Shown here piece by piece: positions 1-64,000 of a stretch of DNA of 64,000 bases. The DNA comes from an uncultured Dehalococcoidia bacterium (lineage in GTDB: Bacteria; Chloroflexota; Dehalococcoidia; Lucifugimonadales; UBA3495): the NCBI GenBank assembly GCA_951813535.1, contig OX638345.1, forward strand, positions 2,725,158 through 2,789,157, in the 5' to 3' direction. Position numbers and translations under genes: made by a program. Numbering within the stretch: position 1 is the first letter of the stretch; the number at the start of each line of letters is the position of its first letter. Under the pieces are notes generated by a model. That model was not told the DNA's origin. It did not search any database and worked only from the letters and a program-made list of their open reading frames with translations.

Positions 1-1021
1 CCACCCACGTGGCGAAACTCTCGTTGAGCCACAGATCGTCCCACCATTCCATGGTCACCAGGTCGCCGAACCACATGTGCGCCATTTCGTGGGCAACGAC
101 CTCGGCCACCCTCTGCCGCGTGCCCGCAGACGAGTTCTGCGGATCCACCAGCAGCGCCGTCTCCCGATACGTGATACACCCCCAGTTCTCCATCGCTCCG
201 GCTGCGAAATCCGGGATCGCCAGGTGGTCCAGCTTGGGCAACGGGTATGGGATACCAAAATAATCGTTGAAGAAGGAGAGCATTTTGACCGAGGTGTCCA
301 GCGCGAACTGTCCCTGCTCCTCCTTGCCTCGAGTCATCCACACTCCGATCACCGTCCCGTCGGCCGCTTCTTTCTCGATGTGCGTCAGGTCGCCGATCAC
401 GAAAGCAAGGAGGTACGTCGACATCACCGGGGTCTTGTCGTACAACAGGGTTTTCCGGCCATTTTCACCGCGAGTCTCCTCGATGATCGGAGTGTTGGAA
501 ACGGCCTCCATTTCCTCCGGTACGTCGAGCGTCACCTGGAAGGTCGCCTTGGCCGCCGGCTCGTCCCAACACGGCAGGGACCGCCGCGCGTCCGTCGCCT
601 CAAACTGCGTGGTGGCCAGATATGCCGTTTCGCCTTCGGGGTTCACGTACTGGCTGCGGTAGAACCCCCGCAACTTGTCGTTGAGCTCCCCGGTGAATGA
701 CATCCGCAGGTGCTGGTTGCCGACCAGGCCATCCGCCGGCGTGCCCGGGATGCTGATCGTCGCGGTTTCCGCGTCGGCGTCGTAGGCGATGGCGGTGGAC
801 GGCTGTTCCTGTTCACCGTGAGTATCGGTCCAGCTGACGGTCGCCGAATGTATTTCGATTTCGGAGCAGTTGAGCATGATCTCGGTGGTGCCGGGTTCCA
901 TGCTCACCGTCACGTCAACCTCGCCGGCGAAGGTGAAATCGTCGAAATTCGGTGTCAGTTTCAGGTCATAGTGGATGGGACGAACGTTGTCGGGAAGTAC
1001 AACAGCTTCGGCGGACGGCAT
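1..1021 (-). CDS. pepN: M1 family metallo-aminopeptidase, N-terminal part (runs off the left end)
   Basis: Zinc aminopeptidase that removes N-terminal residues from peptides, probably in the cytoplasm. The protein starts MPSAEAVVLPDNVRP at an ATG (1019-1021) preceded by a GGAGGAAA ribosome binding site. An M1 N-terminal beta domain is followed by the exopeptidase motif GAMEN at residues 275-279, the zinc motif HEMAH at 311-315, and the third zinc ligand Glu in NESFATW at residue 334, which gives the exact HEXXH-X18-E spacing of the family. Only about 340 residues lie in the window; members usually have 800-900. The gene is divergent from the antiporter gene at 1224. The M1 assignment is very sure; the subfamily is not. 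Confidence 0.93.
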   Translation of the reverse strand, partial: MPSAEAVVLPDNVRPIHYDLKLTPNFDDFTFAGEVDVTVSMEPGTTEIMLNCSEIEIHSATVSWTDTHGEQEQPSTAIAYDADAETATISIPGTPADGLVGNQHLRMSFTGELNDKLRGFYRSQYVNPEGETAYLATTQFEATDARRSLPCWDEPAAKATFQVTLDVPEEMEAVSNTPIIEETRGENGRKTLLYDKTPVMSTYLLAFVIGDLTHIEKEAADGTVIGVWMTRGKEEQGQFALDTSVKMLSFFNDYFGIPYPLPKLDHLAIPDFAAGAMENWGCITYRETALLVDPQNSSAGTRQRVAEVVAHEMAHMWFGDLVTMEWWDDLWLNESFATWV

Positions 1022-1223
1022 CGAGTTTCCTCCGTGATTTGCGTTCGAAAAGGGGACGCGCCAAGTTTATCACAGGGCATTGAACCGCTTGTGCCGGTCG
1101 CCGAATTGCGAAATAATTGGCCGCGTAAAGACTTATCATCTATCGTAATTTGTCTCACCATAAGAATACTGTTTTCTGGGCACGCTTCGAGTTTTCTTCA
1201 ACCCTCTCTCGGAGACTTCCAAT
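1022..1223. promoter_or_regulatory. Divergent intergenic region between the aminopeptidase and the antiporter
   Basis: This gap of about 200 bases is more AT-rich than its flanks (for example around 1100-1190) and must hold the promoters of both divergent genes. I see no convincing -35/-10 pair on either strand. The ribosome binding sites at its ends are clear: GGAGG for the aminopeptidase and GGAG about 10 bases before the antiporter ATG. Confidence 0.4.
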
Positions 1224-2930
1224 ATGCTTGCGGAACATTTGCCGTTTCTGGACATCGCCGGGTTGTTCAGTGTGGCTGAGCACTCCATCCAGCTCCGCCA
1301 ATCACTACTGGCCCTCGGCGCGCTGATCATAACGGCGAAATTGTTCGAGGGCGTCTTCCGCCGCCTGCGCCTGAACGCAATAGTCGCTTACGCCGCCGCT
1401 GGCATCCTCCTCGGCCCCGTCATGGAGTTGACCGGAGTTTGGTCAGTGGACTCGACGCTGCACATCGAACTACTCCTGACCCTCGGGATCTTCATATTTT
1501 TCTTCCTCATCGGCCTGGATGAGATCGACATTTCCAGCTTCATGGCAAGCCTGCGGGGGCACTACTTCCTCGCTGCCGTTCTATCTGTGGTCCTATCCCT
1601 CGGCATCTCCATGCTGGTGACCACCGACGTGGTGTTCGACTTCGGCCTGCGGCTCGCCTTCACCGAGGCTCTCGCTCTCGCCGGCATCCTTTCCATGACC
1701 AGCCTCGGCATCGTGGTCAAGGTGCTGGTGGACGATGGTCGGCTCAAGGAACCGGTGGGAATGCAGATTTTCACCGTCGTGGTCATTTCCGAGTTGATCG
1801 TCCTCCTGATAATCGGCTTCAGCATCGGCGAACACGTTCATGAGGTGTCGCCGGTCGGCATCCTGATCCTGGTGGGCAAGGTCGCCGGCTTCGCGGTGGC
1901 GTCGTGGATCCTGTCCTCCCGCGTCTTACCGCCGGTGGTTGCGCTCCTCCAGCGCGTGATCCAGGTGCCGCAGCTATCCCTGGGCCTGCTCCTGGGGGTT
2001 CTGTTCCTCATCGTATGGGGAGCCGAGCTGATGGGACTGCACGGTTCGCTGGGCGCGTTGCTCTTTGGCGCTTCGCTTTCGGGTCTGCCCTACCAGGTCC
2101 GGCGGGAAATCACGCCCGGCCTGCGCAGCGTGGCCGAGGGCCTGTTCGTGCCCCTTTTCTTCGCGTCCGCGGGCCTGCAATTCAGCTTCTCCTTCGTGAC
2201 ATTGCCGGTCTGGACGATGGTTGCCCTGGCCCTGATCCCGCTGTTCGGAAATTTCATCGGCGCTTTTATCGGCGCTTACTTTTCCCGCCTCACGGTGCCC
2301 TACGCGGTGGCTTCCGGCCTGATGGGCAAGGGCGTCGCCGAAATCGCCCTGCTGCTGGTGCTCTGGGATTCGGGCGTCATCGACGAGGTGGTGTTCTCCT
2401 TCCTGGTCCTGGTGATGTTCGGCTACATCCTCTTCATGCCGCCCGTCATCAGCTTTGCCGTCAGTCGCGCCAGCCGTCGGGCTGACCTGCCCGAAGAACT
2501 CACGGATATCCCCCAGGGCATCGCCCATTTCGCTCTCGACAACATCACGGTTGACGACATCCTGGACCGCAGCCGTCACCATCCCGACCCTTCCGTCACC
2601 GTACGCGACTTCACCGATCGGTGGACGATGCCCAACCAGCACGATTACGTCGTCGCCGAGAAAGGCGCCCTGGTCGGCATCGTCTCCCTGTCCACCTTCC
2701 GGTACTTGCCCAAAGCCTCCTGGGCTCGGACTTCGCTCAAGGACGTCGTGCGTCGCGAGACCCCGGTTGCCTGGCCGGAGGAGCACGTGGAGGATGTCCT
2801 CCAAAGAATGACCGAAACCTCGCTGTCGACCATACCGGTGGTGGAACCCGAGTCCGAAAAGTTCATCGGCGCGGTGACCCGGGAGGACATCGTGGAACTG
2901 ATGCTGACCGAGTTTCGCGGCGCGCACTGA
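1224..2930 (+). CDS. CPA2-type cation:proton antiporter with C-terminal CBS domains
   Basis: Membrane antiporter expected to exchange Na+ or K+ for protons. The first roughly 410 residues form about 12 hydrophobic segments of the Na+/H+ exchanger (Kef/CPA2) fold, with the typical early segment around LNAIVAYAAAGILLGP and a helix with IGLDEID near residues 95-101. The last 130 residues form a soluble tail resembling a CBS pair (LDNITVDDIL..., then VEDVLQRMTETSLSTIPVVE...GAVTREDIVELM), a nucleotide-sensing module. There is no RCK/TrkA-N domain, so it is not a classical KefB. The start ATG has GGAG upstream. It reads toward leuC but is separated from it by that gene's own promoter. The ion specificity cannot be read from the sequence. 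Confidence 0.85.
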   Translation: MLAEHLPFLDIAGLFSVAEHSIQLRQSLLALGALIITAKLFEGVFRRLRLNAIVAYAAAGILLGPVMELTGVWSVDSTLHIELLLTLGIFIFFFLIGLDEIDISSFMASLRGHYFLAAVLSVVLSLGISMLVTTDVVFDFGLRLAFTEALALAGILSMTSLGIVVKVLVDDGRLKEPVGMQIFTVVVISELIVLLIIGFSIGEHVHEVSPVGILILVGKVAGFAVASWILSSRVLPPVVALLQRVIQVPQLSLGLLLGVLFLIVWGAELMGLHGSLGALLFGASLSGLPYQVRREITPGLRSVAEGLFVPLFFASAGLQFSFSFVTLPVWTMVALALIPLFGNFIGAFIGAYFSRLTVPYAVASGLMGKGVAEIALLLVLWDSGVIDEVVFSFLVLVMFGYILFMPPVISFAVSRASRRADLPEELTDIPQGIAHFALDNITVDDILDRSRHHPDPSVTVRDFTDRWTMPNQHDYVVAEKGALVGIVSLSTFRYLPKASWARTSLKDVVRRETPVAWPEEHVEDVLQRMTETSLSTIPVVEPESEKFIGAVTREDIVELMLTEFRGAH

Positions 2931-2948
2931 GGTGTCGGCGTTCTACGA

Positions 2949-2957
2949 TGCTATAAT
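2949..2957 (+). promoter_or_regulatory. Extended -10 promoter of leuC
   Basis: TGCTATAAT is a perfect extended -10 box (TG at 2949-2950, TATAAT at 2952-2957). No good -35 is visible 17 bases upstream, as expected for extended -10 promoters. It lies 65 bases before the leuC start, just after the antiporter stop. Confidence 0.65.
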
Positions 2958-3022
2958 CTCCGGTTGTATCGAGACCGCTGCCGGCCGGCTTGCAGGCTGT
3001 GCCGGATCGAGGAGGAACTGAA

Positions 3023-4426
3023 TTGGCCGCCCGCACAATGTTCGAAAAAATCTGGGATGCCCACGTGGTTCACGAGGAACCGGGCCAGCCCTCGCTCATC
3101 TACGTCGACCTGCACCTGGTGCATGAAGTCACATCGCCGCAGGCCTTTGACGGTCTCCGCATGGCCGGCCGCAAGGTCCGCCGACCTGACCTCACCGTCG
3201 CCACCGCCGACCACAACACCCCCACCTGGGAACTCACCCGACCCATCGAAGACCAGATTTCCAAGGCCCAGTTGGACGCCTTGGATCGCAACGCGGCCGA
3301 GTTCGAGCTGCCCTTCTATTACGACCGCTTCAGCGAGAACCAGGGCATCGTCCACGTCATCGGTCCCGACCTTGGCTACACCCTCCCCGGCAAGACCGTC
3401 GTCTGCGGCGACAGCCACACCTCGACCCACGGCGCGCTGGGTTGCTTCGCCGTGGGCATCGGCACTTCCGAGGTCGAGCACGTCCTCGCCACCCAGACCC
3501 TGCGCCAGTTCAAGCCCCGCACCATGGAGGTGCGAATTGACGGCGAGCTGCCCAACGGTGTCTCCGCCAAGGACGTGATCCTGGGCATCATCGGACACAT
3601 CGGCGTCAACGGCGGCACCGGCCACGTCATCGAGTACACCGGCGAAGCCATCCGCGGCCTGTCCATGGACGGCCGCATGACCGTGTGCAACATGAGCATC
3701 GAGGGCGGCGCCCGCGCCGGCATGATCGCCCCCGACGACACCACCTTCGACTACGTCCGCACCCGCCCCTACGCTCCCAAGGGAGCCGAGCTTGAAGCCA
3801 AGATCGAGGAATGGCGCCGCCTGACAACCGATTCCGGCGCTGCCTACGACCGCACCGTCGTCATCAACGCCAGCGACCTGGCCCCCTTCGTCACCTGGGG
3901 CACCAAGCCCGACATGGTCGCCCAGATCACCGACCGTGTGCCCGATCCGGCCTCCTTCGAGACCACCGCCGAGCGCGAAGCCGCCGAGCGCGCCCTGGAG
4001 TACATGGGCCTGGAACCCAACCAGCGCATCGAGGACATCCGGATCGACCGCGTATTCCTCGGCGCTTGCACCAACGCCCGCATCGACGACCTCCGCGCTG
4101 CCGCCAGCGTCATTCGCGGCCGCCAGGTCAACTCCGACGTCTACGCCATGGTCGTTCCCGGCTCCGCCCGCGTCAAGGCCGAAGCCGAAGCCGAGGGCCT
4201 CGACCAGGTGTTCAGGGACGCCGGGTTCGACTGGCGGGTCGCCGGTTGCTCCATGTGTCTCGGCATGAACCCCGACATTCTGGATCCAGGCCAGCGCTGC
4301 GCCTCCACGTCCAACCGCAACTTCGAGGGGCGCCAGGGCAAGGGCGGCCGCACTCACCTGGTCAGCCCCGAGATGGCCGCCGCTGCCGCCATCGCCGGCC
4401 ACTTCGTCGACGTCCGCGATTTCTAA
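3023..4426 (+). CDS. leuC: 3-isopropylmalate dehydratase large subunit
   Basis: Isomerises 2- to 3-isopropylmalate in leucine synthesis, together with LeuD. With the TTG start at 3023 the product has 467 residues and begins [18 protein letters not shown], matching the family N-terminus. GGAGGA at 3011-3016 sits at proper spacing before this TTG; the ATG at 3038 is the alternative. The 4Fe-4S ligands are Cys349 (GACTNAR) and Cys409/Cys412 ([11 protein letters not shown]), and the substrate motif [11 protein letters not shown] begins at residue 128. The length is normal. leuD follows after a gap holding a repeat element. Aconitase-family homologues exist, but the 409/412 motif and the paired leuD make LeuC the clear choice. 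Confidence 0.96.
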
Positions 4427-4440
4427 CCTCCGCCAACCCC

Positions 4441-4490
4441 ACCGTCATTCCCGCCATCCCACCGTCATTCCCGCCGAAGCGGGAATCCAG
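4441..4490 (+). repeat. REP-like palindrome (one partial and one full copy) in front of leuD
   Basis: The full copy at about 4464-4490 reads GTCATTCCCGC, cgaa, GCGGGAATCC: a perfect 8 bp stem (4467-4474 with 4479-4486) and a 4-base loop. A half copy (accgtcattcccgcc) precedes it at 4441-4455. This GTCATTCCCGC...GCGGGAATC form is a widespread interspersed palindrome of bacterial genomes. The next bases, agaggtg, are the leuD ribosome binding site. A related palindrome lies at 11446-11470. Confidence 0.7.
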
Positions 4491-4504
4491 AGGTGAAAGA
4501 CAAT

Positions 4505-5095
4505 ATGGAACCCTTTGTCCAACTGGAAGGCGTCGTCGCTCCCCTGGACGCCGTCAACGTCGACACCGACATGATCATCCCCGCCGTGTACCTCAAGAGC
4601 ATCGAACGCACCGGCTTCGGACCGAACCTCTTCGACCGTTATCGCTATAATGAGGATGGGTCCGAAAATCCCGACTTCATCCTCAACCAGGGCCCCTATC
4701 GCAGTTCCAAGATCCTGGTGTCGGGGCCCAATTTCGGTTGCGGCTCTTCGCGTGAGCACGCCCCGTGGGCCCTGGAAGATTTCGGCATCCGGTGCATCAT
4801 CGCCCCCAGCTTCGCCGACATCTTCTTCAACAATTGTTTCAAGAACGGCCTGCTTCCCCTCGCCTTGCCCGAACCCGACGTCCGGCGCATCATGGACAAG
4901 GCCAAGGACAATCCCGGCTTCGAGATCACTGTAGATCTGGAAGCGCAGCAAGTGCGAGACGCCGACGAGGAAATCGTCGTCGACTTCGAGGTCGACGAGT
5001 TCCGGCGCTACTGCCTGCTGAACGGCCTCGACGACATCGGCCTCACCCTGCAGCACGAGGACGCCATCTCCGCCTTCGAGTCGCGGCAAGCCTGA
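4505..5095 (+). CDS. leuD: 3-isopropylmalate dehydratase small subunit
   Basis: Small (swivel-domain) subunit of isopropylmalate isomerase, partner of LeuC. It has 196 residues from the ATG at 4505 ([10 protein letters not shown]), which has GAGGTG at good spacing; an in-frame GTG at 4493 is less likely because it would overlap that site. Family landmarks are NVDTDMIIP near residues 18-26 and the substrate loop [14 protein letters not shown]. The length is typical. It is co-directional with leuC and ends at a strong bidirectional terminator shared with the convergent CoA-transferase gene. Confidence 0.96.
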
Positions 5096-5113
5096 ATCGC
5101 TCAGCGAACCGTC

Positions 5114-5153
5114 AAACTGTCGGGGGCGATCAATTGGTCGCCCCCGACAGTTT
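5114..5153. terminator. Bidirectional terminator between leuD and the CoA-transferase gene
   Basis: Perfect 16 bp stem (5114-5129 with 5138-5153) with an 8-base loop (tcaattgg). The arms begin AAA and end TTT, so a U-run follows the hairpin on both strands. It sits between two convergent genes and its right arm reaches into the stop codon of the minus-strand gene. Confidence 0.9.
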
Positions 5154-6504
5154 ACCTATCGGTTCCGAACCACTGCGCAACCCGCTCGGCATAATCGGTC
5201 TCGTACCGCTGCATCCTTCCCTGCCGGACCTGCTCGTCCAGCGACGGCCGACGCACTCCGCGAGGCGACAGCGGCGCGAATCCGATGACCTGCGCCTCTT
5301 CCAGCGCAGCGATTTCGTCGTCCGTTCGACCCAGCAGGCCAGCCAGAATGTCCCGGTTGTGCTGACCCATGATCGGCGCCGGTTGCGGCGGCACGGCCGG
5401 CGTGTCCGACAGTTTCCAAGGCCGGCCGGCATACGGAAGCGGCGGCATTCCGGTCGCGTCGTTGTGCGCGACGATTTCGTAGAACCGGCGCTCTTGCAGG
5501 TGTTCGTTGAACAGCAGGTCTTCGCTGTCAACCACCGCTCCGGCCGCCACGCCCTCGGCCTGTAGCCGAGCCATCAGTTCGTGGTTGTCGCGATTGCGGG
5601 TTTCGAAACCCAGCATCTTGTCCAGTTCCGCCCGATGCCGGATCCTGCTCAGCACGTCCGCATACCGTTCGTCCGCCGCCCAGTCGGCACGGCCCATGAC
5701 GCGGCACAATCCCAGCCAGGCTTCGTCGCTGTCCACCGCGATTGCGATCCACCGGTCGTCGCCGGCGCACGGGTAGCAGCCGTGGGGCGACATCGCCGGA
5801 TCCTCGTTTCCGATCCGCTCCGGAACCCGCCCGTTGACCGTCCAGTCCAGCAGCGCCTCCGGGATCGTAGCGGAACAGGTCTGCGTTTGCGACACGTCGA
5901 TGAATTGCCCCTGCCCGGTATTCAGCCGGTGCATCAGCGCCAGCATCACGGCCGCCACGGTGTGTTCGCCGGCCGTATAGTCAGTGAACGGTATCTCCGA
6001 CATCACCGGCCCGCCGTCGCGGTACCCGGTGATATACGCCAGCCCTGCCGCTCCCTCAGTTGCCGGCCCGGTCGCGCCGAAGTTCGCCCACGGCCCGTTG
6101 AACCCGTAGCCGGTGGAGGACACCATGATGATGTCCGGCCGGATTTTGCGCAGGTCCTCGTATTCCAGCCCAAAGTTTCGGATGACTCGCGGGGTGAAAT
6201 TCTCGGCGAACACGTCTGCCACGGCGATCAGGTCGCGCAGCACTGCCCGCCCTTCGTCCCGGCTCAGATCCAGCGTCAGACCCAGCTTGTTCCGGTTCTG
6301 CTCGTAGAAGTTGGCGCCCCGGTTCCAGAATTCGCCGTCCACATCGTTGTGGTATAGCGAGTCCGTGCGGTAGCTCTCCAGTCGCTGCACTGACTCCAGC
6401 CTGATCACCTGTGCGCCCATGTCGGCCATCCACTTCATTGCCGAGGGTATGGCGATGAGTTGACCCATCTCCACGATGCGAACGCCTTCCAACGGGCCAG
6501 CCAT
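5152..6504 (-). CDS. CaiB/BaiF family (class III) CoA-transferase
   Basis: Predicted to move CoA between carboxylic acids through a mixed-anhydride intermediate. 450 residues; starts MAGPLEGVRIVEMGQLIAIP, the usual family N-terminus, with GGAGGTGA just upstream. The catalytic Asp is most likely the one in EIPFTDYTAGEH near residue 180. Also typical are VFAENFTPRVIRNFGL and the GQGQFIDVSQTQT strand. It lies one base downstream of a second CaiB/BaiF gene on the same strand, so the two may act as a pair or a heteromer. Substrate unknown; families of this kind handle carnitine, oxalate, bile acid or aromatic acyl-CoAs. Confidence 0.88.
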   Translation of the reverse strand: MAGPLEGVRIVEMGQLIAIPSAMKWMADMGAQVIRLESVQRLESYRTDSLYHNDVDGEFWNRGANFYEQNRNKLGLTLDLSRDEGRAVLRDLIAVADVFAENFTPRVIRNFGLEYEDLRKIRPDIIMVSSTGYGFNGPWANFGATGPATEGAAGLAYITGYRDGGPVMSEIPFTDYTAGEHTVAAVMLALMHRLNTGQGQFIDVSQTQTCSATIPEALLDWTVNGRVPERIGNEDPAMSPHGCYPCAGDDRWIAIAVDSDEAWLGLCRVMGRADWAADERYADVLSRIRHRAELDKMLGFETRNRDNHELMARLQAEGVAAGAVVDSEDLLFNEHLQERRFYEIVAHNDATGMPPLPYAGRPWKLSDTPAVPPQPAPIMGQHNRDILAGLLGRTDDEIAALEEAQVIGFAPLSPRGVRRPSLDEQVRQGRMQRYETDYAERVAQWFGTDR

Positions 6505-6505
6505 G

Positions 6506-7702
6506 TCAGATCACCTCCGAAGCCCGCAACCAGGCCAGTTCCTGCGTGCTGTAACCCATTTCTCCCAGCACCGCTCGAGTGTGCTCGCCCAATCTCGGTG
6601 CGGCGTCCGTCACCGCCCAAGGCGAGCCCGACATCAGGAACGGCGCCCCCGGGAACATTATCTCGCCCAGATCAGGGTGATGCACCGGCACGTAGTAGCC
6701 CCGGGCCTGAATCTGCGGGTTGTCCACCGTCTCTTCCGGGGAATCGATCACGCCGTAGATGAACCGCTTCTGGTGCGCCGCGTAAAAGATTTCCTGCTTT
6801 TGCTTGGTGGCGAAGATCTGGTCCAGGATATCTCCCAGCGCCTCCGCGTTTTCTAGCCGCGCCGATGCGTTATCGAAACGCTCATCGTCCAGGTCGGGCG
6901 CTTCCAGGAAGTCGACCAGCACCTTCCAGTCCAGCGTGGCGCCCATGCCGGGATTGGGCAGCACGTACCCATCGGACACCGCCCGCAGCCGCGTGAGGTC
7001 GCCCGTGTGGTTGGGCTGGCGTCGTCGCACGGCCCCGGTGTAGGTGTAGTTGTTGGTCACGTCCCGCAGCGCCGACGCAATGCTTTCCTGTATCGACACG
7101 TCCACGCGCTGGCCCTGCCCTGTCAGCCGCTGGTGGTACAAAGCCATCAGCGTGCCCGATGCCAGGTTGGTGCCGGCCTTGAACTGGGCCTGGTGCAGCG
7201 CGTGCTTCAGAGGCTCCCGGTCGTACGCGCCGAAGATGTACATCAGCCCGCCCAACGCGTACTCGACGATCTCGGTCGCCCGAAAATCCCGCCAGGGTCC
7301 CGTCTGCCCGAAGTTGGAAACCGACGCCACTACCAGCTTCGGGTTGCGCTTTCGCAATGTGTCTGCATCCAGACCTAGAGCAGGCATGACGCGCGGGGCA
7401 AAGTTCTCCACCACCGCGTCCGCATCCGCCAGCAGGTCCATCAGGATCGCGCGTCCCGTCTCTGACTTGAGGTTCAGCGTGATGCTGCGCTTGTTGGTGT
7501 TCAGGTAGAGAAACGGCAGGCTGGTCTCAGCGCCCGGTTCGTCGTGGTAGAACGGCGGCAGTCGCCGGCCCGGGTCACCACCGGGCCGCTCGATTTTCAA
7601 TACGTCGGCCCCGAAGTCGGCCAACAGCTTGGTGGCGTAGGGGCCGGCGATGTGGTGCGTCAGATCAATGACCTTGACGCCGGCCAGGGCTCCGTTATTC
7701 AA
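6506..7702 (-). CDS. CaiB/BaiF family (class III) CoA-transferase, second copy
   Basis: 398 residues from a TTG start at 7702 (MNNGALAGVKVIDLTHHIAGP), chosen because GGGGGT lies about 7 bases upstream and the family normally starts a few residues before GxxVxDLT. An upstream in-frame ATG at 7750 would add 16 residues that do not look like the family. Landmarks: LLADFGADVLKIERPGGDP, VVENFAPRVMPALGL, and GQGQRVDVSIQESI. It shares only family-level identity with its neighbour at 5152, so this is not a recent duplication. The pair is a two-gene operon with one base between stop and start. Substrate unknown. Confidence 0.87.
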   Translation of the reverse strand: MNNGALAGVKVIDLTHHIAGPYATKLLADFGADVLKIERPGGDPGRRLPPFYHDEPGAETSLPFLYLNTNKRSITLNLKSETGRAILMDLLADADAVVENFAPRVMPALGLDADTLRKRNPKLVVASVSNFGQTGPWRDFRATEIVEYALGGLMYIFGAYDREPLKHALHQAQFKAGTNLASGTLMALYHQRLTGQGQRVDVSIQESIASALRDVTNNYTYTGAVRRRQPNHTGDLTRLRAVSDGYVLPNPGMGATLDWKVLVDFLEAPDLDDERFDNASARLENAEALGDILDQIFATKQKQEIFYAAHQKRFIYGVIDSPEETVDNPQIQARGYYVPVHHPDLGEIMFPGAPFLMSGSPWAVTDAAPRLGEHTRAVLGEMGYSTQELAWLRASEVI

Positions 7703-7867
7703 AATCAGACCCCCAAACGAGTTCGGCAGCCATTCTAGCCCCATTGCCACTGCCGCACAAACAGCACCGCAGCATCAGGGTCGCCCGGGGATGCCCGGAG
7801 GCCTCCTGTCCGATGCGATTCCACCGGATGTTATACTCGCAGATATCACGGGCGGGCTTTATTGGGA

Positions 7868-7876
7868 TGCTACAAT
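7868..7876 (+). promoter_or_regulatory. Extended -10 promoter of the Uma2 gene
   Basis: TGCTACAAT matches the extended -10 form TGnTAnnnT. It lies 38 bases upstream of the ATG at 7914. No good -35 is seen. Confidence 0.5.
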
Positions 7877-7913
7877 CCCGGTTGGATTCAGCAATTTTCC
7901 CAGACTCACCACC

Positions 7914-8600
7914 ATGACCACCGTCACCGACCGTACGTACGATCTCCGCACTTTCTGTTCTGCCGAGTTCCGCGCCATGGTTTCTGCGGGCATCCTGAGC
8001 CGGCAGGACCGCGAAGCAGTTCTCAGCGGCAGCTATCGGTTCACCGCGGACCAGTACCAGGCCATGGGTAGGGCCGGCATCCTGTCCGAATACGAGCCCA
8101 TCGAGCTGCTGAACGGAGAGATCGTCGAAATGGCTCCCATTGGCAACACCCACAACGACTCGACCGATTGCATCAGCGACTTGATGTTTGGCGCCTTGCG
8201 GGGCCGAGCCCGGGTAAGGGTGCAGGGTTCCGTCCGCATAAATCAACTCAGCGAGTTGCAACCCGATTTTGCCATCCTCCGACGCCGACCGGACTACCAT
8301 CTGTCGCCCGCCACTCCAGCCGACGTCCTGTTCATCGTCGAGGTCTCCTACAGTTCGTTGAACTACGACCGCGGCGAAAAGTTGGCCGCGTACGCCGCCG
8401 CTGGCGTCCCCGAAGTGTGGGTCGTTAACCTGCGGGAATACGCAGTGCAGATCCATACCGACCCGGTGGGCGAGCAGTACCAAACGGTTCGCCAATTCCG
8501 CGCCGGCGACTCCGTGAGCCCCCTGGCTTTCCCCGATGTCTCTTTCCCGGTATCCGGTTTTTGGTCCGGCATGGTCGGTCCCGAGTCGGATGCCGAATAG
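7914..8600 (+). CDS. Uma2 family (DUF820) putative endonuclease
   Basis: 228 residues, starting MTTVTDRTYDLRTF at 7914 just behind an extended -10 promoter. The C-terminal 150 residues carry the Uma2/DUF820 pattern of the PD-(D/E)XK nuclease fold: LLNGEIVEMAP, then the acidic QPDFAILR and the VEVSYSSLNYDRGEKLAAYAAAGVPEVWVV block. The first 60 residues are an extra N-terminal segment. The family is expanded in Cyanobacteria and Chloroflexota; its biological role is unsettled, and nuclease activity is inferred from the fold. A second, divergent member is at 59815. The longer upstream frame is rejected because it would overlap the divergent CoA-transferase gene. Confidence 0.82.
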   Translation: MTTVTDRTYDLRTFCSAEFRAMVSAGILSRQDREAVLSGSYRFTADQYQAMGRAGILSEYEPIELLNGEIVEMAPIGNTHNDSTDCISDLMFGALRGRARVRVQGSVRINQLSELQPDFAILRRRPDYHLSPATPADVLFIVEVSYSSLNYDRGEKLAAYAAAGVPEVWVVNLREYAVQIHTDPVGEQYQTVRQFRAGDSVSPLAFPDVSFPVSGFWSGMVGPESDAE

Positions 8601-8668
8601 TCCTCGAGGCAGGCGCCGCGCCGCGTGGTCCCACATCACCATCACACCGTCAACGCAGAGGTAATACC

Positions 8669-10315
8669 GTGCAAACTATCGATGCCATCGCCGAAATTCT
8701 CAAGCGGGAGGGCGTCCAGTACCTGTCCTGCTTCCCCACCACGCCGGTTATCGAGGCCTGCGCCGCCGCCGGAATCCGACCCATCATCTGCCGCCAGGAG
8801 CGCGTCGGCGTCGGAATCGCCGACGGCTACAGCCGCATCACCAACGGCCGGCCCCCGGGCGTGTTCGCCATGCAGTACGGCCCGGGCGCCGAGAACGCCT
8901 ACTCCGGCGTCGCCACGTCTTTCTCCGATTCGGTGCCCATCCTTCTGCTGCCCCTTGGCCACCCGCGCGAGCGCCAGGGCGTCTTCCCCATGTTCGACTC
9001 CATCGAGAGCTTCGCCAGCGTCACCAAGCACCTCGAAAGGCTGAACCTGTCCGGCAGCACCAGCCAGGTCATGCGCCGCGCCGTCAACGCCCTGTACACC
9101 GGTCGTCCCGGGCCATCCATGGTCGAAATACCCGCCGACGTCGCCCTCGAGGAAGTGTCCGAGGAGTCCTTCTACTGGGGCGGCAACGTCCGCCGCTCCG
9201 CCTCCCAGGCCGACCCCGACGACGTCGAGGCCGCGGCCCGCGCCCTGTGCTCCGCCACCTATCCGGTGATCCACGCCGGCCAGGGCGTCATGTACGCCGA
9301 GGCCACCGATGAACTGGTCGAGTTGGCCGAGCTCCTGTCCGTTCCGGTGATGACCACCCTGCTGGGCAAGAGCGGTTTCCCCGAGCAGCATCCCCTGGCC
9401 CTGGGCAGCGGTTCCGGCGTTATGTCCGGCACGGTCTACCATTTCATGCGCCGCTCCGACGTCATTTTCGGCGTCGGTTCCAGCTTTACCAAGCACGGCA
9501 TGTCCATGAACCTGCCGTCCGGCCGCACCCTGATCCAGAACACCAACGATCCGCGCGATCTGAACAAGGACTACGACGTCCAGTTCCCGGTTATCGGCGA
9601 CGCCAAGCTGGCCCTGCGCCAGATGATCGAGGCCTGCCGCGAGATCGTCGGCGACAGCCGTCGCGACAACGCTGAGGTCACCGGCGAGATCTCCTCAGTT
9701 CGCGATGCCTGGCTCGCCGAGTGGGAACACAAGACCACCGACGCCGGCCCGCTGGTCAACCCCTACCGCGTCATCACCGATTTCCAGAAGGCCGTCCCCG
9801 CCAGCGAGGCCATCATCACCCACGACTCCGGCAGCCCCCGCGACCAGATCACGCCGTTCTACCGCTCTGGCGGCCCCCGCACCTACCTCGGCTGGGGAAA
9901 GTCCCACGGCCTCGGCACCGGTCTTGGCCTCGTGATCGGCGCCAAGCTGGCCGACCCCGACAAGATGTGCGTCAACTTCATGGGCGACGCCGCCTTCGGC
10001 ATGGTCGGCCTCGACTTTGAGACCGCCGTGCGCAGCAACGTCCCCATCACCACCGTCGTGCTCAACAACTCCTCCATGGCCGTGGAAACCAACGCCATGC
10101 AGCGTTCCCACGAGCTCTACAGCACCCGCGACCTCGGCGGCAACTACGCCGACCTGGGCCGGGCCATGGGCGGCTACGCCGAGCGCATCACCGACCCCAA
10201 CGAGATCATCCCGGCGTTTCAGCGCGCCCGCCAGCAGAACGAAAACGGCAACGCGGTTCTCCTCGAGTTCATCACCAACGAGGAGATCAACTACTCCCAC
10301 CGCCGCGCTTTCTAA
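8669..10315 (+). CDS. Thiamine-diphosphate-dependent enzyme, acetolactate synthase-like
   Basis: 548 residues from a GTG start at 8669 with AGAGG upstream. It has the three-domain layout of the acetolactate synthase/benzoylformate decarboxylase superfamily: an N-terminal Pyr domain with the catalytic Glu44 (RQERVGVGIADGYSR), a central domain, and a C-terminal PP domain with the ThDP motif GDAAFG...VLNN (about 28 residues). The canonical GDG is changed to GDA. It is not the biosynthetic IlvB, which is at 62114 and keeps GDG. Family alternatives include sulfoacetaldehyde acetyltransferase, oxalyl-CoA decarboxylase and benzoylformate decarboxylase types. A role in carboxylic-acid catabolism fits the neighbouring CoA-transferases but is inference. 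Confidence 0.83.
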   Translation: MQTIDAIAEILKREGVQYLSCFPTTPVIEACAAAGIRPIICRQERVGVGIADGYSRITNGRPPGVFAMQYGPGAENAYSGVATSFSDSVPILLLPLGHPRERQGVFPMFDSIESFASVTKHLERLNLSGSTSQVMRRAVNALYTGRPGPSMVEIPADVALEEVSEESFYWGGNVRRSASQADPDDVEAAARALCSATYPVIHAGQGVMYAEATDELVELAELLSVPVMTTLLGKSGFPEQHPLALGSGSGVMSGTVYHFMRRSDVIFGVGSSFTKHGMSMNLPSGRTLIQNTNDPRDLNKDYDVQFPVIGDAKLALRQMIEACREIVGDSRRDNAEVTGEISSVRDAWLAEWEHKTTDAGPLVNPYRVITDFQKAVPASEAIITHDSGSPRDQITPFYRSGGPRTYLGWGKSHGLGTGLGLVIGAKLADPDKMCVNFMGDAAFGMVGLDFETAVRSNVPITTVVLNNSSMAVETNAMQRSHELYSTRDLGGNYADLGRAMGGYAERITDPNEIIPAFQRARQQNENGNAVLLEFITNEEINYSHRRAF

Positions 10316-10382
10316 CCCTGGATCAACTCACTCAGGGGCGGCCTCAGCGGGCCGACCCTTGCTTTATTTTGACCGCAATCCC

Positions 10383-11033
10383 ATGCAACGCGCCGACCGG
10401 AACCCCTCCCCGTCCGTGACGGAGCACTTGCGGACCGCCGAAACGCACCTCGCCGACGGTGATCCCCGCGCCGCTCTGACCGACCTGGACCTCGCTTTCC
10501 TCGCCACCCCCGACGATCCCGTTGTCCATTGGCTCCGTGGTCGATCCTTGTCGATGCTGGGCCGCTCCGAAGCCGCGGTGTCGGAGTTGGACGCCGCCAT
10601 CGCTCTGGATCCAAACCTGGCCGACGCATGGCTCGATCGGAGCGCAATTCACCTGGACTGTTCGGACTGGTCGGCCGCCGAATCCGATGCGTCCCGGGCG
10701 CTGGAACTGGACGACGCGCTTGGTCGCGCATGGCGCACCCGGGGCATCGCCCGCTACAAACTGGGTTCCCTGGTTGACGCCGCGGAAGACTTGACCCGGT
10801 CCCTGGACCGCAAACCCGCCGATCCATTGGCCCTTTACTGGCGCGGACTCGCTCTGCGTGACGCCGGCGATAGCCGTGCCGCTGTCGCCGATTTCGACGC
10901 CGCCATCCGGCTCAACGACCGCTACACCGAGGCTTACGTCGCCCGCGGCAAAGCTCATTCGAACCTCGGCGACATGACTGCCGCGCGCTCGGACTGGGCC
11001 ATCGCCGCCCAGATGCTCCACCACTCACACTGA
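10383..11033 (+). CDS. Tetratricopeptide repeat protein
   Basis: 216 residues, starting MQRADRNPSPSVTEH at 10383. About five consecutive 34-residue TPR units run from residue 15 to the end, each showing the A-x8-G...A...D.A..L pattern, for example LRGRSLSMLGRSEAAVSELDAAIALDP and WRGLALRDAGDSRAAVADFDAAI. There is no signal peptide or enzymatic domain, so it is probably a cytoplasmic protein-protein adaptor. The start is the weakest part, since no strong ribosome binding site is seen; the frame is open further upstream inside the preceding gene. It follows the ThDP enzyme by 67 bases and may be co-transcribed. Confidence 0.78.
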   Translation: MQRADRNPSPSVTEHLRTAETHLADGDPRAALTDLDLAFLATPDDPVVHWLRGRSLSMLGRSEAAVSELDAAIALDPNLADAWLDRSAIHLDCSDWSAAESDASRALELDDALGRAWRTRGIARYKLGSLVDAAEDLTRSLDRKPADPLALYWRGLALRDAGDSRAAVADFDAAIRLNDRYTEAYVARGKAHSNLGDMTAARSDWAIAAQMLHHSH

Positions 11034-11052
11034 ACCCGCCGGAGGTACCACC

Positions 11053-11418
11053 ATGGCCGACCTGCATTCGAAGTACCTGTTCATCGCCAGCATGGACATC
11101 GACGCCGACCGCGAGGCGCTGTTCAACGAGGTTTACAACACCGAGCACTGCCCCCTGCTCAACCAGACGCCTGGCGTAATCGGCGTAACCCGCTATGAGA
11201 CCCAACGCCTCCTCATGGCCATGGGCGGCCAGGTGCAGGAAATCGAGATCCCCGGCACGCCCAAGCACCACGCGGTCTACCAGATCGAAAGCCCCGAAGT
11301 GCTCACCAGCCCGGCATGGGCCGAAGCCGTCGACGCCGGCCGCTGGCCGGAGCATGTGCGCCCCTACACCAAGAACCGCCGCCACGTCCTGATGAAGCTC
11401 ACCTACCCCGAGTCCTAG
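11053..11418 (+). CDS. Small dimeric alpha/beta-barrel-like protein of unknown function
   Basis: 121 residues beginning MADLHSKYLFIASMDID, with GGAGG in a clear ribosome binding site. Pattern: a beta strand (KYLFIASMDI), then EALFNEVYNTEHCPLLNQTPGVIGVTRYE, a second strand (KHHAVYQIE), a helix, and RRHVLMKLTYPES. The EHCPLLLxxPG-type helix followed by a strand resembles the ferredoxin-like dimeric alpha/beta barrels of EthD or NIPSNAP proteins. I cannot assign a reaction. It is the last gene of the plus-strand run that starts with the ThDP enzyme and ends before a palindromic repeat. Confidence 0.72.
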   Translation: MADLHSKYLFIASMDIDADREALFNEVYNTEHCPLLNQTPGVIGVTRYETQRLLMAMGGQVQEIEIPGTPKHHAVYQIESPEVLTSPAWAEAVDAGRWPEHVRPYTKNRRHVLMKLTYPES

Positions 11419-11445
11419 CCGCGCCGCCGGTCCCAACATCCACCC

Positions 11446-11470
11446 CGTCGTTCCTGCTTGCGCAGGAACT
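11446..11470 (+). repeat. REP-like palindrome, variant copy
   Basis: GTCGTTCCTGC, ttgc, GCAGGAACTC: a perfect 8 bp stem (11450-11457 with 11462-11469) and a 4-base loop. It has the same architecture as the element before leuD at 4464-4490, with compensating changes on both arms, so it is a second member of the same family in an intergenic gap. Confidence 0.55.
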
Positions 11471-11506
11471 CATCCATCGCCCGCGGATCGACAACACGCC
11501 CAACGC

Positions 11507-11533
11507 AAAAGGGGAGGGACCGTGTCCCTCCCC
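11507..11533 (-). terminator. Intrinsic terminator of the ABC importer operon
   Basis: On the minus strand a perfect 10 bp stem (11524-11533 with 11511-11520) and a 3-base loop are followed by TTTT (11510-11507). It lies 33 bases beyond the permease stop codon. Confidence 0.85.
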
Positions 11534-11565
11534 CGATTGCTAACGCGATGAAAACGGAAGCGCCG

Positions 11566-12480
11566 CTAGTTCGCGCCCCGCATCCTCGGGTCCAGCACGT
11601 CCCGTAGCGCATCGCCCAGCAGGTTCACCGCGAACACCGTGATCGCGATGGCCAGCCCGGGGAACACGCCCAGCCACGGCGCCACGTCCAGCGAGTTCTG
11701 CGCCACGCCGTTCAGCATGCCGCCCCAGGACGGCACGTCCGGCGGAATACCCACGCCCAGGAAGCTCAACGAAGCCTCCACCACGATGGCCCAGCCCAGC
11801 GATATGCTGGCGAGCACGATGAACGTCGCCGCGCAGTTGGGCGCCATGTGACGCAATATGATCCGCCAGTCGCCAGCGCCCACCGCCCGCGCCGCCAGCA
11901 CGTAATCCACTTCCTTGATGCTCAGCGCCTGCGAGCGGATGGTCCGCGCCGCGCCCGGGATGAACACCGCGCTGAGCGCGATCACCACGTTGGTAACCGA
12001 GGCCCCCAGGATCGCCATGATCGCCAACGCCAAAATCAGCGCCGGAAACGACATCATCGCGTCCATGATCCGCTGGATGACCAGATCGGTGATCCCCCCG
12101 AAGTAGCCGCTCACAATCCCAATGAACGCGCCGATGGTCACCCCGAAAAACACGCTTAGCAGTCCCACCACCAGCGAGATCCGGGTGCCATACACCAGCC
12201 GACTGTAAACATCCCGACCGATCTGATCCCCGCCCAGCCAGGTATCACTGTTGGGCGGGTTGAAGCGATACGCGGCGTTGGTCAGTCTGGGATCTTCGGC
12301 CGCTACGACCGGCGCCAATATGGCGACGACCACCAGCAGGATCACGACGATCGCGCCGAACGCTCCCAGCGGTTTACGCTGAGCGAAGTTGATTATGTTT
12401 TCCCAAAACGTTCGCTTGGGTCGCATCTCTGAGCTGGCGGGCTCAGCGGGTGCAAATACTCCCGTTGCTTCCTGGGCCAT
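11566..12480 (-). CDS. dppC: Peptide/nickel-type ABC transporter permease (DppC-like)
   Basis: Inner-membrane permease of a peptide/opine/nickel (PepT) ABC importer. 304 residues. A hydrophilic N-terminal tail is followed by a first membrane helix at about residues 38-60 (KPLGAFGAIVVILLVVVAILAPVV), the OppC-type segment FNPPNSDTWLGGDQIGRDVYSRLVYGTRISL, four to five further helices, and the EAA ATPase-docking loop (LAARAVGAGDWRIILRHMAPN). It is the third gene of a minus-strand operon: binding protein, DppB-like permease, DppC-like permease. An intrinsic terminator follows. No ATPase genes are adjacent. Substrate unknown; the family covers di- and oligopeptides, nickel, opines and sugars. Confidence 0.92.
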   Translation of the reverse strand: MAQEATGVFAPAEPASSEMRPKRTFWENIINFAQRKPLGAFGAIVVILLVVVAILAPVVAAEDPRLTNAAYRFNPPNSDTWLGGDQIGRDVYSRLVYGTRISLVVGLLSVFFGVTIGAFIGIVSGYFGGITDLVIQRIMDAMMSFPALILALAIMAILGASVTNVVIALSAVFIPGAARTIRSQALSIKEVDYVLAARAVGAGDWRIILRHMAPNCAATFIVLASISLGWAIVVEASLSFLGVGIPPDVPSWGGMLNGVAQNSLDVAPWLGVFPGLAIAITVFAVNLLGDALRDVLDPRMRGAN

Positions 12481-12533
12481 ATTCCTATTCCTCGCCGGGG
12501 GCTGCGGTCCTGATCTGCAAAATCGACAGCGGT

Positions 12534-13493
12534 CTACTCGTAACGAATCCGTGGGTCCAGCCAGGCGTAGAGAAGGTCGACAACCAGGTTCAGCGCCAGC
12601 ACCATGAACGCGATCACCATCACGATGCTCTGGATCATCGTGTAGTCCCGGTGCAGGATGCTGTCCACCAGCAACCGGCCCATCCCGGGCACCAGGAAAA
12701 TCGTTTCGATGACGACGGTGCCGGCAATAAGGCGACCCACCTGCCAGCCCGATATGGTCAGGATCGGCAGGAATGCGTTCTTCAGCGCGTGCCGGACGAT
12801 GACCGCCCTCTCCCGCAGGCCCTTGGACCGCGCCGTCCGGATGTAATCCTCACGGAACACCTCCAGCATCGACGAACGGGTCACGCGGGCGACCAACGCC
12901 ATGTTGTAGAAGCCCAGAGCCACCGCCGGAAAGAACATCTGCTGCAGATTCCTCCAAGGGTCCTCCCAGAGGTTGGCGTACCCCAAGGGCGGCAGCCAGT
13001 CGAACCACGTCACCAGAAAATACACCACCAGGATGCCGATCCAGAAGGTCGGCATTGCCACGCCGGCTATGGCAATGATCCGCGATGCGTAGTCTGCCAC
13101 CGTGTCCTGCCGCACCGCAGAAACCACTCCTAACGGGACTGCCACCACGAACGCCAAAAGCAGCGCTAAAGCTGCCAGTTCCAAGGTGATTGGCAGCTTC
13201 GCGCCCAAGTCTTCGGATATGGGCGTGTCAAAGTACATTGACACGCCGAAGTCCCCGCGAACCATTCCCCAGATCCAGTCCAGGTACTGGATCGCAAGGG
13301 ACCGATCGGTGCCGAGCTTGGCTCGCAGGTCCGCCAGTTGCTGCTCGGTGAATTGACCGTCGCCCTCGAACCCCATCAGCAGCAGCTCTGCCGGGTCCCC
13401 TGGCACTAGCCGCATCAGGGCGAACACCATGAGCGTCACCAGCACCAGCGTGGGAACGAAGAGCATGAATCGTTTGATTACGTACGTGTTCAT
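12534..13493 (-). CDS. dppB: Peptide/nickel-type ABC transporter permease (DppB-like)
   Basis: Partner permease of the DppC-like protein. 319 residues beginning MNTYVIKRFMLFVPTLVLVTLMVFALMRLVPGDP, the diagnostic DppB N-terminus with one helix and an RLVPGDPA turn. Six transmembrane segments are expected, and the EAA loop is RTARSKGLRERAVIVRHALKN near residues 220-240. GDFGVSMYFDTPI matches the usual W-GDLG-SI segment. It lies 53 bases upstream of dppC and 84 bases downstream of the binding-protein gene. Confidence 0.93.
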   Translation of the reverse strand: MNTYVIKRFMLFVPTLVLVTLMVFALMRLVPGDPAELLLMGFEGDGQFTEQQLADLRAKLGTDRSLAIQYLDWIWGMVRGDFGVSMYFDTPISEDLGAKLPITLELAALALLLAFVVAVPLGVVSAVRQDTVADYASRIIAIAGVAMPTFWIGILVVYFLVTWFDWLPPLGYANLWEDPWRNLQQMFFPAVALGFYNMALVARVTRSSMLEVFREDYIRTARSKGLRERAVIVRHALKNAFLPILTISGWQVGRLIAGTVVIETIFLVPGMGRLLVDSILHRDYTMIQSIVMVIAFMVLALNLVVDLLYAWLDPRIRYE

Positions 13494-13577
13494 GGTCTCT
13501 CCTGCGAAGCCGTCATCAGGACTTTTCTATGATTGGGACTCCAGGCATTGCCACTCGGCGGTGTGCACCTGCATAAA

Positions 13578-15359
13578 TCAGCACGCCGGGTCGCACCAGA
13601 TGTATTCGTGCTTCAACTGGACCCACAGGCTGACGGGCATGTGGTAGTTCTGAATCTGCTTGTTGACGATCTGGTCTCGGAAGCTCCAGTAGTACACGAG
13701 CAATGGACCCGGATCTACGGTGAGCATCCAGTCCTCCATTTCTCTCAGGATCGCCGCTCTTTTAGTCCGGTCTAGCTCTTGGCTCTGGGCGCTGAACCAT
13801 TCCTTGAATTGCTCGGGCGCCTCCCATCCGGACCATTGGATCCATAGACCACCAGGCATGAAAATCTTTCCGATGATTGGGTCGGGTTCGCCCAACAGGA
13901 GCGCCGTCCCCTGTGCGCCAATCTGGTAGTCGTGCTCCTTGTACCTGGTCAAGCCCGTAGCGCTGTCGATGGGCTTGACGGTGGCTTCCCATCCAAGATA
14001 ACGACGGAACTGATCAGCCAGCAATTGAGCCAGGTCGACGTACTCCACTGCTGTTCGCGCCATGATGTCTACTTCGAACCCGTCGGGCACTCCCGCTTCC
14101 GCAAGCAGCCTTTTGGCCTCCTCGATATCACCCTGGTGCTTGCTGCCGTCGGACTCACTGCGAAAGCCGGGGAGTTGAAGGGCTTCCTCTTCCGTTCGAC
14201 CGAACCAGGTATCCGGTGGGAGCGGCGTTCCTACCGGTGCTATCCCTCCGCCGAAAATGGTGCGAAATTCACTTCGGTCCACCGCCAAATGCATGGCGCG
14301 CCTCACCCTAACATCGTTGAAAGGCTCGATGGTCGTGTTGATCAGGGTGCCCAACAGGCTGGTGTTGGGGATTAGATAGACATCCAGGGTATCGGCCTCG
14401 GCTTCCTGCAATTCCAGGATTTCAGTGTTGCTCAGGTTGGTGACCGGGAACGTGGTCATCAGAACCTGGCCGGTCCGGTAGGCGCCGATAGCCGTGCCTT
14501 TGTCAGCGATGTAGTAATGGATGATGCCGTCAATGTACGGCAAACCTTCTTTCCAGTAATTTTCGTTCCTCGCCAGCTCTATGGACACGTCCTTGGCCAG
14601 TTGCGTGGGAACGAATGGACCGGAACCCATACCGTTTTCCCACTTCGCCGTGTCGACACCCGATTCATCCCAATCCTTGGACATCATCTTGAAGGCATCG
14701 GCAGCCAGCATCGGGATGAAGTCGGGAGCCGGGTTGTTGGTCTGGATTTCCACGGTGTGTTCATCAATCGCGCGCGCGTTACCGGCGGAATAGTAGGGCG
14801 CGATGATCAGGGTCTGAGGTCGACTCGCATCGGCGTTCACCAGGCTATCCATGCTGTGCACCGCGTCGGCAGCCGTCACCGGCGTCCCGTCTTGCCACAT
14901 GGCGTTCTCGTGGAGATGGAACACGTAGGTCACTCCGTCGGGCTGGAGTTCCCAACTTTCCGCTAAATCGCCGCGGATATCGTAGGGGTCATCGGTCTCA
15001 GCGTTGTATTCGATCAACCCATTGTAGATTGCGGAGTTATTCTTGAATTGGTTCGAAAACTCGTGGGGGTGCCAGATCAGGTTGGGGAAAGCGTAGTCGT
15101 GCATTGGCACGATCCCTCCGTATTTTCCCCGATCGGCTGTTTGGGCTGCCTCGTTGGCCTGCGCCGGTACTGCGGTCGGCGCCGGGGAGTCCCCCGATGT
15201 GCTCGCCGCCGGTTGCGCCGGAGCCGTGGCCCCTTCGGACGGCGCCACGCTTTCGGTGGGTGCCGTGGCCCCGCAGGCCACTAGCGCCGTTAGAGCGATG
15301 ATCATTCCCATCGCTACGAGAATCCGGCCGGTGAGACGATTCAATGCACGGTTCCGCAT
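13578..15359 (-). CDS. ABC transporter substrate-binding lipoprotein, peptide/nickel family 5
   Basis: Extracytoplasmic binding protein of the importer. From the ATG at 15359 (MRNRALNRL; AGGGGG upstream) it has 593 residues. A lipoprotein signal peptide ends in the lipobox LVAC with Cys29, and a Ser/Ala/Pro/Thr-rich linker runs to about residue 75. The family-5 fold follows, with NLIWHPHEFSNQFKNNSAIYNGLIEYN, the conserved FHLHENAMWQDGTPVTAADAVHS segment, and NDVRVRRAMHLAVDRSEF. An in-frame ATG 18 bases upstream is less well placed. It is first in the operon, behind a TTGACA promoter and a CRP-like palindrome. The ligand is not predictable. Confidence 0.92.
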   Translation of the reverse strand: MRNRALNRLTGRILVAMGMIIALTALVACGATAPTESVAPSEGATAPAQPAASTSGDSPAPTAVPAQANEAAQTADRGKYGGIVPMHDYAFPNLIWHPHEFSNQFKNNSAIYNGLIEYNAETDDPYDIRGDLAESWELQPDGVTYVFHLHENAMWQDGTPVTAADAVHSMDSLVNADASRPQTLIIAPYYSAGNARAIDEHTVEIQTNNPAPDFIPMLAADAFKMMSKDWDESGVDTAKWENGMGSGPFVPTQLAKDVSIELARNENYWKEGLPYIDGIIHYYIADKGTAIGAYRTGQVLMTTFPVTNLSNTEILELQEAEADTLDVYLIPNTSLLGTLINTTIEPFNDVRVRRAMHLAVDRSEFRTIFGGGIAPVGTPLPPDTWFGRTEEEALQLPGFRSESDGSKHQGDIEEAKRLLAEAGVPDGFEVDIMARTAVEYVDLAQLLADQFRRYLGWEATVKPIDSATGLTRYKEHDYQIGAQGTALLLGEPDPIIGKIFMPGGLWIQWSGWEAPEQFKEWFSAQSQELDRTKRAAILREMEDWMLTVDPGPLLVYYWSFRDQIVNKQIQNYHMPVSLWVQLKHEYIWCDPAC

Positions 15360-15421
15360 AGTAACCCCCTGCAACAACGAATGTCGTTTTTCTACTCGGC
15401 TGTCGGACTAAAGTGGTCGCA

Positions 15422-15450
15422 AGCGTATCAATGCACGATAACGGTGTCAA
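15422..15450 (-). promoter_or_regulatory. Sigma-70-type promoter of the ABC importer operon
   Basis: On the minus strand TTGACA (15450-15445), a 17-base spacer, and TACGCT (15427-15422). The -35 is perfect and the spacing ideal. The start codon is about 60 bases further downstream. It sits in an AT-rich region of about 100 bases. Confidence 0.75.
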
Positions 15451-15460
15451 TAGCCATTTT

Positions 15461-15476
15461 TGTGAATGTTTTCACA
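15461..15476. promoter_or_regulatory. CRP/FNR-type operator upstream of the ABC importer promoter
   Basis: TGTGA, ATGTTT, TCACA is a perfect TGTGA-N6-TCACA palindrome, the consensus half-site pair of CRP-family regulators. Its centre is about 53 bases upstream of the expected transcription start, a position compatible with activation. Which regulator binds is inference. Confidence 0.6.
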
Positions 15477-15556
15477 TATATCTATTCATTAATTATACGA
15501 TTTCCATTCATAATATTCAGTTTTGCTATGGTATCCGCCATCACACGTCTTGAATC

Positions 15557-15583
15557 AAAAACGCCGGTTTTTCACCGGCGTTT
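15557..15583 (-). terminator. Terminator behind the PanE-like gene
   Basis: Perfect 10 bp stem (15559-15568 with 15574-15583) and a 5-base loop; on the minus strand a run of T follows the AAACGCCGGT stem. It ends the minus-strand catabolic cluster (15638-20279) and separates it from the importer promoter. Confidence 0.85.
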
Positions 15584-15637
15584 ACCGCCCAGGACGCCCG
15601 CTACGACGCGGCGGCGGCGCGGTGGATTGCAACCCCG

Positions 15638-16573
15638 TCAACCTCGGTGCAGATCCGCCTCGATCCGGTTGGCTCGGGGCTTCAACACGGCGTAAAGGGC
15701 ATCGGTAACCGGAGTTGCCACACCCAAATCCTGACCCATGCGGATCACCGTTCCGGTCAGCCCTTCCAGCTCCACGGGCCGGCCCTCGGCGAAGTCCTTG
15801 GCCAATGACGCCATGCCGGTAGCCGGGAAGTTGTCCAGCGCGTTCATCGACCATTCCAGCGAATCCGGCTCCAGGGGCGCGCCCGACGCCTCGCCCACCG
15901 CCAGCGCCTCCGCTATAGCCGCTTCAATGGCGGCCCTGGTCTCCGGCACGGTCCTCAGCTCACCATAGGCGCACCCGCTGGCCGCGCAAACTCCCGCCGA
16001 TCCCGACAGGTACGCAAACTTCTTCCACAGCATGCCGGTCATGTTTTCCAGCAGGTCGACCCGCCAGCCGGCGTCGCGAAACACCTGGTACAGCCGCTCG
16101 CCGCGCTCGCTGATCCCGATGGTGCGCTCACCGAAGGACGCCGCGCCGGGCCCGCCCTGCGTCACCACCCCGGGCTCGCTGATCCGCCCCTCGAGATAGG
16201 CCGACCCGATCATCACCCGGTCCGCGCCGTACACTTCCACGAGGCGCTCGCCGTTGTCGATGCCGTTCTGCAGCGTCAGCACGATCGTGTCCGGCCCAAC
16301 CATCGGGCCGATGGCTTGTATCGCGGCATCGTTGTCGTACATCTTCACCGCGAACAGGACCAGATCCTGCGCCCCCAACGACGCCGGATCATCGGTGGCG
16401 TTGCCGGGAACCGTGAATACGCCGTCGTTGCCACTCTCCACCCGCAGGCCGTCGCGCCGGATCGCCTCCAGATGCGGCCCCCGGGCGATGAACGTCACGT
16501 TGTGTCCCGCCCGAGCCAGCAGGCCACCGAAGTATCCTCCAACGCCGCCGGCGCCCATAACCGCTATGTCCAT
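15638..16573 (-). CDS. Ketopantoate reductase (PanE/ApbA) family protein
   Basis: NADPH-dependent 2-oxoacid reductase fold. 311 residues from the ATG at 16573 (MDIAVMGAGGVGGYFGG), with GGGAGGG upstream. The Rossmann motif GAGGVGG is at residues 7-13, LQNGIDN follows the dinucleotide domain, and the probable catalytic Lys is in MLWKKFAYLSG near residue 175. It overlaps nothing when started here; a longer start would run into the acyl-CoA synthetase gene. It belongs to a minus-strand cluster of CoA-acid catabolism genes rather than to pantothenate genes, and a similar protein is encoded at 60556. One copy may be the true PanE; the other may act on another oxoacid. Confidence 0.85.
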   Translation of the reverse strand: MDIAVMGAGGVGGYFGGLLARAGHNVTFIARGPHLEAIRRDGLRVESGNDGVFTVPGNATDDPASLGAQDLVLFAVKMYDNDAAIQAIGPMVGPDTIVLTLQNGIDNGERLVEVYGADRVMIGSAYLEGRISEPGVVTQGGPGAASFGERTIGISERGERLYQVFRDAGWRVDLLENMTGMLWKKFAYLSGSAGVCAASGCAYGELRTVPETRAAIEAAIAEALAVGEASGAPLEPDSLEWSMNALDNFPATGMASLAKDFAEGRPVELEGLTGTVIRMGQDLGVATPVTDALYAVLKPRANRIEADLHRG

Positions 16574-16604
16574 GCCATTCCCTCCCGAGCCTCGCCGTTT
16601 TCGT

Positions 16605-18167
16605 TCACAATCCCGCCACCGGGTCACCGAATTCCGTTCGCAGGTCCCGCTTCAGTACCTTTCCCATCACGTTGCGGGGCAACTCGTCCACGAACACCAC
16701 CGAGCGCGGTCTTTTGAACCCAGCCAGCCGGTCCCGGCAGAAATCAATCAGTTCCTGCTCGGTAACGGCCTGGTCCGACGCCACCACGACTGCCTTGACC
16801 TCTTCGCCCCAATCCAGGTCGGGCACACCGATGACCGCCGAATCGGCAACCCCCGGGTGCTCGGCCAGGATCACCTCGACTTCCTCGGGCGATATCATCT
16901 CTCCGCCCCGCTTGATGAAATCCCGGGCCCGCCCAGCCAGGAAGATGTAGCCGTCCCCGTCCTGCCAGGCCAGGTCGCCGGTGTAGAGCCAACCGCCCTT
17001 CAGCGTGTCTCGCGTGGCATCCTCCTGACCCCAGTAGCCGGTCATCATCCGGGGTCCGCGGGCGACGATCTCGCCCACTTCATCGCCTTCAACCGGATCG
17101 CCGTCTTCCGTGACGATCATCACCTCCACGTCGTCCAGGGGCTTTCCAATCGACGTGAGCCGGCGCAGCTTGGTCTCAACCTCTTCAGCGGTTCCCGTCA
17201 GGTTATGGTCGTCCGGCGGCAGCATGGTGATGGTGGACGCCGTTTCGGTCTGGCCGAAGGCGTTGATGAACCGCGTGCCGGGGAAATTGTCGATGGCCTG
17301 CCGGACCACCGGCAGCGGCATCGGCGCCGCCCCGTAGGTGATCACCTTCAGGGACGACCGGTCAAAGTTGTCGAAGTTCGGATGGTCCATCACCATTTTC
17401 AGCATGGTCGGCACCAGCATCGCCCGGTCGGCCCGATGTTCCGCCACCAAACTCATCCATCGCTCAGCATCGAACTGCGGCATCACCACCAGCGTCCGGC
17501 CTCCGAAAACCGCCGCCAGCGCCGCCTGCAGCCCAGCTACGTGGTACATCGGCACGGTCAGCAGGTTCGTTTCCTCCACGTCGGGGTCCGCTGGTTCCAC
17601 GTTGGTGAGCAGGAACGTGGCGAAACTGTCGTGGGTCAGTTGCGCGCCCTTCGGCACGCTGGTGGTGCCCGACGTGAACATGATCACCGTCGTGGCATCC
17701 TCGTCGTCCTCCGGAAAATGCAGCTGATCGGGGTCGGCGTTGGCCAGCAGGTCGTCGTAGGCGTACCCGCCTTTCGTCGCCGGCGCATCCAGCATCACGA
17801 TGCGGTCCACGGGCAGCGACCCGTCCGCAGGTACCAGGGACAGGTAGCGTTCGCCCAGGAACAGCAAATCGGGCCGCGCGATCCCCAGCATGATCGCCAG
17901 CTCGTCCTCCTTGGCGCGGAAATTGATCGGTACGTAGATGGCGTCTAACTGCGCGGCCGCAAAGTAAATCTCGATCAGGTGATGGCAGTTGGTCTGCATC
18001 GCCGCCACTCGATCACCCTGGCCTATCCCCAGCTCGGACATCGCGTTGGCCAGGCGGTTGACCCGCTCCTGCAACATCTCGAAACTGATGTGATCGCCGT
18101 CGAATACGATGGCCGTCCGTTCCGGAACGATCGCCGACGCGATCATGAGAAACTCGGTGGTGTTCAT
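16605..18167 (-). CDS. Acyl-CoA synthetase (AMP-binding, class I adenylate-forming)
   Basis: Activates a carboxylic acid to its acyl-CoA through an acyl-adenylate. 520 residues. The P-loop is TSGTTSVPKGAQLTH near residue 165. A5-type FGQTETAST near 310, the A7 Asp in WLYTGDLAWQDGDGYIFLAGRARDFIKRGGEMISPEEVE near 395, and the C-terminal catalytic Lys in PRNVMGKVLKRDL (near 505) complete the family signature. All core motifs are intact. It follows a crotonase gene by about 20 bases, so a ligase-hydratase pathway is likely. Substrate chain length is unknown. Confidence 0.93.
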   Translation of the reverse strand: MNTTEFLMIASAIVPERTAIVFDGDHISFEMLQERVNRLANAMSELGIGQGDRVAAMQTNCHHLIEIYFAAAQLDAIYVPINFRAKEDELAIMLGIARPDLLFLGERYLSLVPADGSLPVDRIVMLDAPATKGGYAYDDLLANADPDQLHFPEDDEDATTVIMFTSGTTSVPKGAQLTHDSFATFLLTNVEPADPDVEETNLLTVPMYHVAGLQAALAAVFGGRTLVVMPQFDAERWMSLVAEHRADRAMLVPTMLKMVMDHPNFDNFDRSSLKVITYGAAPMPLPVVRQAIDNFPGTRFINAFGQTETASTITMLPPDDHNLTGTAEEVETKLRRLTSIGKPLDDVEVMIVTEDGDPVEGDEVGEIVARGPRMMTGYWGQEDATRDTLKGGWLYTGDLAWQDGDGYIFLAGRARDFIKRGGEMISPEEVEVILAEHPGVADSAVIGVPDLDWGEEVKAVVVASDQAVTEQELIDFCRDRLAGFKRPRSVVFVDELPRNVMGKVLKRDLRTEFGDPVAGL

Positions 18168-18187
18168 CCTTTCTCCATGCTCAAATT

Positions 18188-18919
18188 CTACTCTCTCGGT
18201 AACCCGGTGGCTGTGGCCGCCGTTCGCTGTTCCAAAGCCAGCCCGGCGTCCAGCGGCATTTCACTTCCAGAGCCCCACGCCGTCTTCAATGCCGCGGCGA
18301 AACCCGTCGGCAACTCGGCCAACTCTTGCGCGATTTCCCAGGCCGCAGGCTCTAGCTCGTCGGGCCCCACCACCCGGCTGATGATGCCGTAGTCGAGCGC
18401 TTCCGCGGCGCCGAAACGACGCCCGGTATACAACAGGTCCAACGCGACCGAAGGCCCAGTGTTGGCCGGCAGCGTCTGGCTCCCGCCGGCGGCGGGGATC
18501 ATGCCCAACTGCACCTCGGGCATGGCGAAAACCGTATCCGCCGCCGCGATTCGCAAGTCCCCGAGCAGTAGGATCTCCACCCCCGACCCGATGCAAAAAC
18601 CGTGCACTGCCACAACTATCGGCTTCTCCAAACCGATCAGTTGACCCCACACGTCCCGCTGCCACCGCGCGTTACGCGCGATCACCTGCGATGGCGCGGA
18701 GCCAAACTCGCTCAGGTCTGCGCCGGCGCAGAAGGCCCGACCCCTGCCGGTGATCAGCAATGCTCCAATTTCCTCGTCTTCCGCCACCGCGTGCAGCGCT
18801 TCGGCAAAGTCGTCCCGCATCGCCACCGAGTAGGCGTTCAGCCGGTCCGGTCGGTGCAGCGCCAGGTGGGCGACGCTGCCCTCCTTCTCAAAAACGATGG
18901 TGCCAAAAGCGTCGCTCAT
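18188..18919 (-). CDS. Enoyl-CoA hydratase/isomerase (crotonase) family protein
   Basis: 243 residues. Crotonase fold with the two oxyanion-hole segments: GRGRAFCAGADLSEF near residues 58-72 and CIGSGVEILLLGDLRIAA near 108-125. In the E-x-x-L-G region MPEVQLGMIPAAGGSQTLPANTG keeps the first Glu of hydratases (E in PEVQLG). Members hydrate enoyl-CoAs or act as isomerases or hydrolases, so the exact reaction is open. It lies between the acyl-CoA synthetase and the PHP hydrolase on the same strand with tiny gaps (20 and 4 bases), which indicates an operon. Confidence 0.88.
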   Translation of the reverse strand: MSDAFGTIVFEKEGSVAHLALHRPDRLNAYSVAMRDDFAEALHAVAEDEEIGALLITGRGRAFCAGADLSEFGSAPSQVIARNARWQRDVWGQLIGLEKPIVVAVHGFCIGSGVEILLLGDLRIAAADTVFAMPEVQLGMIPAAGGSQTLPANTGPSVALDLLYTGRRFGAAEALDYGIISRVVGPDELEPAAWEIAQELAELPTGFAAALKTAWGSGSEMPLDAGLALEQRTAATATGLPRE

Positions 18920-18923
18920 TCGG

Positions 18924-19466
18924 TCAGTCCAGCGGAATCGCCCGCCGCATCATCTCGTCCAGGTCGACCTCGGTGCTGCCCGCCCCAATCTCGGATAGCA
19001 CGTTCGCGTCGCTTACCGAAAAAGTCAGCAGGTCGTACTCCTCGGCCACCCGTTCCGCCGCCGGACGGCGGATGTGCCAGTCGTGGTGATGATTGGCCAC
19101 CTCAATCCCGTGAACGCCATCCTCGATCACGATGTTCGGCGTGTAGTACCCCGGGTGGCAGTAGGTGCGAAACAGTCGGCCTCCGGGCAGATACAGCTCC
19201 GTGCAGTGGTATTCGTCGAATGGACTGATCGCCGGGCGCACGTCGATCTCGTGGCCGGGGATGATAATCACCTCGTTGGGAAAATGCTGCTCCACGACTC
19301 GGTGCAGCGCCATTCCCCAGTCTCGCCGCCAGTGGTCGGTGACCGCGATGCCATCCAGCCCGGCCGCCTTGATCCGCGCGATCACGGCCTCTGCGATCTC
19401 CGGCGTCGGTTCCTGGAAATTGAACATCTCGCCAACGTGGGTATGAATGTCCAGTCGTACGGTCAT
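18924..19466 (-). CDS. PHP-domain metal-dependent hydrolase
   Basis: 180 residues. Metal-binding motifs of the PHP fold are in order: DIHTHVG (residues 5-11), VTDHW near 42, IPGHEID near 70, CHPGYY near 103, EVANHHHDWH near 122, and a C-terminal FSVSDANV. The polymerase and histidinol phosphatase families share this fold, but this short, stand-alone form is of the type usually called a metal-dependent phosphoesterase. Its substrate is unknown. It is nested in the acyl-CoA operon, 4 bases upstream of the crotonase start. Confidence 0.83.
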   Translation of the reverse strand: MTVRLDIHTHVGEMFNFQEPTPEIAEAVIARIKAAGLDGIAVTDHWRRDWGMALHRVVEQHFPNEVIIIPGHEIDVRPAISPFDEYHCTELYLPGGRLFRTYCHPGYYTPNIVIEDGVHGIEVANHHHDWHIRRPAAERVAEEYDLLTFSVSDANVLSEIGAGSTEVDLDEMMRRAIPLD

Positions 19467-19496
19467 AAACTCGCGGTCCCTCAGCGTCCAGTGATC

Positions 19497-20279
19497 CTAA
19501 CGCCCGGTAAAGTTTGGCGCCCGTTTTTCGGCGAAGGATTGCAGACCTTCCGCCCGGTCGTCGGTGCTTTGCAGGATGATGCTCAGGTCGGCCTCCAGCC
19601 GCAGCCCCTGGGCCAGCGGCAGATCGCCGGCGGCGGTAACCGCTTCCTTCGCGTATCGCGCCGCAATGGGCGCCGCGGCAATTATCTGCGCCGCGATCTC
19701 CGCCGCGGTTGCCTCCAGCGCGCTTTGCGGCACGACCCGGTTCACCAGCCCAAAGTCCAGCGCCTCCCCGGCCGTCAGTGTACGACCGGTCAGCAGCATA
19801 TCCCGCGCCAGGGCCGGCCCGACCAGCCGAGGCAGCCGTTGCGTCAACCCGTCAAACGGGAACCCGTCCCGCGCCGGCGCGCCCGCTCCCAGACGCGCGG
19901 TGTCCACTGCTATCCGTAAATCGGCGGTCAGGGCAACTTCCAATCCGTGGGCGATGGCGTCGCCGTTCAGCACCGCCAGGACGGGCATGGGCAACTTCGC
20001 CACGGCGTTGGCCGCGCCCATTCTCTGGAACCACGCCATGCGCTGCGTCAGGTCTGCGGACCGCAAGTCGTCGGGAAGCTGTTCTCGACCCGTCGCGAAC
20101 GTGCCGTCGTTGCCAACGATCGTCACCAAACGCAGCTCATCGTCCAGGCTCAGTTGGCGGCAGCAGTCCACGAGTTCTTCGGCGACCGTTTCGCCGATGG
20201 TGACGTCGGATCCGGCTCCGGGCAAAGTCAGCGTCGCCTGGAACCGGGTCTTTTCGCACTTGATGGTCTCGTAGCGCAT
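19497..20279 (-). CDS. Crotonase family protein (enoyl-CoA hydratase/isomerase-like), second copy
   Basis: 260 residues from the ATG at 20279 (MRYETIKCEKTRFQATLTLP). Crotonase topology is seen in GTFATGREQLPDDLRS, the oxyanion segment LNGDAIAHGLEVALTADLRIAVDTARLG, and ALDFGLVNRVVP. The position of the first hydratase Glu is replaced (GAGAPARDGFPFDG), so it may be an isomerase, thioesterase or decarboxylase rather than a hydratase. No clear ribosome binding site is seen; an in-frame ATG at 20330 would give a 17-residue extension without family likeness. It is first in the minus-strand cluster and divergent from the class I CoA-transferase genes at 20376. Confidence 0.8.
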   Translation of the reverse strand: MRYETIKCEKTRFQATLTLPGAGSDVTIGETVAEELVDCCRQLSLDDELRLVTIVGNDGTFATGREQLPDDLRSADLTQRMAWFQRMGAANAVAKLPMPVLAVLNGDAIAHGLEVALTADLRIAVDTARLGAGAPARDGFPFDGLTQRLPRLVGPALARDMLLTGRTLTAGEALDFGLVNRVVPQSALEATAAEIAAQIIAAAPIAARYAKEAVTAAGDLPLAQGLRLEADLSIILQSTDDRAEGLQSFAEKRAPNFTGR

Positions 20280-20345
20280 TGGTTTAGCGGGAATACTGAT
20301 TAATCGGGCCGGACTGCATCGCTTTATCAAGCCGGCGCATTGGGC

Positions 20346-20351
20346 TAAAAT
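20346..20351 (+). promoter_or_regulatory. Possible -10 box before the CoA-transferase genes
   Basis: TAAAAT at 20346-20351, 25 bases before the ATG at 20376, in the 96-base gap between divergent operons. Only a weak -35-like TTTATC is present 17 bases upstream. Confidence 0.35.
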
Positions 20352-20375
20352 GGCGAACGCTCGCGGAACCCGATC

Positions 20376-21059
20376 ATGGCATTCAGCAAATTATACGACA
20401 GCGCCGCCGCCGCGGTGGCCGATATCCCCAACGGCGCGACCGTGTTGCTCGGCGGCGTTTCCGGCGCCAACGCTCCCACCGCTCTGGTGTCCGCGCTGGC
20501 AGACCGGAACGTCCGGGATCTCACCTGCGTCTGCGACTCGACCTACTACGGAGCCGAGGCTCTGCACCGCCTGGTGGCTGCCGGCTGCGTTTCCCGCATA
20601 ATTTCGCCTGCCCCATTCGGTTCGGGCAAGGATGACATGGTCCACGAACTTTGGCGCTCGGGCGACTTGACGGTCGAAGTGGTGCCGTGGGGAACACTGG
20701 CGGAACGTATGCGCTCAGCCGGCGCTGGCATCGGTGGCGTTTTCCTGCCGGTGGGCATCGGAACCCGCTTCGCCGAGGGGAAGGAGATCCGCGTGGTCAA
20801 TGGGGTCGAGTGTATGTTTGAGCCTCCCCTGCGCGGGGATTTCGCGTTGATCCGGGCCGCTCGCGCCGATGGCGTGGGCAATCTGGTGTACGTCGGCGCC
20901 CAGAGAGGATGGAACTCCGCCGTCGTCTCCGCCGCCCGCGTCGCCGTCGCCGAGGTCGACCAGGTCGTCGAACCGGGCAGCATCGACCCGGAGCTTGTGA
21001 TCACGCCGGGAATCTTCGTTAACCGTATCGTCCGCGCAAACTCGGCGCCCATTGGGTAG
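20376..21059 (+). CDS. Class I CoA-transferase alpha subunit, divergent (alpha')
   Basis: 227 residues, SCOT/AtoD-type alpha fold. VADIPNGATVLLGGVSGANAPTALVSAL stands where canonical alphas have a GGFGLCGIPE loop, so the glycine-rich CoA-binding turn is altered. WGTLAERMRSAGAGIGGVFLPVGIGT, EGKEIRVVNGVECMFEPPLRGDFALIRAARADGVGNLVY and the ending PGSIDPELVITPGIFVNRIVR are classic. It is followed after 6 bases by a beta'-alpha fusion gene and then by a canonical beta gene. I infer that it once formed an alpha'beta' pair with the N-terminal half of the fusion. The class is SCOT, acetate or 3-oxoadipate CoA-transferase type. Confidence 0.85.
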   Translation: MAFSKLYDSAAAAVADIPNGATVLLGGVSGANAPTALVSALADRNVRDLTCVCDSTYYGAEALHRLVAAGCVSRIISPAPFGSGKDDMVHELWRSGDLTVEVVPWGTLAERMRSAGAGIGGVFLPVGIGTRFAEGKEIRVVNGVECMFEPPLRGDFALIRAARADGVGNLVYVGAQRGWNSAVVSAARVAVAEVDQVVEPGSIDPELVITPGIFVNRIVRANSAPIG

Positions 21060-21065
21060 GCCACC

Positions 21066-22397
21066 ATGACGCTTGCAAGACTGGATGCCCAGAGCGTGGC
21101 GCGGCGGGCCTCCGCCGAAGTCGCTCCGGGTTCAGTGGTCGCTGTTAGCGGCGACTGGTCGACCGCAGTTGCCGATCTGGTCCCTGCGGAAAAGGGCGTG
21201 TGGTTCTTGCGGGCCGGCGGGACGCTGTCCGACCTGCCCATCAGCGCCGCCGACGCCGGCGCAGTCCTGCGCGGGGGCAATGTTGACCTATCGATTCTAC
21301 AGGCCGCGCAGGTCGACTCCAACGGAAGTTTCGCCGGTTACCACGCCGCTGACTACCCCGGGCCACAGGGGCATGCCGGCCTTATCGACCTGGCGGGCGC
21401 TCGGCGTGTCGTCACTGTATTGCCACACACCGACGCTGACGGTTCTCCCAACATCGTGAACTCCCTGACCTTGCCGCCCGACGGCGTCCGTTGCGTCGAC
21501 ACCATCATCACCGACGTCGCCGTTTTCCGCGTGGCTGATACCGGTCTCATCCTGACCGAGTTGGCCCCCGGCTGGTCTGCCGAAGACGTGCGGACCATCA
21601 CGGGCGCCGCCGTTACCTCAGCACCGACCCTCCGCGAAATGGACTTCGCCCTCCCGCCCGGCAACCCGACCAGCAAGATCTACGCCGACGGCCCTTCCGC
21701 CATCGCGGACCTTCCCGACGGGGCAACGGTCTTCATCGACGGCTTCGGCGGACCCGGCGGAATGGCGCACTACCTCCTCATCTCGCTGCGGGACCGCGGC
21801 AGCCGCAACCTGACCATCGTCAGCAACACCGCCGGCATCGCCCGCGTGGTCAGCTTCGGCACTCCACCGGGGCACACCGCCATCGACCACAGCGTGCTGG
21901 TGGAAAACGGCCAGGTCGCCAAGGCCATCGCATCGTTCCCGGTCTCGCCATCGGTCTCCCGCCCGTCCGAATTCGAGTTGGCCTACCGGCGCGGCGAGGT
22001 CGATCTGGAACTGGTGCCCCAGGGCACCCTGGCCGAACGCCTGCGCGCCGGCGGCGCCGGTATCGAGGCCTTCTACACGCCAACCGGCGCCGGCACCCTC
22101 ATCGCCGAGGGCAAGGAAAGCCGGGTAATCGACGGACGTGAGTACATTCTGGAACACGGGCTCCGCGCCGACTTCGCCCTGATCCGCGCCCACCGGGCCG
22201 ACACCCGGGGCAACCTCGTCTATCGCGGGACCTCTCGCAACTTCAACGCGGTCATGGCCCCGGGCGCGCGGGTGACCGTTGTCGAGGTCGACGAAATCGT
22301 GCAACCCGGCGAACTGGATCCCGAAGCGGTGGTCACCCCGGGCATATTCGTCCAGCGCATCGTACGCCGTCCCGATGGCTTCACCGGCTACGAATAA
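21066..22397 (+). CDS. Fused CoA-transferase: degenerate beta' domain plus canonical alpha domain
   Basis: 443 residues. Residues 1-200 align with a class I CoA-transferase beta subunit but are shortened. The catalytic loop, SESG in the neighbouring beta subunit, is RAGG here (VWFLRAGGTLSD), so the essential Glu is absent. CVDTIITDVAVFRV and ILTELAPGWSAEDVRTITGA still match beta. Residues 205-443 are a complete alpha subunit (KIYADGPSAIADLPDGATVFIDGFGGPGG, QGTLAERLRAGGAGIEAFYTPTGAGT, ADFALIRAHRADTRGNLVYRGTSRNFNAVM). The order beta-alpha is the reverse of the usual alpha-beta fusions. The simplest reading is two tandem alpha-beta pairs with the inner beta' and alpha joined. The alpha half probably pairs with the beta encoded 14 bases downstream. 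Confidence 0.82.
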   Translation: MTLARLDAQSVARRASAEVAPGSVVAVSGDWSTAVADLVPAEKGVWFLRAGGTLSDLPISAADAGAVLRGGNVDLSILQAAQVDSNGSFAGYHAADYPGPQGHAGLIDLAGARRVVTVLPHTDADGSPNIVNSLTLPPDGVRCVDTIITDVAVFRVADTGLILTELAPGWSAEDVRTITGAAVTSAPTLREMDFALPPGNPTSKIYADGPSAIADLPDGATVFIDGFGGPGGMAHYLLISLRDRGSRNLTIVSNTAGIARVVSFGTPPGHTAIDHSVLVENGQVAKAIASFPVSPSVSRPSEFELAYRRGEVDLELVPQGTLAERLRAGGAGIEAFYTPTGAGTLIAEGKESRVIDGREYILEHGLRADFALIRAHRADTRGNLVYRGTSRNFNAVMAPGARVTVVEVDEIVQPGELDPEAVVTPGIFVQRIVRRPDGFTGYE

Positions 22398-22411
22398 CCG
22401 GAGTATCCTCC

Positions 22412-23083
22412 ATGTCCGCAGACAAAGAACGCCTCGACCGGGCCATCATCGCGATACGCGTGGCAAAGGAACTGCCCGCCGGTTCCTGCGTCAACCTCGG
22501 CATCGGGATACCCACGCTGGTCTCCATGTTCGTGGACGATGAAAGCGTCGTCTTCTACCACAGCGAGAGCGGTGTGCTGAACTGCGGCCCCCTGGCCGAG
22601 GAGGGAAGTGAAGACATCGACCTGATCAACGCCGGCGGCCAGTTCCTGCAGCCCGTCCCCGGCATGGCCTACTTCTCCTCCGTCGACGCGTTTGCCATGA
22701 TTCGCGGCGGACACGTCGATGTCACGGTCCTTGGCGCCCATCAAGTCTCCGCCACCGGCGACCTCGCCAACTGGATGCTGCCCGAGCGCGGCGTCGGCAA
22801 CATCGGCGGCGCCATGGACCTGGCCGCCGGGGCCGACAAGGTCATCGTCGCCATGGAGCACAACGACCGCAACGGCAACCCCAAGGTCGTCCAGGAGTGC
22901 GACTTCCCCCTCACCGGCCGTGGCTGCGTATCCCTCATCGTGACCGACGTCGCCGTGATGGAACCCACCCCAGATGGCATGGTGCTGCGCGAAGCCGCCC
23001 CCGGCTGGACACCCGAAGAAGTGCAGGGAGTCACCGGAGCCCGCCTCATCATTCCAGACAGCGTGGCCGAATACGAAGTGTAG
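22412..23083 (+). CDS. Class I CoA-transferase beta subunit
   Basis: 223 residues, full canonical beta subunit: CVNLGIGIPTLVSMF near residue 32, the catalytic Glu in VVFYHSESGVLNCGP near residue 52, GGHVDVTVLGAHQVSATGDLANWM, and VTDVAVMEPTPDGMVLREAAPGWTPEEVQ. It should form the active enzyme with the alpha domain of the preceding fusion protein and move CoA from succinyl-CoA or acetyl-CoA to a 3-oxoacid or similar acid. The gap to the fusion gene is 14 bases, so it is surely one operon. The natural substrate cannot be fixed from sequence. Confidence 0.92.
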   Translation: MSADKERLDRAIIAIRVAKELPAGSCVNLGIGIPTLVSMFVDDESVVFYHSESGVLNCGPLAEEGSEDIDLINAGGQFLQPVPGMAYFSSVDAFAMIRGGHVDVTVLGAHQVSATGDLANWMLPERGVGNIGGAMDLAAGADKVIVAMEHNDRNGNPKVVQECDFPLTGRGCVSLIVTDVAVMEPTPDGMVLREAAPGWTPEEVQGVTGARLIIPDSVAEYEV

Positions 23084-23097
23084 GGGCCAGAAAGATC

Positions 23098-23475
23098 ATG
23101 GGCACGTTCTCGGTGATGGTCAGCGTCGGCAACCCCAGCGGCGGCGATCAGGTCCAAATCGAAGCACTGGTGGACACGGGTGCTTCCGACTCGATGTTCC
23201 CCGCTTCTTTGCTGGAAAATCTGCGTCTGGAGCCCCGCTCCCGGGTAGACTACGCATTGGCCGATGGAACGGAAGTTAGGTTCGGACGAGGCCAGGCCGT
23301 CATCAACATCGACGGTCGCGACGGAATCTGTCCCGTGATTTTCGGCCCCGAAGGGGAAGACAACTGTCTGATCGGTGGAACCACCCTCCAAATCTTGATG
23401 TTCGCGGTCGACCCTGTCAATGAAGTTCTGGCGCCGACTAATCGGGGCCGGCTGGGCTTCGGCGGCAAGCTGTAA
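23098..23475 (+). CDS. Retropepsin-like aspartic protease (clan AA), small
   Basis: 125 residues starting MGTFSVMVSVGNPSGGD. A single retropepsin-type domain with the catalytic motif VDTGAS (Asp26) and a flap-side segment ADGTEVRFGRGQAVINIDG. Such one-domain proteins act as homodimers, one Asp per subunit. It lacks a signal peptide or membrane segment. It lies 14 bases after the CoA-transferase beta gene and before the thiamine promoter. A close paralogue with the same length and motifs is at 57917-58276. Physiological substrate unknown. Confidence 0.8.
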   Translation: MGTFSVMVSVGNPSGGDQVQIEALVDTGASDSMFPASLLENLRLEPRSRVDYALADGTEVRFGRGQAVINIDGRDGICPVIFGPEGEDNCLIGGTTLQILMFAVDPVNEVLAPTNRGRLGFGGKL

Positions 23476-23509
23476 CCAACGTCCTGCGATTGTGATCGAG
23501 CAATCTTGT

Positions 23510-23538
23510 TTGACTCGCTCCGCCCGTAGTGCTACATT
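23510..23538 (+). promoter_or_regulatory. Promoter of the thiamine operon
   Basis: TTGACT (23510-23515), a 17-base spacer and TACATT (23533-23538), with a TGC in front of the -10 that makes it an extended -10. Transcription should begin near 23545, just upstream of the TPP riboswitch. Confidence 0.8.
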
Positions 23539-23562
23539 CCAACCACAACTGAACGCCTCACG

Positions 23563-23662
23563 CGATTCTGGCGGGAGCTTGGGCAAACCAGGCTGAGAGG
23601 GCGGCCAACTTCGTCGCCGACCGTCTGTACCTGACCCGGGTAATGCCGGCGGAGGAACAGTA
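23563..23662 (+). ncRNA. TPP riboswitch (THI element)
   Basis: Thiamine-pyrophosphate-sensing leader. It shows the two diagnostic blocks of the class: the CTGAGAGGG pyrimidine-sensor core near 23592-23600, and ACCTGACCCGGGTAATGCC then GGCGGAGGAA, the pyrophosphate-sensor helix, near 23629-23656. Order and spacing are standard. It lies between a strong promoter and thiG and should reduce thiGES expression when TPP is plentiful. The exact ends are estimated. Confidence 0.95.
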
Positions 23663-23680
23663 GGTAGCTTTGACTTTCAT

Positions 23681-23712
23681 CCGCCGGGTACCCGCCTGGC
23701 GGTTTCGCATTT
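23681..23712 (+). terminator. Riboswitch-controlled terminator before thiG
   Basis: An 8 bp stem with one G-U pair (23681-23688 with 23695-23702) and a 6-base loop is followed by TTTCGCATTT. The 5' arm CCGCCGG (23681-23687) is also perfectly complementary to CCGGCGG (23646-23652) in the 3' part of the TPP aptamer. An antiterminator could form when TPP is absent. The tail is only moderately U-rich, so control of translation start is an alternative. Confidence 0.6.
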
Positions 23713-23770
23713 CAGGCAATCGCCGGCCACGGTGTTCCCGTTTCCGGCAGCACACAGGAGAGTGATAGCG

Positions 23771-24556
23771 ATGGCCGACGAACTGGTAATTGGTGGCGTG
23801 TCGTTTTCTTCCCGGCTGATCGTCGGTACCGGCCGGCATCGCAGCATGCAGGAAATGATCGATTCCCTCGAGGCTTCCGGGACCCAGATGGTCACCGTGG
23901 CCATTCGCCGCCTCGACCTCGACAACCCCGAGCAGAATATCCTCGAGCACATCAACCTCGACAAGTACCACATCCTGCCCAACACCGCCGGCTGCCGCAC
24001 CGTCGAGGAGGCTTTGTTCGTCGCGCGTCTTGGCCGCGAGGTCGCCCAGACCGACTTCGTCAAGCTTGAGGTCATCCCGGACGCGAAATACCTGTTCCCC
24101 GACCCCAACGGTACCCTCGAGGCCGCCCGCCAACTCGTCGATGAGGGCTTCAAGGTCCTGCCCTACATCCACGCCGACCCGGTGCTTGCCAAGAACCTTG
24201 AAGAAGCCGGTTGCGTCACCGTTATGCCCCTCGGTTCCGCCATCGGTTCCGGCCAGGGCATTCATACCATCGAAGAGGTCCGCATCATTCTCGAGAACGC
24301 CACGGTTCCCGTCGTCGTGGACGCCGGCTTGGCGGTCCCGTCCGACGCGTCGAAGGCGCTGGAAATGGGCGCTTCCGCCGTTCTCGTCAACACCGCCATC
24401 GCCCAGGCCGAGGACCCGGCGATGATGGCCGACGCTTTCCGCAAAGGCGTGGAGGCCGGGCGACAGGCGTACCTCGCCGGACGCATCCCGGTGCGCACCG
24501 AGGCCATCGCCAGCAGCCCTCCCACCGACGTGCCGGAACCCGTCGCGGCTGCCTGA
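23771..24556 (+). CDS. thiG: Thiazole synthase
   Basis: Builds the thiazole phosphate of thiamine from 1-deoxy-xylulose 5-phosphate, dehydroglycine and ThiS-thiocarboxylate. 261 residues from the ATG at 23771 ([21 protein letters not shown]), with AGGAGAG upstream. Landmarks: [12 protein letters not shown] near residue 45, the Schiff-base Lys in [10 protein letters not shown] near residue 98, and [35 protein letters not shown], the phosphate-binding half of the TIM barrel. The length is normal. It is first gene behind the TPP riboswitch; thiE and thiS follow with gaps of about 10 bases. No thiF, thiO or thiH is present here. Confidence 0.97.
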
Positions 24557-24566
24557 GTCTCTCCTC

Positions 24567-25256
24567 ATGGGCGCGGCCTTGCCAAATCCCGCCCTCTGCC
24601 TGGTAACCGACCGGCGCGTCTGCCCGCCGGACGAGTTGCCCGGACGGGTTGCGGCCGCCATCACGGGCGGCGTCGACATCGTCCAACTGCGCGATAAGGA
24701 AGAGCCCGGCGGCGCGCTGCTCGAACTGGCCATTGCCTTGCGGGAGGTCACCCGCGCGTCCGCGATTCTCTTGGTCAACGAGCGCGCCGACGTGGCCGCC
24801 GCGTCCGGAGCCGACGGTGTCCAACTGGGCGAAACGGCCATGCCCACCGCCTCCGTCCGCCCGATCCTGCCCGATGGCTCCGTCATTGGACGGTCCGTCC
24901 ATTCGGTGGCCGGGGCGACGGAGGCGCAGGCGTCCGGCGCTGATTTCCTGCTGGTGGGCACCATGTTCGCCACCCGCTCCCACCCGGGCGAGGAACCATC
25001 CGGGCCCGGTCTGCTTGAGCGCATCCGCGTGGCCGGCGTCGGCGCTCCGCTGCTGGCCATCGGCGGCATCACCGCCGACAACGTCGCTCAGGTTGTGCAT
25101 GCCGGCGCAGATGGCGCCGCGGTCATCACTGCCATCCTCGCCAGCGCGGACCCTGAACGAGAGGCCGCTCGTATCAAGTCGGCAATGCACAACGCTATGG
25201 CCGCTATCGGCGAGCACCGCGAACCCGGTAGCCGCTATACTACGAGCCGGAGGTGA
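24567..25256 (+). CDS. thiE: Thiamine-phosphate synthase
   Basis: Joins hydroxymethylpyrimidine diphosphate with thiazole phosphate to make thiamine phosphate. 229 residues, (beta/alpha)8 barrel. VDIVQLRDKEEPGG holds the diphosphate-binding QxRxK, SAILLVNERADVA and GADGVQLGETAMP follow, GADFLLVGTMFATRSHPGEEPSG is the loop equivalent to the classical FPTxTK, and LLAIGGITADNV with GADGAAVITAIL closes the barrel. The TMFATRSHPG type of loop also occurs in TenI, so TenI is the main alternative, but with QLRDK and thiG/thiS neighbours ThiE is favoured. Confidence 0.9.
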   Translation: MGAALPNPALCLVTDRRVCPPDELPGRVAAAITGGVDIVQLRDKEEPGGALLELAIALREVTRASAILLVNERADVAAASGADGVQLGETAMPTASVRPILPDGSVIGRSVHSVAGATEAQASGADFLLVGTMFATRSHPGEEPSGPGLLERIRVAGVGAPLLAIGGITADNVAQVVHAGADGAAVITAILASADPEREAARIKSAMHNAMAAIGEHREPGSRYTTSRR

Positions 25257-25264
25257 GCGCACGT

Positions 25265-25468
25265 ATGATCACCCTGCAAGTAAACGGCAAGCCTCGCGAC
25301 ATCGACGAAGGTCTCAACCTTCAGTCCTATCTGGCCACCATCGACGTCAACATGCGGTTCATCGCTGTGGGCTACAACGGCCAGGTGATCCGGAAAGAGG
25401 ACTTCGAAAAGGTCCGGTTGAGCCCGGGCGACGCGCTGGAGATCGTCCGGCCCGTCGGCGGCGGCTGA
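25265..25468 (+). CDS. thiS: Sulfur carrier protein ThiS
   Basis: Ubiquitin-like sulfur carrier whose C-terminal Gly-Gly becomes the thiocarboxylate donor for ThiG. 67 residues (MITLQVNGKPRDIDEGLNL... ending RPVGGG). The ATG at 25265 is chosen as the first residue of the MxxxxNG family pattern; an in-frame GTG at 25253 is possible but falls in the ribosome binding site GGAGGTGA. Order thiG-thiE-thiS, all within the TPP-controlled unit. Confidence 0.95.
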   Translation: MITLQVNGKPRDIDEGLNLQSYLATIDVNMRFIAVGYNGQVIRKEDFEKVRLSPGDALEIVRPVGGG

Positions 25469-25472
25469 TCCG

Positions 25473-25730
25473 ATGTCCACCGATTCAGGCGGCGCTGACG
25501 CCTCCTTGGATCAACTCCTGGAAGGTCTCGCAGACGCCCATCCCGACCGCGTAGACGGATGGCTCCGCAACGAACCTGGACATTGGGGCTTTTTTGCCGG
25601 CCAGGCGGTGCTGGCGGTCCGTGACCTGATAGATCGCAGCCTGGAAGACCCGGAAAGGCGCTACGTCTGGCACCGCATGTGGCTCGTCCTCCAGAAGCGT
25701 CGCGGCGATCTCGAAACGTGGCACACCTGA
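25473..25730 (+). CDS. Small hypothetical protein after thiS
   Basis: 85 residues (MSTDSGGADASLDQLLEGLADAH...), starting 4 bases after the thiS stop. It is acidic and looks all-alpha (LDQLLEGLADAHPDRVDGWL, AVLAVRDLIDRSLEDPERR, VWHRMWLVLQKRRGDL) without membrane segments or cysteines. I recognise no family. Tight spacing makes it the last gene of the thiamine operon, but a role in thiamine synthesis is only guilt by association. It is convergent with hicB 6 bases away. Confidence 0.6.
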   Translation: MSTDSGGADASLDQLLEGLADAHPDRVDGWLRNEPGHWGFFAGQAVLAVRDLIDRSLEDPERRYVWHRMWLVLQKRRGDLETWHT

Positions 25731-25736
25731 TTAGAT

Positions 25737-26063
25737 CTAGTTAGCCGTCGTCGCTTGTTCTGCTGGTTCGCCCAGCCATTCGTTGAGCGTCATACCGTCC
25801 GGCTCGGCGGCGGCGTCAGCGGCCTGATGCACATCGGCGATGACTTGCACTTCCCTCCCCTCAGTGAAGCATTCATCCGGCTTTCGCCCGTGTCCAATGC
25901 AGAATTGCAGGTAGTCGTCAAACGAAACCCGGAACTCCTTTTTCACCTCGGCAGGGGTGTTTCCTATGAACGTGAACCCACCGCTTTTCCCGGTGACTCT
26001 GCCAAAAAATTCCGCATTTTCCTCGTCATAAACCACGACGACTTCGTATCCGGTATCTTCCAT
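25737..26063 (-). CDS. hicB: HicB-like antitoxin
   Basis: 108 residues. The HicB partial RNase-H fold is seen in YEVVVVYDEENAEFFGRVTGKSGGFTFIGNTPAEVKKEFRVSFDDYLQFCIGHGRKP, and the tail from about residue 75 could be the DNA-contacting or toxin-contacting part. It is encoded 11 bases downstream of the hicA-like gene on the same strand, giving toxin-first order. Neutralises HicA and usually represses its own promoter. The assignment rests on motif and pairing. Confidence 0.8.
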   Translation of the reverse strand: MEDTGYEVVVVYDEENAEFFGRVTGKSGGFTFIGNTPAEVKKEFRVSFDDYLQFCIGHGRKPDECFTEGREVQVIADVHQAADAAAEPDGMTLNEWLGEPAEQATTAN

Positions 26064-26074
26064 GGTCTTGCCGC

Positions 26075-26338
26075 CTATCCCTCTTCAGGAGTGATGCCAG
26101 CTTTCGTCAGGAACGTCCGCAGCGTGGCTACCGTTCCTTTGCCGATTTCGTTGCCCGGATGCGGTTGATGCAGCACCATGGGTAAATCGCCAAGCCGTAC
26201 TCTTATTCGCGATCCGGCCCGCTCCTCAACATATGCGCCGCAGGCGAGCAGCAGCGATTCAACATCGTCCCAACGGATATTCGCTCGCGTAGGATGACTG
26301 AATATCGCTTCCAGCGTAGCTCGATGCCGTCGCCTCAA
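26075..26338 (-). CDS. hicA: HicA-like mRNA interferase toxin
   Basis: 87 residues. Double-stranded-RNA-binding-like HicA fold. IRWDDVESLLLACGAYVEERAGSRIRVRLGDLPMVLHQPHPGNEIGKGTVATLRTFLTKAGI shows the HPG...GT/R pattern and the conserved His before it. HicA cleaves mRNA and stalls growth under stress. It starts at the ATG at 26338, near the hairpin at 26366-26393. Length is a little longer than the 60-75 residues of classical HicA because of its N-terminus (MRRRHRATLEAIFSHPTRAN). Confidence 0.8.
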   Translation of the reverse strand: MRRRHRATLEAIFSHPTRANIRWDDVESLLLACGAYVEERAGSRIRVRLGDLPMVLHQPHPGNEIGKGTVATLRTFLTKAGITPEEG

Positions 26339-26365
26339 TGGTACAATGACGGGTAGAAATAACTT

Positions 26366-26393
26366 GCCCCCTCTCTATTGCGGGAGAGGGGGC
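26366..26393. terminator. Hairpin between hicA and ridA
   Basis: Perfect 10 bp stem (26366-26375 with 26384-26393) and an 8-base loop, 15 bases after the ridA stop on the minus strand. No long T-run follows, so it may be a weak terminator or a transcript-stabilising hairpin upstream of hicA. Confidence 0.65.
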
Positions 26394-26408
26394 ATTAGTG
26401 TCTGGTAA

Positions 26409-26801
26409 CTACCCCACCACGGCGATCGACTCAATCTCCACCACGTACGCCGGGTTCGCCAACTCGCTCACCACCAGCAGCGTGCTCGTCGGGGGGTTGC
26501 TGGCGAACAGCTCGCCGCGCACCTTGCGGATCGCCGGCGCGTGCTCGATGCCAGTCACGTAGGTCGTCGTCTTGACGATATCGGCCAGCGACCCACCGGC
26601 CGCCTTGACCGCAACCTCGATGTTGCGCCAGATCTGCCGCGTCTGTTCCTCGGTGTCCCCCTCTCCTACTACCCTGCCATTTTCATCCTGCGCGACCATC
26701 CCCGCGATGTAGACCGTGTTGCCAGCCTTCACCACCGCGCTGAAGCCGGAGGGTGAGGGATCTGCGATGCCGCTGGGGTTCATGTACTCGCTGTTGGCCA
26801 T
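26409..26801 (-). CDS. RidA/YjgF/YER057c family protein
   Basis: 130 residues from the ATG at 26801 (MANSEYMNPSG), with GGAGG upstream. Enamine/imine deaminase family: GNTVYIAGMVAQDENGRVVGEGDTEEQTRQIWRNIEVAVKAAGGSLADIVKTTTYVTG, and PTSTLLVVSELANPAYVVEIESIAV, where canonical RidA has a GQxxR/P pocket and an Arg near residue 105. That Arg is not in the usual position (the segment reads STLLVVSELA), so this is probably one of the RidA-like (Rid) subfamilies with another role. It follows the MFS gene by 44 bases. Confidence 0.85.
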   Translation of the reverse strand: MANSEYMNPSGIADPSPSGFSAVVKAGNTVYIAGMVAQDENGRVVGEGDTEEQTRQIWRNIEVAVKAAGGSLADIVKTTTYVTGIEHAPAIRKVRGELFASNPPTSTLLVVSELANPAYVVEIESIAVVG

Positions 26802-26845
26802 TGGTTTGCCTCCGTTTGGTAGTTCGTCTTGTTGGTTCGTTGGAA

Positions 26846-28192
26846 TTATACCGCCGCCGGCGCGATGCCGGGTTCGGTCTGCTCCTGGGTTGCGCGAGGC
26901 GGCAGCCGCGGCGCCTTGGCCAGGAGGATCAGCATGCCGGCCCCCGCATACATCGCCATCAGCACGATGAATACCACGGTGTAGCTGTGAGTGAATGTCA
27001 GCAGGTAGCTGCCGAATACCGGCGCAATCCCCAGCGCCGTGGTTTGCAGCGGTCCCAGCGACCCCAGAATTGCGCCGAAGGAACCGCGCCCGAAGTATTG
27101 CGCCAGCAGCATGTGCTCCAGCGTCCCCACCGTGTTTGAGAAAAAGCCCCACAGCACGGCGAACAGGTACGCCGTCCACAGCGAGTCGACGCCGGTGGCC
27201 AGGAACAGCCCGGAAAGCACCGCACCCGTGATGGTCCCGACCATGCACGGACGCGGTCCGAACTTGTCCGCCAGGAAACCCCAGGCCAGCGTGGTCATGG
27301 CCAGCACGGCGCCCAGGGCACCCACGCCTACCGCCTGCGGATTCGTCAATCCCGGGCCCGACTCGCTCACGAGAAACGGCACCAGGATGTAGCCCAGGCC
27401 CGCCGATGCAATGATGGCCAGAACGGCGGTGCCCGCGATGCACCAGTAGGCGCGTGTCTTCATCGCCTCCCGGGCCGTCCAGCTGAACTCCTGCATCCCC
27501 GACTGGCTCCGCCTGGCGCCGCTCCGCCCACCGGCGGCCCGAGACACCTGGCCCGACCCGGCGGCCGGGCGGTCCCCGTCGGGCAGCATGCCGATCTCTT
27601 CCGGCGTCCGCCGCATGATGAGGAATACCGGCACCGTCATTGCCATCATGAACAACCCGACGTATCCGTAGGAGGCCCGCCAACTGTGCGTGGCCGCGAT
27701 CAGCGAAATGATCTGGATGTTGATCGCGCCCCCCACCGGACGCGCCATGCCGTTGATGGCCAAGGTGACACCTCGCCGCCGCCGGAAGAAGTTGACCGTC
27801 GCCGCCCGGGGGACGATTCCGATCAGGAAAGGATTGCTCACCGTCCTGGCGACGATGTAGGCCGCGAAGAACGGCCACGGAGTGGCGGTGTTCACCGTCG
27901 AAATCGCCAGCAACGCGCACCCGACCACCACCAGCCCCAGCGTGGTCAGGACCCTGGGACCGTATCGGTCGGCCAGCGCCCCGGCGAAGGGGGCCAATAT
28001 CCCGGAACACCACGTCCCGGCCGTCACCGCTATGGACAGGGTCCCAATGTCCCACCCGGTGTCGTCCACGATGTACACCTGGATGGCGCCCATCACCACC
28101 TGGGACACGCTGGCGCCGGTGGCGGAGGAAAGGCAGGCCATCCCCAATACCAGCCATCCGTAAAAGAAAGGCGTCGGCGGATGCCAGGCCAT
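26846..28192 (-). CDS. Major facilitator superfamily transporter
   Basis: 448 residues with about 12 hydrophobic segments, first at residues 10-30 (FYGWLVLGMACLSSATGASV). The MFS loop-2/3 signature is GALADRYGPRVLTTLG near residue 75, and a second-half equivalent FLADKFGPRPCMVGTITGAVLSG is near 305. An N-terminal FYGWLVLGM pattern is common in the OFA (oxalate/formate) and monocarboxylate porter groups. Substrate may be an organic acid, but this is only family likeness. It is followed by ridA on the same strand. Confidence 0.85.
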   Translation of the reverse strand: MAWHPPTPFFYGWLVLGMACLSSATGASVSQVVMGAIQVYIVDDTGWDIGTLSIAVTAGTWCSGILAPFAGALADRYGPRVLTTLGLVVVGCALLAISTVNTATPWPFFAAYIVARTVSNPFLIGIVPRAATVNFFRRRRGVTLAINGMARPVGGAINIQIISLIAATHSWRASYGYVGLFMMAMTVPVFLIMRRTPEEIGMLPDGDRPAAGSGQVSRAAGGRSGARRSQSGMQEFSWTAREAMKTRAYWCIAGTAVLAIIASAGLGYILVPFLVSESGPGLTNPQAVGVGALGAVLAMTTLAWGFLADKFGPRPCMVGTITGAVLSGLFLATGVDSLWTAYLFAVLWGFFSNTVGTLEHMLLAQYFGRGSFGAILGSLGPLQTTALGIAPVFGSYLLTFTHSYTVVFIVLMAMYAGAGMLILLAKAPRLPPRATQEQTEPGIAPAAV

Positions 28193-28344
28193 CAGTCGGC
28201 GGGCAAAGGGTCTATTCAGTTGGGGCCTCGGATCGAGCAGCGCAGACGGGCGCGGGAAACGCCCAATGGTGCGCGGAATATAAACGGCACGGCAATATTA
28301 CTCTCATCCGGGGCGTAGGTAAAACGCCACGACGCCAAAAATGT
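28193..28344. other. Intergenic region between the MFS gene and the groEL terminator
   Basis: About 150 bases upstream of the minus-strand MFS gene. I see an AT-rich patch near 28278-28305 that may hold its promoter, but no confident -35/-10 pair and no coding frame. Confidence 0.35.
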
Positions 28345-28373
28345 ACCGGGGCGGTCGCAACAACCGCCCCGGT
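28345..28373 (-). terminator. Terminator of the groES-groEL operon
   Basis: Perfect 11 bp stem (28345-28355 with 28363-28373) and a 7-base loop. On the minus strand it is followed by ACATTTTTGG. It lies 29 bases after the groEL stop. Confidence 0.88.
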
Positions 28374-28401
28374 CCACATTCCCGAATATGTTTGCCGGAG
28401 A

Positions 28402-30358
<1,957 letters not shown>

Positions 30359-30420
30359 TGAATGCCTCCTCGACTGGTTTTGTTGGCCTCGTTGACTCCC
30401 CAACCCCTGCTGGGAAGCGG

Positions 30421-30606
30421 TTACTTTTTGCGTGCGTAGTCCGTGGTGTAGAAGCCGGATCCCTTGTAGATCACCGGCACCGGATGGAACACACGACGCG
30501 CGACGCCGGAGCACTCGGGACATTCCCCTTCCGACGATGCGCCGAAACTCTGCCTTTGGTCGTATTCGTGGTCGCAGGCAGTGCATCGATAAACGTACCT
30601 TGGCAT
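30421..30606 (-). CDS. FmdB family zinc-ribbon protein
   Basis: 61 residues, starting [40 protein letters not shown] at 30606 with GAGGAGGT upstream. Two Cys pairs (CTAC and CPEC) form the putative regulatory zinc ribbon of the FmdB family. A further 17 in-frame residues upstream are not needed. It precedes groES by 62 bases on the same strand, so it may be the first gene of the chaperonin operon. Function: possibly nucleic-acid or regulator binding; unproven for the family. Confidence 0.88.
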
Positions 30607-30749
30607 TGTTACCTCCTCGCATCGGCCGTTACGCTTCCGACCGGCTGGGCTTGTCATCTATTTTCGCCTCCCCTTGACTGTTTTCCAATGGCCTTAATGT
30701 TAAAATTGCGTTGGAATTCGCTGCACACCGGATGTAATCCACAATCCCA
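30607..30749. promoter_or_regulatory. Divergent region between fmdB-groESL and the sensor kinase gene
   Basis: A 143-base gap with an AT-rich centre near 30670-30715. A TTGACT at 30674 and a TAAAAT at 30701 lie 21 bases apart, too far for a good sigma-70 promoter. No CIRCE palindrome is seen. Both promoters must lie here. Confidence 0.4.
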
Positions 30750-32342
30750 ATGGCCACCCGCTTCTTCAACGCAAATCCCATCGCGCGAACGGATGACGAC
30801 AACGGCGTCGAGCTGCAGCCGGAACTGGAGGGCGTCCTGCGCAACGCCGTCCGCGCGTTGGGCGGTAGCGCGGCCGTCGTCGCCACTTGGGACGACGCCG
30901 TCCGCCGGTTCGTGGTGACCGGCGCCTACGGCCTCGACCGCCCTCAGATCACTCGCATCCGCCCGCTGCTCAATGAGGCCATACCGGACCTCGCGCTCAG
31001 CCGCGAGCAATTCGCCCTCCTGTCCGCCCTGTTCCCCCAGTCGGCGTTGCCAATTTCCACCACTGGCGAATTGCAAAACCCGGTCATGGCCGTTCCGCTG
31101 TACACCAACGACGAAACCGTCGGCCTGATCTTCGTGCTCCGCTCTTCCGACGCCGCCAATTTCTCTCAACTCGACCCACCGGTGCTGGCAGCCTTCGCCG
31201 AGCAGGCGGCCATCGCCGTGCAATCAGCCCGCCTCGCCCACCTTCTGAGCCAGGAAAAACAGCGTGTCGAATCAATCCTGGAGGGCAGCGCCGACGGCAT
31301 CTACACCGTGGACGCCGATCGTCGCATTGTCAGCGTCAATCCCGCTATGGAGCGATTGCTGGGCCGGCCTGGGGAAGAATTGCTGGGCCTGCCCTGCGCC
31401 GTCGCGCTGAACTGGCGGGATCGCGAGGGACGGCCCATCTGTCCCGGTCGTTGCCCGATGCTCCATGCCCACCAGTTCGCATCCGTTTCGGAGGGCAACG
31501 TAACCGAACTTGCCGCGGCTGCGCGGTCCTCCACCGGCCAGAGGACCGATGTCGCCCTCGTGTATTCGGTGGTCCGGTCACCCGAAATGGCCCCGTTGAA
31601 CGCGGTGGTGAACGTCCGTGACATGACCCGCGTGCGCGAGACCGAGGAGATGCGGTCAACCTTCCTTTCGATGCTGGAACACCAACTCCAAACCCCGCTG
31701 GCGATAATCAAGGGTTACACGAACACCCTGTCCCGACCGGATGCGCAATGGGATGGAGACGCCCTGCGCCGCAGTTTCGAAGCCATCGAGGAAGAAACCG
31801 ACCGCATGAGCCAGTTGATGGATCGCCTGTTGCTGGCATCCCGCCTGGAGGTCGGCGCGCTGCCGCTCAACTCTGAGCAGGTCGACATGGCGAGCATCGC
31901 TCAGAACGTGATCGAACGCATGCAGTCCACCTCCGCGAAGCACCAACTGCTGTGCTGCTTTCCCGACCAACTGCCGGCCGTAACCGGCGATCCCGCGCTT
32001 TTGGAGCAGGTGCTGGTCAACCTGGTGGATAACGCCATCAAGTACTCACCCGCCGGCGGCCCCATCCAGGTATCCGGTGAGCAGGATGCCAGAGGCTCCG
32101 TCAGGGTCACGGTCGCCGACACGGGCCTCGGCGTGCCCCGTTGGGAGTCGCGTCGCATCTTCGAACGTTTCCATCGCTCGCAGTCCCAAACTTCCTCCCA
32201 TTCGCGCGGCATGGGTTTGGGCCTGTATATCTGCGACGCCATCATGCGGGCCCACGACGGTTACATTTGGGTCGAGAGCGTTCCCGGCGGCGGTTCGGCG
32301 TTCTCCATCGCCCTCCCCAGCGATGCGGATGCGCCGGCATGA
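30750..32342 (+). CDS. GAF-PAS sensor histidine kinase
   Basis: 530 residues without membrane segments, so a cytoplasmic sensor. Residues 25-170 look like a GAF domain, 175-295 a PAS domain (VESILEGSADGIYTVDADRRIVSVNPAMERLLGRPGEELLG), then a HisKA dimer with the phospho-acceptor His311 in the altered H-box MLEHQLQTPLAIIKGY (usual SHELRTPL). The HATPase domain has N-box LVNLVDNAIKYSP, G1 VADTGLGVP, F-box IFERFHR and G2 SRGMGLGLYI. Partner is the response regulator, whose ATG overlaps the stop codon (ATGA). It is divergent from fmdB-groESL, so stress-related control is possible but not shown. Confidence 0.92.
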   Translation: MATRFFNANPIARTDDDNGVELQPELEGVLRNAVRALGGSAAVVATWDDAVRRFVVTGAYGLDRPQITRIRPLLNEAIPDLALSREQFALLSALFPQSALPISTTGELQNPVMAVPLYTNDETVGLIFVLRSSDAANFSQLDPPVLAAFAEQAAIAVQSARLAHLLSQEKQRVESILEGSADGIYTVDADRRIVSVNPAMERLLGRPGEELLGLPCAVALNWRDREGRPICPGRCPMLHAHQFASVSEGNVTELAAAARSSTGQRTDVALVYSVVRSPEMAPLNAVVNVRDMTRVRETEEMRSTFLSMLEHQLQTPLAIIKGYTNTLSRPDAQWDGDALRRSFEAIEEETDRMSQLMDRLLLASRLEVGALPLNSEQVDMASIAQNVIERMQSTSAKHQLLCCFPDQLPAVTGDPALLEQVLVNLVDNAIKYSPAGGPIQVSGEQDARGSVRVTVADTGLGVPRWESRRIFERFHRSQSQTSSHSRGMGLGLYICDAIMRAHDGYIWVESVPGGGSAFSIALPSDADAPA

Positions 32343-33061
32343 CGGCAACAGATCGCCGCACCATCATGGTCGTGGACGATGAGCCTCACATCGTTCGCTT
32401 CACCGCCATGAACCTTGAGGTCGAAGGCTACAACGTCGTAACCGCCGAGAACGGAGCCCGGGCCCTCGAGAAGTTGGACAACGGTGAACCCGTCGACCTC
32501 GTGGTGCTCGACGTCATGATGCCCGAGATGGACGGCTTCGAAACCTTGCGACGCATCCGGTCCGGTTCGTCGGTGCCCGTCATCTTCGTCACCGTCCGGG
32601 GCGACGAGGCCGACCGCGTTGCCGGTTTGGACCTGGGAGCCGACGATTACATCACCAAGCCCTTCAGTCCCCGGGAGTTGGCGTCCCGCATTCGCGCCCT
32701 GTTTCGCCGTATCGAGGCCACCGAACCGCCCCGCCTCCAGGAAGTGATCGTCGATGACTGGTTGACGATCAACTTCGACCAGAGCATGGTCGTGGCCGGC
32801 GGCCAGAGCATGCACCTGCGACCCACCGAATATCGCCTGCTCTACCAGTTGGTGAGCAATCCGGGCCAACTGCTCACCCACGACACCCTTCTGGAACGAG
32901 TTTGGGGCCCGGAATATCGCGGCGAGCACCAGTACGTGCGAACCTACGTCACCTACCTGAGACAAAAGCTGGAACGCGACCCCCGCAACCCCGAATACAT
33001 CCTAAGCGAACGCGGCCTCGGCTACCGCTTCCGCGATCTCGACCGGACTCGTGCTGAATAA
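32339..33061 (+). CDS. OmpR/PhoB-type response regulator
   Basis: 240 residues. Receiver domain with DDEP near residue 14, phospho-acceptor Asp58 (LVVLDVMMPEMDG), the switch Thr in VIFVTVRG, and Lys in YITKPFSPREL. A C-terminal winged helix (LRPTEYRLLYQLVSNPGQLLTHDTLLERVWGPEYRGEHQYVRTYVTYLRQKLE) makes it a DNA-binding transcription factor. The ATG shares the stop of the kinase gene (translational coupling). Standard length. Target genes unknown. Confidence 0.95.
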   Translation: MTATDRRTIMVVDDEPHIVRFTAMNLEVEGYNVVTAENGARALEKLDNGEPVDLVVLDVMMPEMDGFETLRRIRSGSSVPVIFVTVRGDEADRVAGLDLGADDYITKPFSPRELASRIRALFRRIEATEPPRLQEVIVDDWLTINFDQSMVVAGGQSMHLRPTEYRLLYQLVSNPGQLLTHDTLLERVWGPEYRGEHQYVRTYVTYLRQKLERDPRNPEYILSERGLGYRFRDLDRTRAE

Positions 33062-33149
33062 ATCTGTTGCAATACTTTCCCGCATTGCCATCACGACTGG
33101 CCATGAGCAGGGTGTGTCCGCTTGGGTCCGATCATTAGGAGGAAGGAAA

Positions 33150-33701
33150 GTGGTACTTTGGCTCGTTGCCCGCTATGCGAACCTTTCGTTGGGTCATTAC
33201 GTAATGATTGCGGTCACGATTGTGGTGCCTGTGGTATTTCCTACAATTATCGGTTATTTCTCAATAGAGCGGTTATTGGTTAAGGTGGTCATCGATGGAA
33301 TCGTGATCTTGATATGGTCCGTTTTTGTCGTGGTCGTGGTTTCCAAGCTTGTCGAGCGTGAAAATCGGGAGGTGAGCCAACTGGTTGGGCGGCAAGTGGG
33401 TGAGGTTCGGGGCCAACTGGACCGTCTGAAACAAGAACACCAAGCCGAGACGGCAGTCGCGCGAGAACAGTTGGAAGACTTGGAAGAACGGCTTCGCTTG
33501 GCGCTGGAAAGCGTTGGAGTTGAGCTCCGTCCGAAATCCGTGCGTGTTCGCGCACGGGTTACGATGGGGGTCCCCACGATGTCAGCTAGGCTGCGTGTGA
33601 CGGGTGGTAGCAGACTTGCGCGGATGCGCAGATTGCTTCGTCGTTCGCGAAGTTGGGCATGGGGAAAAATGTGGGGCAGTCGTTCCGGCCCGTCTGGTTA
33701 A
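33150..33701 (+). CDS. Orphan membrane protein with coiled coil
   Basis: 183 residues from a GTG at 33150, with AGGAGG at 33137-33142 at ideal spacing; an upstream ATG-phase frame exists from 33051. Two membrane helices (YVMIAVTIVVPVVFPTIIGYF and VVIDGIVILIWSVFVVVVVSKLV), then a long charged coiled coil (residues about 85-150: EVSQLVGRQVGEVRGQLDRLKQEHQAETAVAREQLEDLEERLRL). The tail is Arg-rich. I do not recognise it. Base composition is visibly less GC than the neighbours (many T-rich codons), so it may be recently acquired. Confidence 0.6.
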   Translation: MVLWLVARYANLSLGHYVMIAVTIVVPVVFPTIIGYFSIERLLVKVVIDGIVILIWSVFVVVVVSKLVERENREVSQLVGRQVGEVRGQLDRLKQEHQAETAVAREQLEDLEERLRLALESVGVELRPKSVRVRARVTMGVPTMSARLRVTGGSRLARMRRLLRRSRSWAWGKMWGSRSGPSG

Positions 33702-33796
33702 TGGGATGATAGCGTCGTGCTCTCCGACGGCTATTGCTCGTCGTCCATGTGCCTCGCCAACCAAGACGGCATGATGATTCCCTCGATCCAAGAGCC

Positions 33797-34312
33797 TCAC
33801 CCGCCCGCGTTCCGCGCCATCGCGATCTCCCGGGCCGTCTCCTCTGGAGCCGCATCGGTCAACGTGATGCTATCCACCCACTTGACGCTGGCGTAGCAGG
33901 CCTGTCCGACGCTCACCAGCCGGCAGGGACCACCATGCTCCTGGGGCAAGTCCGCCCCGTTTAGCCTGGTTGCCAGCAGGACGCCCGAAGGATCGTCCAG
34001 CGCCACGCCAACGCTGAAATCCATTGCCGCAACGGCGGCGAACCGGGCAGCCGGCAACGGTCCTACGATGTCCAGCAACGCGGCCAGGGGAACCCCTTCC
34101 CATTCCTGGCCCGGCGCGGACCAGCCCTCCACGCACCGGAAGTCGTCGATGATGGTCTGTCGCGTCAACTCCACCAGTTCCGCCGCGCTGAATACGGTCG
34201 GCCGCTCCACCAGTCCTGCCACCCGCAGGCCCGGCCAGACTTCCGGGCGGCCATGGTGATTGTCGAAAACGGGCAGGGAGTCAAAGACCGGGGCGTGTTC
34301 AGGTTGCGTCAT
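33797..34312 (-). CDS. Molybdopterin-binding (sulfite-oxidase-like) domain protein
   Basis: 171 residues from the ATG at 34312 (MTQPEHAPVF), with GGAGG upstream. Sulfite-oxidase-type molybdopterin-domain fold: the Mo-ligand Cys in DDFRCVEGWSAPGQEWEGVPLAALLDIVGP, LLATRLNGADLPQEHGGPCRLV and SVKWVDSITL. It is only the core domain; there is no Tat signal, so it is either cytosolic or attached to a partner. The gene before it on the same strand, 15 bases upstream, encodes a CopD-like membrane protein, a plausible electron or membrane partner. Reaction unknown. Confidence 0.8.
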   Translation of the reverse strand: MTQPEHAPVFDSLPVFDNHHGRPEVWPGLRVAGLVERPTVFSAAELVELTRQTIIDDFRCVEGWSAPGQEWEGVPLAALLDIVGPLPAARFAAVAAMDFSVGVALDDPSGVLLATRLNGADLPQEHGGPCRLVSVGQACYASVKWVDSITLTDAAPEETAREIAMARNAGG

Positions 34313-34327
34313 GATCAAACCTCCCTG

Positions 34328-34849
34328 CTATACCGGCGCTCCGCGCGTCATCGTGACGGCAACGACCACCACCAGTATCGTTAGTAACACATTGATCCGG
34401 GCGATCCATACCACTGAGCGGCGCAGCAATGGCAGGTAGCCCGGCGGTTCCGCGCCGCCCTGCATCGCCTCGATCAGCCGGTTGGTGTACGGCCCGATGA
34501 CAAAATCGTGGATCGCGCTGAGCCAGATCACCACCGCCACCAGGGCCACCTTCACCTGCAGCGTCGCCACGAAATGCCCGCCCAGGCTGAAAAAGTCCCC
34601 GAACCCGATACCATACCGGGTTGGCAGGATATAAAGTCCCGTTGCCACCAGCAGAACGATGCAGACCCACGAAATCCACCTGAACCGCCGCGCCATGGCG
34701 CCCAGCATGTCGGTTGGCAGTACCGGCGGCTCACCCGGCTGAGGCGCGTAGCGCCGCAATACCGGGATCAGCACCAACGCCAGGAACAGGCTCCCGCCGA
34801 TCCAAACAATCGCCGAAGCCAGGTGGATGAACACTGCCGCTTGGTACAT
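34328..34849 (-). CDS. CopD/DUF2269-like membrane protein
   Basis: 173 residues from the ATG at 34849 (MYQAAVFIHLASAIVWIGGSLF). Four helices: residues 3-28, 55-76, about 90-115 (GGHFVATLQVKVALVAVVIWLSAIHDFV), and 150-170 (INVLLTILVVVVAVTMTR). The conserved HLxxAxxWIGG start and a mid-helix His are shared with CopD/heme-type families. It is placed directly before the molybdopterin-domain gene. An in-frame start further upstream exists but the CopD-like N-terminus fits here; no strong ribosome binding site is seen. Confidence 0.72.
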   Translation of the reverse strand: MYQAAVFIHLASAIVWIGGSLFLALVLIPVLRRYAPQPGEPPVLPTDMLGAMARRFRWISWVCIVLLVATGLYILPTRYGIGFGDFFSLGGHFVATLQVKVALVAVVIWLSAIHDFVIGPYTNRLIEAMQGGAEPPGYLPLLRRSVVWIARINVLLTILVVVVAVTMTRGAPV

Positions 34850-35026
34850 ATTTCGCCGTGGCCTGAAGCGACGATTTCTCGTCCCGGGTCCGCCCTTCAC
34901 TACCAGCATACACCCAACCATTCAAGGTTGAACGCTCGGCGTCCGGCGGTTATGCTGTGCCCGAACCCGACCACCATGAGGCCCGCCCCCGGGGAATTCC
35001 CTGCGGGCTGCTCCGGAGATGAAGCA

Positions 35027-35785
35027 ATGCGATTGGAAGGCAAGGTCGCCATCGTCAGCGGCGGCGCTCACGGCATGGGCGCCGTGGAATCCCGGCTGTT
35101 CGCCCGCGAGGGCGCCAGGGTGGTCATCGCCGACATCCGCGACGACGACGGCCGCCAGGTGGAAGCCGAAATCAACGAGGCCGGCGGAGAGAGCGTCTTC
35201 GTCCACACCGACGTGACCAGCGAAGACGCGTGGGCCAACGTGGTCTCCCAGGCCGTGTCCCGCTTCGGTCGCCTCGACATCCTCGTCAACAACGCCGGCA
35301 TCAGCAGCCGCGCCGTGCCCGACGATGACAGCCTCGAAGCCTGGTCCCGCATCATGGACATCAACTCTACGGGTGTCTTCCTGGGCACCAAGCACGCCGT
35401 CGCCCAGATGCGCCAGAACGGCGGCGGGTCCATCGTCAATATCTCGTCAATCGCGGGCCTGGTGGGTATGCTCAGCGGCCACCCTGCCTACAACGCCTCC
35501 AAAGGCTCCGTCCGCATCTTCACCAAGGCCATGGCAGTTCGGTACGGCACGGAAAACGTCCGGGTCAACTCCGTCCACCCCGGCTACATGCCGCCCATGA
35601 TGGGCAGCATCTCCACCGAAGACGTGCGGGACGGACGCCGTTCCATGATCGAAGAGCAGGTGCCGATGGGCCGCGAGGGCCGGCAGGAAGAGGTCGCCAA
35701 CGCCGTGCTGTTTTTGGCCAGCGACGATGCGTCCTACATCACCGGCGCTGAGTTGGTCGTCGACGGCGGGTTCACGGCCCGGTGA
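35027..35785 (+). CDS. Short-chain dehydrogenase/reductase (SDR)
   Basis: 252 residues from the ATG at 35027 (MRLEGKVAIVSGGAHGMGAVESRLF). Classical SDR motifs: nucleotide-binding SGGAHGMG near residue 11, DVTSEDAW, NNAG, catalytic Ser in NISSIAG, YxxxK in YNASKGS, and the PG turn in VHPGYM. The C-terminal ITGAELVVDGGFTAR is typical. NAD(H) is likely (Asp in IADIRDD at the end of beta 2). The frame extends far upstream without coding signal. Substrate unknown; a beta-hydroxyacyl or sugar/steroid alcohol is possible. Confidence 0.92.
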   Translation: MRLEGKVAIVSGGAHGMGAVESRLFAREGARVVIADIRDDDGRQVEAEINEAGGESVFVHTDVTSEDAWANVVSQAVSRFGRLDILVNNAGISSRAVPDDDSLEAWSRIMDINSTGVFLGTKHAVAQMRQNGGGSIVNISSIAGLVGMLSGHPAYNASKGSVRIFTKAMAVRYGTENVRVNSVHPGYMPPMMGSISTEDVRDGRRSMIEEQVPMGREGRQEEVANAVLFLASDDASYITGAELVVDGGFTAR

Positions 35786-35921
35786 TCCCTATGCGCCGCC
35801 CTATCCGCAGGATCGGTGATCGGCCCCCCGGACGCGCAAAGCCTGGGCCGGGCACACGGGACCCAAACTCTTCCCCATCTAAAACCACTCGCATCGGTTG
35901 ATGAAAAAGGAGGGAACCGTT
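35786..35921 (+). other. Gap between the SDR gene and the zinc protein gene
   Basis: 136 bases with no recognisable gene. It ends in AAGGAGGG at 35907-35914, the ribosome binding site that supports the TTG start at 35922. Confidence 0.5.
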
Positions 35922-36194
35922 TTGCCGATTACCGACGTCACCATCGTCCGCCGTTGCGCCGACTGTTCCGCTGAAATCGGCACCATGACAGTCAAAAAGG
36001 ACAACATGCGGCTCATGACCAGCGATATGAACTGGTGTGAAGATTGCGGGGCGGAAACCCGTGAGGTCCGCGACATCGCGGAGCGCGAGGCAACGGTTAC
36101 GGCGGAACAGGGCAGCTATCCCGGTAATCCTCCGGTCGCGGACGTGAGTGCCGCCGAATTTCGCCGCCGCCGCCGCGCGGGCATCGCAACGTAA
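35922..36194 (+). CDS. Small protein with two CxxC motifs
   Basis: 90 residues from a TTG at 35922 (MPITDVTIVRRCADCSAEIG), chosen because AAGGAGGG is 7 bases upstream; ATG at 35901 would give a start inside that site. Motifs RRCADCSAEI and NWCEDCGAETREV are spaced about 30 residues, a likely zinc ribbon. The tail is charged (RRRRRAG). I know no family or role. The downstream SirB1-like gene starts 25 bases later. Confidence 0.55.
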   Translation: MPITDVTIVRRCADCSAEIGTMTVKKDNMRLMTSDMNWCEDCGAETREVRDIAEREATVTAEQGSYPGNPPVADVSAAEFRRRRRAGIAT

Positions 36195-36218
36195 CTCCGG
36201 CTGGAGAGGGAGCACTCT

Positions 36219-37058
36219 ATGTTTGCGGCTGACGCGATCCTCGAATTGCAAAAACTCGCTGCTTCGCCGTCGGCTGACGCCGTTGGAGGAGATTTCGACC
36301 TGGCCACCGGCGCCCTTCTGGTCGCATCCACGGACGACCCCAACGTCGACATCGATGCCAGCCTCGACAACCTTGATCGCATGGCCGAAGCCGCGCGCTC
36401 CCGTACCCCTTCGCAGGCCGGACCCCTGGAGGAACTCAACGCCATCACCGACCTGCTCTTCGGCGTGATCGGCTTCTCCGGCAACCGGGACGACTACTAC
36501 GACCCCAACAATTCATACCTTCACCAGGTGTTGCAACGACGCCTCGGCATCCCCATCACCCTATCCCTGCTGTGTATCGAAGTCGGCAGGCGCGCTGGAG
36601 TCCCGGTGTTGGGGATCGGTATGCCGGGTCACTTCCTCGTCCGCCACCGCGACGAGGAAAACCATTTCGTCGACGCCTTCAACGGCGGGCTGCTCATGAA
36701 TCGGGACGAATGCGGCGCCGTGATGCGGCAGGCCGCCGGCGACGACGCGCGCCTGGAAGAACACCACCTGAACCCGGTCACGCCGAGGGAAATCCTGGCC
36801 CGCATCCTCCGCAACCTCAAGGCAATCTACTGGGACCGCGAGGAATTCGACCGTTGCATCACCACCATCGGCGCGCTGATGGCCGTGTTGCCTGACCGGC
36901 CTGAGGAACAGCGCGACCGCGGCGTGGTGCACCTCAAGGCCGGCAATCACCAACAATCCGCGGATGATTTTGCCGCGTATATAGAATTAGCACCCCAAGC
37001 CGATGATATCGAGACCGTCAGGAATGCCCTGGCCAGATTGAGGGGTACGCTGTCCTGA
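36219..37058 (+). CDS. SirB1-like transglutaminase-fold protein with TPR tail
   Basis: 279 residues. SirB1 family core: YYDPNNSYLHQVLQRRLGIPITLSLLCIEVGRRAGVPVLGIGMPGHFLVRHRDEENHFVDAFNGGLLMNRDEC. The Cys of SLLC and His of GMPGHF are the usual transglutaminase-like pair. The C-terminal section (residues 215-275) resembles two TPR-type helical hairpins (DRGVVHLKAGNHQQSADDFAAYIELAPQ). A length near 280 is normal. Family function is unsettled. Ribosome site GAGAGGGAG upstream. Confidence 0.85.
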   Translation: MFAADAILELQKLAASPSADAVGGDFDLATGALLVASTDDPNVDIDASLDNLDRMAEAARSRTPSQAGPLEELNAITDLLFGVIGFSGNRDDYYDPNNSYLHQVLQRRLGIPITLSLLCIEVGRRAGVPVLGIGMPGHFLVRHRDEENHFVDAFNGGLLMNRDECGAVMRQAAGDDARLEEHHLNPVTPREILARILRNLKAIYWDREEFDRCITTIGALMAVLPDRPEEQRDRGVVHLKAGNHQQSADDFAAYIELAPQADDIETVRNALARLRGTLS

Positions 37059-37094
37059 TCCCGCATAACCTATCCCAAATAATGGAGCGCGATA

Positions 37095-37709
37095 ATGCTT
37101 CGATACTTGCTGATCGGATCCGGAATTCTCATTGTGATTCCCCTGGCGTGGCTGGCCTGGTGGCTCCTCAGCCCATTGGTCATCACGACGGAAGTTAACG
37201 AGGACTTTCCCCTGGCCACCCGGGCCGTCGTCCCCGCCAACATGACCATGGCCGAAGTCGAAGGCGCCATGGCCGCCGCGGCCAACCTGGAGCGTCCCAT
37301 CGACGAGGTCATGCCCGATGCATCGGGTTCAGCGGGTTCCCAAGCCCAGCCCCAGGCCGGCCTCACCGGCCAATTCCGCGATGCCGACTCCTTCCATAAA
37401 GGCGCCGGCACGGCCACGGTCTATGACCTGGGGTCGGAAGACGGGCACATCCTGAGGTTGGAGGACTTCCGCGTGACCAACGGGCCGGACCTGCGCGTGC
37501 TGCTGGCCAACGCCACCAACCCTGAGAGCCATTCCGACCTCGAAGACGCGGGCTATGTCGAATTGGGCAAGCTGAAAGGCAACGTCGGCTCGCAAAACTA
37601 TGACATCCCGTCCAGCGTATCGCTGGCCGACGTGCAGAGCGTGGTCATATACTGCAACCCGTTCCGAGTGGTGTTCAGCGTCGCCACGCTGGGGACTTCA
37701 TCAGGATAA
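37095..37709 (+). CDS. DM13-domain protein with N-terminal membrane anchor
   Basis: 204 residues. One membrane helix at the N-terminus (MLRYLLIGSGILIVIPLAWLAWWLLSPL). The C-terminal ~110 residues are a DM13-like domain: GTATVYDLGSEDGHILRLEDFRVTNGPDLRVLLANATN..., LGKLKGNVGSQNYDIPSSV, and DVQSVVIYCNPFRVVFSVATL with the hallmark Cys. DM13 is thought to act as an electron-transfer or cell-surface domain. Exported, anchored. The adjacent SirB1-like gene starts upstream by 36 bases; a shared operon is possible. Confidence 0.78.
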   Translation: MLRYLLIGSGILIVIPLAWLAWWLLSPLVITTEVNEDFPLATRAVVPANMTMAEVEGAMAAAANLERPIDEVMPDASGSAGSQAQPQAGLTGQFRDADSFHKGAGTATVYDLGSEDGHILRLEDFRVTNGPDLRVLLANATNPESHSDLEDAGYVELGKLKGNVGSQNYDIPSSVSLADVQSVVIYCNPFRVVFSVATLGTSSG

Positions 37710-37730
37710 TCACCAAGTGAGGGCCGAATT

Positions 37731-39572
37731 ATGGCCTACCTGCCGATAGAAGACTACGGAATCGTCGGCAACATGCGCACCTGTGCCCTGATCGGGGTCA
37801 ACGGGTCCGTCGACTGGTTCTGCTGCCCCGACTTCGATTCCCCCAGCGTGTTCGGCGCAATTCTGGACGACAAGAAGGGCGGTTACTTCAAGGTCGCTCC
37901 CCTGCTCGACGCTCCGCCCGTGCAGCGCCAGGTCTACTGGCCGGACACCAACGTCCTGATCACCAGGTTTCTCGCCGAAAACGGCGTCGCCGAGGTCATC
38001 GACTTCATGCCCGTTGCGACGCCCGGACGCCCGCACCACCACACAGAGTTGATCCGCCGCGTCAATTGCGTTCGCGGCGTGGTCCCGTTCTTCCTGGAAT
38101 GCTATCCCGCGTTCAACTACGCCCGTGACCGCCACCAGGTCGAACTCAACGAAAATGGGGCAGCTTTCATTTCCAACGACCTTGGCCTCCAGTTGTCCAC
38201 CGACATCCTGCTCGAACAACACGACGGCGGTGTGATCGGCGCGTTCGTCCTCAACGAGGGGCAATCATCCACCTTCTCCATCGGCGTCATGGGGGACGAG
38301 ACCTCCGACTACCATCCTCCATCGGAGCAGGAAGGCACTGCCCTGTTCGAGGAAACCGTTGCCTATTGGCGGAACTGGCTATCCCAATGCACCTACAAGG
38401 GCCGGTGGCGGGAGATGGTCGAGCGTTCCGCCCTCGTCCTCAAGCTGCTCACCTACGAGCCGACCGGCGCCATTGTCGCCGCGCCAACCTGCAGCCTCCC
38501 CGAGGAATTGGGAGGCGTCCGCAATTGGGACTATCGCTACACCTGGATCCGCGACGCCGCCTTCACCCTGTACGCCTTGCTCCGCATCGGTTTCACCAAT
38601 GAGGCCAGTAATTTCATGCACTGGCTCGAAGCCCAGATCGACCCCTTCGACGGCGACTGGAGCAACATCCAGATCCTCTACGGCATCGACGGTCGCCGCA
38701 GCCTCAACGAAGTGACTCTGGACCACCTGGACGGCTATCGTGGCTCGAAGCCCGTCCGCATCGGCAACGGCGCGTACGACCAGCTCCAGCTCGACATATA
38801 CGGCGAGCTCATGGACTCGGTCTACCTGTTCAACCGGTATGGCGAACCCATATCCTTCGACTTCTGGACGAAGCTCCGTCAGATGACCAACTGGGTCTGC
38901 GACAACTGGCGCCTGGCCGACGAGGGCATCTGGGAAACCCGCGGCGGTCGCCAGCAGTTCGTCTACTCCAAGCTCATGTGTTGGGTCATGCTCGACCGCG
39001 CGCTCAAACTGTCCGAGCTGCGCTCGTTCCCCTCCGAGCGCCAGCGCTGGATCTCCACTCGTGATGAGATTTACGAGGAGATTCAATCTCGTGGCTGGAA
39101 CCAGGATCGACAGGCCTTCGTCCAGCACTACGGCAGCGACTCGCTGGACGCATCCAACCTGCTCATGCCACTGGTCTTCTTCATGTCGCCAACCGACCCC
39201 CGCATGTTGAGCACCATCGACGCCATCAATTGCAGCCCTCAGCAGGGCGGGTTGGTGTCCGACAGTCTGGTCTACCGCTACAATCATGAGCAATTCACCG
39301 ACGGCCTGACCGGGTTCGAGGGCACGTTCAACATGTGCACCTTCTGGCTGGTGGAAGCGCTGACCCGCGCCGGCTGGGGCGACCCCCGCCGCCTCGACCA
39401 GGCTCGTCTCATGTTCGAGAAGATGCTGGGATACGCCAACCACCTCGGCCTGTACGCCGAGGAGACCGGCCCCAGCGGCGAGGGACTCGGCAATTTCCCC
39501 CAGGCTTTCACCCATCTCGCCCTGATCAGCAGCGCGTTCAACCTCGACCGTGCGCTGGCCGGCATCCGCTGA
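37731..39572 (+). CDS. Glycoside hydrolase family 15 protein (glucoamylase/trehalase-like)
   Basis: 613 residues, starting [46 protein letters not shown], the classic bacterial GH15 N-terminus with the supersandwich domain. The (alpha/alpha)6 barrel follows, with the substrate-binding [20 protein letters not shown], the general acid in [11 protein letters not shown] (near residue 400), and the general base in [21 protein letters not shown] near 590. All are intact. No signal peptide, so it is intracellular. Substrate could be trehalose, glycogen or oligosaccharides; the family cannot separate these. Confidence 0.93.
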
Positions 39573-39590
39573 CCGACAAGGAGCAAAACC

Positions 39591-40508
39591 ATGCCCATCG
39601 AACAGGTGTCACCCGGTCTGGAACGGATCATAGACCTCGACCAAGAGGTCGAATGGCTCGCCAGCGGCTTCGGCGGCGACGGTTCAGCCCTGGGCGTACC
39701 GTGGTGGCCGGCGGAGGGCCCGGTCTGGATTCAGGAGGGCGGTTATCTGCTCTTCAGCGACATCGGCGGCAACCGTCGCATGCGGTTCAACGACGCCGAC
39801 GGCCTGTCTGAATTCCAGTTGGGCACCAACGAGGCCAACGGCCTGGCCCGTGATCCTCAGGGCCGGCTCCTGGCCTGCGAGCACGACGCCCGTCGAGTGA
39901 CCCGCCAGGAGGCCGACGGCAGCATCACCGTCGTTGCCGACAACTACCAGGGCAAGCGACTCAACCGCCCCAATGACCTCGTGGTGAAGTCCGACGGCGC
40001 CATCTACTTCACCGACCCGTACCGCGATACCTACCCCGGCATGGAACTCGGTTTCGCCGGCGTGTATCGAGTGTCCCCTGACCTCACCGAAATCACGCTG
40101 CTGATCGACGACTACGTCGGCCCCAACGGCATCTGCTTCTCGCCCGGCGAGAGCATCCTGTACGTCAACGACTCCCGAGTTGGCCTGATCAAGGCGTGGG
40201 ATGTGCGACCAGACGGCGGAATCGAAAACGGCCGTCTCCTCTGTGTCCTCGCCGATGAACGTCCCGGCGTGCCCGACGGCATGAAGTGCGACCTCGAGGG
40301 CAACATCTACGTGACCGGCCCCGGCGGCGTCTGGATCGTCGCTCCCGACGGACGGCATCTCGGCAACATCGCCCTCGGCAATGGCAAGCGCGCCACCAAC
40401 GTCGGCTTCGGCGGCGGAGACTGGAAGACCCTTTACATCACCACTTTCGAAGAGCTTGGCCGCGTCCGCGTGAATATCCCCGGAGTTCCGGTTCCCCGGA
40501 TCATCTGA
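39591..40508 (+). CDS. SMP-30/gluconolactonase-family lactonase
   Basis: 305 residues. Six-bladed propeller lactonase. The metal-binding Glu is in AEGPVWIQEGGYLLFSDI, the Asn/Asp in LNRPNDLVVKSDGAIYFTDPYRDTYPG, and a third in LYVNDSRVG. GPNGICFSPGESILYVND and PDGMKCDLEGNIYVTGPGGVWIVAPDG follow the family. AAGGAG upstream of the ATG. It hydrolyses sugar lactones or related esters; the exact substrate is open. It is last of a plus-strand run ended by a terminator. Confidence 0.9.
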   Translation: MPIEQVSPGLERIIDLDQEVEWLASGFGGDGSALGVPWWPAEGPVWIQEGGYLLFSDIGGNRRMRFNDADGLSEFQLGTNEANGLARDPQGRLLACEHDARRVTRQEADGSITVVADNYQGKRLNRPNDLVVKSDGAIYFTDPYRDTYPGMELGFAGVYRVSPDLTEITLLIDDYVGPNGICFSPGESILYVNDSRVGLIKAWDVRPDGGIENGRLLCVLADERPGVPDGMKCDLEGNIYVTGPGGVWIVAPDGRHLGNIALGNGKRATNVGFGGGDWKTLYITTFEELGRVRVNIPGVPVPRII

Positions 40509-40530
40509 GCGGCACGGCAACCGGAACGAG

Positions 40531-40556
40531 AAGGGCGGGTTTTCGGACCCGCCCTT
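40531..40556. terminator. Terminator between the SMP-30 gene and the GMC gene
   Basis: Perfect 10 bp stem (40531-40540 with 40547-40556) and a 6-base loop between convergent genes. The tails are not very T-rich, so it may act on both strands but weakly. Confidence 0.75.
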
Positions 40557-40580
40557 CGCCATGACTGCTCTCGTTGCGGA

Positions 40581-42125
40581 CTATCTCCCGGTGCGAATGT
40601 AGTCCGCGACCTTCTCGCCGATCATTATGGTGGTGGCGTTGGTGTTCGCCCGTATGCAGTCCGGCATGACGGACGCGTCGGCCACCCGGATGTTCTCCAA
40701 TCCATGGATCCTGCCCTGTTGGTCCACCACCGCCATGTCGTCACTCGCCGGCCCCATCTTGCACGTTCCTGAAACGTGGTGCGACGTGCCCGAGTTCCGC
40801 ATCAGCCAGTCGTCCAGCGAACCATCGGACGTCAGGTCCGCGTCCACCGGGTTCACCCGCTCGAGCAGGATCTCCCGGTAGGACGGGTGCTCGCCAATCT
40901 CGATACAGGTCCGGATCGCTTTCCGCATTCGTTCCAGGTCGAACGGCTCTTGATAGTAGTTGTAGTCCAGGTACGGGTACTCCAGCGGATCGCTGGACTT
41001 CAGCCTCAACTCGCCCTTGCCCAACGCCAGTTGCAGGCTTGCGCTTATCCCGATGTAGTTCTCGTCGTCGTCGATGACCACCTGCGCCGGCCGATGCTCC
41101 GAGGTCATCAGCAGGGGCGAAATCTGCATGTCGTTCCGCAGGTACGAGTCCTCCACCGTGTACCGCAGCCCCACCTGGATCGCCGCAGCCTGCACGTCCG
41201 GTCGATCCCCGGCTGCCCGAAACAGCACACAGGCGGAGGGATGGTCGCGCAGGTTCTGCCCAACGCCCGGCAGTTCGTGGATCACTGGAATGCCGACTTC
41301 ACGCAGGTGGTCTGCCGGGCCGATCCCCGAAAGCAACAGCAACTGCGGCGACGCAATCGCCCCGCTGCTCACCACGATCTGATCGCCTTCAACGACAAAC
41401 CGGTCGCCTCCGCTCTCCACCTCCACGCCAACCGCCCGCTTTCCGTCGAAAACTACCCGGCACGCCTGCACGTTGGCCCTGATGGTCAAGTTCAGTCGGT
41501 GTCGCGCCAGATTCAGGTAGGCCAACGCGGTGCTGATCCGAACGCCGTCAAGGGTATTTCGAGCCCGTGGCGACACTCCGGTCGACTCGGGATGGTTTTG
41601 ATCCGGGTCGTCGTTGAACCCCAGCGCCACCGCCGCATCCTTAAACGCCACCGAGTGCGGCAGCCACTCGTCCCGGCGATACCGTCGCACCGGTATGGGC
41701 CCGTCCGTGCCATGCCAGTCGTCCTGAAAGTCATGGTCGTTTTCCATCCGGCGGAAAAACGGCAGCACGCTGGTGTAGCCCCATTCGTCGTTGCCCCATT
41801 CGGCCCAGCGGTCGTAGTCCTCCGGTATGCCGCGATACAACACCTGCCCGTTGATGGCCGAGGAGCCGCCAGTAGCTTTGCCGCGCGGGATCACCAGGTC
41901 GGTCTGCTGCGCCGTCACCCTGGCGCTGTAGGCCCAACTGTGCGGGCCATAGGCCGAGAAGAACACGTTGTTGCCCAGCTTCAGATCATCCGGCAGGTGG
42001 TTGAAGTCGGGGTAGTCGGGTCCCGCCTCCAGCAGCAACACGCTCTTGTCCGGGTCTTCAGAGAGGCGGGTGGCGATGGTGGATCCGGCCGAACCGGCGC
42101 CGACCACAATATAGTCGTATCGCAT
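40581..42125 (-). CDS. GMC-family FAD-dependent oxidoreductase (choline dehydrogenase-like)
   Basis: 514 residues from the ATG at 42125 (MRYDYIVVGAGSAGSTIATRL), with AGGAGG upstream. FAD-binding GxGxxG at residues 9-14, the ATGGSSAINGQVLYRG signature near 85, VVSSGAIASPQLLLLSGIG near 245, and the active-site His in GTSHHVSGTCKMG near 455 with ANTNATTIMIGEKVA after it. All are intact. Choline, alcohol or sugar oxidation is possible. No clear operon partner. Long same-phase extension upstream is not coding. Confidence 0.9.
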   Translation of the reverse strand: MRYDYIVVGAGSAGSTIATRLSEDPDKSVLLLEAGPDYPDFNHLPDDLKLGNNVFFSAYGPHSWAYSARVTAQQTDLVIPRGKATGGSSAINGQVLYRGIPEDYDRWAEWGNDEWGYTSVLPFFRRMENDHDFQDDWHGTDGPIPVRRYRRDEWLPHSVAFKDAAVALGFNDDPDQNHPESTGVSPRARNTLDGVRISTALAYLNLARHRLNLTIRANVQACRVVFDGKRAVGVEVESGGDRFVVEGDQIVVSSGAIASPQLLLLSGIGPADHLREVGIPVIHELPGVGQNLRDHPSACVLFRAAGDRPDVQAAAIQVGLRYTVEDSYLRNDMQISPLLMTSEHRPAQVVIDDDENYIGISASLQLALGKGELRLKSSDPLEYPYLDYNYYQEPFDLERMRKAIRTCIEIGEHPSYREILLERVNPVDADLTSDGSLDDWLMRNSGTSHHVSGTCKMGPASDDMAVVDQQGRIHGLENIRVADASVMPDCIRANTNATTIMIGEKVADYIRTGR

Positions 42126-42301
42126 CTGGACCTCCTGTCGCGGTGTGTGATTGGCTGGCGCAATACTAGCCGACACCGATTGCACGGGCAAGGAACCGCC
42201 AACCCAAAAGAGACTCACGCGCTCCCGCCCCGACGCCCTGTTCGGTGGCCCGCATCCGCCAAAATCACTGACACGCACTCGCCGTCCGAGTGCAGACCCT
42301 G

Positions 42302-42310
42302 TGCTAGAAT
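42302..42310 (+). promoter_or_regulatory. Extended -10 promoter just upstream of dprA
   Basis: TGCTAGAAT at 42302-42310, only 7 bases before the dprA ATG at 42318. Transcription would begin at or next to the start codon, so dprA may be (nearly) leaderless from this promoter. Confidence 0.45.
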
Positions 42311-42317
42311 CCTCGCG

Positions 42318-43529
42318 ATGAGCACCACCAGTACTGATTCCCTCGGCTATTGGGTAGCGTTGAGCCGTGTTCCCCGTTTGGGTTCCGCCCGCTTCCGCCT
42401 CCTCGAGACGCACTTCGACGGCGACCTGTCGGCGGCCTGGGCAGCCCCCGCTCGCGAGTTGCGGGCTGCGGGCGTCGGCCGGGTGTTGGCGCAGTCCATC
42501 GTAAGCGCCAGGGAAACATCCTCGCCTGATCAGGAATTGTCGCGGCTGTCCCACGCTGGCGTTTCCGCTATCAATTGGCACGATCCGGCCTATCCGATCC
42601 GGCTGAGAGAAACCGACGACGCTCCGCCTATCCTCTATCTTCGGGGCACCCTCCCTTCAAGCGACACGCCCTCCGTCGCCGTCGTGGGGACGAGACGCCC
42701 GACCGATTATGGATACCGCGTGACTGCGGACCTGTGCTCGGCCCTGGCCGCTAACGGGGTGACGGTGGTCAGCGGCCTCGCGCTGGGAATCGATGCGCGG
42801 GCGCACAAGTCCACCGTGGACGCCGGTGGCGTGACTGTCGCCGTCCTGGGCAACGGTCTGGACACCGTCTATCCTCGGGACAATCTTCGGCTCGTGGAAC
42901 GCATCGTGGCCGAAGGCGGGGCCATCATCAGCGAGTTCCCTCTGGGTGTACGACCGGAGGCATCGAACTTCCCCCGCCGCAACCGTATCATCAGCGGCAT
43001 GACCCTCGGCACGCTGATTACCGAGGCGGGCGAGACCAGCGGAACTCGGTGGACCGTGTATCATGCCCTGGAACAGAACCGCGAAATTTTCTGCGTCCCC
43101 GGCAGCATATACTCCGACGCCAGCAATCTCACCAATCGGCTCATCCGCGAGGGCGCCAAACTCGTCTGCAACGTCAATGATATATTGGTCGAGATCGGCC
43201 TCGAAACCTCAGAGCGGCAGATCCCCCTGGACCTGTCCAAAACCGATCAGTCGTCGGCCGCTCCCGCGAAAACTGACGCGAACGGTCCCAGCCAAAGGAC
43301 GCGCACGCATCGCCACGATCCGATAGAATGTGAGCGGGCCGCTCCGGAAGCCCCCGACGATGACGAAGCCGAATTGCTTCAGCACATCGCACAGGACCCG
43401 GTACACGTCGACGATCTGGTAGCTCTCAGTCGTCGGCCAATTGCCCAGGTTAGCGGTCTGCTCACCATGCTGGAACTCAAGGGTCTGGTCCGACAAGTTG
43501 GGACCATGCATTACCAACTGGTCGCCTGA
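42318..43529 (+). CDS. dprA: DNA-processing protein DprA
   Basis: Binds incoming single-stranded DNA and loads RecA in transformation or recombination. 403 residues from the ATG at 42318 (MSTTSTDSLGYWVALSRVPRLGSARFRLL). SAM-like N-terminal region, then the Rossmann core: VAVVGTRRPTDYGYRVTADLCSALAANGVTVVSGLALGIDARAHKSTVDAGG, VLGNGLDTVYPRDNLRL, EFPLGVRPEASNFPRRNRIISGM. A C-terminal winged helix (LLQHIAQDPVHVDDLVALSRR...) follows a linker. First gene of the run dprA-topA-xerC-aroQ-efp. Much longer upstream frame is not real: it would overlap the GMC gene. Confidence 0.95.
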   Translation: MSTTSTDSLGYWVALSRVPRLGSARFRLLETHFDGDLSAAWAAPARELRAAGVGRVLAQSIVSARETSSPDQELSRLSHAGVSAINWHDPAYPIRLRETDDAPPILYLRGTLPSSDTPSVAVVGTRRPTDYGYRVTADLCSALAANGVTVVSGLALGIDARAHKSTVDAGGVTVAVLGNGLDTVYPRDNLRLVERIVAEGGAIISEFPLGVRPEASNFPRRNRIISGMTLGTLITEAGETSGTRWTVYHALEQNREIFCVPGSIYSDASNLTNRLIREGAKLVCNVNDILVEIGLETSERQIPLDLSKTDQSSAAPAKTDANGPSQRTRTHRHDPIECERAAPEAPDDDEAELLQHIAQDPVHVDDLVALSRRPIAQVSGLLTMLELKGLVRQVGTMHYQLVA

Positions 43530-43549
43530 ACTGGAGACGAACTCTTCCT

Positions 43550-46015
43550 ATGCCGCCCAAGACAGGAACTTCGGCAAAATCCACCAAAGCTTCCGCCAAG
43601 CCCCGCCGCGGCGCCCAGTCGCGACGGTCCGCGACTCGAGCCGCCGGCAAGTCCGGTTCCGGGGAAACTTCCGCCAGCGGATCCACTCGCCGCAACCCTC
43701 GCATGCCTTCGTCAAAAGGCAAGCGCCTGGTCGTGGTGGAATCGCCGGCCAAGGCTCGCACGGTTGGACAAATTCTGGGCAACAAGTACCTGGTCACCGC
43801 GTCCATGGGCCATGTGCGCGACTTGCCCAAGTCCACTCTCGGCGTCAACACCGAGGATGATTTCTCGCCCAAGTACCTCACCATGAAGGACAAACGCGAC
43901 CTGGTGAAGGAACTCAAGGAAGCTGGAGCCAAGGCCTCAGACATCTTCCTCGCCACCGACCCGGACCGGGAGGGCGAAGCCATCTCCTGGCACCTCCAGG
44001 CCGCCGCCGGATGGGACAAATTCGAGAAGCCTCCCAAGCGCGTGGTGTTCCACGAGATCACCAAGCAGGCAGTCGAGGAGGCTTTCGAACACCCCCGCGA
44101 AATCGACATGCAACTGGTCAACGCCCAGCAGGCGCGTCGCATCCTGGACCGCCTCGTCGGTTACGAGATCAGCCCGCTGCTCTGGCTCAAGGTCAAACTC
44201 GGCCTGTCCGCGGGCCGGGTCCAGTCCGTCGCCCTGCGCATGATCGTCGATCGCGAACGCGAAATCACCGCCTTCGTCCCCCAGGAATGGTGGTCGCTGG
44301 AAGCCGAACTCCACAAGGATACCGACCCCAACGACCCTTCCAACCTGTTCACCGCGACGCTCCATTCGCGGAAGGGTTCCCGCAAGCTGAACATCAACGA
44401 TGAGGCCACGGCCCGCGGCCTGGAAGCCGAATTGCAGGGCGCGGCCTATGCTGTTGACAAGGCCGAAAAGAAGCCCCGTCGCCAGCGGCCCGCCCCTCCC
44501 TTCATAACCAGCACGCTCCAGCAGGACGCCGGCCGCAAGCTTCGGTTCACCGCTCAGCGCACCATGGCTTTGGCCCAGCAACTCTACGAGGGATTGAACG
44601 TCGGCAGCGAGGGATCCGTGGGTCTCATCACCTACATGAGAACCGACAGCGTCAACGTCGCCGATACCGCGGTGCGCGAAACCCGCGACTACATTCGCCA
44701 GCGGTTCGGCAAGGACTACACGCCGGACAAGCCGCGCGCTTACCGGACTCGCAGCAAGAACGCCCAGGAAGCCCACGAGGCGATCCGGCCCACCTCGGTT
44801 GGCCGCACGCCCCAGGCCATGGCAGCATACCTGGATCGTGATCAATTGCGCCTTTATACGCTGATCTGGGAACGCATGGTCGCCAGCCAGATGGCCGACG
44901 CGCTTCTGGAAGCAACCACCGTCGACATCGACGCCAATTGCCTTTCGCCCTCGGATAGCGTGTTCCGCTTCCGCGCCACCGGCTCGGTGCTCAAGTTCCC
45001 GGGTTTCCGCGCCGTGTACCTCGAGGGACGCGACGATGCCGCCGACGGCGGTGAAAACGCGCTGCCCGAACTGGCCGCCGGAGACGGTCTCGTCAACCAA
45101 AAACTTCAAGCCAGTCAGCACTTCACCCAACCGCCTCCAAGGTTCACCGAGGCCACCCTCATCAGGGAGATGGAAGACAAGGGCATCGGTCGACCCAGCA
45201 CGTACGCGCCGACCATCGCCACCCTGGTCGAACGGGAATACGTCCAGCGCGAGCAGCGCCGCCTGTCCCCCACCGAATTGGGCTGCACCGTCACCGACCT
45301 CCTCACCGAGCGGTTCGCCGACGTTATGGCGCCCGAGTTCACCGCCAAGATGGAGGAGGACCTGGACAGCGTCGCCCAGGGCGAACAGGACTGGGTGCCC
45401 ATGCTCCGCGATTTCTACGGGCCGTTCCATCAAGCGGTCAACGTGGCGGAGCAAGCCTTCACGCCCTCGTGCGAGAAATGCGGTCAGCCCATGACCATGA
45501 TGATGGGCCGTTTCGGCAGGTTCCTGGCCTGTAGCGGCTATCCCGAGTGCCAGAACACTCGCAACATGCGCGACAACGTGGAGCGTCCGGCGGACGAACC
45601 CACCGACGAGATTTGCGAAAGGTGCGAGCGGCCCATGGTTATCAAGACGGGACGCTACGGCCGCTTCCTGGCCTGCACCGGGTACAACGCCGACGACAAC
45701 CCCTGCGACAACCGTCGCAACATCGTCACCAAGAGCGACGTGCCTTGCCCCAAATGCGGCGGAGACCTGGTGCAACGCCGCGCCCGGAAGTCCGGCCGCC
45801 CCTTCTGGGGCTGCGCCAACTATCCGGAATGCGAATTCCTGGTGAACACCGAGCCGCTGTCGGCTCCGTGCCCCGACTGCGGAGGCATGCTGGTCACGGC
45901 GGCCCGTGGTAGCGCCCGCTGCAACGATTGCAAGTGGAAGGGCGACCCCCCGGCGATCGAGTCCGCTGACGCCACACCCGCCGCCTCACCGGAGTTGGCT
46001 GGCGTTGGCGACTAG
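43550..46015 (+). CDS. topA: DNA topoisomerase I
   Basis: Type IA topoisomerase that relaxes negative supercoils. 821 residues. An unusual N-terminal extension of about 55 residues is rich in Lys, Arg, Ser and Thr. The Toprim domain follows (LVVVESPAKARTVGQILG near residue 60; DPDREGEAISWH near 140). The active-site Tyr362 is in GLITYMRTDSVN. The C-terminal part holds four Cys-rich zinc ribbons (CEKC..., CERC..., CPKC..., CPDC...). dprA lies 20 bases upstream, and xerC overlaps the 3' end. Confidence 0.97.
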   Translation: MPPKTGTSAKSTKASAKPRRGAQSRRSATRAAGKSGSGETSASGSTRRNPRMPSSKGKRLVVVESPAKARTVGQILGNKYLVTASMGHVRDLPKSTLGVNTEDDFSPKYLTMKDKRDLVKELKEAGAKASDIFLATDPDREGEAISWHLQAAAGWDKFEKPPKRVVFHEITKQAVEEAFEHPREIDMQLVNAQQARRILDRLVGYEISPLLWLKVKLGLSAGRVQSVALRMIVDREREITAFVPQEWWSLEAELHKDTDPNDPSNLFTATLHSRKGSRKLNINDEATARGLEAELQGAAYAVDKAEKKPRRQRPAPPFITSTLQQDAGRKLRFTAQRTMALAQQLYEGLNVGSEGSVGLITYMRTDSVNVADTAVRETRDYIRQRFGKDYTPDKPRAYRTRSKNAQEAHEAIRPTSVGRTPQAMAAYLDRDQLRLYTLIWERMVASQMADALLEATTVDIDANCLSPSDSVFRFRATGSVLKFPGFRAVYLEGRDDAADGGENALPELAAGDGLVNQKLQASQHFTQPPPRFTEATLIREMEDKGIGRPSTYAPTIATLVEREYVQREQRRLSPTELGCTVTDLLTERFADVMAPEFTAKMEEDLDSVAQGEQDWVPMLRDFYGPFHQAVNVAEQAFTPSCEKCGQPMTMMMGRFGRFLACSGYPECQNTRNMRDNVERPADEPTDEICERCERPMVIKTGRYGRFLACTGYNADDNPCDNRRNIVTKSDVPCPKCGGDLVQRRARKSGRPFWGCANYPECEFLVNTEPLSAPCPDCGGMLVTAARGSARCNDCKWKGDPPAIESADATPAASPELAGVGD

Positions 46016-47036
46016 CCAGGCAGATGTCGCGGCCCTGCCGCACGAGACCAAGAGTTCCGCTCCGGCCTCCGCCGACCTGCTGGAGCGTTACTCTCTGTAT
46101 CTGACCGGGCAGCGCTCGTTGTCCGACAATACCCGTCGCATCTACATCGACGATCTGCACACCTTTCTGCACCATTGCCGGCAGAACGGACACGACCTCC
46201 GCGACATGGATCGACAACTCCTTCGCGGCTACGTGGCATTCCTGGCCACTGCTGGCAGATCCGACGGCCCCCGGCCCACCGGGTACGCCCGCGTCAGCAT
46301 CGTACGCAAACTCACCGCCCTCCGGACTTTCTACAACTTCCTGGTGCAGGAGGGCTGGTTCCAGTCCACTCCGGTCCCGTCGGCCCGCTCTTTCCCGGTC
46401 AAGGTGGAGAAGCCTCTGCCCAGCTTCCTCGGAAAGCAGGAAGCCAACCGCTTGCTCGCCGCGCCCGAGGAAGACACTCCGGCCGGCCGGCGTGACCGGG
46501 CGATCCTGGAGGTTCTCTATGCGTGCGGCGTCCGCCTGGCCGAGTTGCAGGGCATGAATTTGGGCGACATCAACGGCGACCGCCGCGAGATCCTGGTCCG
46601 CGGCAAGGGCGACAAGGAACGCTGGACCCTGTACGGGACTGCCGCCCAGGATGCGCTGGACCGGTATCTGGAAGACGGCCGGCCTCATTTCTCCGCCACC
46701 AGCGCCCACGGCGACCCGCTGTTCGTCAATCGCTACGGCGGCCGTCTCTCCCGCCGCAGCATCGAGAAGATCGTGCGCGATTACGCCGCCCGTGCTGGCC
46801 TCAAGGAAGGGATCCACACCCACACCCTCCGGCACAGCTTCGCCAGCCACATGCTCGAGGGCGACGCCGACCTCCGCGTAATCCAGGAACTCCTCGGCCA
46901 CAGCAGCGTTTCCACCACCCAGTTGTACACCCACATCACCAAGCAGGAAGCCCGCCGCGCCTACATGGATTTCCACCCCCTTGCTGCGTCCTCCGGGACC
47001 GACTCCGTCAGCGACGACGCCACCCCGGAAGAATGA
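46005..47036 (+). CDS. xerC: Tyrosine recombinase XerC/XerD-type
   Basis: Site-specific recombinase resolving chromosome dimers at dif. 343 residues with the TTG start at 46005 (MATSQADVAALPH), GGAG 10 bases ahead; this overlaps the topA stop. Other starts upstream lie inside topA. N-terminal SAM-like domain (residues 25-125), then catalytic Arg177 (CGVRLAELQG), Lys in GKGDKER, His273-x-x-Arg276 (HTLRHSF), His299 (LLGHSSV) and nucleophile Tyr308 (LYTH). All six are present. Placement next to topA is a common chromosomal context. XerC versus XerD cannot be separated here. Confidence 0.93.
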   Translation: MATSQADVAALPHETKSSAPASADLLERYSLYLTGQRSLSDNTRRIYIDDLHTFLHHCRQNGHDLRDMDRQLLRGYVAFLATAGRSDGPRPTGYARVSIVRKLTALRTFYNFLVQEGWFQSTPVPSARSFPVKVEKPLPSFLGKQEANRLLAAPEEDTPAGRRDRAILEVLYACGVRLAELQGMNLGDINGDRREILVRGKGDKERWTLYGTAAQDALDRYLEDGRPHFSATSAHGDPLFVNRYGGRLSRRSIEKIVRDYAARAGLKEGIHTHTLRHSFASHMLEGDADLRVIQELLGHSSVSTTQLYTHITKQEARRAYMDFHPLAASSGTDSVSDDATPEE

Positions 47037-47479
47037 CCTCGATCCTGGTCCTGCACGGACCCAACTTGAACGCACTGGGTCGCCGCGATCGCCATCATTA
47101 CGGCGTGCTGACTCTGGACGAAATCAATCGCCGCATCACCGAACGGGCCGATGCGCTGAGCGTTTCCATCGAGTGTTTCCAGTCCAACCACGAGGGCGCG
47201 CTGGTCGACAAACTACAGGAACGCGCCGGTTCCATCGACGGCGTCGTGATCAACGCCGGGGCGCTGACCCACTACGGTCTGTCTTTGAAGGATGCCCTCA
47301 CCGACGCCGGCGTCCCCTTCGTCGAGGTGCACCTCAGCAACATCCACGCCCGCGAGGAATGGCGCCGCCACTCGGTGTTGGCCGACACCGCCCGCGGTCA
47401 AATTGCCGGGCTCGGTTGGAGAGGCTATACTGCCGCATTGGAAGCGTTGGCCGGCATCATCGGTGACGAGTCTGGCTAG
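47033..47479 (+). CDS. aroQ: Type II 3-dehydroquinate dehydratase
   Basis: Third step of the shikimate pathway. 148 residues: MTSILVLHGPNLNALGRRDRHHYG with the catalytic Tyr in HHYGVLTLDEINRRI, QSNHEGALVDKLQE, INAGALTHYGLSLKDAL, and EVHLSNIHAREEWRRHSVLADTARGQIAGLGWRGY. ATG overlaps the xerC stop by ATGA. The canonical Arg in the loop RRxxxYG is present. Length is standard. Confidence 0.96.
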   Translation: MTSILVLHGPNLNALGRRDRHHYGVLTLDEINRRITERADALSVSIECFQSNHEGALVDKLQERAGSIDGVVINAGALTHYGLSLKDALTDAGVPFVEVHLSNIHAREEWRRHSVLADTARGQIAGLGWRGYTAALEALAGIIGDESG

Positions 47480-47523
47480 CGCCCGTTAACTGCGGTCGGC
47501 GAACCGCCCGGGGGATAACTGAC

Positions 47524-48090
47524 ATGAGCATCAACTTTGGCGACCTCAACAAGGGCATGGTGATCGATCTGGAGAACCAGCCGTGGCAGGTCATGGACTA
47601 CGAGCGTCACAAGATGCAGCAACGGGCGCCCGTGACCCGCATCAAGATGCGCAACCTGATCAACGGCACCGTCATCGAGCGCACGTTCCAGCGTTACGAC
47701 ACCGCTTTCAGCCTGGCCGAGGTCGACAACCGGGACACCCAATACCTGTACACCGATGGCAGAAATTACTTCTTCATGGATCAGGAGACCTTCGACCAGC
47801 ACGAGCTCACGGAGGCCCAGTTGGGTGACGCGTTGGGCTACCTGACCGAAAGCATGATGGTCGAGTTGGTGTTCTACAAAGGCAACCCGATCAACGTAAA
47901 CCTTCCGATCCACGTCGAGCTGCAAGTCGTCGACACCCCGCCCGCATTCAAGGGCGACACGGCCCAGGGCGGCAACAAGCCGGCCACCCTGGAGACCGGG
48001 CTGCGCATCACCGTCCCGATGTTCATCACCCCCGGTGCGCGCGTCAAGGTCGACACGCGCAACGGCACCTACTCCGAACGCGTGTCGTAG
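47524..48090 (+). CDS. efp: Elongation factor P
   Basis: Relieves ribosome stalling at polyproline. 188 residues, three domains. Domain I starts MSINFGDLNKGMVIDLENQPWQVMDYERHKMQQRAPVTRIKMRNL; the tip of the beta3-beta4 loop is KMQQR (residues 30-34) where E. coli has KPGK34G, so the lysine that EpmA modifies and the R32 type of rhamnosylated EF-P are both missing. Domains II and III (SFxxxxxF...LGDALGYLTESMMVELVFYKGNPINVNLPIHVELQVVDTPP, TPGARVKVDTRNGTYSERV) are intact. Modification is thus unclear. Gap to aroQ 44 bases. Confidence 0.96.
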   Translation: MSINFGDLNKGMVIDLENQPWQVMDYERHKMQQRAPVTRIKMRNLINGTVIERTFQRYDTAFSLAEVDNRDTQYLYTDGRNYFFMDQETFDQHELTEAQLGDALGYLTESMMVELVFYKGNPINVNLPIHVELQVVDTPPAFKGDTAQGGNKPATLETGLRITVPMFITPGARVKVDTRNGTYSERVS

Positions 48091-48127
48091 ATCGGGAGAC
48101 CTTCCGCGTCGCCTTCGGTGTCGCCCC

Positions 48128-49462
48128 ATGCTGTCGCCGATAGTTCACTCCGTCAGCCAGGTGGCCGTCTATCTCAAGGACAAGCTTGAGTCGGACGGCC
48201 TCCTTTCGCGACTGACCGTCCAGGGTGAAATCGCCAACCTCCGCACCGTCGCGTCGGGTCACTCTTACTTCACCCTGCGCGAAGACGGGAGCAGCATCCG
48301 TTGCGTGATGTTCCGCGGCCGGGCCGGCCAGGAATACCTCGAAGACGGTCAGGAAATTCTGGCCGGTGGCAACTTCACTTTCTATCCGCCGTCGGGCGAA
48401 GCCAACATGCAGGTCGCGGCTGTGCTTCCTGTTGGCGCCGGCGCCCTCGCTCTTGAATTGGCCCGCCTCCGGCAGCAATTGACCGCAGAGGGTCTGTTCG
48501 ATCCTTCACGCAAGCGACCCGTGCCCGTGTTCCCACGAGTCATCGGCGTGGTCACGTCGCCCAGCGGAGCGGTGTGGCAGGACATCCAGAACGTCGTTTT
48601 GCGCCGTTATCCCCTGGCAGAGTTGCGCTTGGCCCCCACCGCAGTACAGGGCGATGGCGCCTCCGAGCAAATAGCTGCGGCTCTGCGCTCGCTCAACGAA
48701 GAGGGCGTCGCGGACGTCATAATCGTCGCTCGCGGCGGCGGATCCCTTGAAGACTTGTGGTGTTTCAATTCGGAGGCGGTTGCCCGGGCTATCTTCGCCA
48801 GCAGCATTCCGATTGTGTCCGGCGTTGGCCACGAAACCGACACCACCATCGCCGATGATGTCGCGGACAGCCGCGCTCCCACGCCGTCCGCAGCCGCTGA
48901 GCTGGCCACACCGGACCGCAATCAGCTAATGGCCGACATATTCGGCGCCCGTCAGCAGATGACCTCGGTGATGGCCGGCCACGTCGGCCGTCTGCGGTCA
49001 TCAGTCCTGTTCCAGCAGCAGCGCTTGCAGCGGCGCGCCCCCGACGTTGCGTCCATGCGCCGGCGTGTCGACGAGTACGCAGAACGCGCCACCTCGTCCA
49101 TCCGGCATCATCACGCGCTGATCGGGCGGGATGTCGCCACGCTGGTGAGCAAGCTGGGCGCGTTGAACCCCGGCGACACCTTGCGCCGGGGTTACGCGGT
49201 CGTTCGGCTGTCCGAAGACGGAATCGTCGTGACATCTCCCGGTCAGGCGGCCGATGGCGCCCACCTGGAAATCTCGCTCGCTGCTGGTACGCTGGCCGCT
49301 ACGGCCGGCCGACACGCCCTGCCGGTTGCCACTGGCGACGTCACCGTTGATCCCCAGGTCAATCCGGCCCCAGGCGACGCAGAGGTCGCCCCAAAAGCGC
49401 CTCGCAAACGCGGCAACCGGCGTGCTCCCGGACCGCCCCCGGCAATGAAGCCGCTGCTCTAG
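48128..49462 (+). CDS. xseA: Exodeoxyribonuclease VII large subunit
   Basis: Part of the single-strand exonuclease ExoVII. 444 residues from ATG 48128 (MLSPIVHSVSQVAVYLKDKLESDGLLSRLTVQGEIANLRTVASGHSYFTLRE). N-terminal OB domain, then the catalytic section VIGVVTSPSGAVWQDIQNVVLRRYP, VIIVARGGGSLEDLWCFNSEAVARAIFASSIPIVSGVGHETDTTIADDVADSRAPTPSAAAELATP, a coiled-coil segment, and a variable Pro/Ala-rich tail (residues 405-444). xseB follows 15 bases later. An earlier in-frame start would reach into efp. Confidence 0.96.
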   Translation: MLSPIVHSVSQVAVYLKDKLESDGLLSRLTVQGEIANLRTVASGHSYFTLREDGSSIRCVMFRGRAGQEYLEDGQEILAGGNFTFYPPSGEANMQVAAVLPVGAGALALELARLRQQLTAEGLFDPSRKRPVPVFPRVIGVVTSPSGAVWQDIQNVVLRRYPLAELRLAPTAVQGDGASEQIAAALRSLNEEGVADVIIVARGGGSLEDLWCFNSEAVARAIFASSIPIVSGVGHETDTTIADDVADSRAPTPSAAAELATPDRNQLMADIFGARQQMTSVMAGHVGRLRSSVLFQQQRLQRRAPDVASMRRRVDEYAERATSSIRHHHALIGRDVATLVSKLGALNPGDTLRRGYAVVRLSEDGIVVTSPGQAADGAHLEISLAAGTLAATAGRHALPVATGDVTVDPQVNPAPGDAEVAPKAPRKRGNRRAPGPPPAMKPLL

Positions 49463-49477
49463 CGGTCGCCTCGATCA

Positions 49478-49822
49478 ATGACCGACACCACCGAACCCAG
49501 CGATGCCTGGCGGGCTCAACTCGCTGCGATGCCTTTTGAAGAAGCGTATCGTCGCCTTGAGGACACCGTCTCCCGTCTTGAACAGGGAGAACTCTCCCTG
49601 ACCGACGCCGAGCGTTTGTACCGTGAAGGCATGGAACTGGCCGGCCGCTGCCAGGAACTTCTTACCGAAACCGAGATGCGCATCACCCAGATCGGGGATG
49701 GCCGGACATCTGCTGCCCCGGCGGCCCTCGAACTCCCGACCGGCGACGAGGATTGGGAACCGCCTCCACCTTTGGAACCCGATGATCCGTCCCTTTTCGA
49801 CGACGATGACCCGCCTTTCTGA
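49478..49822 (+). CDS. xseB: Exodeoxyribonuclease VII small subunit
   Basis: 114 residues. Small-subunit helical domain: MPFEEAYRRLEDTVSRLEQGELSLTDAERLYREGMELAGRCQELLTETEMRITQI, then a negatively charged, Pro-rich tail (DEDWEPPPPLEPDDPSLFDDDDPPF). The core is classical; the tail makes it about 40 residues longer than most. No strong ribosome binding site; probably coupled to xseA. Confidence 0.9.
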   Translation: MTDTTEPSDAWRAQLAAMPFEEAYRRLEDTVSRLEQGELSLTDAERLYREGMELAGRCQELLTETEMRITQIGDGRTSAAPAALELPTGDEDWEPPPPLEPDDPSLFDDDDPPF

Positions 49823-49849
49823 TTTCGCGCCGCTTACGGAAACGGCGGT

Positions 49850-50665
49850 ATGCTGCGCATAGGGTGGTTTTCCACGGGAAGGGGCGAGGGCTCGCGCGGT
49901 CTGCTCCGTTTCATCAAGGACGCCATCGACCAAGGTCGTTTGGATGCTGAGATCGAGTTCGTGTTCAGTAATCGCGAACCCGGGGAGGCCGAGGGCTCCG
50001 ACCAGTTCTTCGACCTCGTACGCTCCTACCGCCTCCCACTGGTGACCTGCTCCTCCAGCCGATACCGACGGGAACACGGCGGCGGATCCGTGGCGCGCCA
50101 TCGCCTCGGTTTTGATCGCGAGGTTATCCGGCTCCTCGCCAGCTACCAGCCTGACGTTTGCGCGTTGGCCGGCTATATGCTCATCTGCAGCGGCGAAATG
50201 TGCCGCCGTTTTCCTCTCCTGAACCTCCACGGCGCTCTGCCCGACGGGCCGACGGGAACCTGGCAGTCCGTGATCTGGCAATTGATCGAGGACCGGTCAA
50301 CCCGTACCGGAGCGATGATCCACCTCGCCACCGAAGAGGTGGATCGGGGACCCGTGCTGTCCCATTGCGTCGTTCCAATCACCGGCGACGACTTCGACCC
50401 GCACTGGGACGCTCTGCGCGGGCGTGATCCCAAGGACATCCGGGCCATCGACGGCGAGGACAACGCCTTGTTTCAGCGCATCCGTGAGGCCGGCTACCGC
50501 CGCGAACCCTATCTGCTCCTGGAGACCCTGCGTGCCGTTTCCGACGGCAGGTTGCGGGTCAAGCCTGAAACGGCGCTCGACGCATCCGGGGACCCGCTGG
50601 GACTGAGGCATCCCGCCGGACTGCCCCTGACCGACCACATCGAAGCCGCGCTGGCCACGGGATAA
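49850..50665 (+). CDS. Formyltransferase-fold protein (PurN/Fmt-like)
   Basis: 271 residues. N-10-formyltetrahydrofolate-dependent formyltransferase fold: MLRIGWFSTGRGEGSRGLLRFIKDAIDQGRLDAEIEFVFSNREPGEAEGSD matches the PurN N-terminus, ASYQPDVCALAGYMLICS and the active-site-like FPLLNLHGALPDGPTGTWQSVIWQLIEDRSTRTGAMIHLATEEVDRGPVLS (His in LHGALP, Asp in EVDRGP). Standard PurN has an N-I-H-P-S-LLP signature, here N-L-H-G-A-L-P-D, so the substrate may be different. Extra 70-residue C-terminal part. Convergent with clpX across a 5-base gap. Confidence 0.78.
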   Translation: MLRIGWFSTGRGEGSRGLLRFIKDAIDQGRLDAEIEFVFSNREPGEAEGSDQFFDLVRSYRLPLVTCSSSRYRREHGGGSVARHRLGFDREVIRLLASYQPDVCALAGYMLICSGEMCRRFPLLNLHGALPDGPTGTWQSVIWQLIEDRSTRTGAMIHLATEEVDRGPVLSHCVVPITGDDFDPHWDALRGRDPKDIRAIDGEDNALFQRIREAGYRREPYLLLETLRAVSDGRLRVKPETALDASGDPLGLRHPAGLPLTDHIEAALATG

Positions 50666-50670
50666 ATGGC

Positions 50671-52068
50671 CTAGGCCGATTTCCTCTGCTGGCTCGTCCT
50701 GGACCTGGACATAGCAGTCTTCAGCGTCAGGTGCCGCCCGCCGCCGCGCCGGTAGAGCTTGGGCGACGCCTCCCCGGTGATCGCTTCGCCGTGAACCACG
50801 CAGCGGCCGATATCCCGCAGCGACGGCAGCTCGTACATCACTTCCATCAACGCTTCCTCGACGATGTGTCGCAGGATTCGCGCTCCGGTCTGGTAGGTCA
50901 GCGCCCTCTCGGCGGCCGCCTCCAACGCGTCGTCCGTGAACTCGAGCTTCACGTTGTCGAGATGGAACAGCCGTTGGTACTGCTTGACTATCGCGTTTTT
51001 CGGTTCGATTAACACCCGGATCAAATCATCGCGTTCCAATGGCTGCAGCGCTGCAACCACCGGAAGTCGGCCCACCAACTCCGGGATAAACCCGAATTGC
51101 AGCAGGTCTTCCGGGGTAACCAGGTCCAGCATCGCGGTGGAGATGGCGCTCTTGTTGCTGCGCTCCTGGTTCTGGGCCAGGAATCCCATCGCCGAACCGG
51201 ATGTCACCCGCTTGGAGATGATCTCCTGCAAACCGTCGAACGCCCCGCCGCAGATGAACAGAATGCTTCTGGTGTTGATCTGCAGCATCTCCTGGTGCGG
51301 ATGCTTCCGGCCTCCTTGCGGTGGCACGTTGGCGACGCAACCTTCGATGATCTTGAGTAATTCTTGCTGGACCCCTTCACCCGCCACGTCCCGCGTAATC
51401 GATCGGTTGACACCCTCTTTCCGCGCGATTTTGTCCAGCTCGTCGATGTATATGATCCCCTGCTCTGCCCGGGAGATATCCCAATCCGCCGCCTGAATCA
51501 ACCGCAGCAGTATGTTCTCCACGTCCTCGCCCACATAACCTGATTCCGTCAGGGAAGTGGCATCGCAGATGGCAAAGGGAACGTCCAGCGATCTGGCCAA
51601 TGTTTCGGCCAGCAGGGTTTTCCCCGACCCGGTGGGGCCAATCAGCAGGATGTTCGACTTCTGTACTTCGACGTCCGGGTCTGACGCCTCGCTGCGAATA
51701 CGCTTGAAGTGATTGTAAACCGCCACCGCCAGCGTTTTCTTGGCCTTTTCCTGCCCGATGACGTATTCGTCCAGGCTCGAATAGATCTCCCTGGGCACCA
51801 GCGTCCTGGATCCCGCGCTGCGCTTCGGAGGCGGTTGATCGGCCAGTTCAACTCGGTCGTTCGAGCGAGGTTGTGCTCCGCTGCTGTCCTCTTTCCGCTT
51901 CTTGCCCCCGCGCTCGGCAACGTAGTTGGCCAACTCGCGAATGCAGTCGAAACAGATACCGCCCCGAGTTTGGCCCGGGGGGCGCACCAGGCGTCCCTGA
52001 GGGAACAGGCTGCCGCAAAACGCGCAACGATGGGCGTTACGATTGGAGTTGCGGCTGCCGGTGGCCAT
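50671..52068 (-). CDS. clpX: ATP-dependent Clp protease ATPase subunit ClpX
   Basis: AAA+ unfoldase that feeds ClpP. 465 residues. N-terminal zinc-binding domain with Cys15, Cys18, Cys39, Cys42; Walker A GPTGSGKT at residues 144-151, Walker [11 protein letters not shown], pore loop GYVGEDVEN, the ClpP-docking neighbourhood GFLAQN, and sensor-2 [23 protein letters not shown]. The C-terminal tail is long and basic. The linker (residues 55-90) is longer than in E. coli. 42 bases after the second clpP. No terminator is seen in the 5-base gap to the convergent formyltransferase gene. Confidence 0.97.
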
Positions 52069-52109
52069 GGTTGCGTCCTCGGTCGGAGCGTTGGATCAGC
52101 GTCCGACCG

Positions 52110-52760
52110 TTACGCGGCTTCCGCGGCTTGTTCTTCCGTCTGCGTACCCAGTATCTCGTCAACCAGCCCGTACTCGACTGCTTCTTCCGCTGTCAGGAAA
52201 AAGTCCCGGTCGGTGTCATCGGCAATCTTATCCGTGGGCTGTCCCGTGGCGTTGGAAAGGATCTTGGTGAGCCGTTCCTTCAGCCGAACTATCTCCCTGG
52301 CCTGGATCTCGATATCCGCAGCCTGACCCTGGAAGCTGCCCACGTTGGGCTGGTGCATGTGAACGGTGGAGTTCGCCAGGCAATAGCGCTTGCCCTTGAC
52401 CCCGTTTGCCAACAGCACCGTTGCCATGCTCGCCGCGGTCCCGACGCATATGGTCGACACCGGAGAGTTGATCAGGTGCATCGTATCCAGGATGGCCAAC
52501 CCCGAGGCGATATATCCGCCCGGGCTGTTGATGTACAGGCTGATGTCCCGGTCGTTGTCCTCGCGCTCCAGGTACAGCAACTGCGCGATGATGACGTTCG
52601 CTACCTGGTCCGTTATCGGTGTCCCCAGGTAGATGATCCGCTCCCGCAAGAGCAGGGAGTAGATGTCAAACGCCCGCTCGCCCCGTGGGCTGGTCTCGAT
52701 GACCATGGGCACGATGTTGGTGGGCTGTAGCAATGGGGAGTCTTCAAAGGGAACGGCCAT
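52110..52760 (-). CDS. clpP: ATP-dependent Clp protease proteolytic subunit, second copy
   Basis: 216 residues. Triad Ser111 ([10 protein letters not shown]), His136 (VHMHQP), Asp186 (DDTDRDFF). [21 protein letters not shown] and LVDEILG are conserved; the oxyanion region CVGTAASMA differs by T from the usual G-M/Q-A-A-S-M. Could form mixed rings with the partner encoded 53 bases upstream. The N-terminal stretch of about 30 residues ([32 protein letters not shown]) is longer than the E. coli mature form. Confidence 0.95.
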
Positions 52761-52813
52761 TACGGTCTCCTGATATTGGGCCGGGTTATGGGCCAGTCGG
52801 GTCGCGTCGCCGA

Positions 52814-53461
52814 CTAGCCGAACATGCCGCTGAAGGAATCGGGCAACGTGTCCATGACGTGGTCTACGATGCCGTATTCCACCGCTGTCTCCGCGTCCAT
52901 CCAGTAGTCTCGATCGGAATCTCGCGATATCTTGTCAAACGGCTGGTCGCAGTTCTCCGACAGGATGGTGTTCAGGCGCTGGCGAAGGCGCAGGATCTCC
53001 TGGGCCGTGATCTCGATATCCGAAGCCGAGCCCTGGATACCGCCCATCACCTGGTGAATCAGCACCGTCGAGTTCCGCGTGCAGTAGCGCTTGCCTTTCG
53101 TTCCGCCGGACAACAGCACCGCGCCCATGCTGGCGGCCTTGCCCAGGCAGATCGTCGCCACGTCCGGCTTGATCAACTGCATCGTATCGTAAATCGCCAT
53201 GCCGTCCAGCACTGAACCGCCGGGCGAGTTGATGTACAGGCTGATGTCTGCTTCAGGATTCTCCCAGCTCAGGTACAACAGCTGCGTAACGATCGCGTTG
53301 GAAATATCATCGTCCACCTGTGTGCCCAGGTAGATGATTCTGGCCTGCAGCAACAGCGAGTACGGATTGAAGGCGCGCTCGCCTTCGGTGGTTGGCCGGA
53401 TAATCCCGGGGATCACGTTGGACGGCGTGGTTATGCCCGAAGGGTTGGAGCGTCGTGGCAT
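52814..53461 (-). CDS. clpP: ATP-dependent Clp protease proteolytic subunit, first copy
   Basis: 215 residues from the ATG at 53461 ([19 protein letters not shown]), AGGAGAAC upstream; a longer in-frame start overlaps tig. Triad Ser111 ([11 protein letters not shown]), His136 (LIHQVMGG), Asp185 (SDRDYW). [22 protein letters not shown] is typical. The N-terminus has the same extra length as the second copy. Gap to tig 35 bases and to the next clpP 53 bases, so tig-clpP-clpP-clpX is one operon. Confidence 0.95.
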
Positions 53462-53496
53462 CTGTAGGTTCTCCTGGATTGGTCGGCGACCGAACG

Positions 53497-54948
53497 TCAT
53501 TCTTGTTCTTCCACCTGATCACCAGCGGCGGTGTCGCCATCGCTTTCGTTCGTAGTTTCGACCGGTTCTGCGGCGTCCGGTTCGCCGGCCTCGTCAGCCC
53601 CACTGTCTGAGGCTGCCTCGTCTTCGTTGGTCTCCTCGTCCAGCTTGCCCTGGGCGATGTCCGTGAGTCGTTCCATTACCCGGCGGCTGTGCAGCGTGGA
53701 ACGGATGTTGTCGCGCGTCGATTCCGACCCCAAAAACTCCCGGAGGGAGTCAAGGTTCGATTCGTCCTGCTCTTCTTCCCCGTCACCGGTCGACAAGCCC
53801 AGCAGCCGGTCGGTTTCCGACTGAACGTCGTCGTCGGAAATCTCGATCTCCTCTACTTCCGCCAGCTTGCGCATCACCAGCGCGCTGATCAACCGGCGTT
53901 CGGCGTTGGGACGCATCTCGTCCAGAAATTCGTCCGGCGACTTGCCCATGAACCGCAGGTAGGTCGGCAGATCGAGCCCCTGCTGGCGCAGCATCCGCTC
54001 CCGGTCCGCCTGCATCCCTTCCAGCTCGCGCTCGTACAGGATGGGCGACACATCGACCACCGCAACGTCGCACAGCGCCTCCAGGCTCTTCTGCTCCAGT
54101 TCATTCCGAGCATTGTTTTCGGCCTGACTCGTCAACGATTCGCGAACATTGCTTCGGAGCGATTCCAAGTCATCGAACCCGTCGCCCACCGATTTCGCGA
54201 ATTCGTCGTCCATCTCCGGCAGCGACTTTTCTTTGACCGACAGCACCGAAACCTTGAACGCGATTTCCTTGCCGGCGTACTGTTCGCGCGGATAGTCTTC
54301 GGGAACCGTAACCGCGAACTCGCTTTCGTCGTCCTCCGACAGGCCCACCAGGTTGGGCGCAAAACCTGGGAACGGCAGCACATTCTCCTCGTCGGGGATG
54401 TACTCCACGTCCTCGTCCTCCACCACCGTCTCCTCTTCCATCGTACCCAGGACGTTGAGGTTCAACCGGTCGCCGTACTCCGCGGCTCGCTCCACCGGCT
54501 CCCAGACCGCCTGCTCTTCGCGAACCCGGTCCAATACCCCGTCAACCTCTTCTTCTGTGACTTCCACCGGATCTGTCTCGACCCTGATGTCCAGATAGTC
54601 ACCCAGGTCCACCGTCGGTTCCAACGGCACCGTCGCCGTGAAAGACACGGGCTCCAACTCGGTGACTTCGATGCTGGGCTCCGCAAAAGCCGAGACTTCC
54701 TCGTCCTGCATGACCTTGTCCAGCGTCTCCGGCACCATGAACTCCAGCGCTTCCTGGAGCAACGCGGTGCGGCCCATCATGCTTTCTACGATGTGCCGTG
54801 GAGCGCGCCCGCGACGGAACCCTGGGATGTTAAGACGCGAAACCACCCGCCGGTACGAACGGTCGATGAACGGATCCTCATCCTCCGTGGCCAATTCCAC
54901 CGTCAGCGTGACCTCAATGGGTGATGAGTTGTCCCTCGTGACCTTCAC
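53497..54948 (-). CDS. tig: Trigger factor (ribosome-associated chaperone, peptidyl-prolyl isomerase)
   Basis: 483 residues from a GTG at 54948 ([19 protein letters not shown]). N-terminal ribosome-binding domain with the signature [10 protein letters not shown] near residues 43-52, the PPIase domain ([15 protein letters not shown]...[13 protein letters not shown]...[46 protein letters not shown]), and a helical C-terminal chaperone domain. The last 60 residues are very acidic ([26 protein letters not shown]...), longer than usual. GGAG lies about 12 bases upstream, rather far. Confidence 0.96.
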
Positions 54949-54989
54949 CGCCGATACGCTCCTCTAACCGATTGATTCTGCATGAAATG

Positions 54990-55021
54990 GCGGGCAGGGT
55001 GGTCGATACCGGCCTGCCCGC
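54990..55021 (-). promoter_or_regulatory. Hairpin in the tig leader
   Basis: Perfect 9 bp stem GCGGGCAGG/CCTGCCCGC (54990-54998 with 55013-55021) and a 14-base loop in the leader of tig, between the promoter and the start. It has no T-run, so probably it is not a terminator; possibly mRNA stabilising or regulatory. Confidence 0.5.
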
Positions 55022-55032
55022 GAACGCAGCCG

Positions 55033-55041
55033 AGTATAGCA
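55033..55041 (-). promoter_or_regulatory. Extended -10 promoter of tig-clpP-clpP-clpX
   Basis: TGCTATACT on the minus strand (TATACT at 55038-55033, TG just in front). Transcript start expected near 55026, giving a leader of about 78 bases. No convincing -35. Confidence 0.65.
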
Positions 55042-55288
55042 TAACCGCCTGTTTGGCGAAAAGGCGGGCCGCGCTCCGCGCGCCCGGACTCGCCACCAAG
55101 CGCCGTTGTTGAACCCGGCCATATCCATGACGTGTGGTCCGACATCTGTTTGTTACAGATCGTTAATCCCGCCGCAACACCGGCGGAGTAGCGTGGTACT
55201 CGCCAGCGCCGCTCGGCCTTCCGGTGCCGCCGAACGGCGCTGGCAACTGATCGTTCAACTCCCGCCCTCGCTAATGACCTGGTGGCAG
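55042..55288. other. Intergenic region between tig and the ATP-grasp pseudogene
   Basis: About 250 bases without a recognisable gene. It contains an inverted repeat GCCAGCGCC/GGCGCTGGC (55202-55210 with 55236-55244, 25-base loop). Open frames here are short and match nothing known. Confidence 0.45.
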
Positions 55289-56426
55289 ATGGCGACTCGG
55301 GGAATCTCGAAAGCCCCATTGAACGAACACTTGAACTCCGACGGGACTACCCGTTCCGTCTACCGACCTCTCACGAACGCCCTGGACGGCCTCGGAGTGC
55401 CCGAACTGCAGGAACGTTGACGCGACGCCAACGATAGTGCCGCGCTTGACGCGTTCACCTTCATGTTGGACCCTCGCGAACTCCGCCCCGTGCCCACCGA
55501 TTGGCTGCCCCGGCTGATCCCGGCCCACGAATGGAAAAACCATCTCTCGCGGCGTCGCTAAACGATTGAAGGCGATCAACCATTTTCTTTAGTTCGCCGG
55601 TGGTTACGATATCGTCCCCTACGATATCCGTTCTGCTTACCTGGATGTGTTCGCCTCGCTTTGCGACACCGACTCGCCCGTCTGTGTATTGCTCACCGAC
55701 AGCAAGTTCGGCTCCGCCTTTTTCGAGCATCGGTACCTGTCCGAGCTTCTGGGCATCCCCCTCGTGGACGGTCCCGACCTCTACGTCGGACACGACGGCC
55801 GCGTGTGGACCCGCTGTCTGGATGGCGATTTCGAGGTCGGCCTCGTCTACCGCCGCGTGGAGGACGTTGAACTCTTCGTCCCCGGCCTGACCGCAGCCTA
55901 CCTGGATCACAAGGTCGTGCTCGTGAACGCCATGGGCACTGGCGCCTGCGACGACAAGTTGGTGTTCCTTTGGGTGCCCGATATGATAAAAGCCTATCTG
56001 GGAGAAGAGGACATTTTGGAACAGGCCCACAGTTACGACCTTCGGTCTCCGGACAACCGCCAATACGTGCTGCAGAATTTGGACAGTCTGGTTCTCAAGA
56101 CTCGCCTGAGGTACGGCGGCTTGGGCGTATTCATCATGCCCGATCTGGACAAGGGCTACCGCAGCCGTCTGTCCCAACAGTCGATGGAGCAGCCCCAGGT
56201 CTTCATCACCCAGGAAACCCTGGACTTCTCCCAACATCTTGTCTTTGACGAGACCAGTGGCGAATTCGAAGAACGCCACGTCAACCTGCGCGTGTTCGCG
56301 GTGCAAAACGGCCGCGGGGAGGTCACCGTTTTCCCCGGCGGCCTTACCCGCGTATCCGAGGCGAACAGCCGGGTCACCAACAACTCGTCAGGAGGATCAT
56401 GCAAACCGAGCTGGGTGGTCCGATAG
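55289..56426 (+). pseudogene. Decayed circularly permuted ATP-grasp protein (DUF404/DUF407 type)
   Basis: Pieces of one ATP-grasp gene remain in order. Piece 1 (55289-55420) reads DGTTRSVYRPLTNALDGLGVPELQER and ends in an in-frame TGA. Piece 2 (to 55561) goes on in that frame: ...FTFMLDPRELRPVPTDW, LPRLIPAHEWKNHLSRRR, stop. Piece 3 continues after a frameshift near 55552 as VAKRLKAINHFL and hits TAG (55590-55592). Piece 4 (55593-56426) is the C-terminal two-thirds: VCVLLTDSKFGSAFFEH, GLVYRRVEDVE, LVNAMGTGACDDK, FPGGLTRVSE. Between pieces 3 and 4 about 110 residues of the family are missing, including the ATP-site EDNLRxPSG block. With two stops, one frameshift and a deletion this is very probably non-functional. 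Intact members have about 470-490 residues and neighbour transglutaminase and alpha-E genes, as here. Confidence 0.8.
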
Positions 56427-57310
56427 GTGTCGAGACGACCCCGGTGCACTATGCCTACGTCGCCCGGTATTCCTACACCGACGCCGTGGTGCAAAACGAA
56501 AATTTTCTCCGCCTTTCGCCCTACGCCGACGCCTACCAGACGCCGGGACCTTGCAGCGTGGCAACTTTCCCGCAGGGCCGGCAGGTCGAGTATCCCGACC
56601 GGCTGGGGAACACCGTTCACCGGGTCCGAATCAACGCGCCGCACCAGGAGCTGATCATCGCCGCCGCCGGAAAAGTCTGGCTGAACCGCCACACTATCGT
56701 TGTACCCGACCTGCCGCTCAGCGGTGCCGAGTACGGTTTGGAGGCCCAGGAATTCTTGTCCGCTTCTCGCCTGGCCGACCCGGAGAGCGTCGCGAATGCC
56801 GCGCTGGAGGCCGCCGCCGGGGCGACTACCTTGCTCTACACTGTGGACAACATCGTCCAGTGGATCTACGCCAACATTCGCTACGAACGCGGCCACACGT
56901 CCGTGAACACCAGTGCCGCGGACGTCTTGGTATCGCGGCGCGGTGTTTGCCAGGACCAGGCGCATCTCGGCCTGGCCATGCTCCGTGCCCTCGGTATTCC
57001 AGCCCGCTACGTCAGCGGCCTGTTGACCCGCCAGCCCGGCGAGACCCATGCCTGGATCGAGTTCCTGCACCCGCACCTCGGTTGGTTGCCCGCCGACCCG
57101 ACGCGTGGCGTGGTAATTCACATCGGCACCGATTACCTGAAATTCGGTATCGGACGCGACTATTCGGAAGTCCCGCCCGTGTCCGGTTCGTTCATCTCCC
57201 GTGGTGACGGGCAGCTCGTTTTCACCACCGCCGAAGTGTTCTTCGGGCGCGACGCTGTTACTGTTGACGACGCCCTGAACCTTCTGCGCTCCGACGACGC
57301 GGCCTCGTAA
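56399..57310 (+). CDS. Transglutaminase-like cysteine peptidase-fold protein
   Basis: 303 residues from ATG 56399 (MQTELGGPIGVETTPVHYAYV), AGGAGG just upstream; the start overlaps the end of the ATP-grasp pseudogene. An N-terminal beta-rich region (YAYVARYSYTDAV...) is followed by the transglutaminase core with Cys184 (RRGVCQDQAHL), His217 (GETHAWIEF) and Asp233 (PADPTRG). The triad is intact. In many bacteria this protein is encoded with a circularly permuted ATP-grasp and an alpha-E protein; a peptide-modifying role has been proposed from that association. Unlike its two neighbours it has no lesion. Confidence 0.87.
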   Translation: MQTELGGPIGVETTPVHYAYVARYSYTDAVVQNENFLRLSPYADAYQTPGPCSVATFPQGRQVEYPDRLGNTVHRVRINAPHQELIIAAAGKVWLNRHTIVVPDLPLSGAEYGLEAQEFLSASRLADPESVANAALEAAAGATTLLYTVDNIVQWIYANIRYERGHTSVNTSAADVLVSRRGVCQDQAHLGLAMLRALGIPARYVSGLLTRQPGETHAWIEFLHPHLGWLPADPTRGVVIHIGTDYLKFGIGRDYSEVPPVSGSFISRGDGQLVFTTAEVFFGRDAVTVDDALNLLRSDDAAS

Positions 57311-57355
57311 CCGTGATCGGCCCCAACCCGTACCCCCGCAGGAGACAAACGGGCT

Positions 57356-57887
57356 ATGGTGGAACCCAGGTCAATCGCCTTTGCCCCAGACCGGTGGCTC
57401 ACCGACTCCCGGGTATACAACCTGATTTGGATGGGCCGGTGGTTGGAGCGCGCTGACAATATCACCCGCGTCGTCAATTCGTTCGCCCGCGCTGCGGTGG
57501 AAAACGGCGGCGACATGCCGGCCCTCCAACAGTCCCTCGGCAGCGCCGCCGCCATCCGTGGAGTTTCAATCGACGATCCGCCTCGCACTCTGGAGATGCT
57601 CCTGAAACAGCACGAGGTATCGTCCATCTACCACAGCCTGGCTACGGCTCGCGGCAACGCCACCCACGTTGGCACCGTGGAACTCATCCGCGCCATGTCC
57701 GAAGCCGTCCTCACCCTGGAGGACAACCGCGCGATGCTGCAAACGCCTCTGGACGCCCTGCTGCTTGACCAACCAGGTCCTGGAGCGCCTCAGCGCCGTC
57801 TACCAGGTCATCGACGATAACTGGTTCCACCAGGAAGCGCTGTCCGAGGAGGAGGTCTACCGCCGCTTCGTCCAGCAACAACAATAA
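57356..57887 (+). pseudogene. Frameshifted alpha-E (DUF403) protein
   Basis: Starts MVEPRSIAFAPDRWLTDSRVYNLIWMGRWLERADNITRVV, the alpha-E N-terminal pattern (RNLxWLGRxLERAENxxR). The first frame runs 154 residues to 57820 but loses family likeness after QTPLDALLL near 57767. The likeness continues in another frame: TNQVLERLSAVYQVIDDNWFHQEALSEEEVYRRFVQQQQ, ending at 57887. One base change near 57766 (CTGCTGCTTGACC) would restore a single frame of about 177 residues. Full-length alpha-E proteins have about 310, so it also seems shortened. An assembly or sequencing error is possible for the frameshift alone. Confidence 0.7.
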
Positions 57888-57916
57888 CTGACCATCGCCC
57901 GCAGCGGCCCGTCATA

Positions 57917-58276
57917 TCAGATCAGCACCCGAGTGGTGGGTTCCAACATTTCCCGAACTGGGTCCACCTTGAACATCAGGATCTGAAGGGTGGTTGATCC
58001 GACCACGCTGGCGTCTTCACCTTCTGGTCCAAAAAGTGCAGGGCAAATGTCCTCGCGCCCTTCGATTCCTATTACTGCCTGACCTCGCCAATAGGACACC
58101 TCGCTGCCGTCGGCAAGCGTCCCATCAACCTGCGAGCGTCGGGGTATGTGCAAGGCGTCCAGCAGCGAAGCCGGGAACATGGAATGGGAAGCACCCGTAT
58201 CCACCAATGCTTCTACTTCCAAAGTGTCGCCCCCGGCGGGATTCCCGACGCGTACTCTCGTAGCAAACGTTCCCAT
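57917..58276 (-). CDS. Retropepsin-like aspartic protease (clan AA), second copy
   Basis: 119 residues (MGTFATRVRVGNPAGGDTLEVEALVDTGASHSMFPASLLDALHIPRRSQVDGTLADGSEV). Catalytic motif VDTGAS with Asp26 at the same place as in the copy at 23098. FGPEGED and TTLQILMFKVDPV are shared with that copy, so these are paralogues, not only fold relatives. No signal peptide. It is convergent with the alpha-E pseudogene and located upstream of a strong hairpin. Substrate unknown. Confidence 0.8.
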   Translation of the reverse strand: MGTFATRVRVGNPAGGDTLEVEALVDTGASHSMFPASLLDALHIPRRSQVDGTLADGSEVSYWRGQAVIGIEGREDICPALFGPEGEDASVVGSTTLQILMFKVDPVREMLEPTTRVLI

Positions 58277-58306
58277 GTGAAAATCTTTACACCATGTCGT
58301 AAGACT

Positions 58307-58340
58307 ACCCGCCCCGAACCTACTACTGTTCGGGGCGGGT
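58307..58340. terminator. Strong hairpin behind the luciferase-like monooxygenase gene
   Basis: Perfect 13 bp stem (58307-58319 with 58328-58340) and an 8-base loop, 23 bases after the minus-strand stop at 58364. There is no long T-run, so termination strength is uncertain. Confidence 0.75.
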
Positions 58341-58363
58341 GAGACAACCGAAACGCCTGCCGG

Positions 58364-59488
58364 CTACTTGAAGTGAGGTATCACGTCTTCCGAGATGCAC
58401 TTCAGGGTGTCCATGACTACCTCGCGGGGGACGGAGGAGGTCCAGTTGCACTCGAACATGATCTCGTCGGTGGTGAACTGCTCGCGGAACATGTGGATCT
58501 TCTCGACCACCTCTGCCGGCGTGCCGAAGAGGTTGACCTCCTGGGTGGCCTCGGGCCCGGCGCTGCCCGCGTCGGTGCTGCCAATGGCGAGCCGACCGGC
58601 GTAATAGATGCGCGCTAGGTTCATCAGGTCGTCGACCCGGCGGTCCGCCTTCTCCTGGGTGTCGGCCACCAGCGTGGGCACGCGCACCACCGTGCTCGGC
58701 TCGCCCTCGTGACCGGCGTCGTACCATGCCTTGCGGTAATCCTGCACGTCCTGCCTCAGGATGGCGGAACCCCGAAGGTTGTGGGGAGAACTTCCGGCGC
58801 CGATGGCGATGCGATATCCGTGCTCGCCCATGGGAATGAAGCTCTCCTGGCTGTCCACGGGGAGCAGCATCGGCAACGGCTTCTGCACCGGCTTGGGGAT
58901 GCTCATGTAGTCTTCGTAGAACGCGGGATAGTTGAAGTACTTGCCTTCAAACCCGGAGAATCTGTCCTCATTCCAGAGCTGCTTGAGCAGCTCGAGGTAC
59001 TCGTAGAAGTACTCCCGGCGTTCGTCAGAGCCACGAGTACGCGCTCCCGGGCCGTAGATAAACCGGCCCTCGCTCACCTGGTCCACTATCGCGACCTGTT
59101 CCGCGACCTGGAAGGGGTCCTCAGGCTGGAGATTGTCAAAGGCGTAACGTTCGTGCGGCAGCGCCCGCTCCGAAACGGTCTCCCCCGGCAGCCGCAGCGT
59201 CGGACGGTGGATGGAGGTGCCGATCCGGATTTTCTCGGTGTGGTTGGCGATGACTGCCGACAACATGAGCGACTGGGGATCCATGCTGCCCTGAGTGGAG
59301 AAGTGGCCGCCACCCAGCCAGACGTAGTCCCATCCCGCGTCCTCGATGTGGTCGATTTCCTTGAAGTTCTGCTTGTATGCCGCAGGCTCGAGGAGCTTTC
59401 CACCCTGGTAATCGGGATCCCAGGGAACCTTGTCGCCCTCGTAAACGGCGTTCCAGGTGGTGAACAGTCCAAAGTCCATTCGGTCCAT
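58364..59488 (-). CDS. Luciferase-like flavin-dependent monooxygenase (LLM class)
   Basis: 374 residues starting MDRMDFGLFTTWNAVYEGDKVPWDPDYQGGKLLEPAAYKQNFKEIDHIEDAGWDYVWLGGGHFSTQGSMDPQSLMLSAVIANHTEKIRIGTSIHRPTLRLPGETVSERALPHERYAFDN as positions 1 to 119, the bacterial luciferase TIM-barrel pattern with the FMN/F420 pocket segment IRIGTSIHRP. Other family marks: GRFIYGPGARTRGSD, NEDRFSGFEGKYFNYPAF and VVEKIHMFREQFTTDEIMFECNW. GAGGAGGG upstream. Substrate unknown; such enzymes are abundant in SAR202 genomes and are linked to oxidation of recalcitrant organic matter. Confidence 0.88.
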   Translation of the reverse strand: MDRMDFGLFTTWNAVYEGDKVPWDPDYQGGKLLEPAAYKQNFKEIDHIEDAGWDYVWLGGGHFSTQGSMDPQSLMLSAVIANHTEKIRIGTSIHRPTLRLPGETVSERALPHERYAFDNLQPEDPFQVAEQVAIVDQVSEGRFIYGPGARTRGSDERREYFYEYLELLKQLWNEDRFSGFEGKYFNYPAFYEDYMSIPKPVQKPLPMLLPVDSQESFIPMGEHGYRIAIGAGSSPHNLRGSAILRQDVQDYRKAWYDAGHEGEPSTVVRVPTLVADTQEKADRRVDDLMNLARIYYAGRLAIGSTDAGSAGPEATQEVNLFGTPAEVVEKIHMFREQFTTDEIMFECNWTSSVPREVVMDTLKCISEDVIPHFK

Positions 59489-59814
59489 ACGGGCCCTCCT
59501 CTAATTTCGGGCGATAATGTTCATCATCCCCGCCAATGTAGCACCGGGAATAATCACCGTCAACGCTGACCCATAGTCGTCATGGTTCAGAGTTGGTGCG
59601 TACCGTGTTCGGAGACCCGTGATTCGTGCGGAAGCAGGAAACCAGCCCGCCGGCGAACGCGAGTGGGCCAAGGATTTTTGGACACCGGCTTTCGTCTGCA
59701 GGTCGAATTTGCAGTCCGACGTCCAACGCAACCCTGAAGGGTTCCCGGTGATCTGGGTTCTCTGCGCCGGCGCTAGCATTTGTGGCATACTCGCCAACCA
59801 GGAGGGTCATCGCA
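59489..59814. other. Gap between the monooxygenase and the second Uma2 gene
   Basis: 326 bases between divergent genes. I see no gene in it. The last part holds TGGCATACT near 59784-59792, a possible extended -10 element for the Uma2 gene, and AGGAGGG at 59800-59806 as its ribosome binding site. Confidence 0.4.
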
Positions 59815-60507
59815 ATGGTTGCAAAGTCGACAACGGAAATCCCCGCCATATTCCTGGAAAACATGTGGATCGACGGGGACCCCGCTCCATCTCCGATACA
59901 TCTCGACTTCCGCCCCGTGCTGAAAATCCTGGCCCAAGCCGGCATCACCGGCGCCAAGCTGGACGAATGGCTATTGGATCTCAACGAGGCCAATCGCGAT
60001 TTGGTGGGCAAACTCGAACTGACTTCCGACGGAGCGCTGCTGATATCCCCCATGCAAAGCAAATACGGATCAAAGTTGGAAGGAGAGTTCTTCGTCGATT
60101 TGGGCGTGTGGGCTAGAGCCCATGGCGGCGAAGCCCACGGCGCCAGATTGGGAGTCCACTTTCCCAACGATGCCCGTTACGCCCCCGATGCCGCCTGGTT
60201 GTCTCCCGAACAATTGGCAGCGTACACCCCATCCGAAGAAACCTGGCTGCTCGATTTCTGCCCCTACTTCGTGGTGGAGATCATGTCCCGCAACGACAGC
60301 ATGACCAGTGCGCAACGCAAGATGCGGGACTACATCGACCACGGCGCAACCTTGGGCTGGCTCATCGACCCCTTCCGGCGCAGAGTGCATATCTACCGTC
60401 CCGGAGTCGACGTCCTGGTATTGGACGACCCGGAGACGGTGAGCGGCGAACCCGACTTGCCCGGCTTTGTCTTCGACGTCCGCTCCCGAATTTTCGATGC
60501 CGCATAG
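59815..60507 (+). CDS. Uma2 family (DUF820) putative endonuclease, second copy
   Basis: 230 residues from the ATG at 59815 (MVAKSTTEIPAIFL), AGGAGGG upstream. Uma2/PD-(D/E)XK features: LLISPMQSKYGSKLEGEFFVDL, RYAPDAAWLSPEQL, FCPYFVVEIMSRNDSMTSAQRKMRDYIDHGATLGWLIDPFRRRVHIYRPG. The acidic Asp in APDAAW and Glu in VVEIMS with a nearby Lys (KMRDYI) form the active-site pattern. Different from the copy at 7914 in its N-terminus. Function unsettled. Confidence 0.82.
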   Translation: MVAKSTTEIPAIFLENMWIDGDPAPSPIHLDFRPVLKILAQAGITGAKLDEWLLDLNEANRDLVGKLELTSDGALLISPMQSKYGSKLEGEFFVDLGVWARAHGGEAHGARLGVHFPNDARYAPDAAWLSPEQLAAYTPSEETWLLDFCPYFVVEIMSRNDSMTSAQRKMRDYIDHGATLGWLIDPFRRRVHIYRPGVDVLVLDDPETVSGEPDLPGFVFDVRSRIFDAA

Positions 60508-60555
60508 CAGGCGCGGTTTGACCCTCACCCGCCCCAGCGAAAGGAGCATCGGTCA

Positions 60556-61491
60556 ATGAAAGTAGCAGTGATGGGCGCCGGCAGCATCGGCGGCTACTTC
60601 GGCGGCATGTTGGCCCGCGCCGGCCACGACGTCACCCTCATCGCCCGAAACGACCACCTGGACGCCATCCGACGCGACGGCCTGATCATGCAGACCCAGG
60701 CCGGCCGGTTCATCGTTCCCTGCTCCGCCACCGCTGACCCATCCGATGTCGGCCCGGTGGACTTGGCCCTGCTCACCACCAAGACCTACCACAACGCCCA
60801 GGCCATCCCCGCCATGGCCCCCATGGTCGGGCCAGACACCGCAGTACTCTGCCTGCAGAACGGCATCGACTCCTTCACCCCGCTGCTGGAAGCCTTCCCA
60901 GACGCCGTTATACTGCCCGGCGCCGCCTACATCGAGGCTGGTCGTTCCGGTCCCGGGGTGGTCACACAGGCCGGCGACATCGTTCGCATCGTCACCGGCA
61001 GCATCCGGGGCAGCGACCCTTCCCACCAGGCAACGGCCGAAGTCGTCTGCGCTGCCTTCCGCGACGCCAACGTGCCCGCCGAGGCGTCGGACGACATCGC
61101 AGTCACCCTGTGGACCAAGTTCCTTTTCATCACCACCATGGCCGGCACCACCTCACTCGCCCGCGAGTATCTGCGCGACCTGCTCCCTCGACCCGAGTGG
61201 CACAAGATAATCAAGGGTTGCATGTCCGAGATCGAACAGGCTGGTCGCGCCTCCGGAGTCGATCTGGCGCCAACCATCGTCGCCGACACCCTGGACTACA
61301 TGGAATCCGCCAAGGGCGCCATGAGCGCGTCCATGCACGCCGACCTGCTGGCCGGCCGACCGATGGAACTGGAAGCGCTCAACGGAGCCGTGGTCCGCGC
61401 CGGAGAGTCCGCCGGCGTCTCCACGCCGATCAACGACGTGATCTACGCCGCGCTCAAACCCTACGCCGCCGGCATCCCGGCCGGGTCCTGA
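60556..61491 (+). CDS. Ketopantoate reductase (PanE/ApbA) family protein, second copy
   Basis: 311 residues, starting MKVAVMGAGSIGGYFGGMLARAGHDVTLIARNDHLDAIRRDGL. NADPH motif GAGSIGG at residues 7-13, LCLQNGIDSF, probable catalytic Lys in TLWTKFLFITTMAGTT near residue 180, and SAKGAMSASMHADLLAGRPMELEALNGAVVRAG. Same length and clear paralogue of the protein at 15638. GAAAGGAG upstream. Followed by a terminator; no pantothenate genes around it. Confidence 0.86.
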   Translation: MKVAVMGAGSIGGYFGGMLARAGHDVTLIARNDHLDAIRRDGLIMQTQAGRFIVPCSATADPSDVGPVDLALLTTKTYHNAQAIPAMAPMVGPDTAVLCLQNGIDSFTPLLEAFPDAVILPGAAYIEAGRSGPGVVTQAGDIVRIVTGSIRGSDPSHQATAEVVCAAFRDANVPAEASDDIAVTLWTKFLFITTMAGTTSLAREYLRDLLPRPEWHKIIKGCMSEIEQAGRASGVDLAPTIVADTLDYMESAKGAMSASMHADLLAGRPMELEALNGAVVRAGESAGVSTPINDVIYAALKPYAAGIPAGS

Positions 61492-61546
61492 ACCATCGCC
61501 GTCCGCTATTTGTTGACCTGCGCTCGCTGCCGATCCTGAAAACAGC

Positions 61547-61570
61547 AGGGGCGACCGTTTGGCCGCCCCT
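61547..61570 (+). terminator. Terminator of the second PanE-like gene
   Basis: A 7 bp stem AGGGGCG/CGCCCCT (61547-61553 with 61564-61570), extended by an inner CC/GG pair, then TTCGAACGTTTTT. It lies 56 bases after the stop and faces the convergent HTH gene. Confidence 0.75.
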
Positions 61571-61610
61571 TTCGAACGTTTTTCCTGTGTCGGCGGAGCA
61601 TGGTTCGCCG

Positions 61611-62021
61611 CTATTCTCGGGTCTCCATGGGCAGCCCCTGGTCGTGGACCTCCAGGACGCACTCGGGGCACCTTTGGAATGCGTCGTGCCCGGTGGCCGG
61701 CCAGATGTCCTCGCCCTTGACCCCGCACAGGAAGAACGGCTCGACCTCTTCGATGCCCAGGCTTTCCAGGTAGTGGACCACACCTTCCTTCCGGGGGTTG
61801 TCGTACCACCACGGGGTCAACGACCTCGCCAGTTGGTGGATGCCTTCCTTGAAATCGTCGGTGTACTGCTCCACGTCGTCCGGGATGTCCACCATCCATC
61901 GGGTGCCGGTGGGGCCACCTTCCCTGGTGGCCTGGAGCTTTCCTGAGCGAACGTCCTTGCGGATGACGTCCTGAGAAACGTTCAGGATCCGCGAAGCTTC
62001 CTGGATAGTGACCCGGGGCAT
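61611..62021 (-). CDS. Helix-turn-helix (excisionase/MerR-like) DNA-binding protein
   Basis: 136 residues from the ATG at 62021 (MPRVTIQEASRILNVSQDVIRKDVRSGKLQATREGGPTGTRWMV), GGAGGTAC upstream. Residues 1-47 form an HTH_17-like winged helix (TIQEASRILNVSQDVIRKDVRSGKL). A C-terminal region of about 85 residues has WWYDNPRKEGVVHYLESLGIEEVEPFFLCGVKGEDIW and a CPEC pair, possibly metal-binding. It lies 92 bases downstream of ilvB on the same strand, where ilvN would be expected, and might be transcribed with it. Function as a regulator is inferred only from the HTH. Confidence 0.7.
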   Translation of the reverse strand: MPRVTIQEASRILNVSQDVIRKDVRSGKLQATREGGPTGTRWMVDIPDDVEQYTDDFKEGIHQLARSLTPWWYDNPRKEGVVHYLESLGIEEVEPFFLCGVKGEDIWPATGHDAFQRCPECVLEVHDQGLPMETRE

Positions 62022-62113
62022 TCTGTACCTCCAATCGCAGCAATCGTCAGGCGACAATACGTACTTCTACCATCAACCCCGCATAGCGGCAAGTCGGAAA
62101 CTCTTCGTCCTGG

Positions 62114-63808
62114 TCACCGCGCCGAAGCCATGGTCCTCGGGTCCTCCAGTGTGTCCGCCAGCGAACCGCCCGGTGGAACCATCGGGAACACGTTGGTGTC
62201 CCGCTCAACCACGAACTCGATGAGGAACGGCCCGTCGTACGCCTTGGCCTCCTGCAATGCCGCGGCCACGTCCTCCTGGTGCTCCACGCGGAGCGCCGGA
62301 ATGCCGTAGGCGTCGGCCAGCTTGACGTAGTCCGGGCCCGGCATCGGCACTTCTTTGATGTGCCCCTCGAAGAACATCTCCTGCCACTGCCGGACCATGC
62401 CCAGGTACCCGTTGTTGAACAGCGCAATCTTGATTGGCAGCTTCTCCTCCACCGCGGTTATCAGCTCCTGCAGCGTCATCTGGAACCCACCGTCGCCCGC
62501 CACCGACCAAACCGTGGAACCCGGCCGGCCCAACTGCGCTCCCAGCGCGGCGGGCACCTCGAATCCCATCGCTCCCAATCCACCGGAAGTCACGAAAGAG
62601 TTGGGCTGGTTCAGGAAGAGGTATTGCGCCGCCCACATCTGGTGCTGACCCACTCCGGTCACCACCACCGCATCATCGTCGGCTTGCAACATCTCGTTCA
62701 TTTCGGTCAGCACCTGCTGGGGCAACAGCGCGTCGCTCTGCGGTATCGCCAGCGACGGGTGCTGCGACTTGAGCTGCGCGATCGTTCCCATCCATTCCGG
62801 TCGGTCCACCTTCTGCACCAGCGGGGCCAGCGCTTTCAGTATCGGCCTCGCATCCCCCACCAACGGGACTTCCGCCGGCACAATCCTCCCCACCTGGGTG
62901 GCTTCAATGTCCAGGTGCACGATCCGGGCGTGCGGAGCAAACCCTGAAACCCGACCCGTCACCCGGTCGTCGAACCTCATCCCCAGCCCGATGAGAACGT
63001 CCGCCTGGTCAACCACCATGTTGCACCAGTACATCCCGTGCATACCCAGCATTCCCAGGCTCTGTGGATGGTTCCTCGGGAAACTGCTCAAACCCAGCAG
63101 CGTGTTGATCACGGGAATGCCGGACCCTTCCGCCACAGCCAACAGCTCGTCGAACGCCCCGGAGTTGACGATCCCGTGCCCCGCGATGATCACCGGACGC
63201 TCGGCCTGGTTCATCAACTCCGCCGCTTTCCGGACGTTTTCCATGGTCTCGTCCGACAGCGGCGCATCCAAAGTCCTTGGTGTTTCCGGATACTCGAACT
63301 CGGCCTCCTCCAACTGCACGTCCCGAGGCACGTCGATGAGCACGGGTCCCGGCCTCCCTTCCTGGGCCACGCGAAACGCATCTCGTATCGTCCGCGCCAG
63401 GTCGCTCGCGGACATCACCAGGTACGTGCGCTTGGTGCATACCGAGGCGATGCTGCAGATGTCGCACTCCTGGAACGCCTCGGTGCCCATCGCGGCCCGC
63501 GCCACCTGGCCGGTAATGGCCACCAGCGGCACGCTGTCCGCCTTGGCCCCCATGATGCCGGTGACCAGGTTGGTCGCCCCCGGGCCCGATGTGGCCACGC
63601 AAACGCCCGGCTTTCCCGTCATCCGGGCATAGCCGTCCGCCGCATGCGCCGCCGATTGCTCGTGCCGGACCAGGACGTGCCGCAATTGCGGGTATGACCA
63701 CAGCGCGTCGTAAAACGGCAGTATCGCCCCGCCCGGGTGGCCGAAGAGCGCTTCGACTCCTTCCCTCAGCAGGCTCTCGCAGATTATTTCCGAACCCTTC
63801 AGTTTCAC
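62114..63808 (-). CDS. ilvB: Acetolactate synthase large subunit
   Basis: First common step of valine, leucine and isoleucine synthesis. 564 residues from a GTG at 63808 (MKLKGSEIICESLLREGVEALFGHPGGAILPFYDAL), GGAG upstream. Catalytic Glu50 (VRHEQSAAHAADGYAR); FAD/CoA-type central domain; PP domain with GDGGFQMTLQELITAVEEKLPIKIALFNN (GDG...NN). The GFAPHARIVHLDIE segment fits ALS. All motifs are intact. The T-box leader upstream makes biosynthetic ALS almost sure. No ilvN small-subunit gene follows in the window. Confidence 0.97.
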   Translation of the reverse strand: MKLKGSEIICESLLREGVEALFGHPGGAILPFYDALWSYPQLRHVLVRHEQSAAHAADGYARMTGKPGVCVATSGPGATNLVTGIMGAKADSVPLVAITGQVARAAMGTEAFQECDICSIASVCTKRTYLVMSASDLARTIRDAFRVAQEGRPGPVLIDVPRDVQLEEAEFEYPETPRTLDAPLSDETMENVRKAAELMNQAERPVIIAGHGIVNSGAFDELLAVAEGSGIPVINTLLGLSSFPRNHPQSLGMLGMHGMYWCNMVVDQADVLIGLGMRFDDRVTGRVSGFAPHARIVHLDIEATQVGRIVPAEVPLVGDARPILKALAPLVQKVDRPEWMGTIAQLKSQHPSLAIPQSDALLPQQVLTEMNEMLQADDDAVVVTGVGQHQMWAAQYLFLNQPNSFVTSGGLGAMGFEVPAALGAQLGRPGSTVWSVAGDGGFQMTLQELITAVEEKLPIKIALFNNGYLGMVRQWQEMFFEGHIKEVPMPGPDYVKLADAYGIPALRVEHQEDVAAALQEAKAYDGPFLIEFVVERDTNVFPMVPPGGSLADTLEDPRTMASAR

Positions 63809-63872
63809 GGTGCAACTCCGTACAACGTCGTTCCGTCCGCCAGATCGCGCCGGTCCAGGTTCGCTGCGACAC

Positions 63873-63898
63873 AAAAAAAGCCCGTCCCATAGGGACGG
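63873..63898 (-). terminator. T-box leader terminator
   Basis: On the minus strand a 7 bp stem CCGTCCC/GGGACGG (63882-63888 with 63892-63898), 3-base loop, one more GC step, and TTTTTTT (63879-63873). It should form when the cognate tRNA is charged, stopping transcription before ilvB. Confidence 0.92.
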
Positions 63899-64000
63899 AC
63901 GATTGCCCGCGGTACCACCCTATTTGCCCATCACGTCCGTCAATGCGAACGATCTGGGCCTCTCTGGCAGGACACCATCATGTCCCATTGCTGCTAACGG
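63873..64000 (-). ncRNA. T-box riboswitch leader of ilvB (3' part; runs off the right end)
   Basis: Contains the T-box core AGGGTGGTACCGCGG (minus strand, 63921-63907), which binds the free CCA end of uncharged tRNA, an upstream CCAGAGAGG stretch typical of stem III, and a terminator. UGGU in the core fits a tRNA with discriminator A, as in Leu, Ile and Val tRNAs. Stem I with the specifier codon lies outside the window, so the amino acid cannot be read. Confidence 0.95.

Follow-up and report, generated by a model that had tools for sequence, protein, structure and literature searches.

Class I CoA-transferases are textbook enzymes composed of an α and a β subunit, and every such pair is assumed to be active. 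In Thermosipho CtfAB, the acid pocket is formed by Phe24, Asn50, and Gln98 of CtfA, the nucleophile is Glu46 of CtfB, and the CtfB lysines K120 and K147 lie near the CoA phosphate (PMC12400318). Replacing Glu46 with Asp leaves a protein that acts only as a hydrolase, and replacing it with Ser yields an inactive one (PMC12400318). Natural relatives that lack this glutamate are enzymes of other kinds. IpdAB of Mycobacterium and Rhodococcus, in which the residue is Gly, is a ring-cleaving hydrolase (PMC5380842), and AibA/AibB of Myxococcus, in which it is Cys56, is a decarboxylase (PMC7756340).

We examined a 64,000-nucleotide window from an uncultured Dehalococcoidia bacterium whose genome is a single contig of 4.38 Mb. 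The window contains three class I CoA-transferase genes arranged head-to-tail, with intergenic gaps of 6 and 14 bases (Table 1). The initial annotation had described them as adjacent genes for α′, a 443-residue β′-α fusion, and β, and both the coordinates and the order were borne out. The α-β pair shares its fold, its α and β subunit types, its catalytic Glu, and its Phe/Asn/Gln pocket with SCOT/OXCT1, AtoDA, CtfAB, and ScoAB. SCOT is also a fused chain, but in the order α-β, whereas the fusion in the window is β′-α. Characterized class I CoA-transferases consist of identical pairs; in contrast, the set described here has four domains, and one of its pairs lacks the catalytic residues. One further ordinary α-β pair is encoded elsewhere in the genome.

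Table 1. Features of the CoA-transferase locus, with positions numbered from the first letter of the window.
Feature	Position	Strand	Description
α′	20376-21059	+	Class I CoA-transferase α-type subunit, 227 aa; acid pocket altered: Val28 (for Phe), Asp54 (for Asn), Trp105 (for Gln)
β′-α fusion gene	21066-22397	+	443 aa
β′ half of fusion (residues 1-200)	21066-21665	+	β-type domain without catalytic Glu and without one loop
Ala50 codon of β′	21213-21215	+	Catalytic Glu position (RAGG)
α half of fusion (residues 201-443)	21666-22397	+	α-type domain; pocket Phe227, Asn254, Gln319 intact
β	22412-23083	+	Class I CoA-transferase β subunit, 223 aa; catalytic Glu52 in SESG, codon 22565-22567
Conserved divergent neighbors	16605-20330	-	AMP-dependent acyl-CoA ligase, enoyl-CoA hydratase, PHP-like protein, enoyl-CoA hydratase; context, outside the enzyme

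Profile searches matched PF01144 to every domain of the three genes. The N-terminal half of the fusion matched the B subunit profile TIGR02428, as did β, and its C-terminal half matched the A subunit profile TIGR02429, as did α′. The α-β pair scored 255 and 273 bits, exceeding the NCBIfam cut-offs, and thus carries the PF01144 and TIGR02429/TIGR02428 domains of a class I CoA-transferase. The α′-β′ pair likewise has class I homology and the class I fold. The NCBIfam β profile covers β′ only from residue 60 onward (E = 4e-29, profile positions 82-205), and the N-terminal part of β′ also superposes on β in alignments with relatives and in structure comparison. Because one loop is missing, β′ is about 20 residues shorter than β, which agrees with the shortening noted in the initial annotation.

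Alignment places the SESG motif of β opposite the RAGG motif of β′, so that Glu52, which lies in the expected (S/E)E(S/N)G context, faces Ala50. No Glu was found in β′ at this position, as had been claimed from the window sequence alone. Pocket positions were mapped by alignment using T. melanesiensis CtfA numbering. Where CtfA has Phe24, Asn50, and Gln98, α′ has Val28, Asp54, and Trp105, while the α half of the fusion retains the whole pocket. The glycine-rich loop of α′, previously reported as altered, reads GGVSGAN in place of GGFxxxG; the changes to the pocket Asn and Gln add to that observation. The CoA-phosphate lysines K120 and K147 of CtfB appear to be replaced by Tyr and Asp in β′, and β appears to have Arg at the first of these positions, although these pairwise alignments lie near gaps and are less sure. 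The Ala in β′ also distinguishes it from an AibAB-type decarboxylase, which would have Cys at the Glu position.

The fusion is not a peculiarity of one assembly. Of 50 genomes of the taxonomic family, a group of marine Chloroflexota, 46 carry it, always with the frame open and free of internal stops; these include all 18 good genomes (completeness ≥90%, contamination ≤5%), and all 17 genera are represented. Since it recurs in 46 family genomes, sequencing error, assembly error, and chance are excluded as its source. No other genome in a class sample of 294 had a match that strong across both halves of the fusion. Three other families of the same taxonomic order (f4, f10, and f15) include members with a comparably strong match over both halves, and the named records are SAR202, Dehalococcoidia, and Chloroflexota bins. 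Plasmid records gave matches below 60% identity only; those with annotation are separate A and B genes of the ordinary kind.

Fifty loci were read in detail. The order α′, β′-α, β is present in 42 of them, and a contig end cuts three. In two loci from the same order, L095 and L096, nothing is fused, and α′, β′, α, and β are each encoded by a gene of their own. Locus L097 has the usual gene order, but its open frames overlap. The N-terminal half of the fusion in L071 (5842-7224) is too diverged for the search used to detect β′; this is the furthest decayed case. In L098 (genome G052, family f4), α′ and the fusion are present with no nearby β; some 1.6 Mb of the chromosome separates them from the closest one. 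The α′ gene is present and open at every locus whose contig extends far enough upstream.

Residue states across 45 sets differ sharply between the two pairs. The catalytic Glu of β and the pocket residues of α are kept in 45 of 45 sets, so α and β appear intact by sequence, as the initial annotation had expected. The corresponding position of β′ is Glu in 13 sets, Asp in 20, Ala in six, Asn in four, and Thr and Pro in one each, with Cys in none of the 45. The two unfused sets (L095 and L096) and one fused set (L110) have HSENG in β′ and keep Phe, Asn, and Gln in α′, and both of their pairs look active. Because L110 is fused with both pairs intact, the fusion preceded the decay. In the family's other genera, β′ has Glu or Asp in every member examined (27 sets). 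The window's genus is the family's only case of carboxylate loss in β′: the residue there is mostly Ala, Asn, Thr, or Pro, and two sets keep Asp. Replacement by four different residues implies that the side chain here has not taken on one set function. Nor does β′ of the genus show any acid, Cys, or His that is both new and strictly conserved. In α′ of the genus, the pocket Gln position is Gln, Trp, or His, and Asp54 is invariant (14 of 14).

On the tree, Glu versus not-Glu in β′ requires at least six changes; Glu and Asp swap repeatedly elsewhere in the family, and deep branches retain Glu. As read from these states, the loss of Glu is graded and stepwise, not one event. The earlier proposal that the outer α′-β′ pair is non-catalytic therefore holds for the crippled residues of the genus but not as a single loss, given the Glu or Asp of its relatives. 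The Thermosipho mutants E46D and E46S are laboratory counterparts of the natural β′ changes to Asp and to residues without a carboxylate, although in those mutants all sites of one enzyme were altered by design, whereas here one pair of two is affected. Because Asp in place of Glu turns this related enzyme into a hydrolase (PMC12400318), it is fair to call α′β′ dead in the window's genus, but the term may not apply to all relatives.

In an unrooted tree of pairs, a branch with support 97 separates α′β′ (pair 1) from both α-β (pair 2) and the remaining class I pairs. Lone pairs from other families of the order cluster with pair 2. On this evidence the two pairs are neighbors of long-separate ancestry rather than recent duplicates. 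A recent tandem duplication is ruled out by the tree and by low between-pair identity, which is only 53-61% in L095 and L096, where both pairs are intact. The initial annotation read the locus as two tandem pairs whose inner members had fused; the unfused loci bear out the two pairs, but the branch support of 97 contradicts a lineage-specific tandem duplication.

To predict how the domains pair, we used AlphaFold. In locus L039, from the same genus, the three genes share one frame, which allowed the whole set to be modeled as a single polypeptide by reading through the stops. The model had middling confidence (pLDDT 71, pTM 0.69). Its α′ and β′ part (residues 4-428) superposed on pig SCOT (3k6m) over 415 residues (Z 39.4, rmsd 2.5), and its α and β part (residues 433-904) on Trypanosoma ASCT (6lp1) over 431 residues (Z 37.0, rmsd 3.6). 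A read-through model of α′-β′-α from the window had low confidence (pLDDT 60, pTM 0.44) and, because of that pTM, was used for the α′β′ part only, which superposed on SCOT with Z 31.8 and rmsd 2.3 over 313 residues. In this model, β′ alone aligned with the β subunit CtfB (9cry_B) over 186 residues with Z 24.8 and rmsd 2.0. Collectively, the models predict that α′ pairs with β′ and α with β, each in a SCOT-like arrangement, although read-through joins α′ and β′ in one chain and may bias toward their pairing. The predicted pairing is consistent with the residue losses, which fall jointly on α′ and β′.

Both pairs are under purifying selection. By the Nei-Gojobori method, dN/dS within the set of five nearest genomes was 0.185 for α′, 0.176 for β′, 0.040 for α, and 0.088 for β; in a sister set, the respective values were 0.245, 0.348, 0.052, and 0.064. 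A dN/dS of about 0.18 for α′ and β′ indicates that the pair is kept by selection. Pair 1 has longer paths than pair 2 throughout, by a factor of 1.9 across the three sets with both pairs intact, 3.65 across the family, and 7.1 within the window's genus. Thus, α′β′ is under weaker constraint yet kept as protein.

We propose that the three genes encode one α′-β′/α-β complex, organized like the usual class I dimer of α-β pairs. With Glu52 of β and the Phe/Asn/Gln pocket of α, the α-β pair would transfer CoA by the usual ping-pong mechanism. The α′-β′ pair would once have been a second active CoA-transferase, which the β′-α fusion tied covalently to the working pair. After the fusion, the nucleophilic Glu would have been lost stepwise along with the acid pocket, and the window's genus would also have lost a β′ loop, leaving α′-β′ as a retained, non-transferring partner. 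We consider it probable that the set acts as one complex in which α′β′ no longer transfers CoA and holds or tunes the live α-β pair. Within this proposal, the four domains would assemble together, α′β′ would bind no substrate, and its contribution would be to stabilize or regulate α-β. The fuller version, in which the α′-β′-α-β complex is obligate, the fused dead pair controls or stabilizes the live one, and the intact, Glu/Asp, and dead stages survive in living relatives, is about as likely as not. Two observations count against a partner role: the invariant Asp54 of α′ in the genus could mean retained chemistry, and β is not adjacent to the fusion in the f4 genome. Lone α-β pairs of the pair 2 lineage also occur in other families of the order, indicating that α-β is in principle independent of α′β′.

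A dead partner retained with a live paralogue is known from ADAT2/ADAT3, although those proteins are unrelated to the ones described here. In the literature searched, mostly openly available papers, there was no report of a live/dead class I CoA-transferase heteromer or of such a gene set. A whole clade, including deep-ocean SAR202, keeps the second pair after the residues for its chemistry were lost, while deeper relatives are still intact. This intact-to-decayed series in living relatives offers a ready way to test how one half of an enzyme can cease to be a catalyst and become a partner. It also means that CoA-transferase gene counts in SAR202 can overstate activities.

Alternatively, α′β′ may be a different CoA-thioester enzyme, such as a hydrolase, a retro-aldol hydrolase, or a decarboxylase, that works beside the transferase and perhaps passes its product via the fusion. 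We regard this as possible but rather unlikely. Because the Glu-less IpdAB and AibAB have other activities, a second activity is conceivable, most of all in the relatives with Asp, the residue that makes CtfAB a hydrolase. The carboxylate kept in the 27 sets outside the genus, the invariant Asp54, dN/dS values far under 1, and the acyl-CoA ligase and two enoyl-CoA hydratases adjoining the locus all fit such a role. However, the variety of residues at the Glu and pocket Gln positions within the genus, the absence from β′ of any new, invariant acid, Cys, or His, the replaced CoA-phosphate lysines, and the fast evolution of α′β′ argue against it. Kinship with IpdAB in particular is not indicated: α′ is closer to AtoD (E = 4e-40) than to IpdA (E = 1e-6), and the β′ matches, among those listed, are of SCOT/Ato/Ctf types only. 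IpdAB is moreover a single pair with no live transferase partner, and AibA/AibB stands alone and has only distant sequence likeness to the window set.

It is improbable that α′β′ is a decaying, roleless remnant, held in frame only through the fusion of β′ to a needed α. The rapid and uneven evolution of the pair, its loss of catalytic residues, and the escape of β′ in L071 from detection are what such decay would produce, but α′ is a separate gene that could be lost and yet persists in open frame, with dN/dS of 0.185 (own subclade) and 0.245 (sister subclade). That the fusion pairs in cis, β′ with α and α′ with β, to give two mixed half-sites is suggested by β′ and α sharing one chain but is very improbable, since residue losses coincide on α′ and β′, both models place α′ with β′ in the SCOT arrangement and the one containing β places α with β, and fused class I chains are normally α-β, making β′-α the wrong order for a cis pair.

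The divergent block of acyl-CoA ligase, enoyl-CoA hydratases, and PHP-like protein recurs beside the set across the family. Given these flanking genes, the likeliest role for α-β is CoA transfer of the ordinary kind in a pathway for a carboxylic acid. In most family members from other genera, α′ is immediately preceded by a GroEL gene that shares its strand (L053:3123-4760 and about 20 other loci). In the window, groEL (28402-30021) is 5 kb downstream of the set on the other strand, and the genome has three GroEL genes. A small retropepsin-like aspartyl protease domain (PF13975/PF13650) is encoded right after β (22897-23475, + strand).

Other unusual class I loci occur in the class. In other families, L118 (3089-5222) and L119 (4618-6887) each have two different α genes and one β, which could form mixed heteromers; the pocket Gln is kept in all four α subunits, ruling out dead α subunits at these loci. 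Locus L120 (3564-6512) encodes two tandem single-chain α-β CoA-transferases resembling SCOT, with GENG in both. A motif search had suggested L120 as a second live/dead case, but alignment gave QGENG, with Glu intact, in the second chain.

Follow-up and report, generated by a model that had tools for sequence, protein, structure and literature searches.

The type-B cassette in the window

The window analysed here is a 64,000-nt stretch of an uncultured Dehalococcoidia genome (G000:C1:2725158-2789157, + strand; the genome is a single contig of 4.38 Mb). It was compared with 60 related genomes, among them metagenome bins of Chloroflexota/Dehalococcoidia; the congeneric set comprised 14 genomes including that of the window. 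The locus of interest is a three-gene cassette, termed type B, in the order ATP-grasp, transglutaminase and short alpha-E. In both the window and the congener G001 the cassette occupies the same genomic position, flanked by clpX-clpP-clpP-tig and an LLM-type flavin gene (names assigned from translations). Each of the ten congeners that have the whole cassette showed intact orthologues of its genes. No informative name for the cassette proteins came out of NCBIfam.

The type-B circularly permuted ATP-grasp gene survives in two pieces. Its N-terminal remnant (55289..55592, +) was delimited by nucleotide alignment and by a tblastn search in which the query, the G001 orthologue, matched with 76% identity over residues 1-83. 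The in-frame TGA at 55418-55420, already noted in the initial annotation, occupies the place of a Trp codon (TGG) in G001, G004, G012 and G009. A frameshift that had been placed near 55552 proved genuine but wrongly located: alignment with congeneric orthologues assigns it to a one-base insertion near 55533, accompanied by a substitution, in GGAAAAACC (~ 55533-55538). The TAG at 55590-55592, likewise recognised earlier, sits at a deletion junction (55590..55593, +; alignment with G001, G012, G004 and G009). The deletion is in frame and spans ~ 240 nt (79-80 codons, corresponding to G001 residues ~ 102-181), so that the earlier estimate of about 110 lost residues has to be reduced to ~ 80, while the loss of the ATP-site block stands: YVILEDNLRIPSG is gone, and the LEDNLRIPSG block aligns with LEDNLRTPSG of PDB 3n6x.

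Downstream of the junction lies a C-terminal remnant of 277 open codons (55593..56426, +), which matched PF14403 with 204 bits over profile positions 138-374. Its open frame, 86% identity to G001 and omega (dN/dS) of 0.064 are what might be expected if this piece were still made and had a function of its own. We give that explanation very little credence, however, as the deleted acidic block is missing, the remnant is not kept whole in the three other species with a decayed cassette described below, and six changes occur at the 121 positions that are invariant in 19 intact type-B proteins, compared with 0-1 in each intact congener. One of the six is G354R, in the glycine-rich TRxGYGGxG loop.

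The type-B transglutaminase-like gene (56399..57310, +) is a complete open reading frame of 303 aa with Bact_transglu_N (PF08379, 44 bits) and Transglut_core (PF01841, 86 bits) domains. Residues Cys184, His217 and Asp233 were invariant across 12 aligned orthologues, and a ribosome binding site, AGGAGG (56390..56395, +), is recognisable in the sequence within the end of the ATP-grasp remnant, just 5′ of the ATG; the initial description of a gene with its triad and a good ribosome binding site was accurate. A structure model (mean pLDDT 71.5) supported the fold but not substrate choice.

The short alpha-E gene (57356..57884, +) is broken. The frameshift reported near 57766 corresponds to a one-base insertion at ~ 57765 (CTGCTGC-TGACC to CTGCTGCTTGACC), after which the frame reads to 57820, giving 154 aa with an altered tail in place of the conserved NWFHQEALSEEEVYRRFVQQQ; in intact congeners the protein measures 174-193 aa. 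Convergent to alpha-E, a small retropepsin-like aspartyl protease gene (PF13650, VDTGASHSMFPASLL) was observed at 57917-58276 (−), and its position beside the cassette is conserved in the window and five congeners (G001, G004, G012, G009 and G013).

One-base insertions make up two of the four lesions, one of them within a run of A, and dN/dS of the remnants is not raised, both of which would suit a sequencing or assembly error over a cassette that is intact in the real genome. Such an error could account for both insertions, yet it could not have made the deletion and would hardly explain a stop in place of Trp: an in-frame loss of ~ 240 nt and a TGG-to-TGA substitution are untypical of errors. 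In addition, six invariant residues are altered, and the neighbouring clpX, clpP, clpP and tig genes are all intact. An artefact is therefore barely credible, and alignment with orthologues confirmed the lesions as real, with the corrections to positions and sizes given above.

Compared with intact orthologues, the window ATP-grasp-B thus carries the inactivating lesions of a pseudogene (two stops, a frameshift and an 80-codon deletion), yet not its raised dN/dS (omega 0.072 vs 0.066 elsewhere). Estimates for the window branch were 0.07-0.08, with an upper bound near 0.12-0.13. Since omega is not raised, decay in the window is very recent, and for the same reason retention of the transglutaminase there is uninformative when taken alone; it is three other species (G013, G007 and G011) that carry the argument.

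Repeated decay around the transglutaminase

Transglutaminase-B was intact in all 14 congeners, while full ATP-grasp-B was present in ten. Across the wider family the transglutaminase was intact in 24/24 genomes, in 20 of them with full ATP-grasp-B beside it, and no ATP-grasp-B lacking a transglutaminase was found in this set of 24. The four orphan transglutaminases belong to the window genome, G007, G011 and G013, and the lesions differ in each. In G013 the ATP-grasp gene has several deletions and stops, and alpha-E has a stop and a large deletion. In G007 nothing is left but a fragment of the alpha-E tail and the last 37 codons of the ATP-grasp gene, where the ribosome binding site lies, and in G011 the ATP-grasp gene is reduced to a fragment of ~ 24 codons. 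The native N-terminal residues of the G011 transglutaminase (L094:6743-7690) are gone, and its start now falls within a fragment of the ATP-grasp gene (MNAMGTGASEP...).

Mapped onto a maximum-likelihood transglutaminase tree, orphan status required four changes, at least three of which were forced by well-supported branches. The cassette thus decayed separately at least three, probably four, times in the genus, the transglutaminase staying each time. The initial view of a decaying cassette with the transglutaminase as its surviving part is confirmed, both by the full cassettes in 10/14 congeners and by the like outcome in three further species.

Selection was examined with our own fit of a codon model (GY-type, F3x4, omega by branch class). 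Transglutaminase omega was 0.089 in the window, 0.089 in G013, 0.134 in G007 and 0.083 in G011, compared with ~ 0.105 on the remaining branches, and omega = 1 was rejected for each of the four orphan branches (2dlnL 28-67), indicating purifying selection. In the window, alpha-E gave an omega of 0.07. This absence of elevated values in both broken partners makes the window, by itself, compatible with a neutral lag, in which the whole type-B cassette is dying and the transglutaminase has simply not been hit so far. The decays in the other species speak against it. In G013 the decayed ATP-grasp-B and alpha-E had omega values of 0.40 and 0.26, respectively, vs 0.089 for the transglutaminase; had the latter been released together with its ATP-grasp, a value near 0.4 would be expected, and a lagging transglutaminase (omega 0.43) was rejected (2dlnL 31-35; 34.6). 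In G007 and G011 the ATP-grasp gene is nearly erased, but transglutaminase omega is still 0.13 and 0.08, and none of the 24 genomes has a broken transglutaminase. Neutral lag was rejected for G013, G007 and G011, and as a general explanation we regard it as highly improbable.

Conserved elements upstream of and within the ATP-grasp gene

A candidate promoter or control site, TTTGTTACAGATCGTTAAT (consensus GTTACAAATMGTTAAY, then GCAACA), was located at 55149..55167 (+), ~ 137 nt 5′ of the ATP-grasp start. With at most one mismatch, the element occurs 100-139 nt 5′ of ATP-grasp-B in nine intact congeners; G003 has five mismatches, and the element was absent from the other genera examined. It is kept in the window (one mismatch), in the decayed G013 locus (none) and in G007 (none), where it now lies 890 nt 5′ of the orphan transglutaminase, the intervening ATP-grasp gene being gone. 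Its survival would fit continued transcription from the old start. A regulon sharing the motif was considered and rejected, as its own genome holds a single site within three mismatches.

Inside the ATP-grasp gene, six species share a 29-nt AT-rich block, GATATGATAAAAGCCTATCTGGGAGAAGA (55980..56008, +), in identical or almost identical form; the decayed G013 copy retains it without change, although the sequence around it is only ~ 77% identical. The significance of this conservation is marginal: the longest exact run was 42 nt, and the permutation p value was 0.0015 in one of four comparisons and weaker in the others. An internal promoter at the block was rejected (a within-clade test of synonymous sites gave p = 0.20 in its best test window; no sigma-70-like site in a promoter scan), as was a repeated element, the block being single-copy in each genome.

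A second, type-A pair and the distribution of transglutaminases

Two PF14403 paralogues are present in the genus: type A, scoring ~ 500-530 bits and accompanied by a full-length alpha-E, and type B, scoring ~ 320-340 bits. At 2936820-2939050, 156 kb from the cassette, the window genome encodes an intact type-A pair (530 bits for ATP-grasp, 211 bits for alpha-E) with no transglutaminase adjoining. The initial proposal that the system is being lost in this lineage is thus not upheld, because an intact copy of the ATP-grasp/alpha-E pair remains. All four orphan genomes have an intact type-A pair, which is weak evidence by itself because type A is present in 13/14 congeners (all except G003).

In type-A-only genomes of the order, a transglutaminase directly follows alpha-E in five of five cases (G038, G041, G045, G049 and G057); at loci of genomes that have, or have had, type B, none was found beside type A (0/14 examined), and the ATP-grasp and transglutaminase coordinates in the remaining A+B genomes agree with this pattern. 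A and B transglutaminases formed separate clades. In the type-A tree, much of which is poorly resolved, G040 (A+B, no A transglutaminase) grouped with G045 and G057 (A with transglutaminase) with support of 95/93; this grouping makes repeated loss of the A transglutaminase in B-bearing lineages probable. Among the 60 relatives, PF14403 ATP-grasp and transglutaminase occurred together in the same 28 genomes, and the other 32 had neither.

Outside the cassettes, solitary B-like transglutaminase genes (L065-L070, 42-51% identical) were found in other Chloroflexota bins with neither ATP-grasp nor alpha-E in their flanks; Cys and His are intact in genes such as that of SAR202 bin16. A more remote transglutaminase-fold protein of 280 aa (GVCRE, HAWFE) is encoded in the window genome away from any cassette (G000:C1:3366921-3367547; L129:4784-5623, −) and also occurs in G001, G022 and G028.

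Interpretation

We favour, with a probability of roughly 0.55, the reading that the window holds a recently broken type-B cassette whose transglutaminase is kept as the sole linked one, serving the type-A pair in trans. The B transglutaminase would have taken over from the ancestral A transglutaminase, which was then lost; the two ATP-grasp/alpha-E pairs would be redundant, leaving one free to decay; and the B enzyme would act in trans with the remaining pair in an amide- or peptide-forming pathway. Such a pathway would consist of an ATP-grasp ligase, alpha-E and a transglutaminase or amidase of papain fold, and might serve nitrogen economy. If the B transglutaminase serves both pairs, either could go, as type B has done in four congeners and type A in G003. 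Sharing in trans is supported by the A loci that lack a transglutaminase wherever B is present, together with the repeated loss of the B partners under purifying selection on the transglutaminase, the matching occurrence of ATP-grasp and transglutaminase among the 60 relatives, and the persistence of the upstream element in the window, G013 and G007. The solitary homologues L065-L070, whose flanks hold neither ATP-grasp nor alpha-E, and the remote 280-aa protein weigh against it.

Those same solitary genes with intact Cys/His (e.g. in SAR202 bin16) lend some support to the main rival explanation, in which the B transglutaminase has a function of its own, for instance as an amidase or protease acting on free peptides, and its flanking genes are dispensable. 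Also in its favour are the repeated retention of the gene after both partners were lost and the annotation of the nearest solved structure, 3isr, as a ‘putative cysteine protease’. Against it, no genome among the 60 relatives has the transglutaminase without also encoding a PF14403 ATP-grasp, and type-A loci lack a transglutaminase exactly where B is present. We consider a stand-alone function less likely than sharing. The suggestion of the initial annotation that the transglutaminase now works alone may be correct, but takes second place because of this constant association and because the A pair has no transglutaminase of its own. In a related tentative view, the transglutaminase would be the essential output, able to act without a dedicated ATP-grasp, as the solitary homologues of other Chloroflexota perhaps act, and the cassette a loose association that sheds ligase and alpha-E repeatedly.

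The link to nitrogen economy in the favoured trans-acting reading is proposed because several type-A operons carry an ammonium transporter. An AmtB-type gene (PF00909) lies between the type-A ATP-grasp and alpha-E in G057, G045, G040 and G022, and in G054 a convergent one adjoins alpha-E (five type-A operons: L116:4195-5658, L120:5215-6651, L123:4853-6253, L126:6442-7761 and L124:7463-8854). In Pseudomonas putida, PP2685-PP2687, which include a transglutaminase-like gene, and an ammonium transporter are induced under nitrogen limitation (PMC3325844), and marine co-occurrence of CP-ATP-grasp/alpha-E/transglutaminase domains with urea metabolism domains has been described (PMC3597751). Together with these reports, the transporter genes make nitrogen economy our working hypothesis.

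Among the papers searched, none dealt with the loss of single components of the CP-ATP-grasp/alpha-E/transglutaminase system. The system is widespread, and at least three lineages of these Chloroflexota, probably four, amount to partial knockouts made by nature. They show that the transglutaminase can be separated from the other genes of its operon and that, of the three components, it is the most strongly retained. The interest of the case lies in this recurrence more than in the one decayed locus.

Comparison with known systems

The three families found here, CP_ATPgrasp (PF14403), Alpha-E (PF04168) and a transglutaminase with Bact_transglu_N, are also the ones that occur together in the Anbu operon (Iyer et al. 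2009; Valas and Bourne 2008). Two papers that describe the system, PMC5666114 and PMC6376114, report its physiological role as unconfirmed. For the Yersinia bercovieri ATP-grasp, phosphate release from ATP is the sole activity reported, and a stable complex among the operon proteins was not found (PMC6376114). Ten congeners have an intact circularly permuted ATP-grasp (PF14403/PF04174), and so, as type A, does the window genome, while the window itself holds broken remnants; a short alpha-E lies in the operon of intact congeners and is frameshifted in the window; and the transglutaminase has PF08379, PF01841 and C184/H217/D233. Anbu itself is absent: the whole window genome gave no PF00227 match, whereas 10/14 control genomes did, and a proteasome or Anbu partner for the cassette was accordingly rejected, there being no proteasome-fold protein in the genome. 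Gene order also differs, being ATP-grasp, transglutaminase, short alpha-E in type B and ATP-grasp, alpha-E, transglutaminase in the Anbu operon; moreover, two ATP-grasp/alpha-E pairs are found here per linked transglutaminase, and ATP-grasp and alpha-E are repeatedly lost.

Among solved structures, PDB 3isr, a transglutaminase-like putative cysteine protease of Cytophaga hutchinsonii, shares fold and domain order with the window transglutaminase over its full length (Foldseek E 2e-19, profile E 3e-22) at 22% identity. Intact ATP-grasp-B aligns over 443 residues (E 1e-77) with PDB 3n6x, a putative glutathionylspermidine synthase with a circularly permuted ATP-grasp; relative to it the window copy is without ~ 80 residues, among them the block that matches LEDNLRTPSG. 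Finally, the RloABC/RimBK systems combine an aspartic protease with an ATP-grasp (PMC12239564), and the small PF13650 protease adjoining the cassette recalls this arrangement. Here, however, the protease gene is convergent, the transglutaminase is soluble and retains its catalytic residues, and the ATP-grasp is of a different family.
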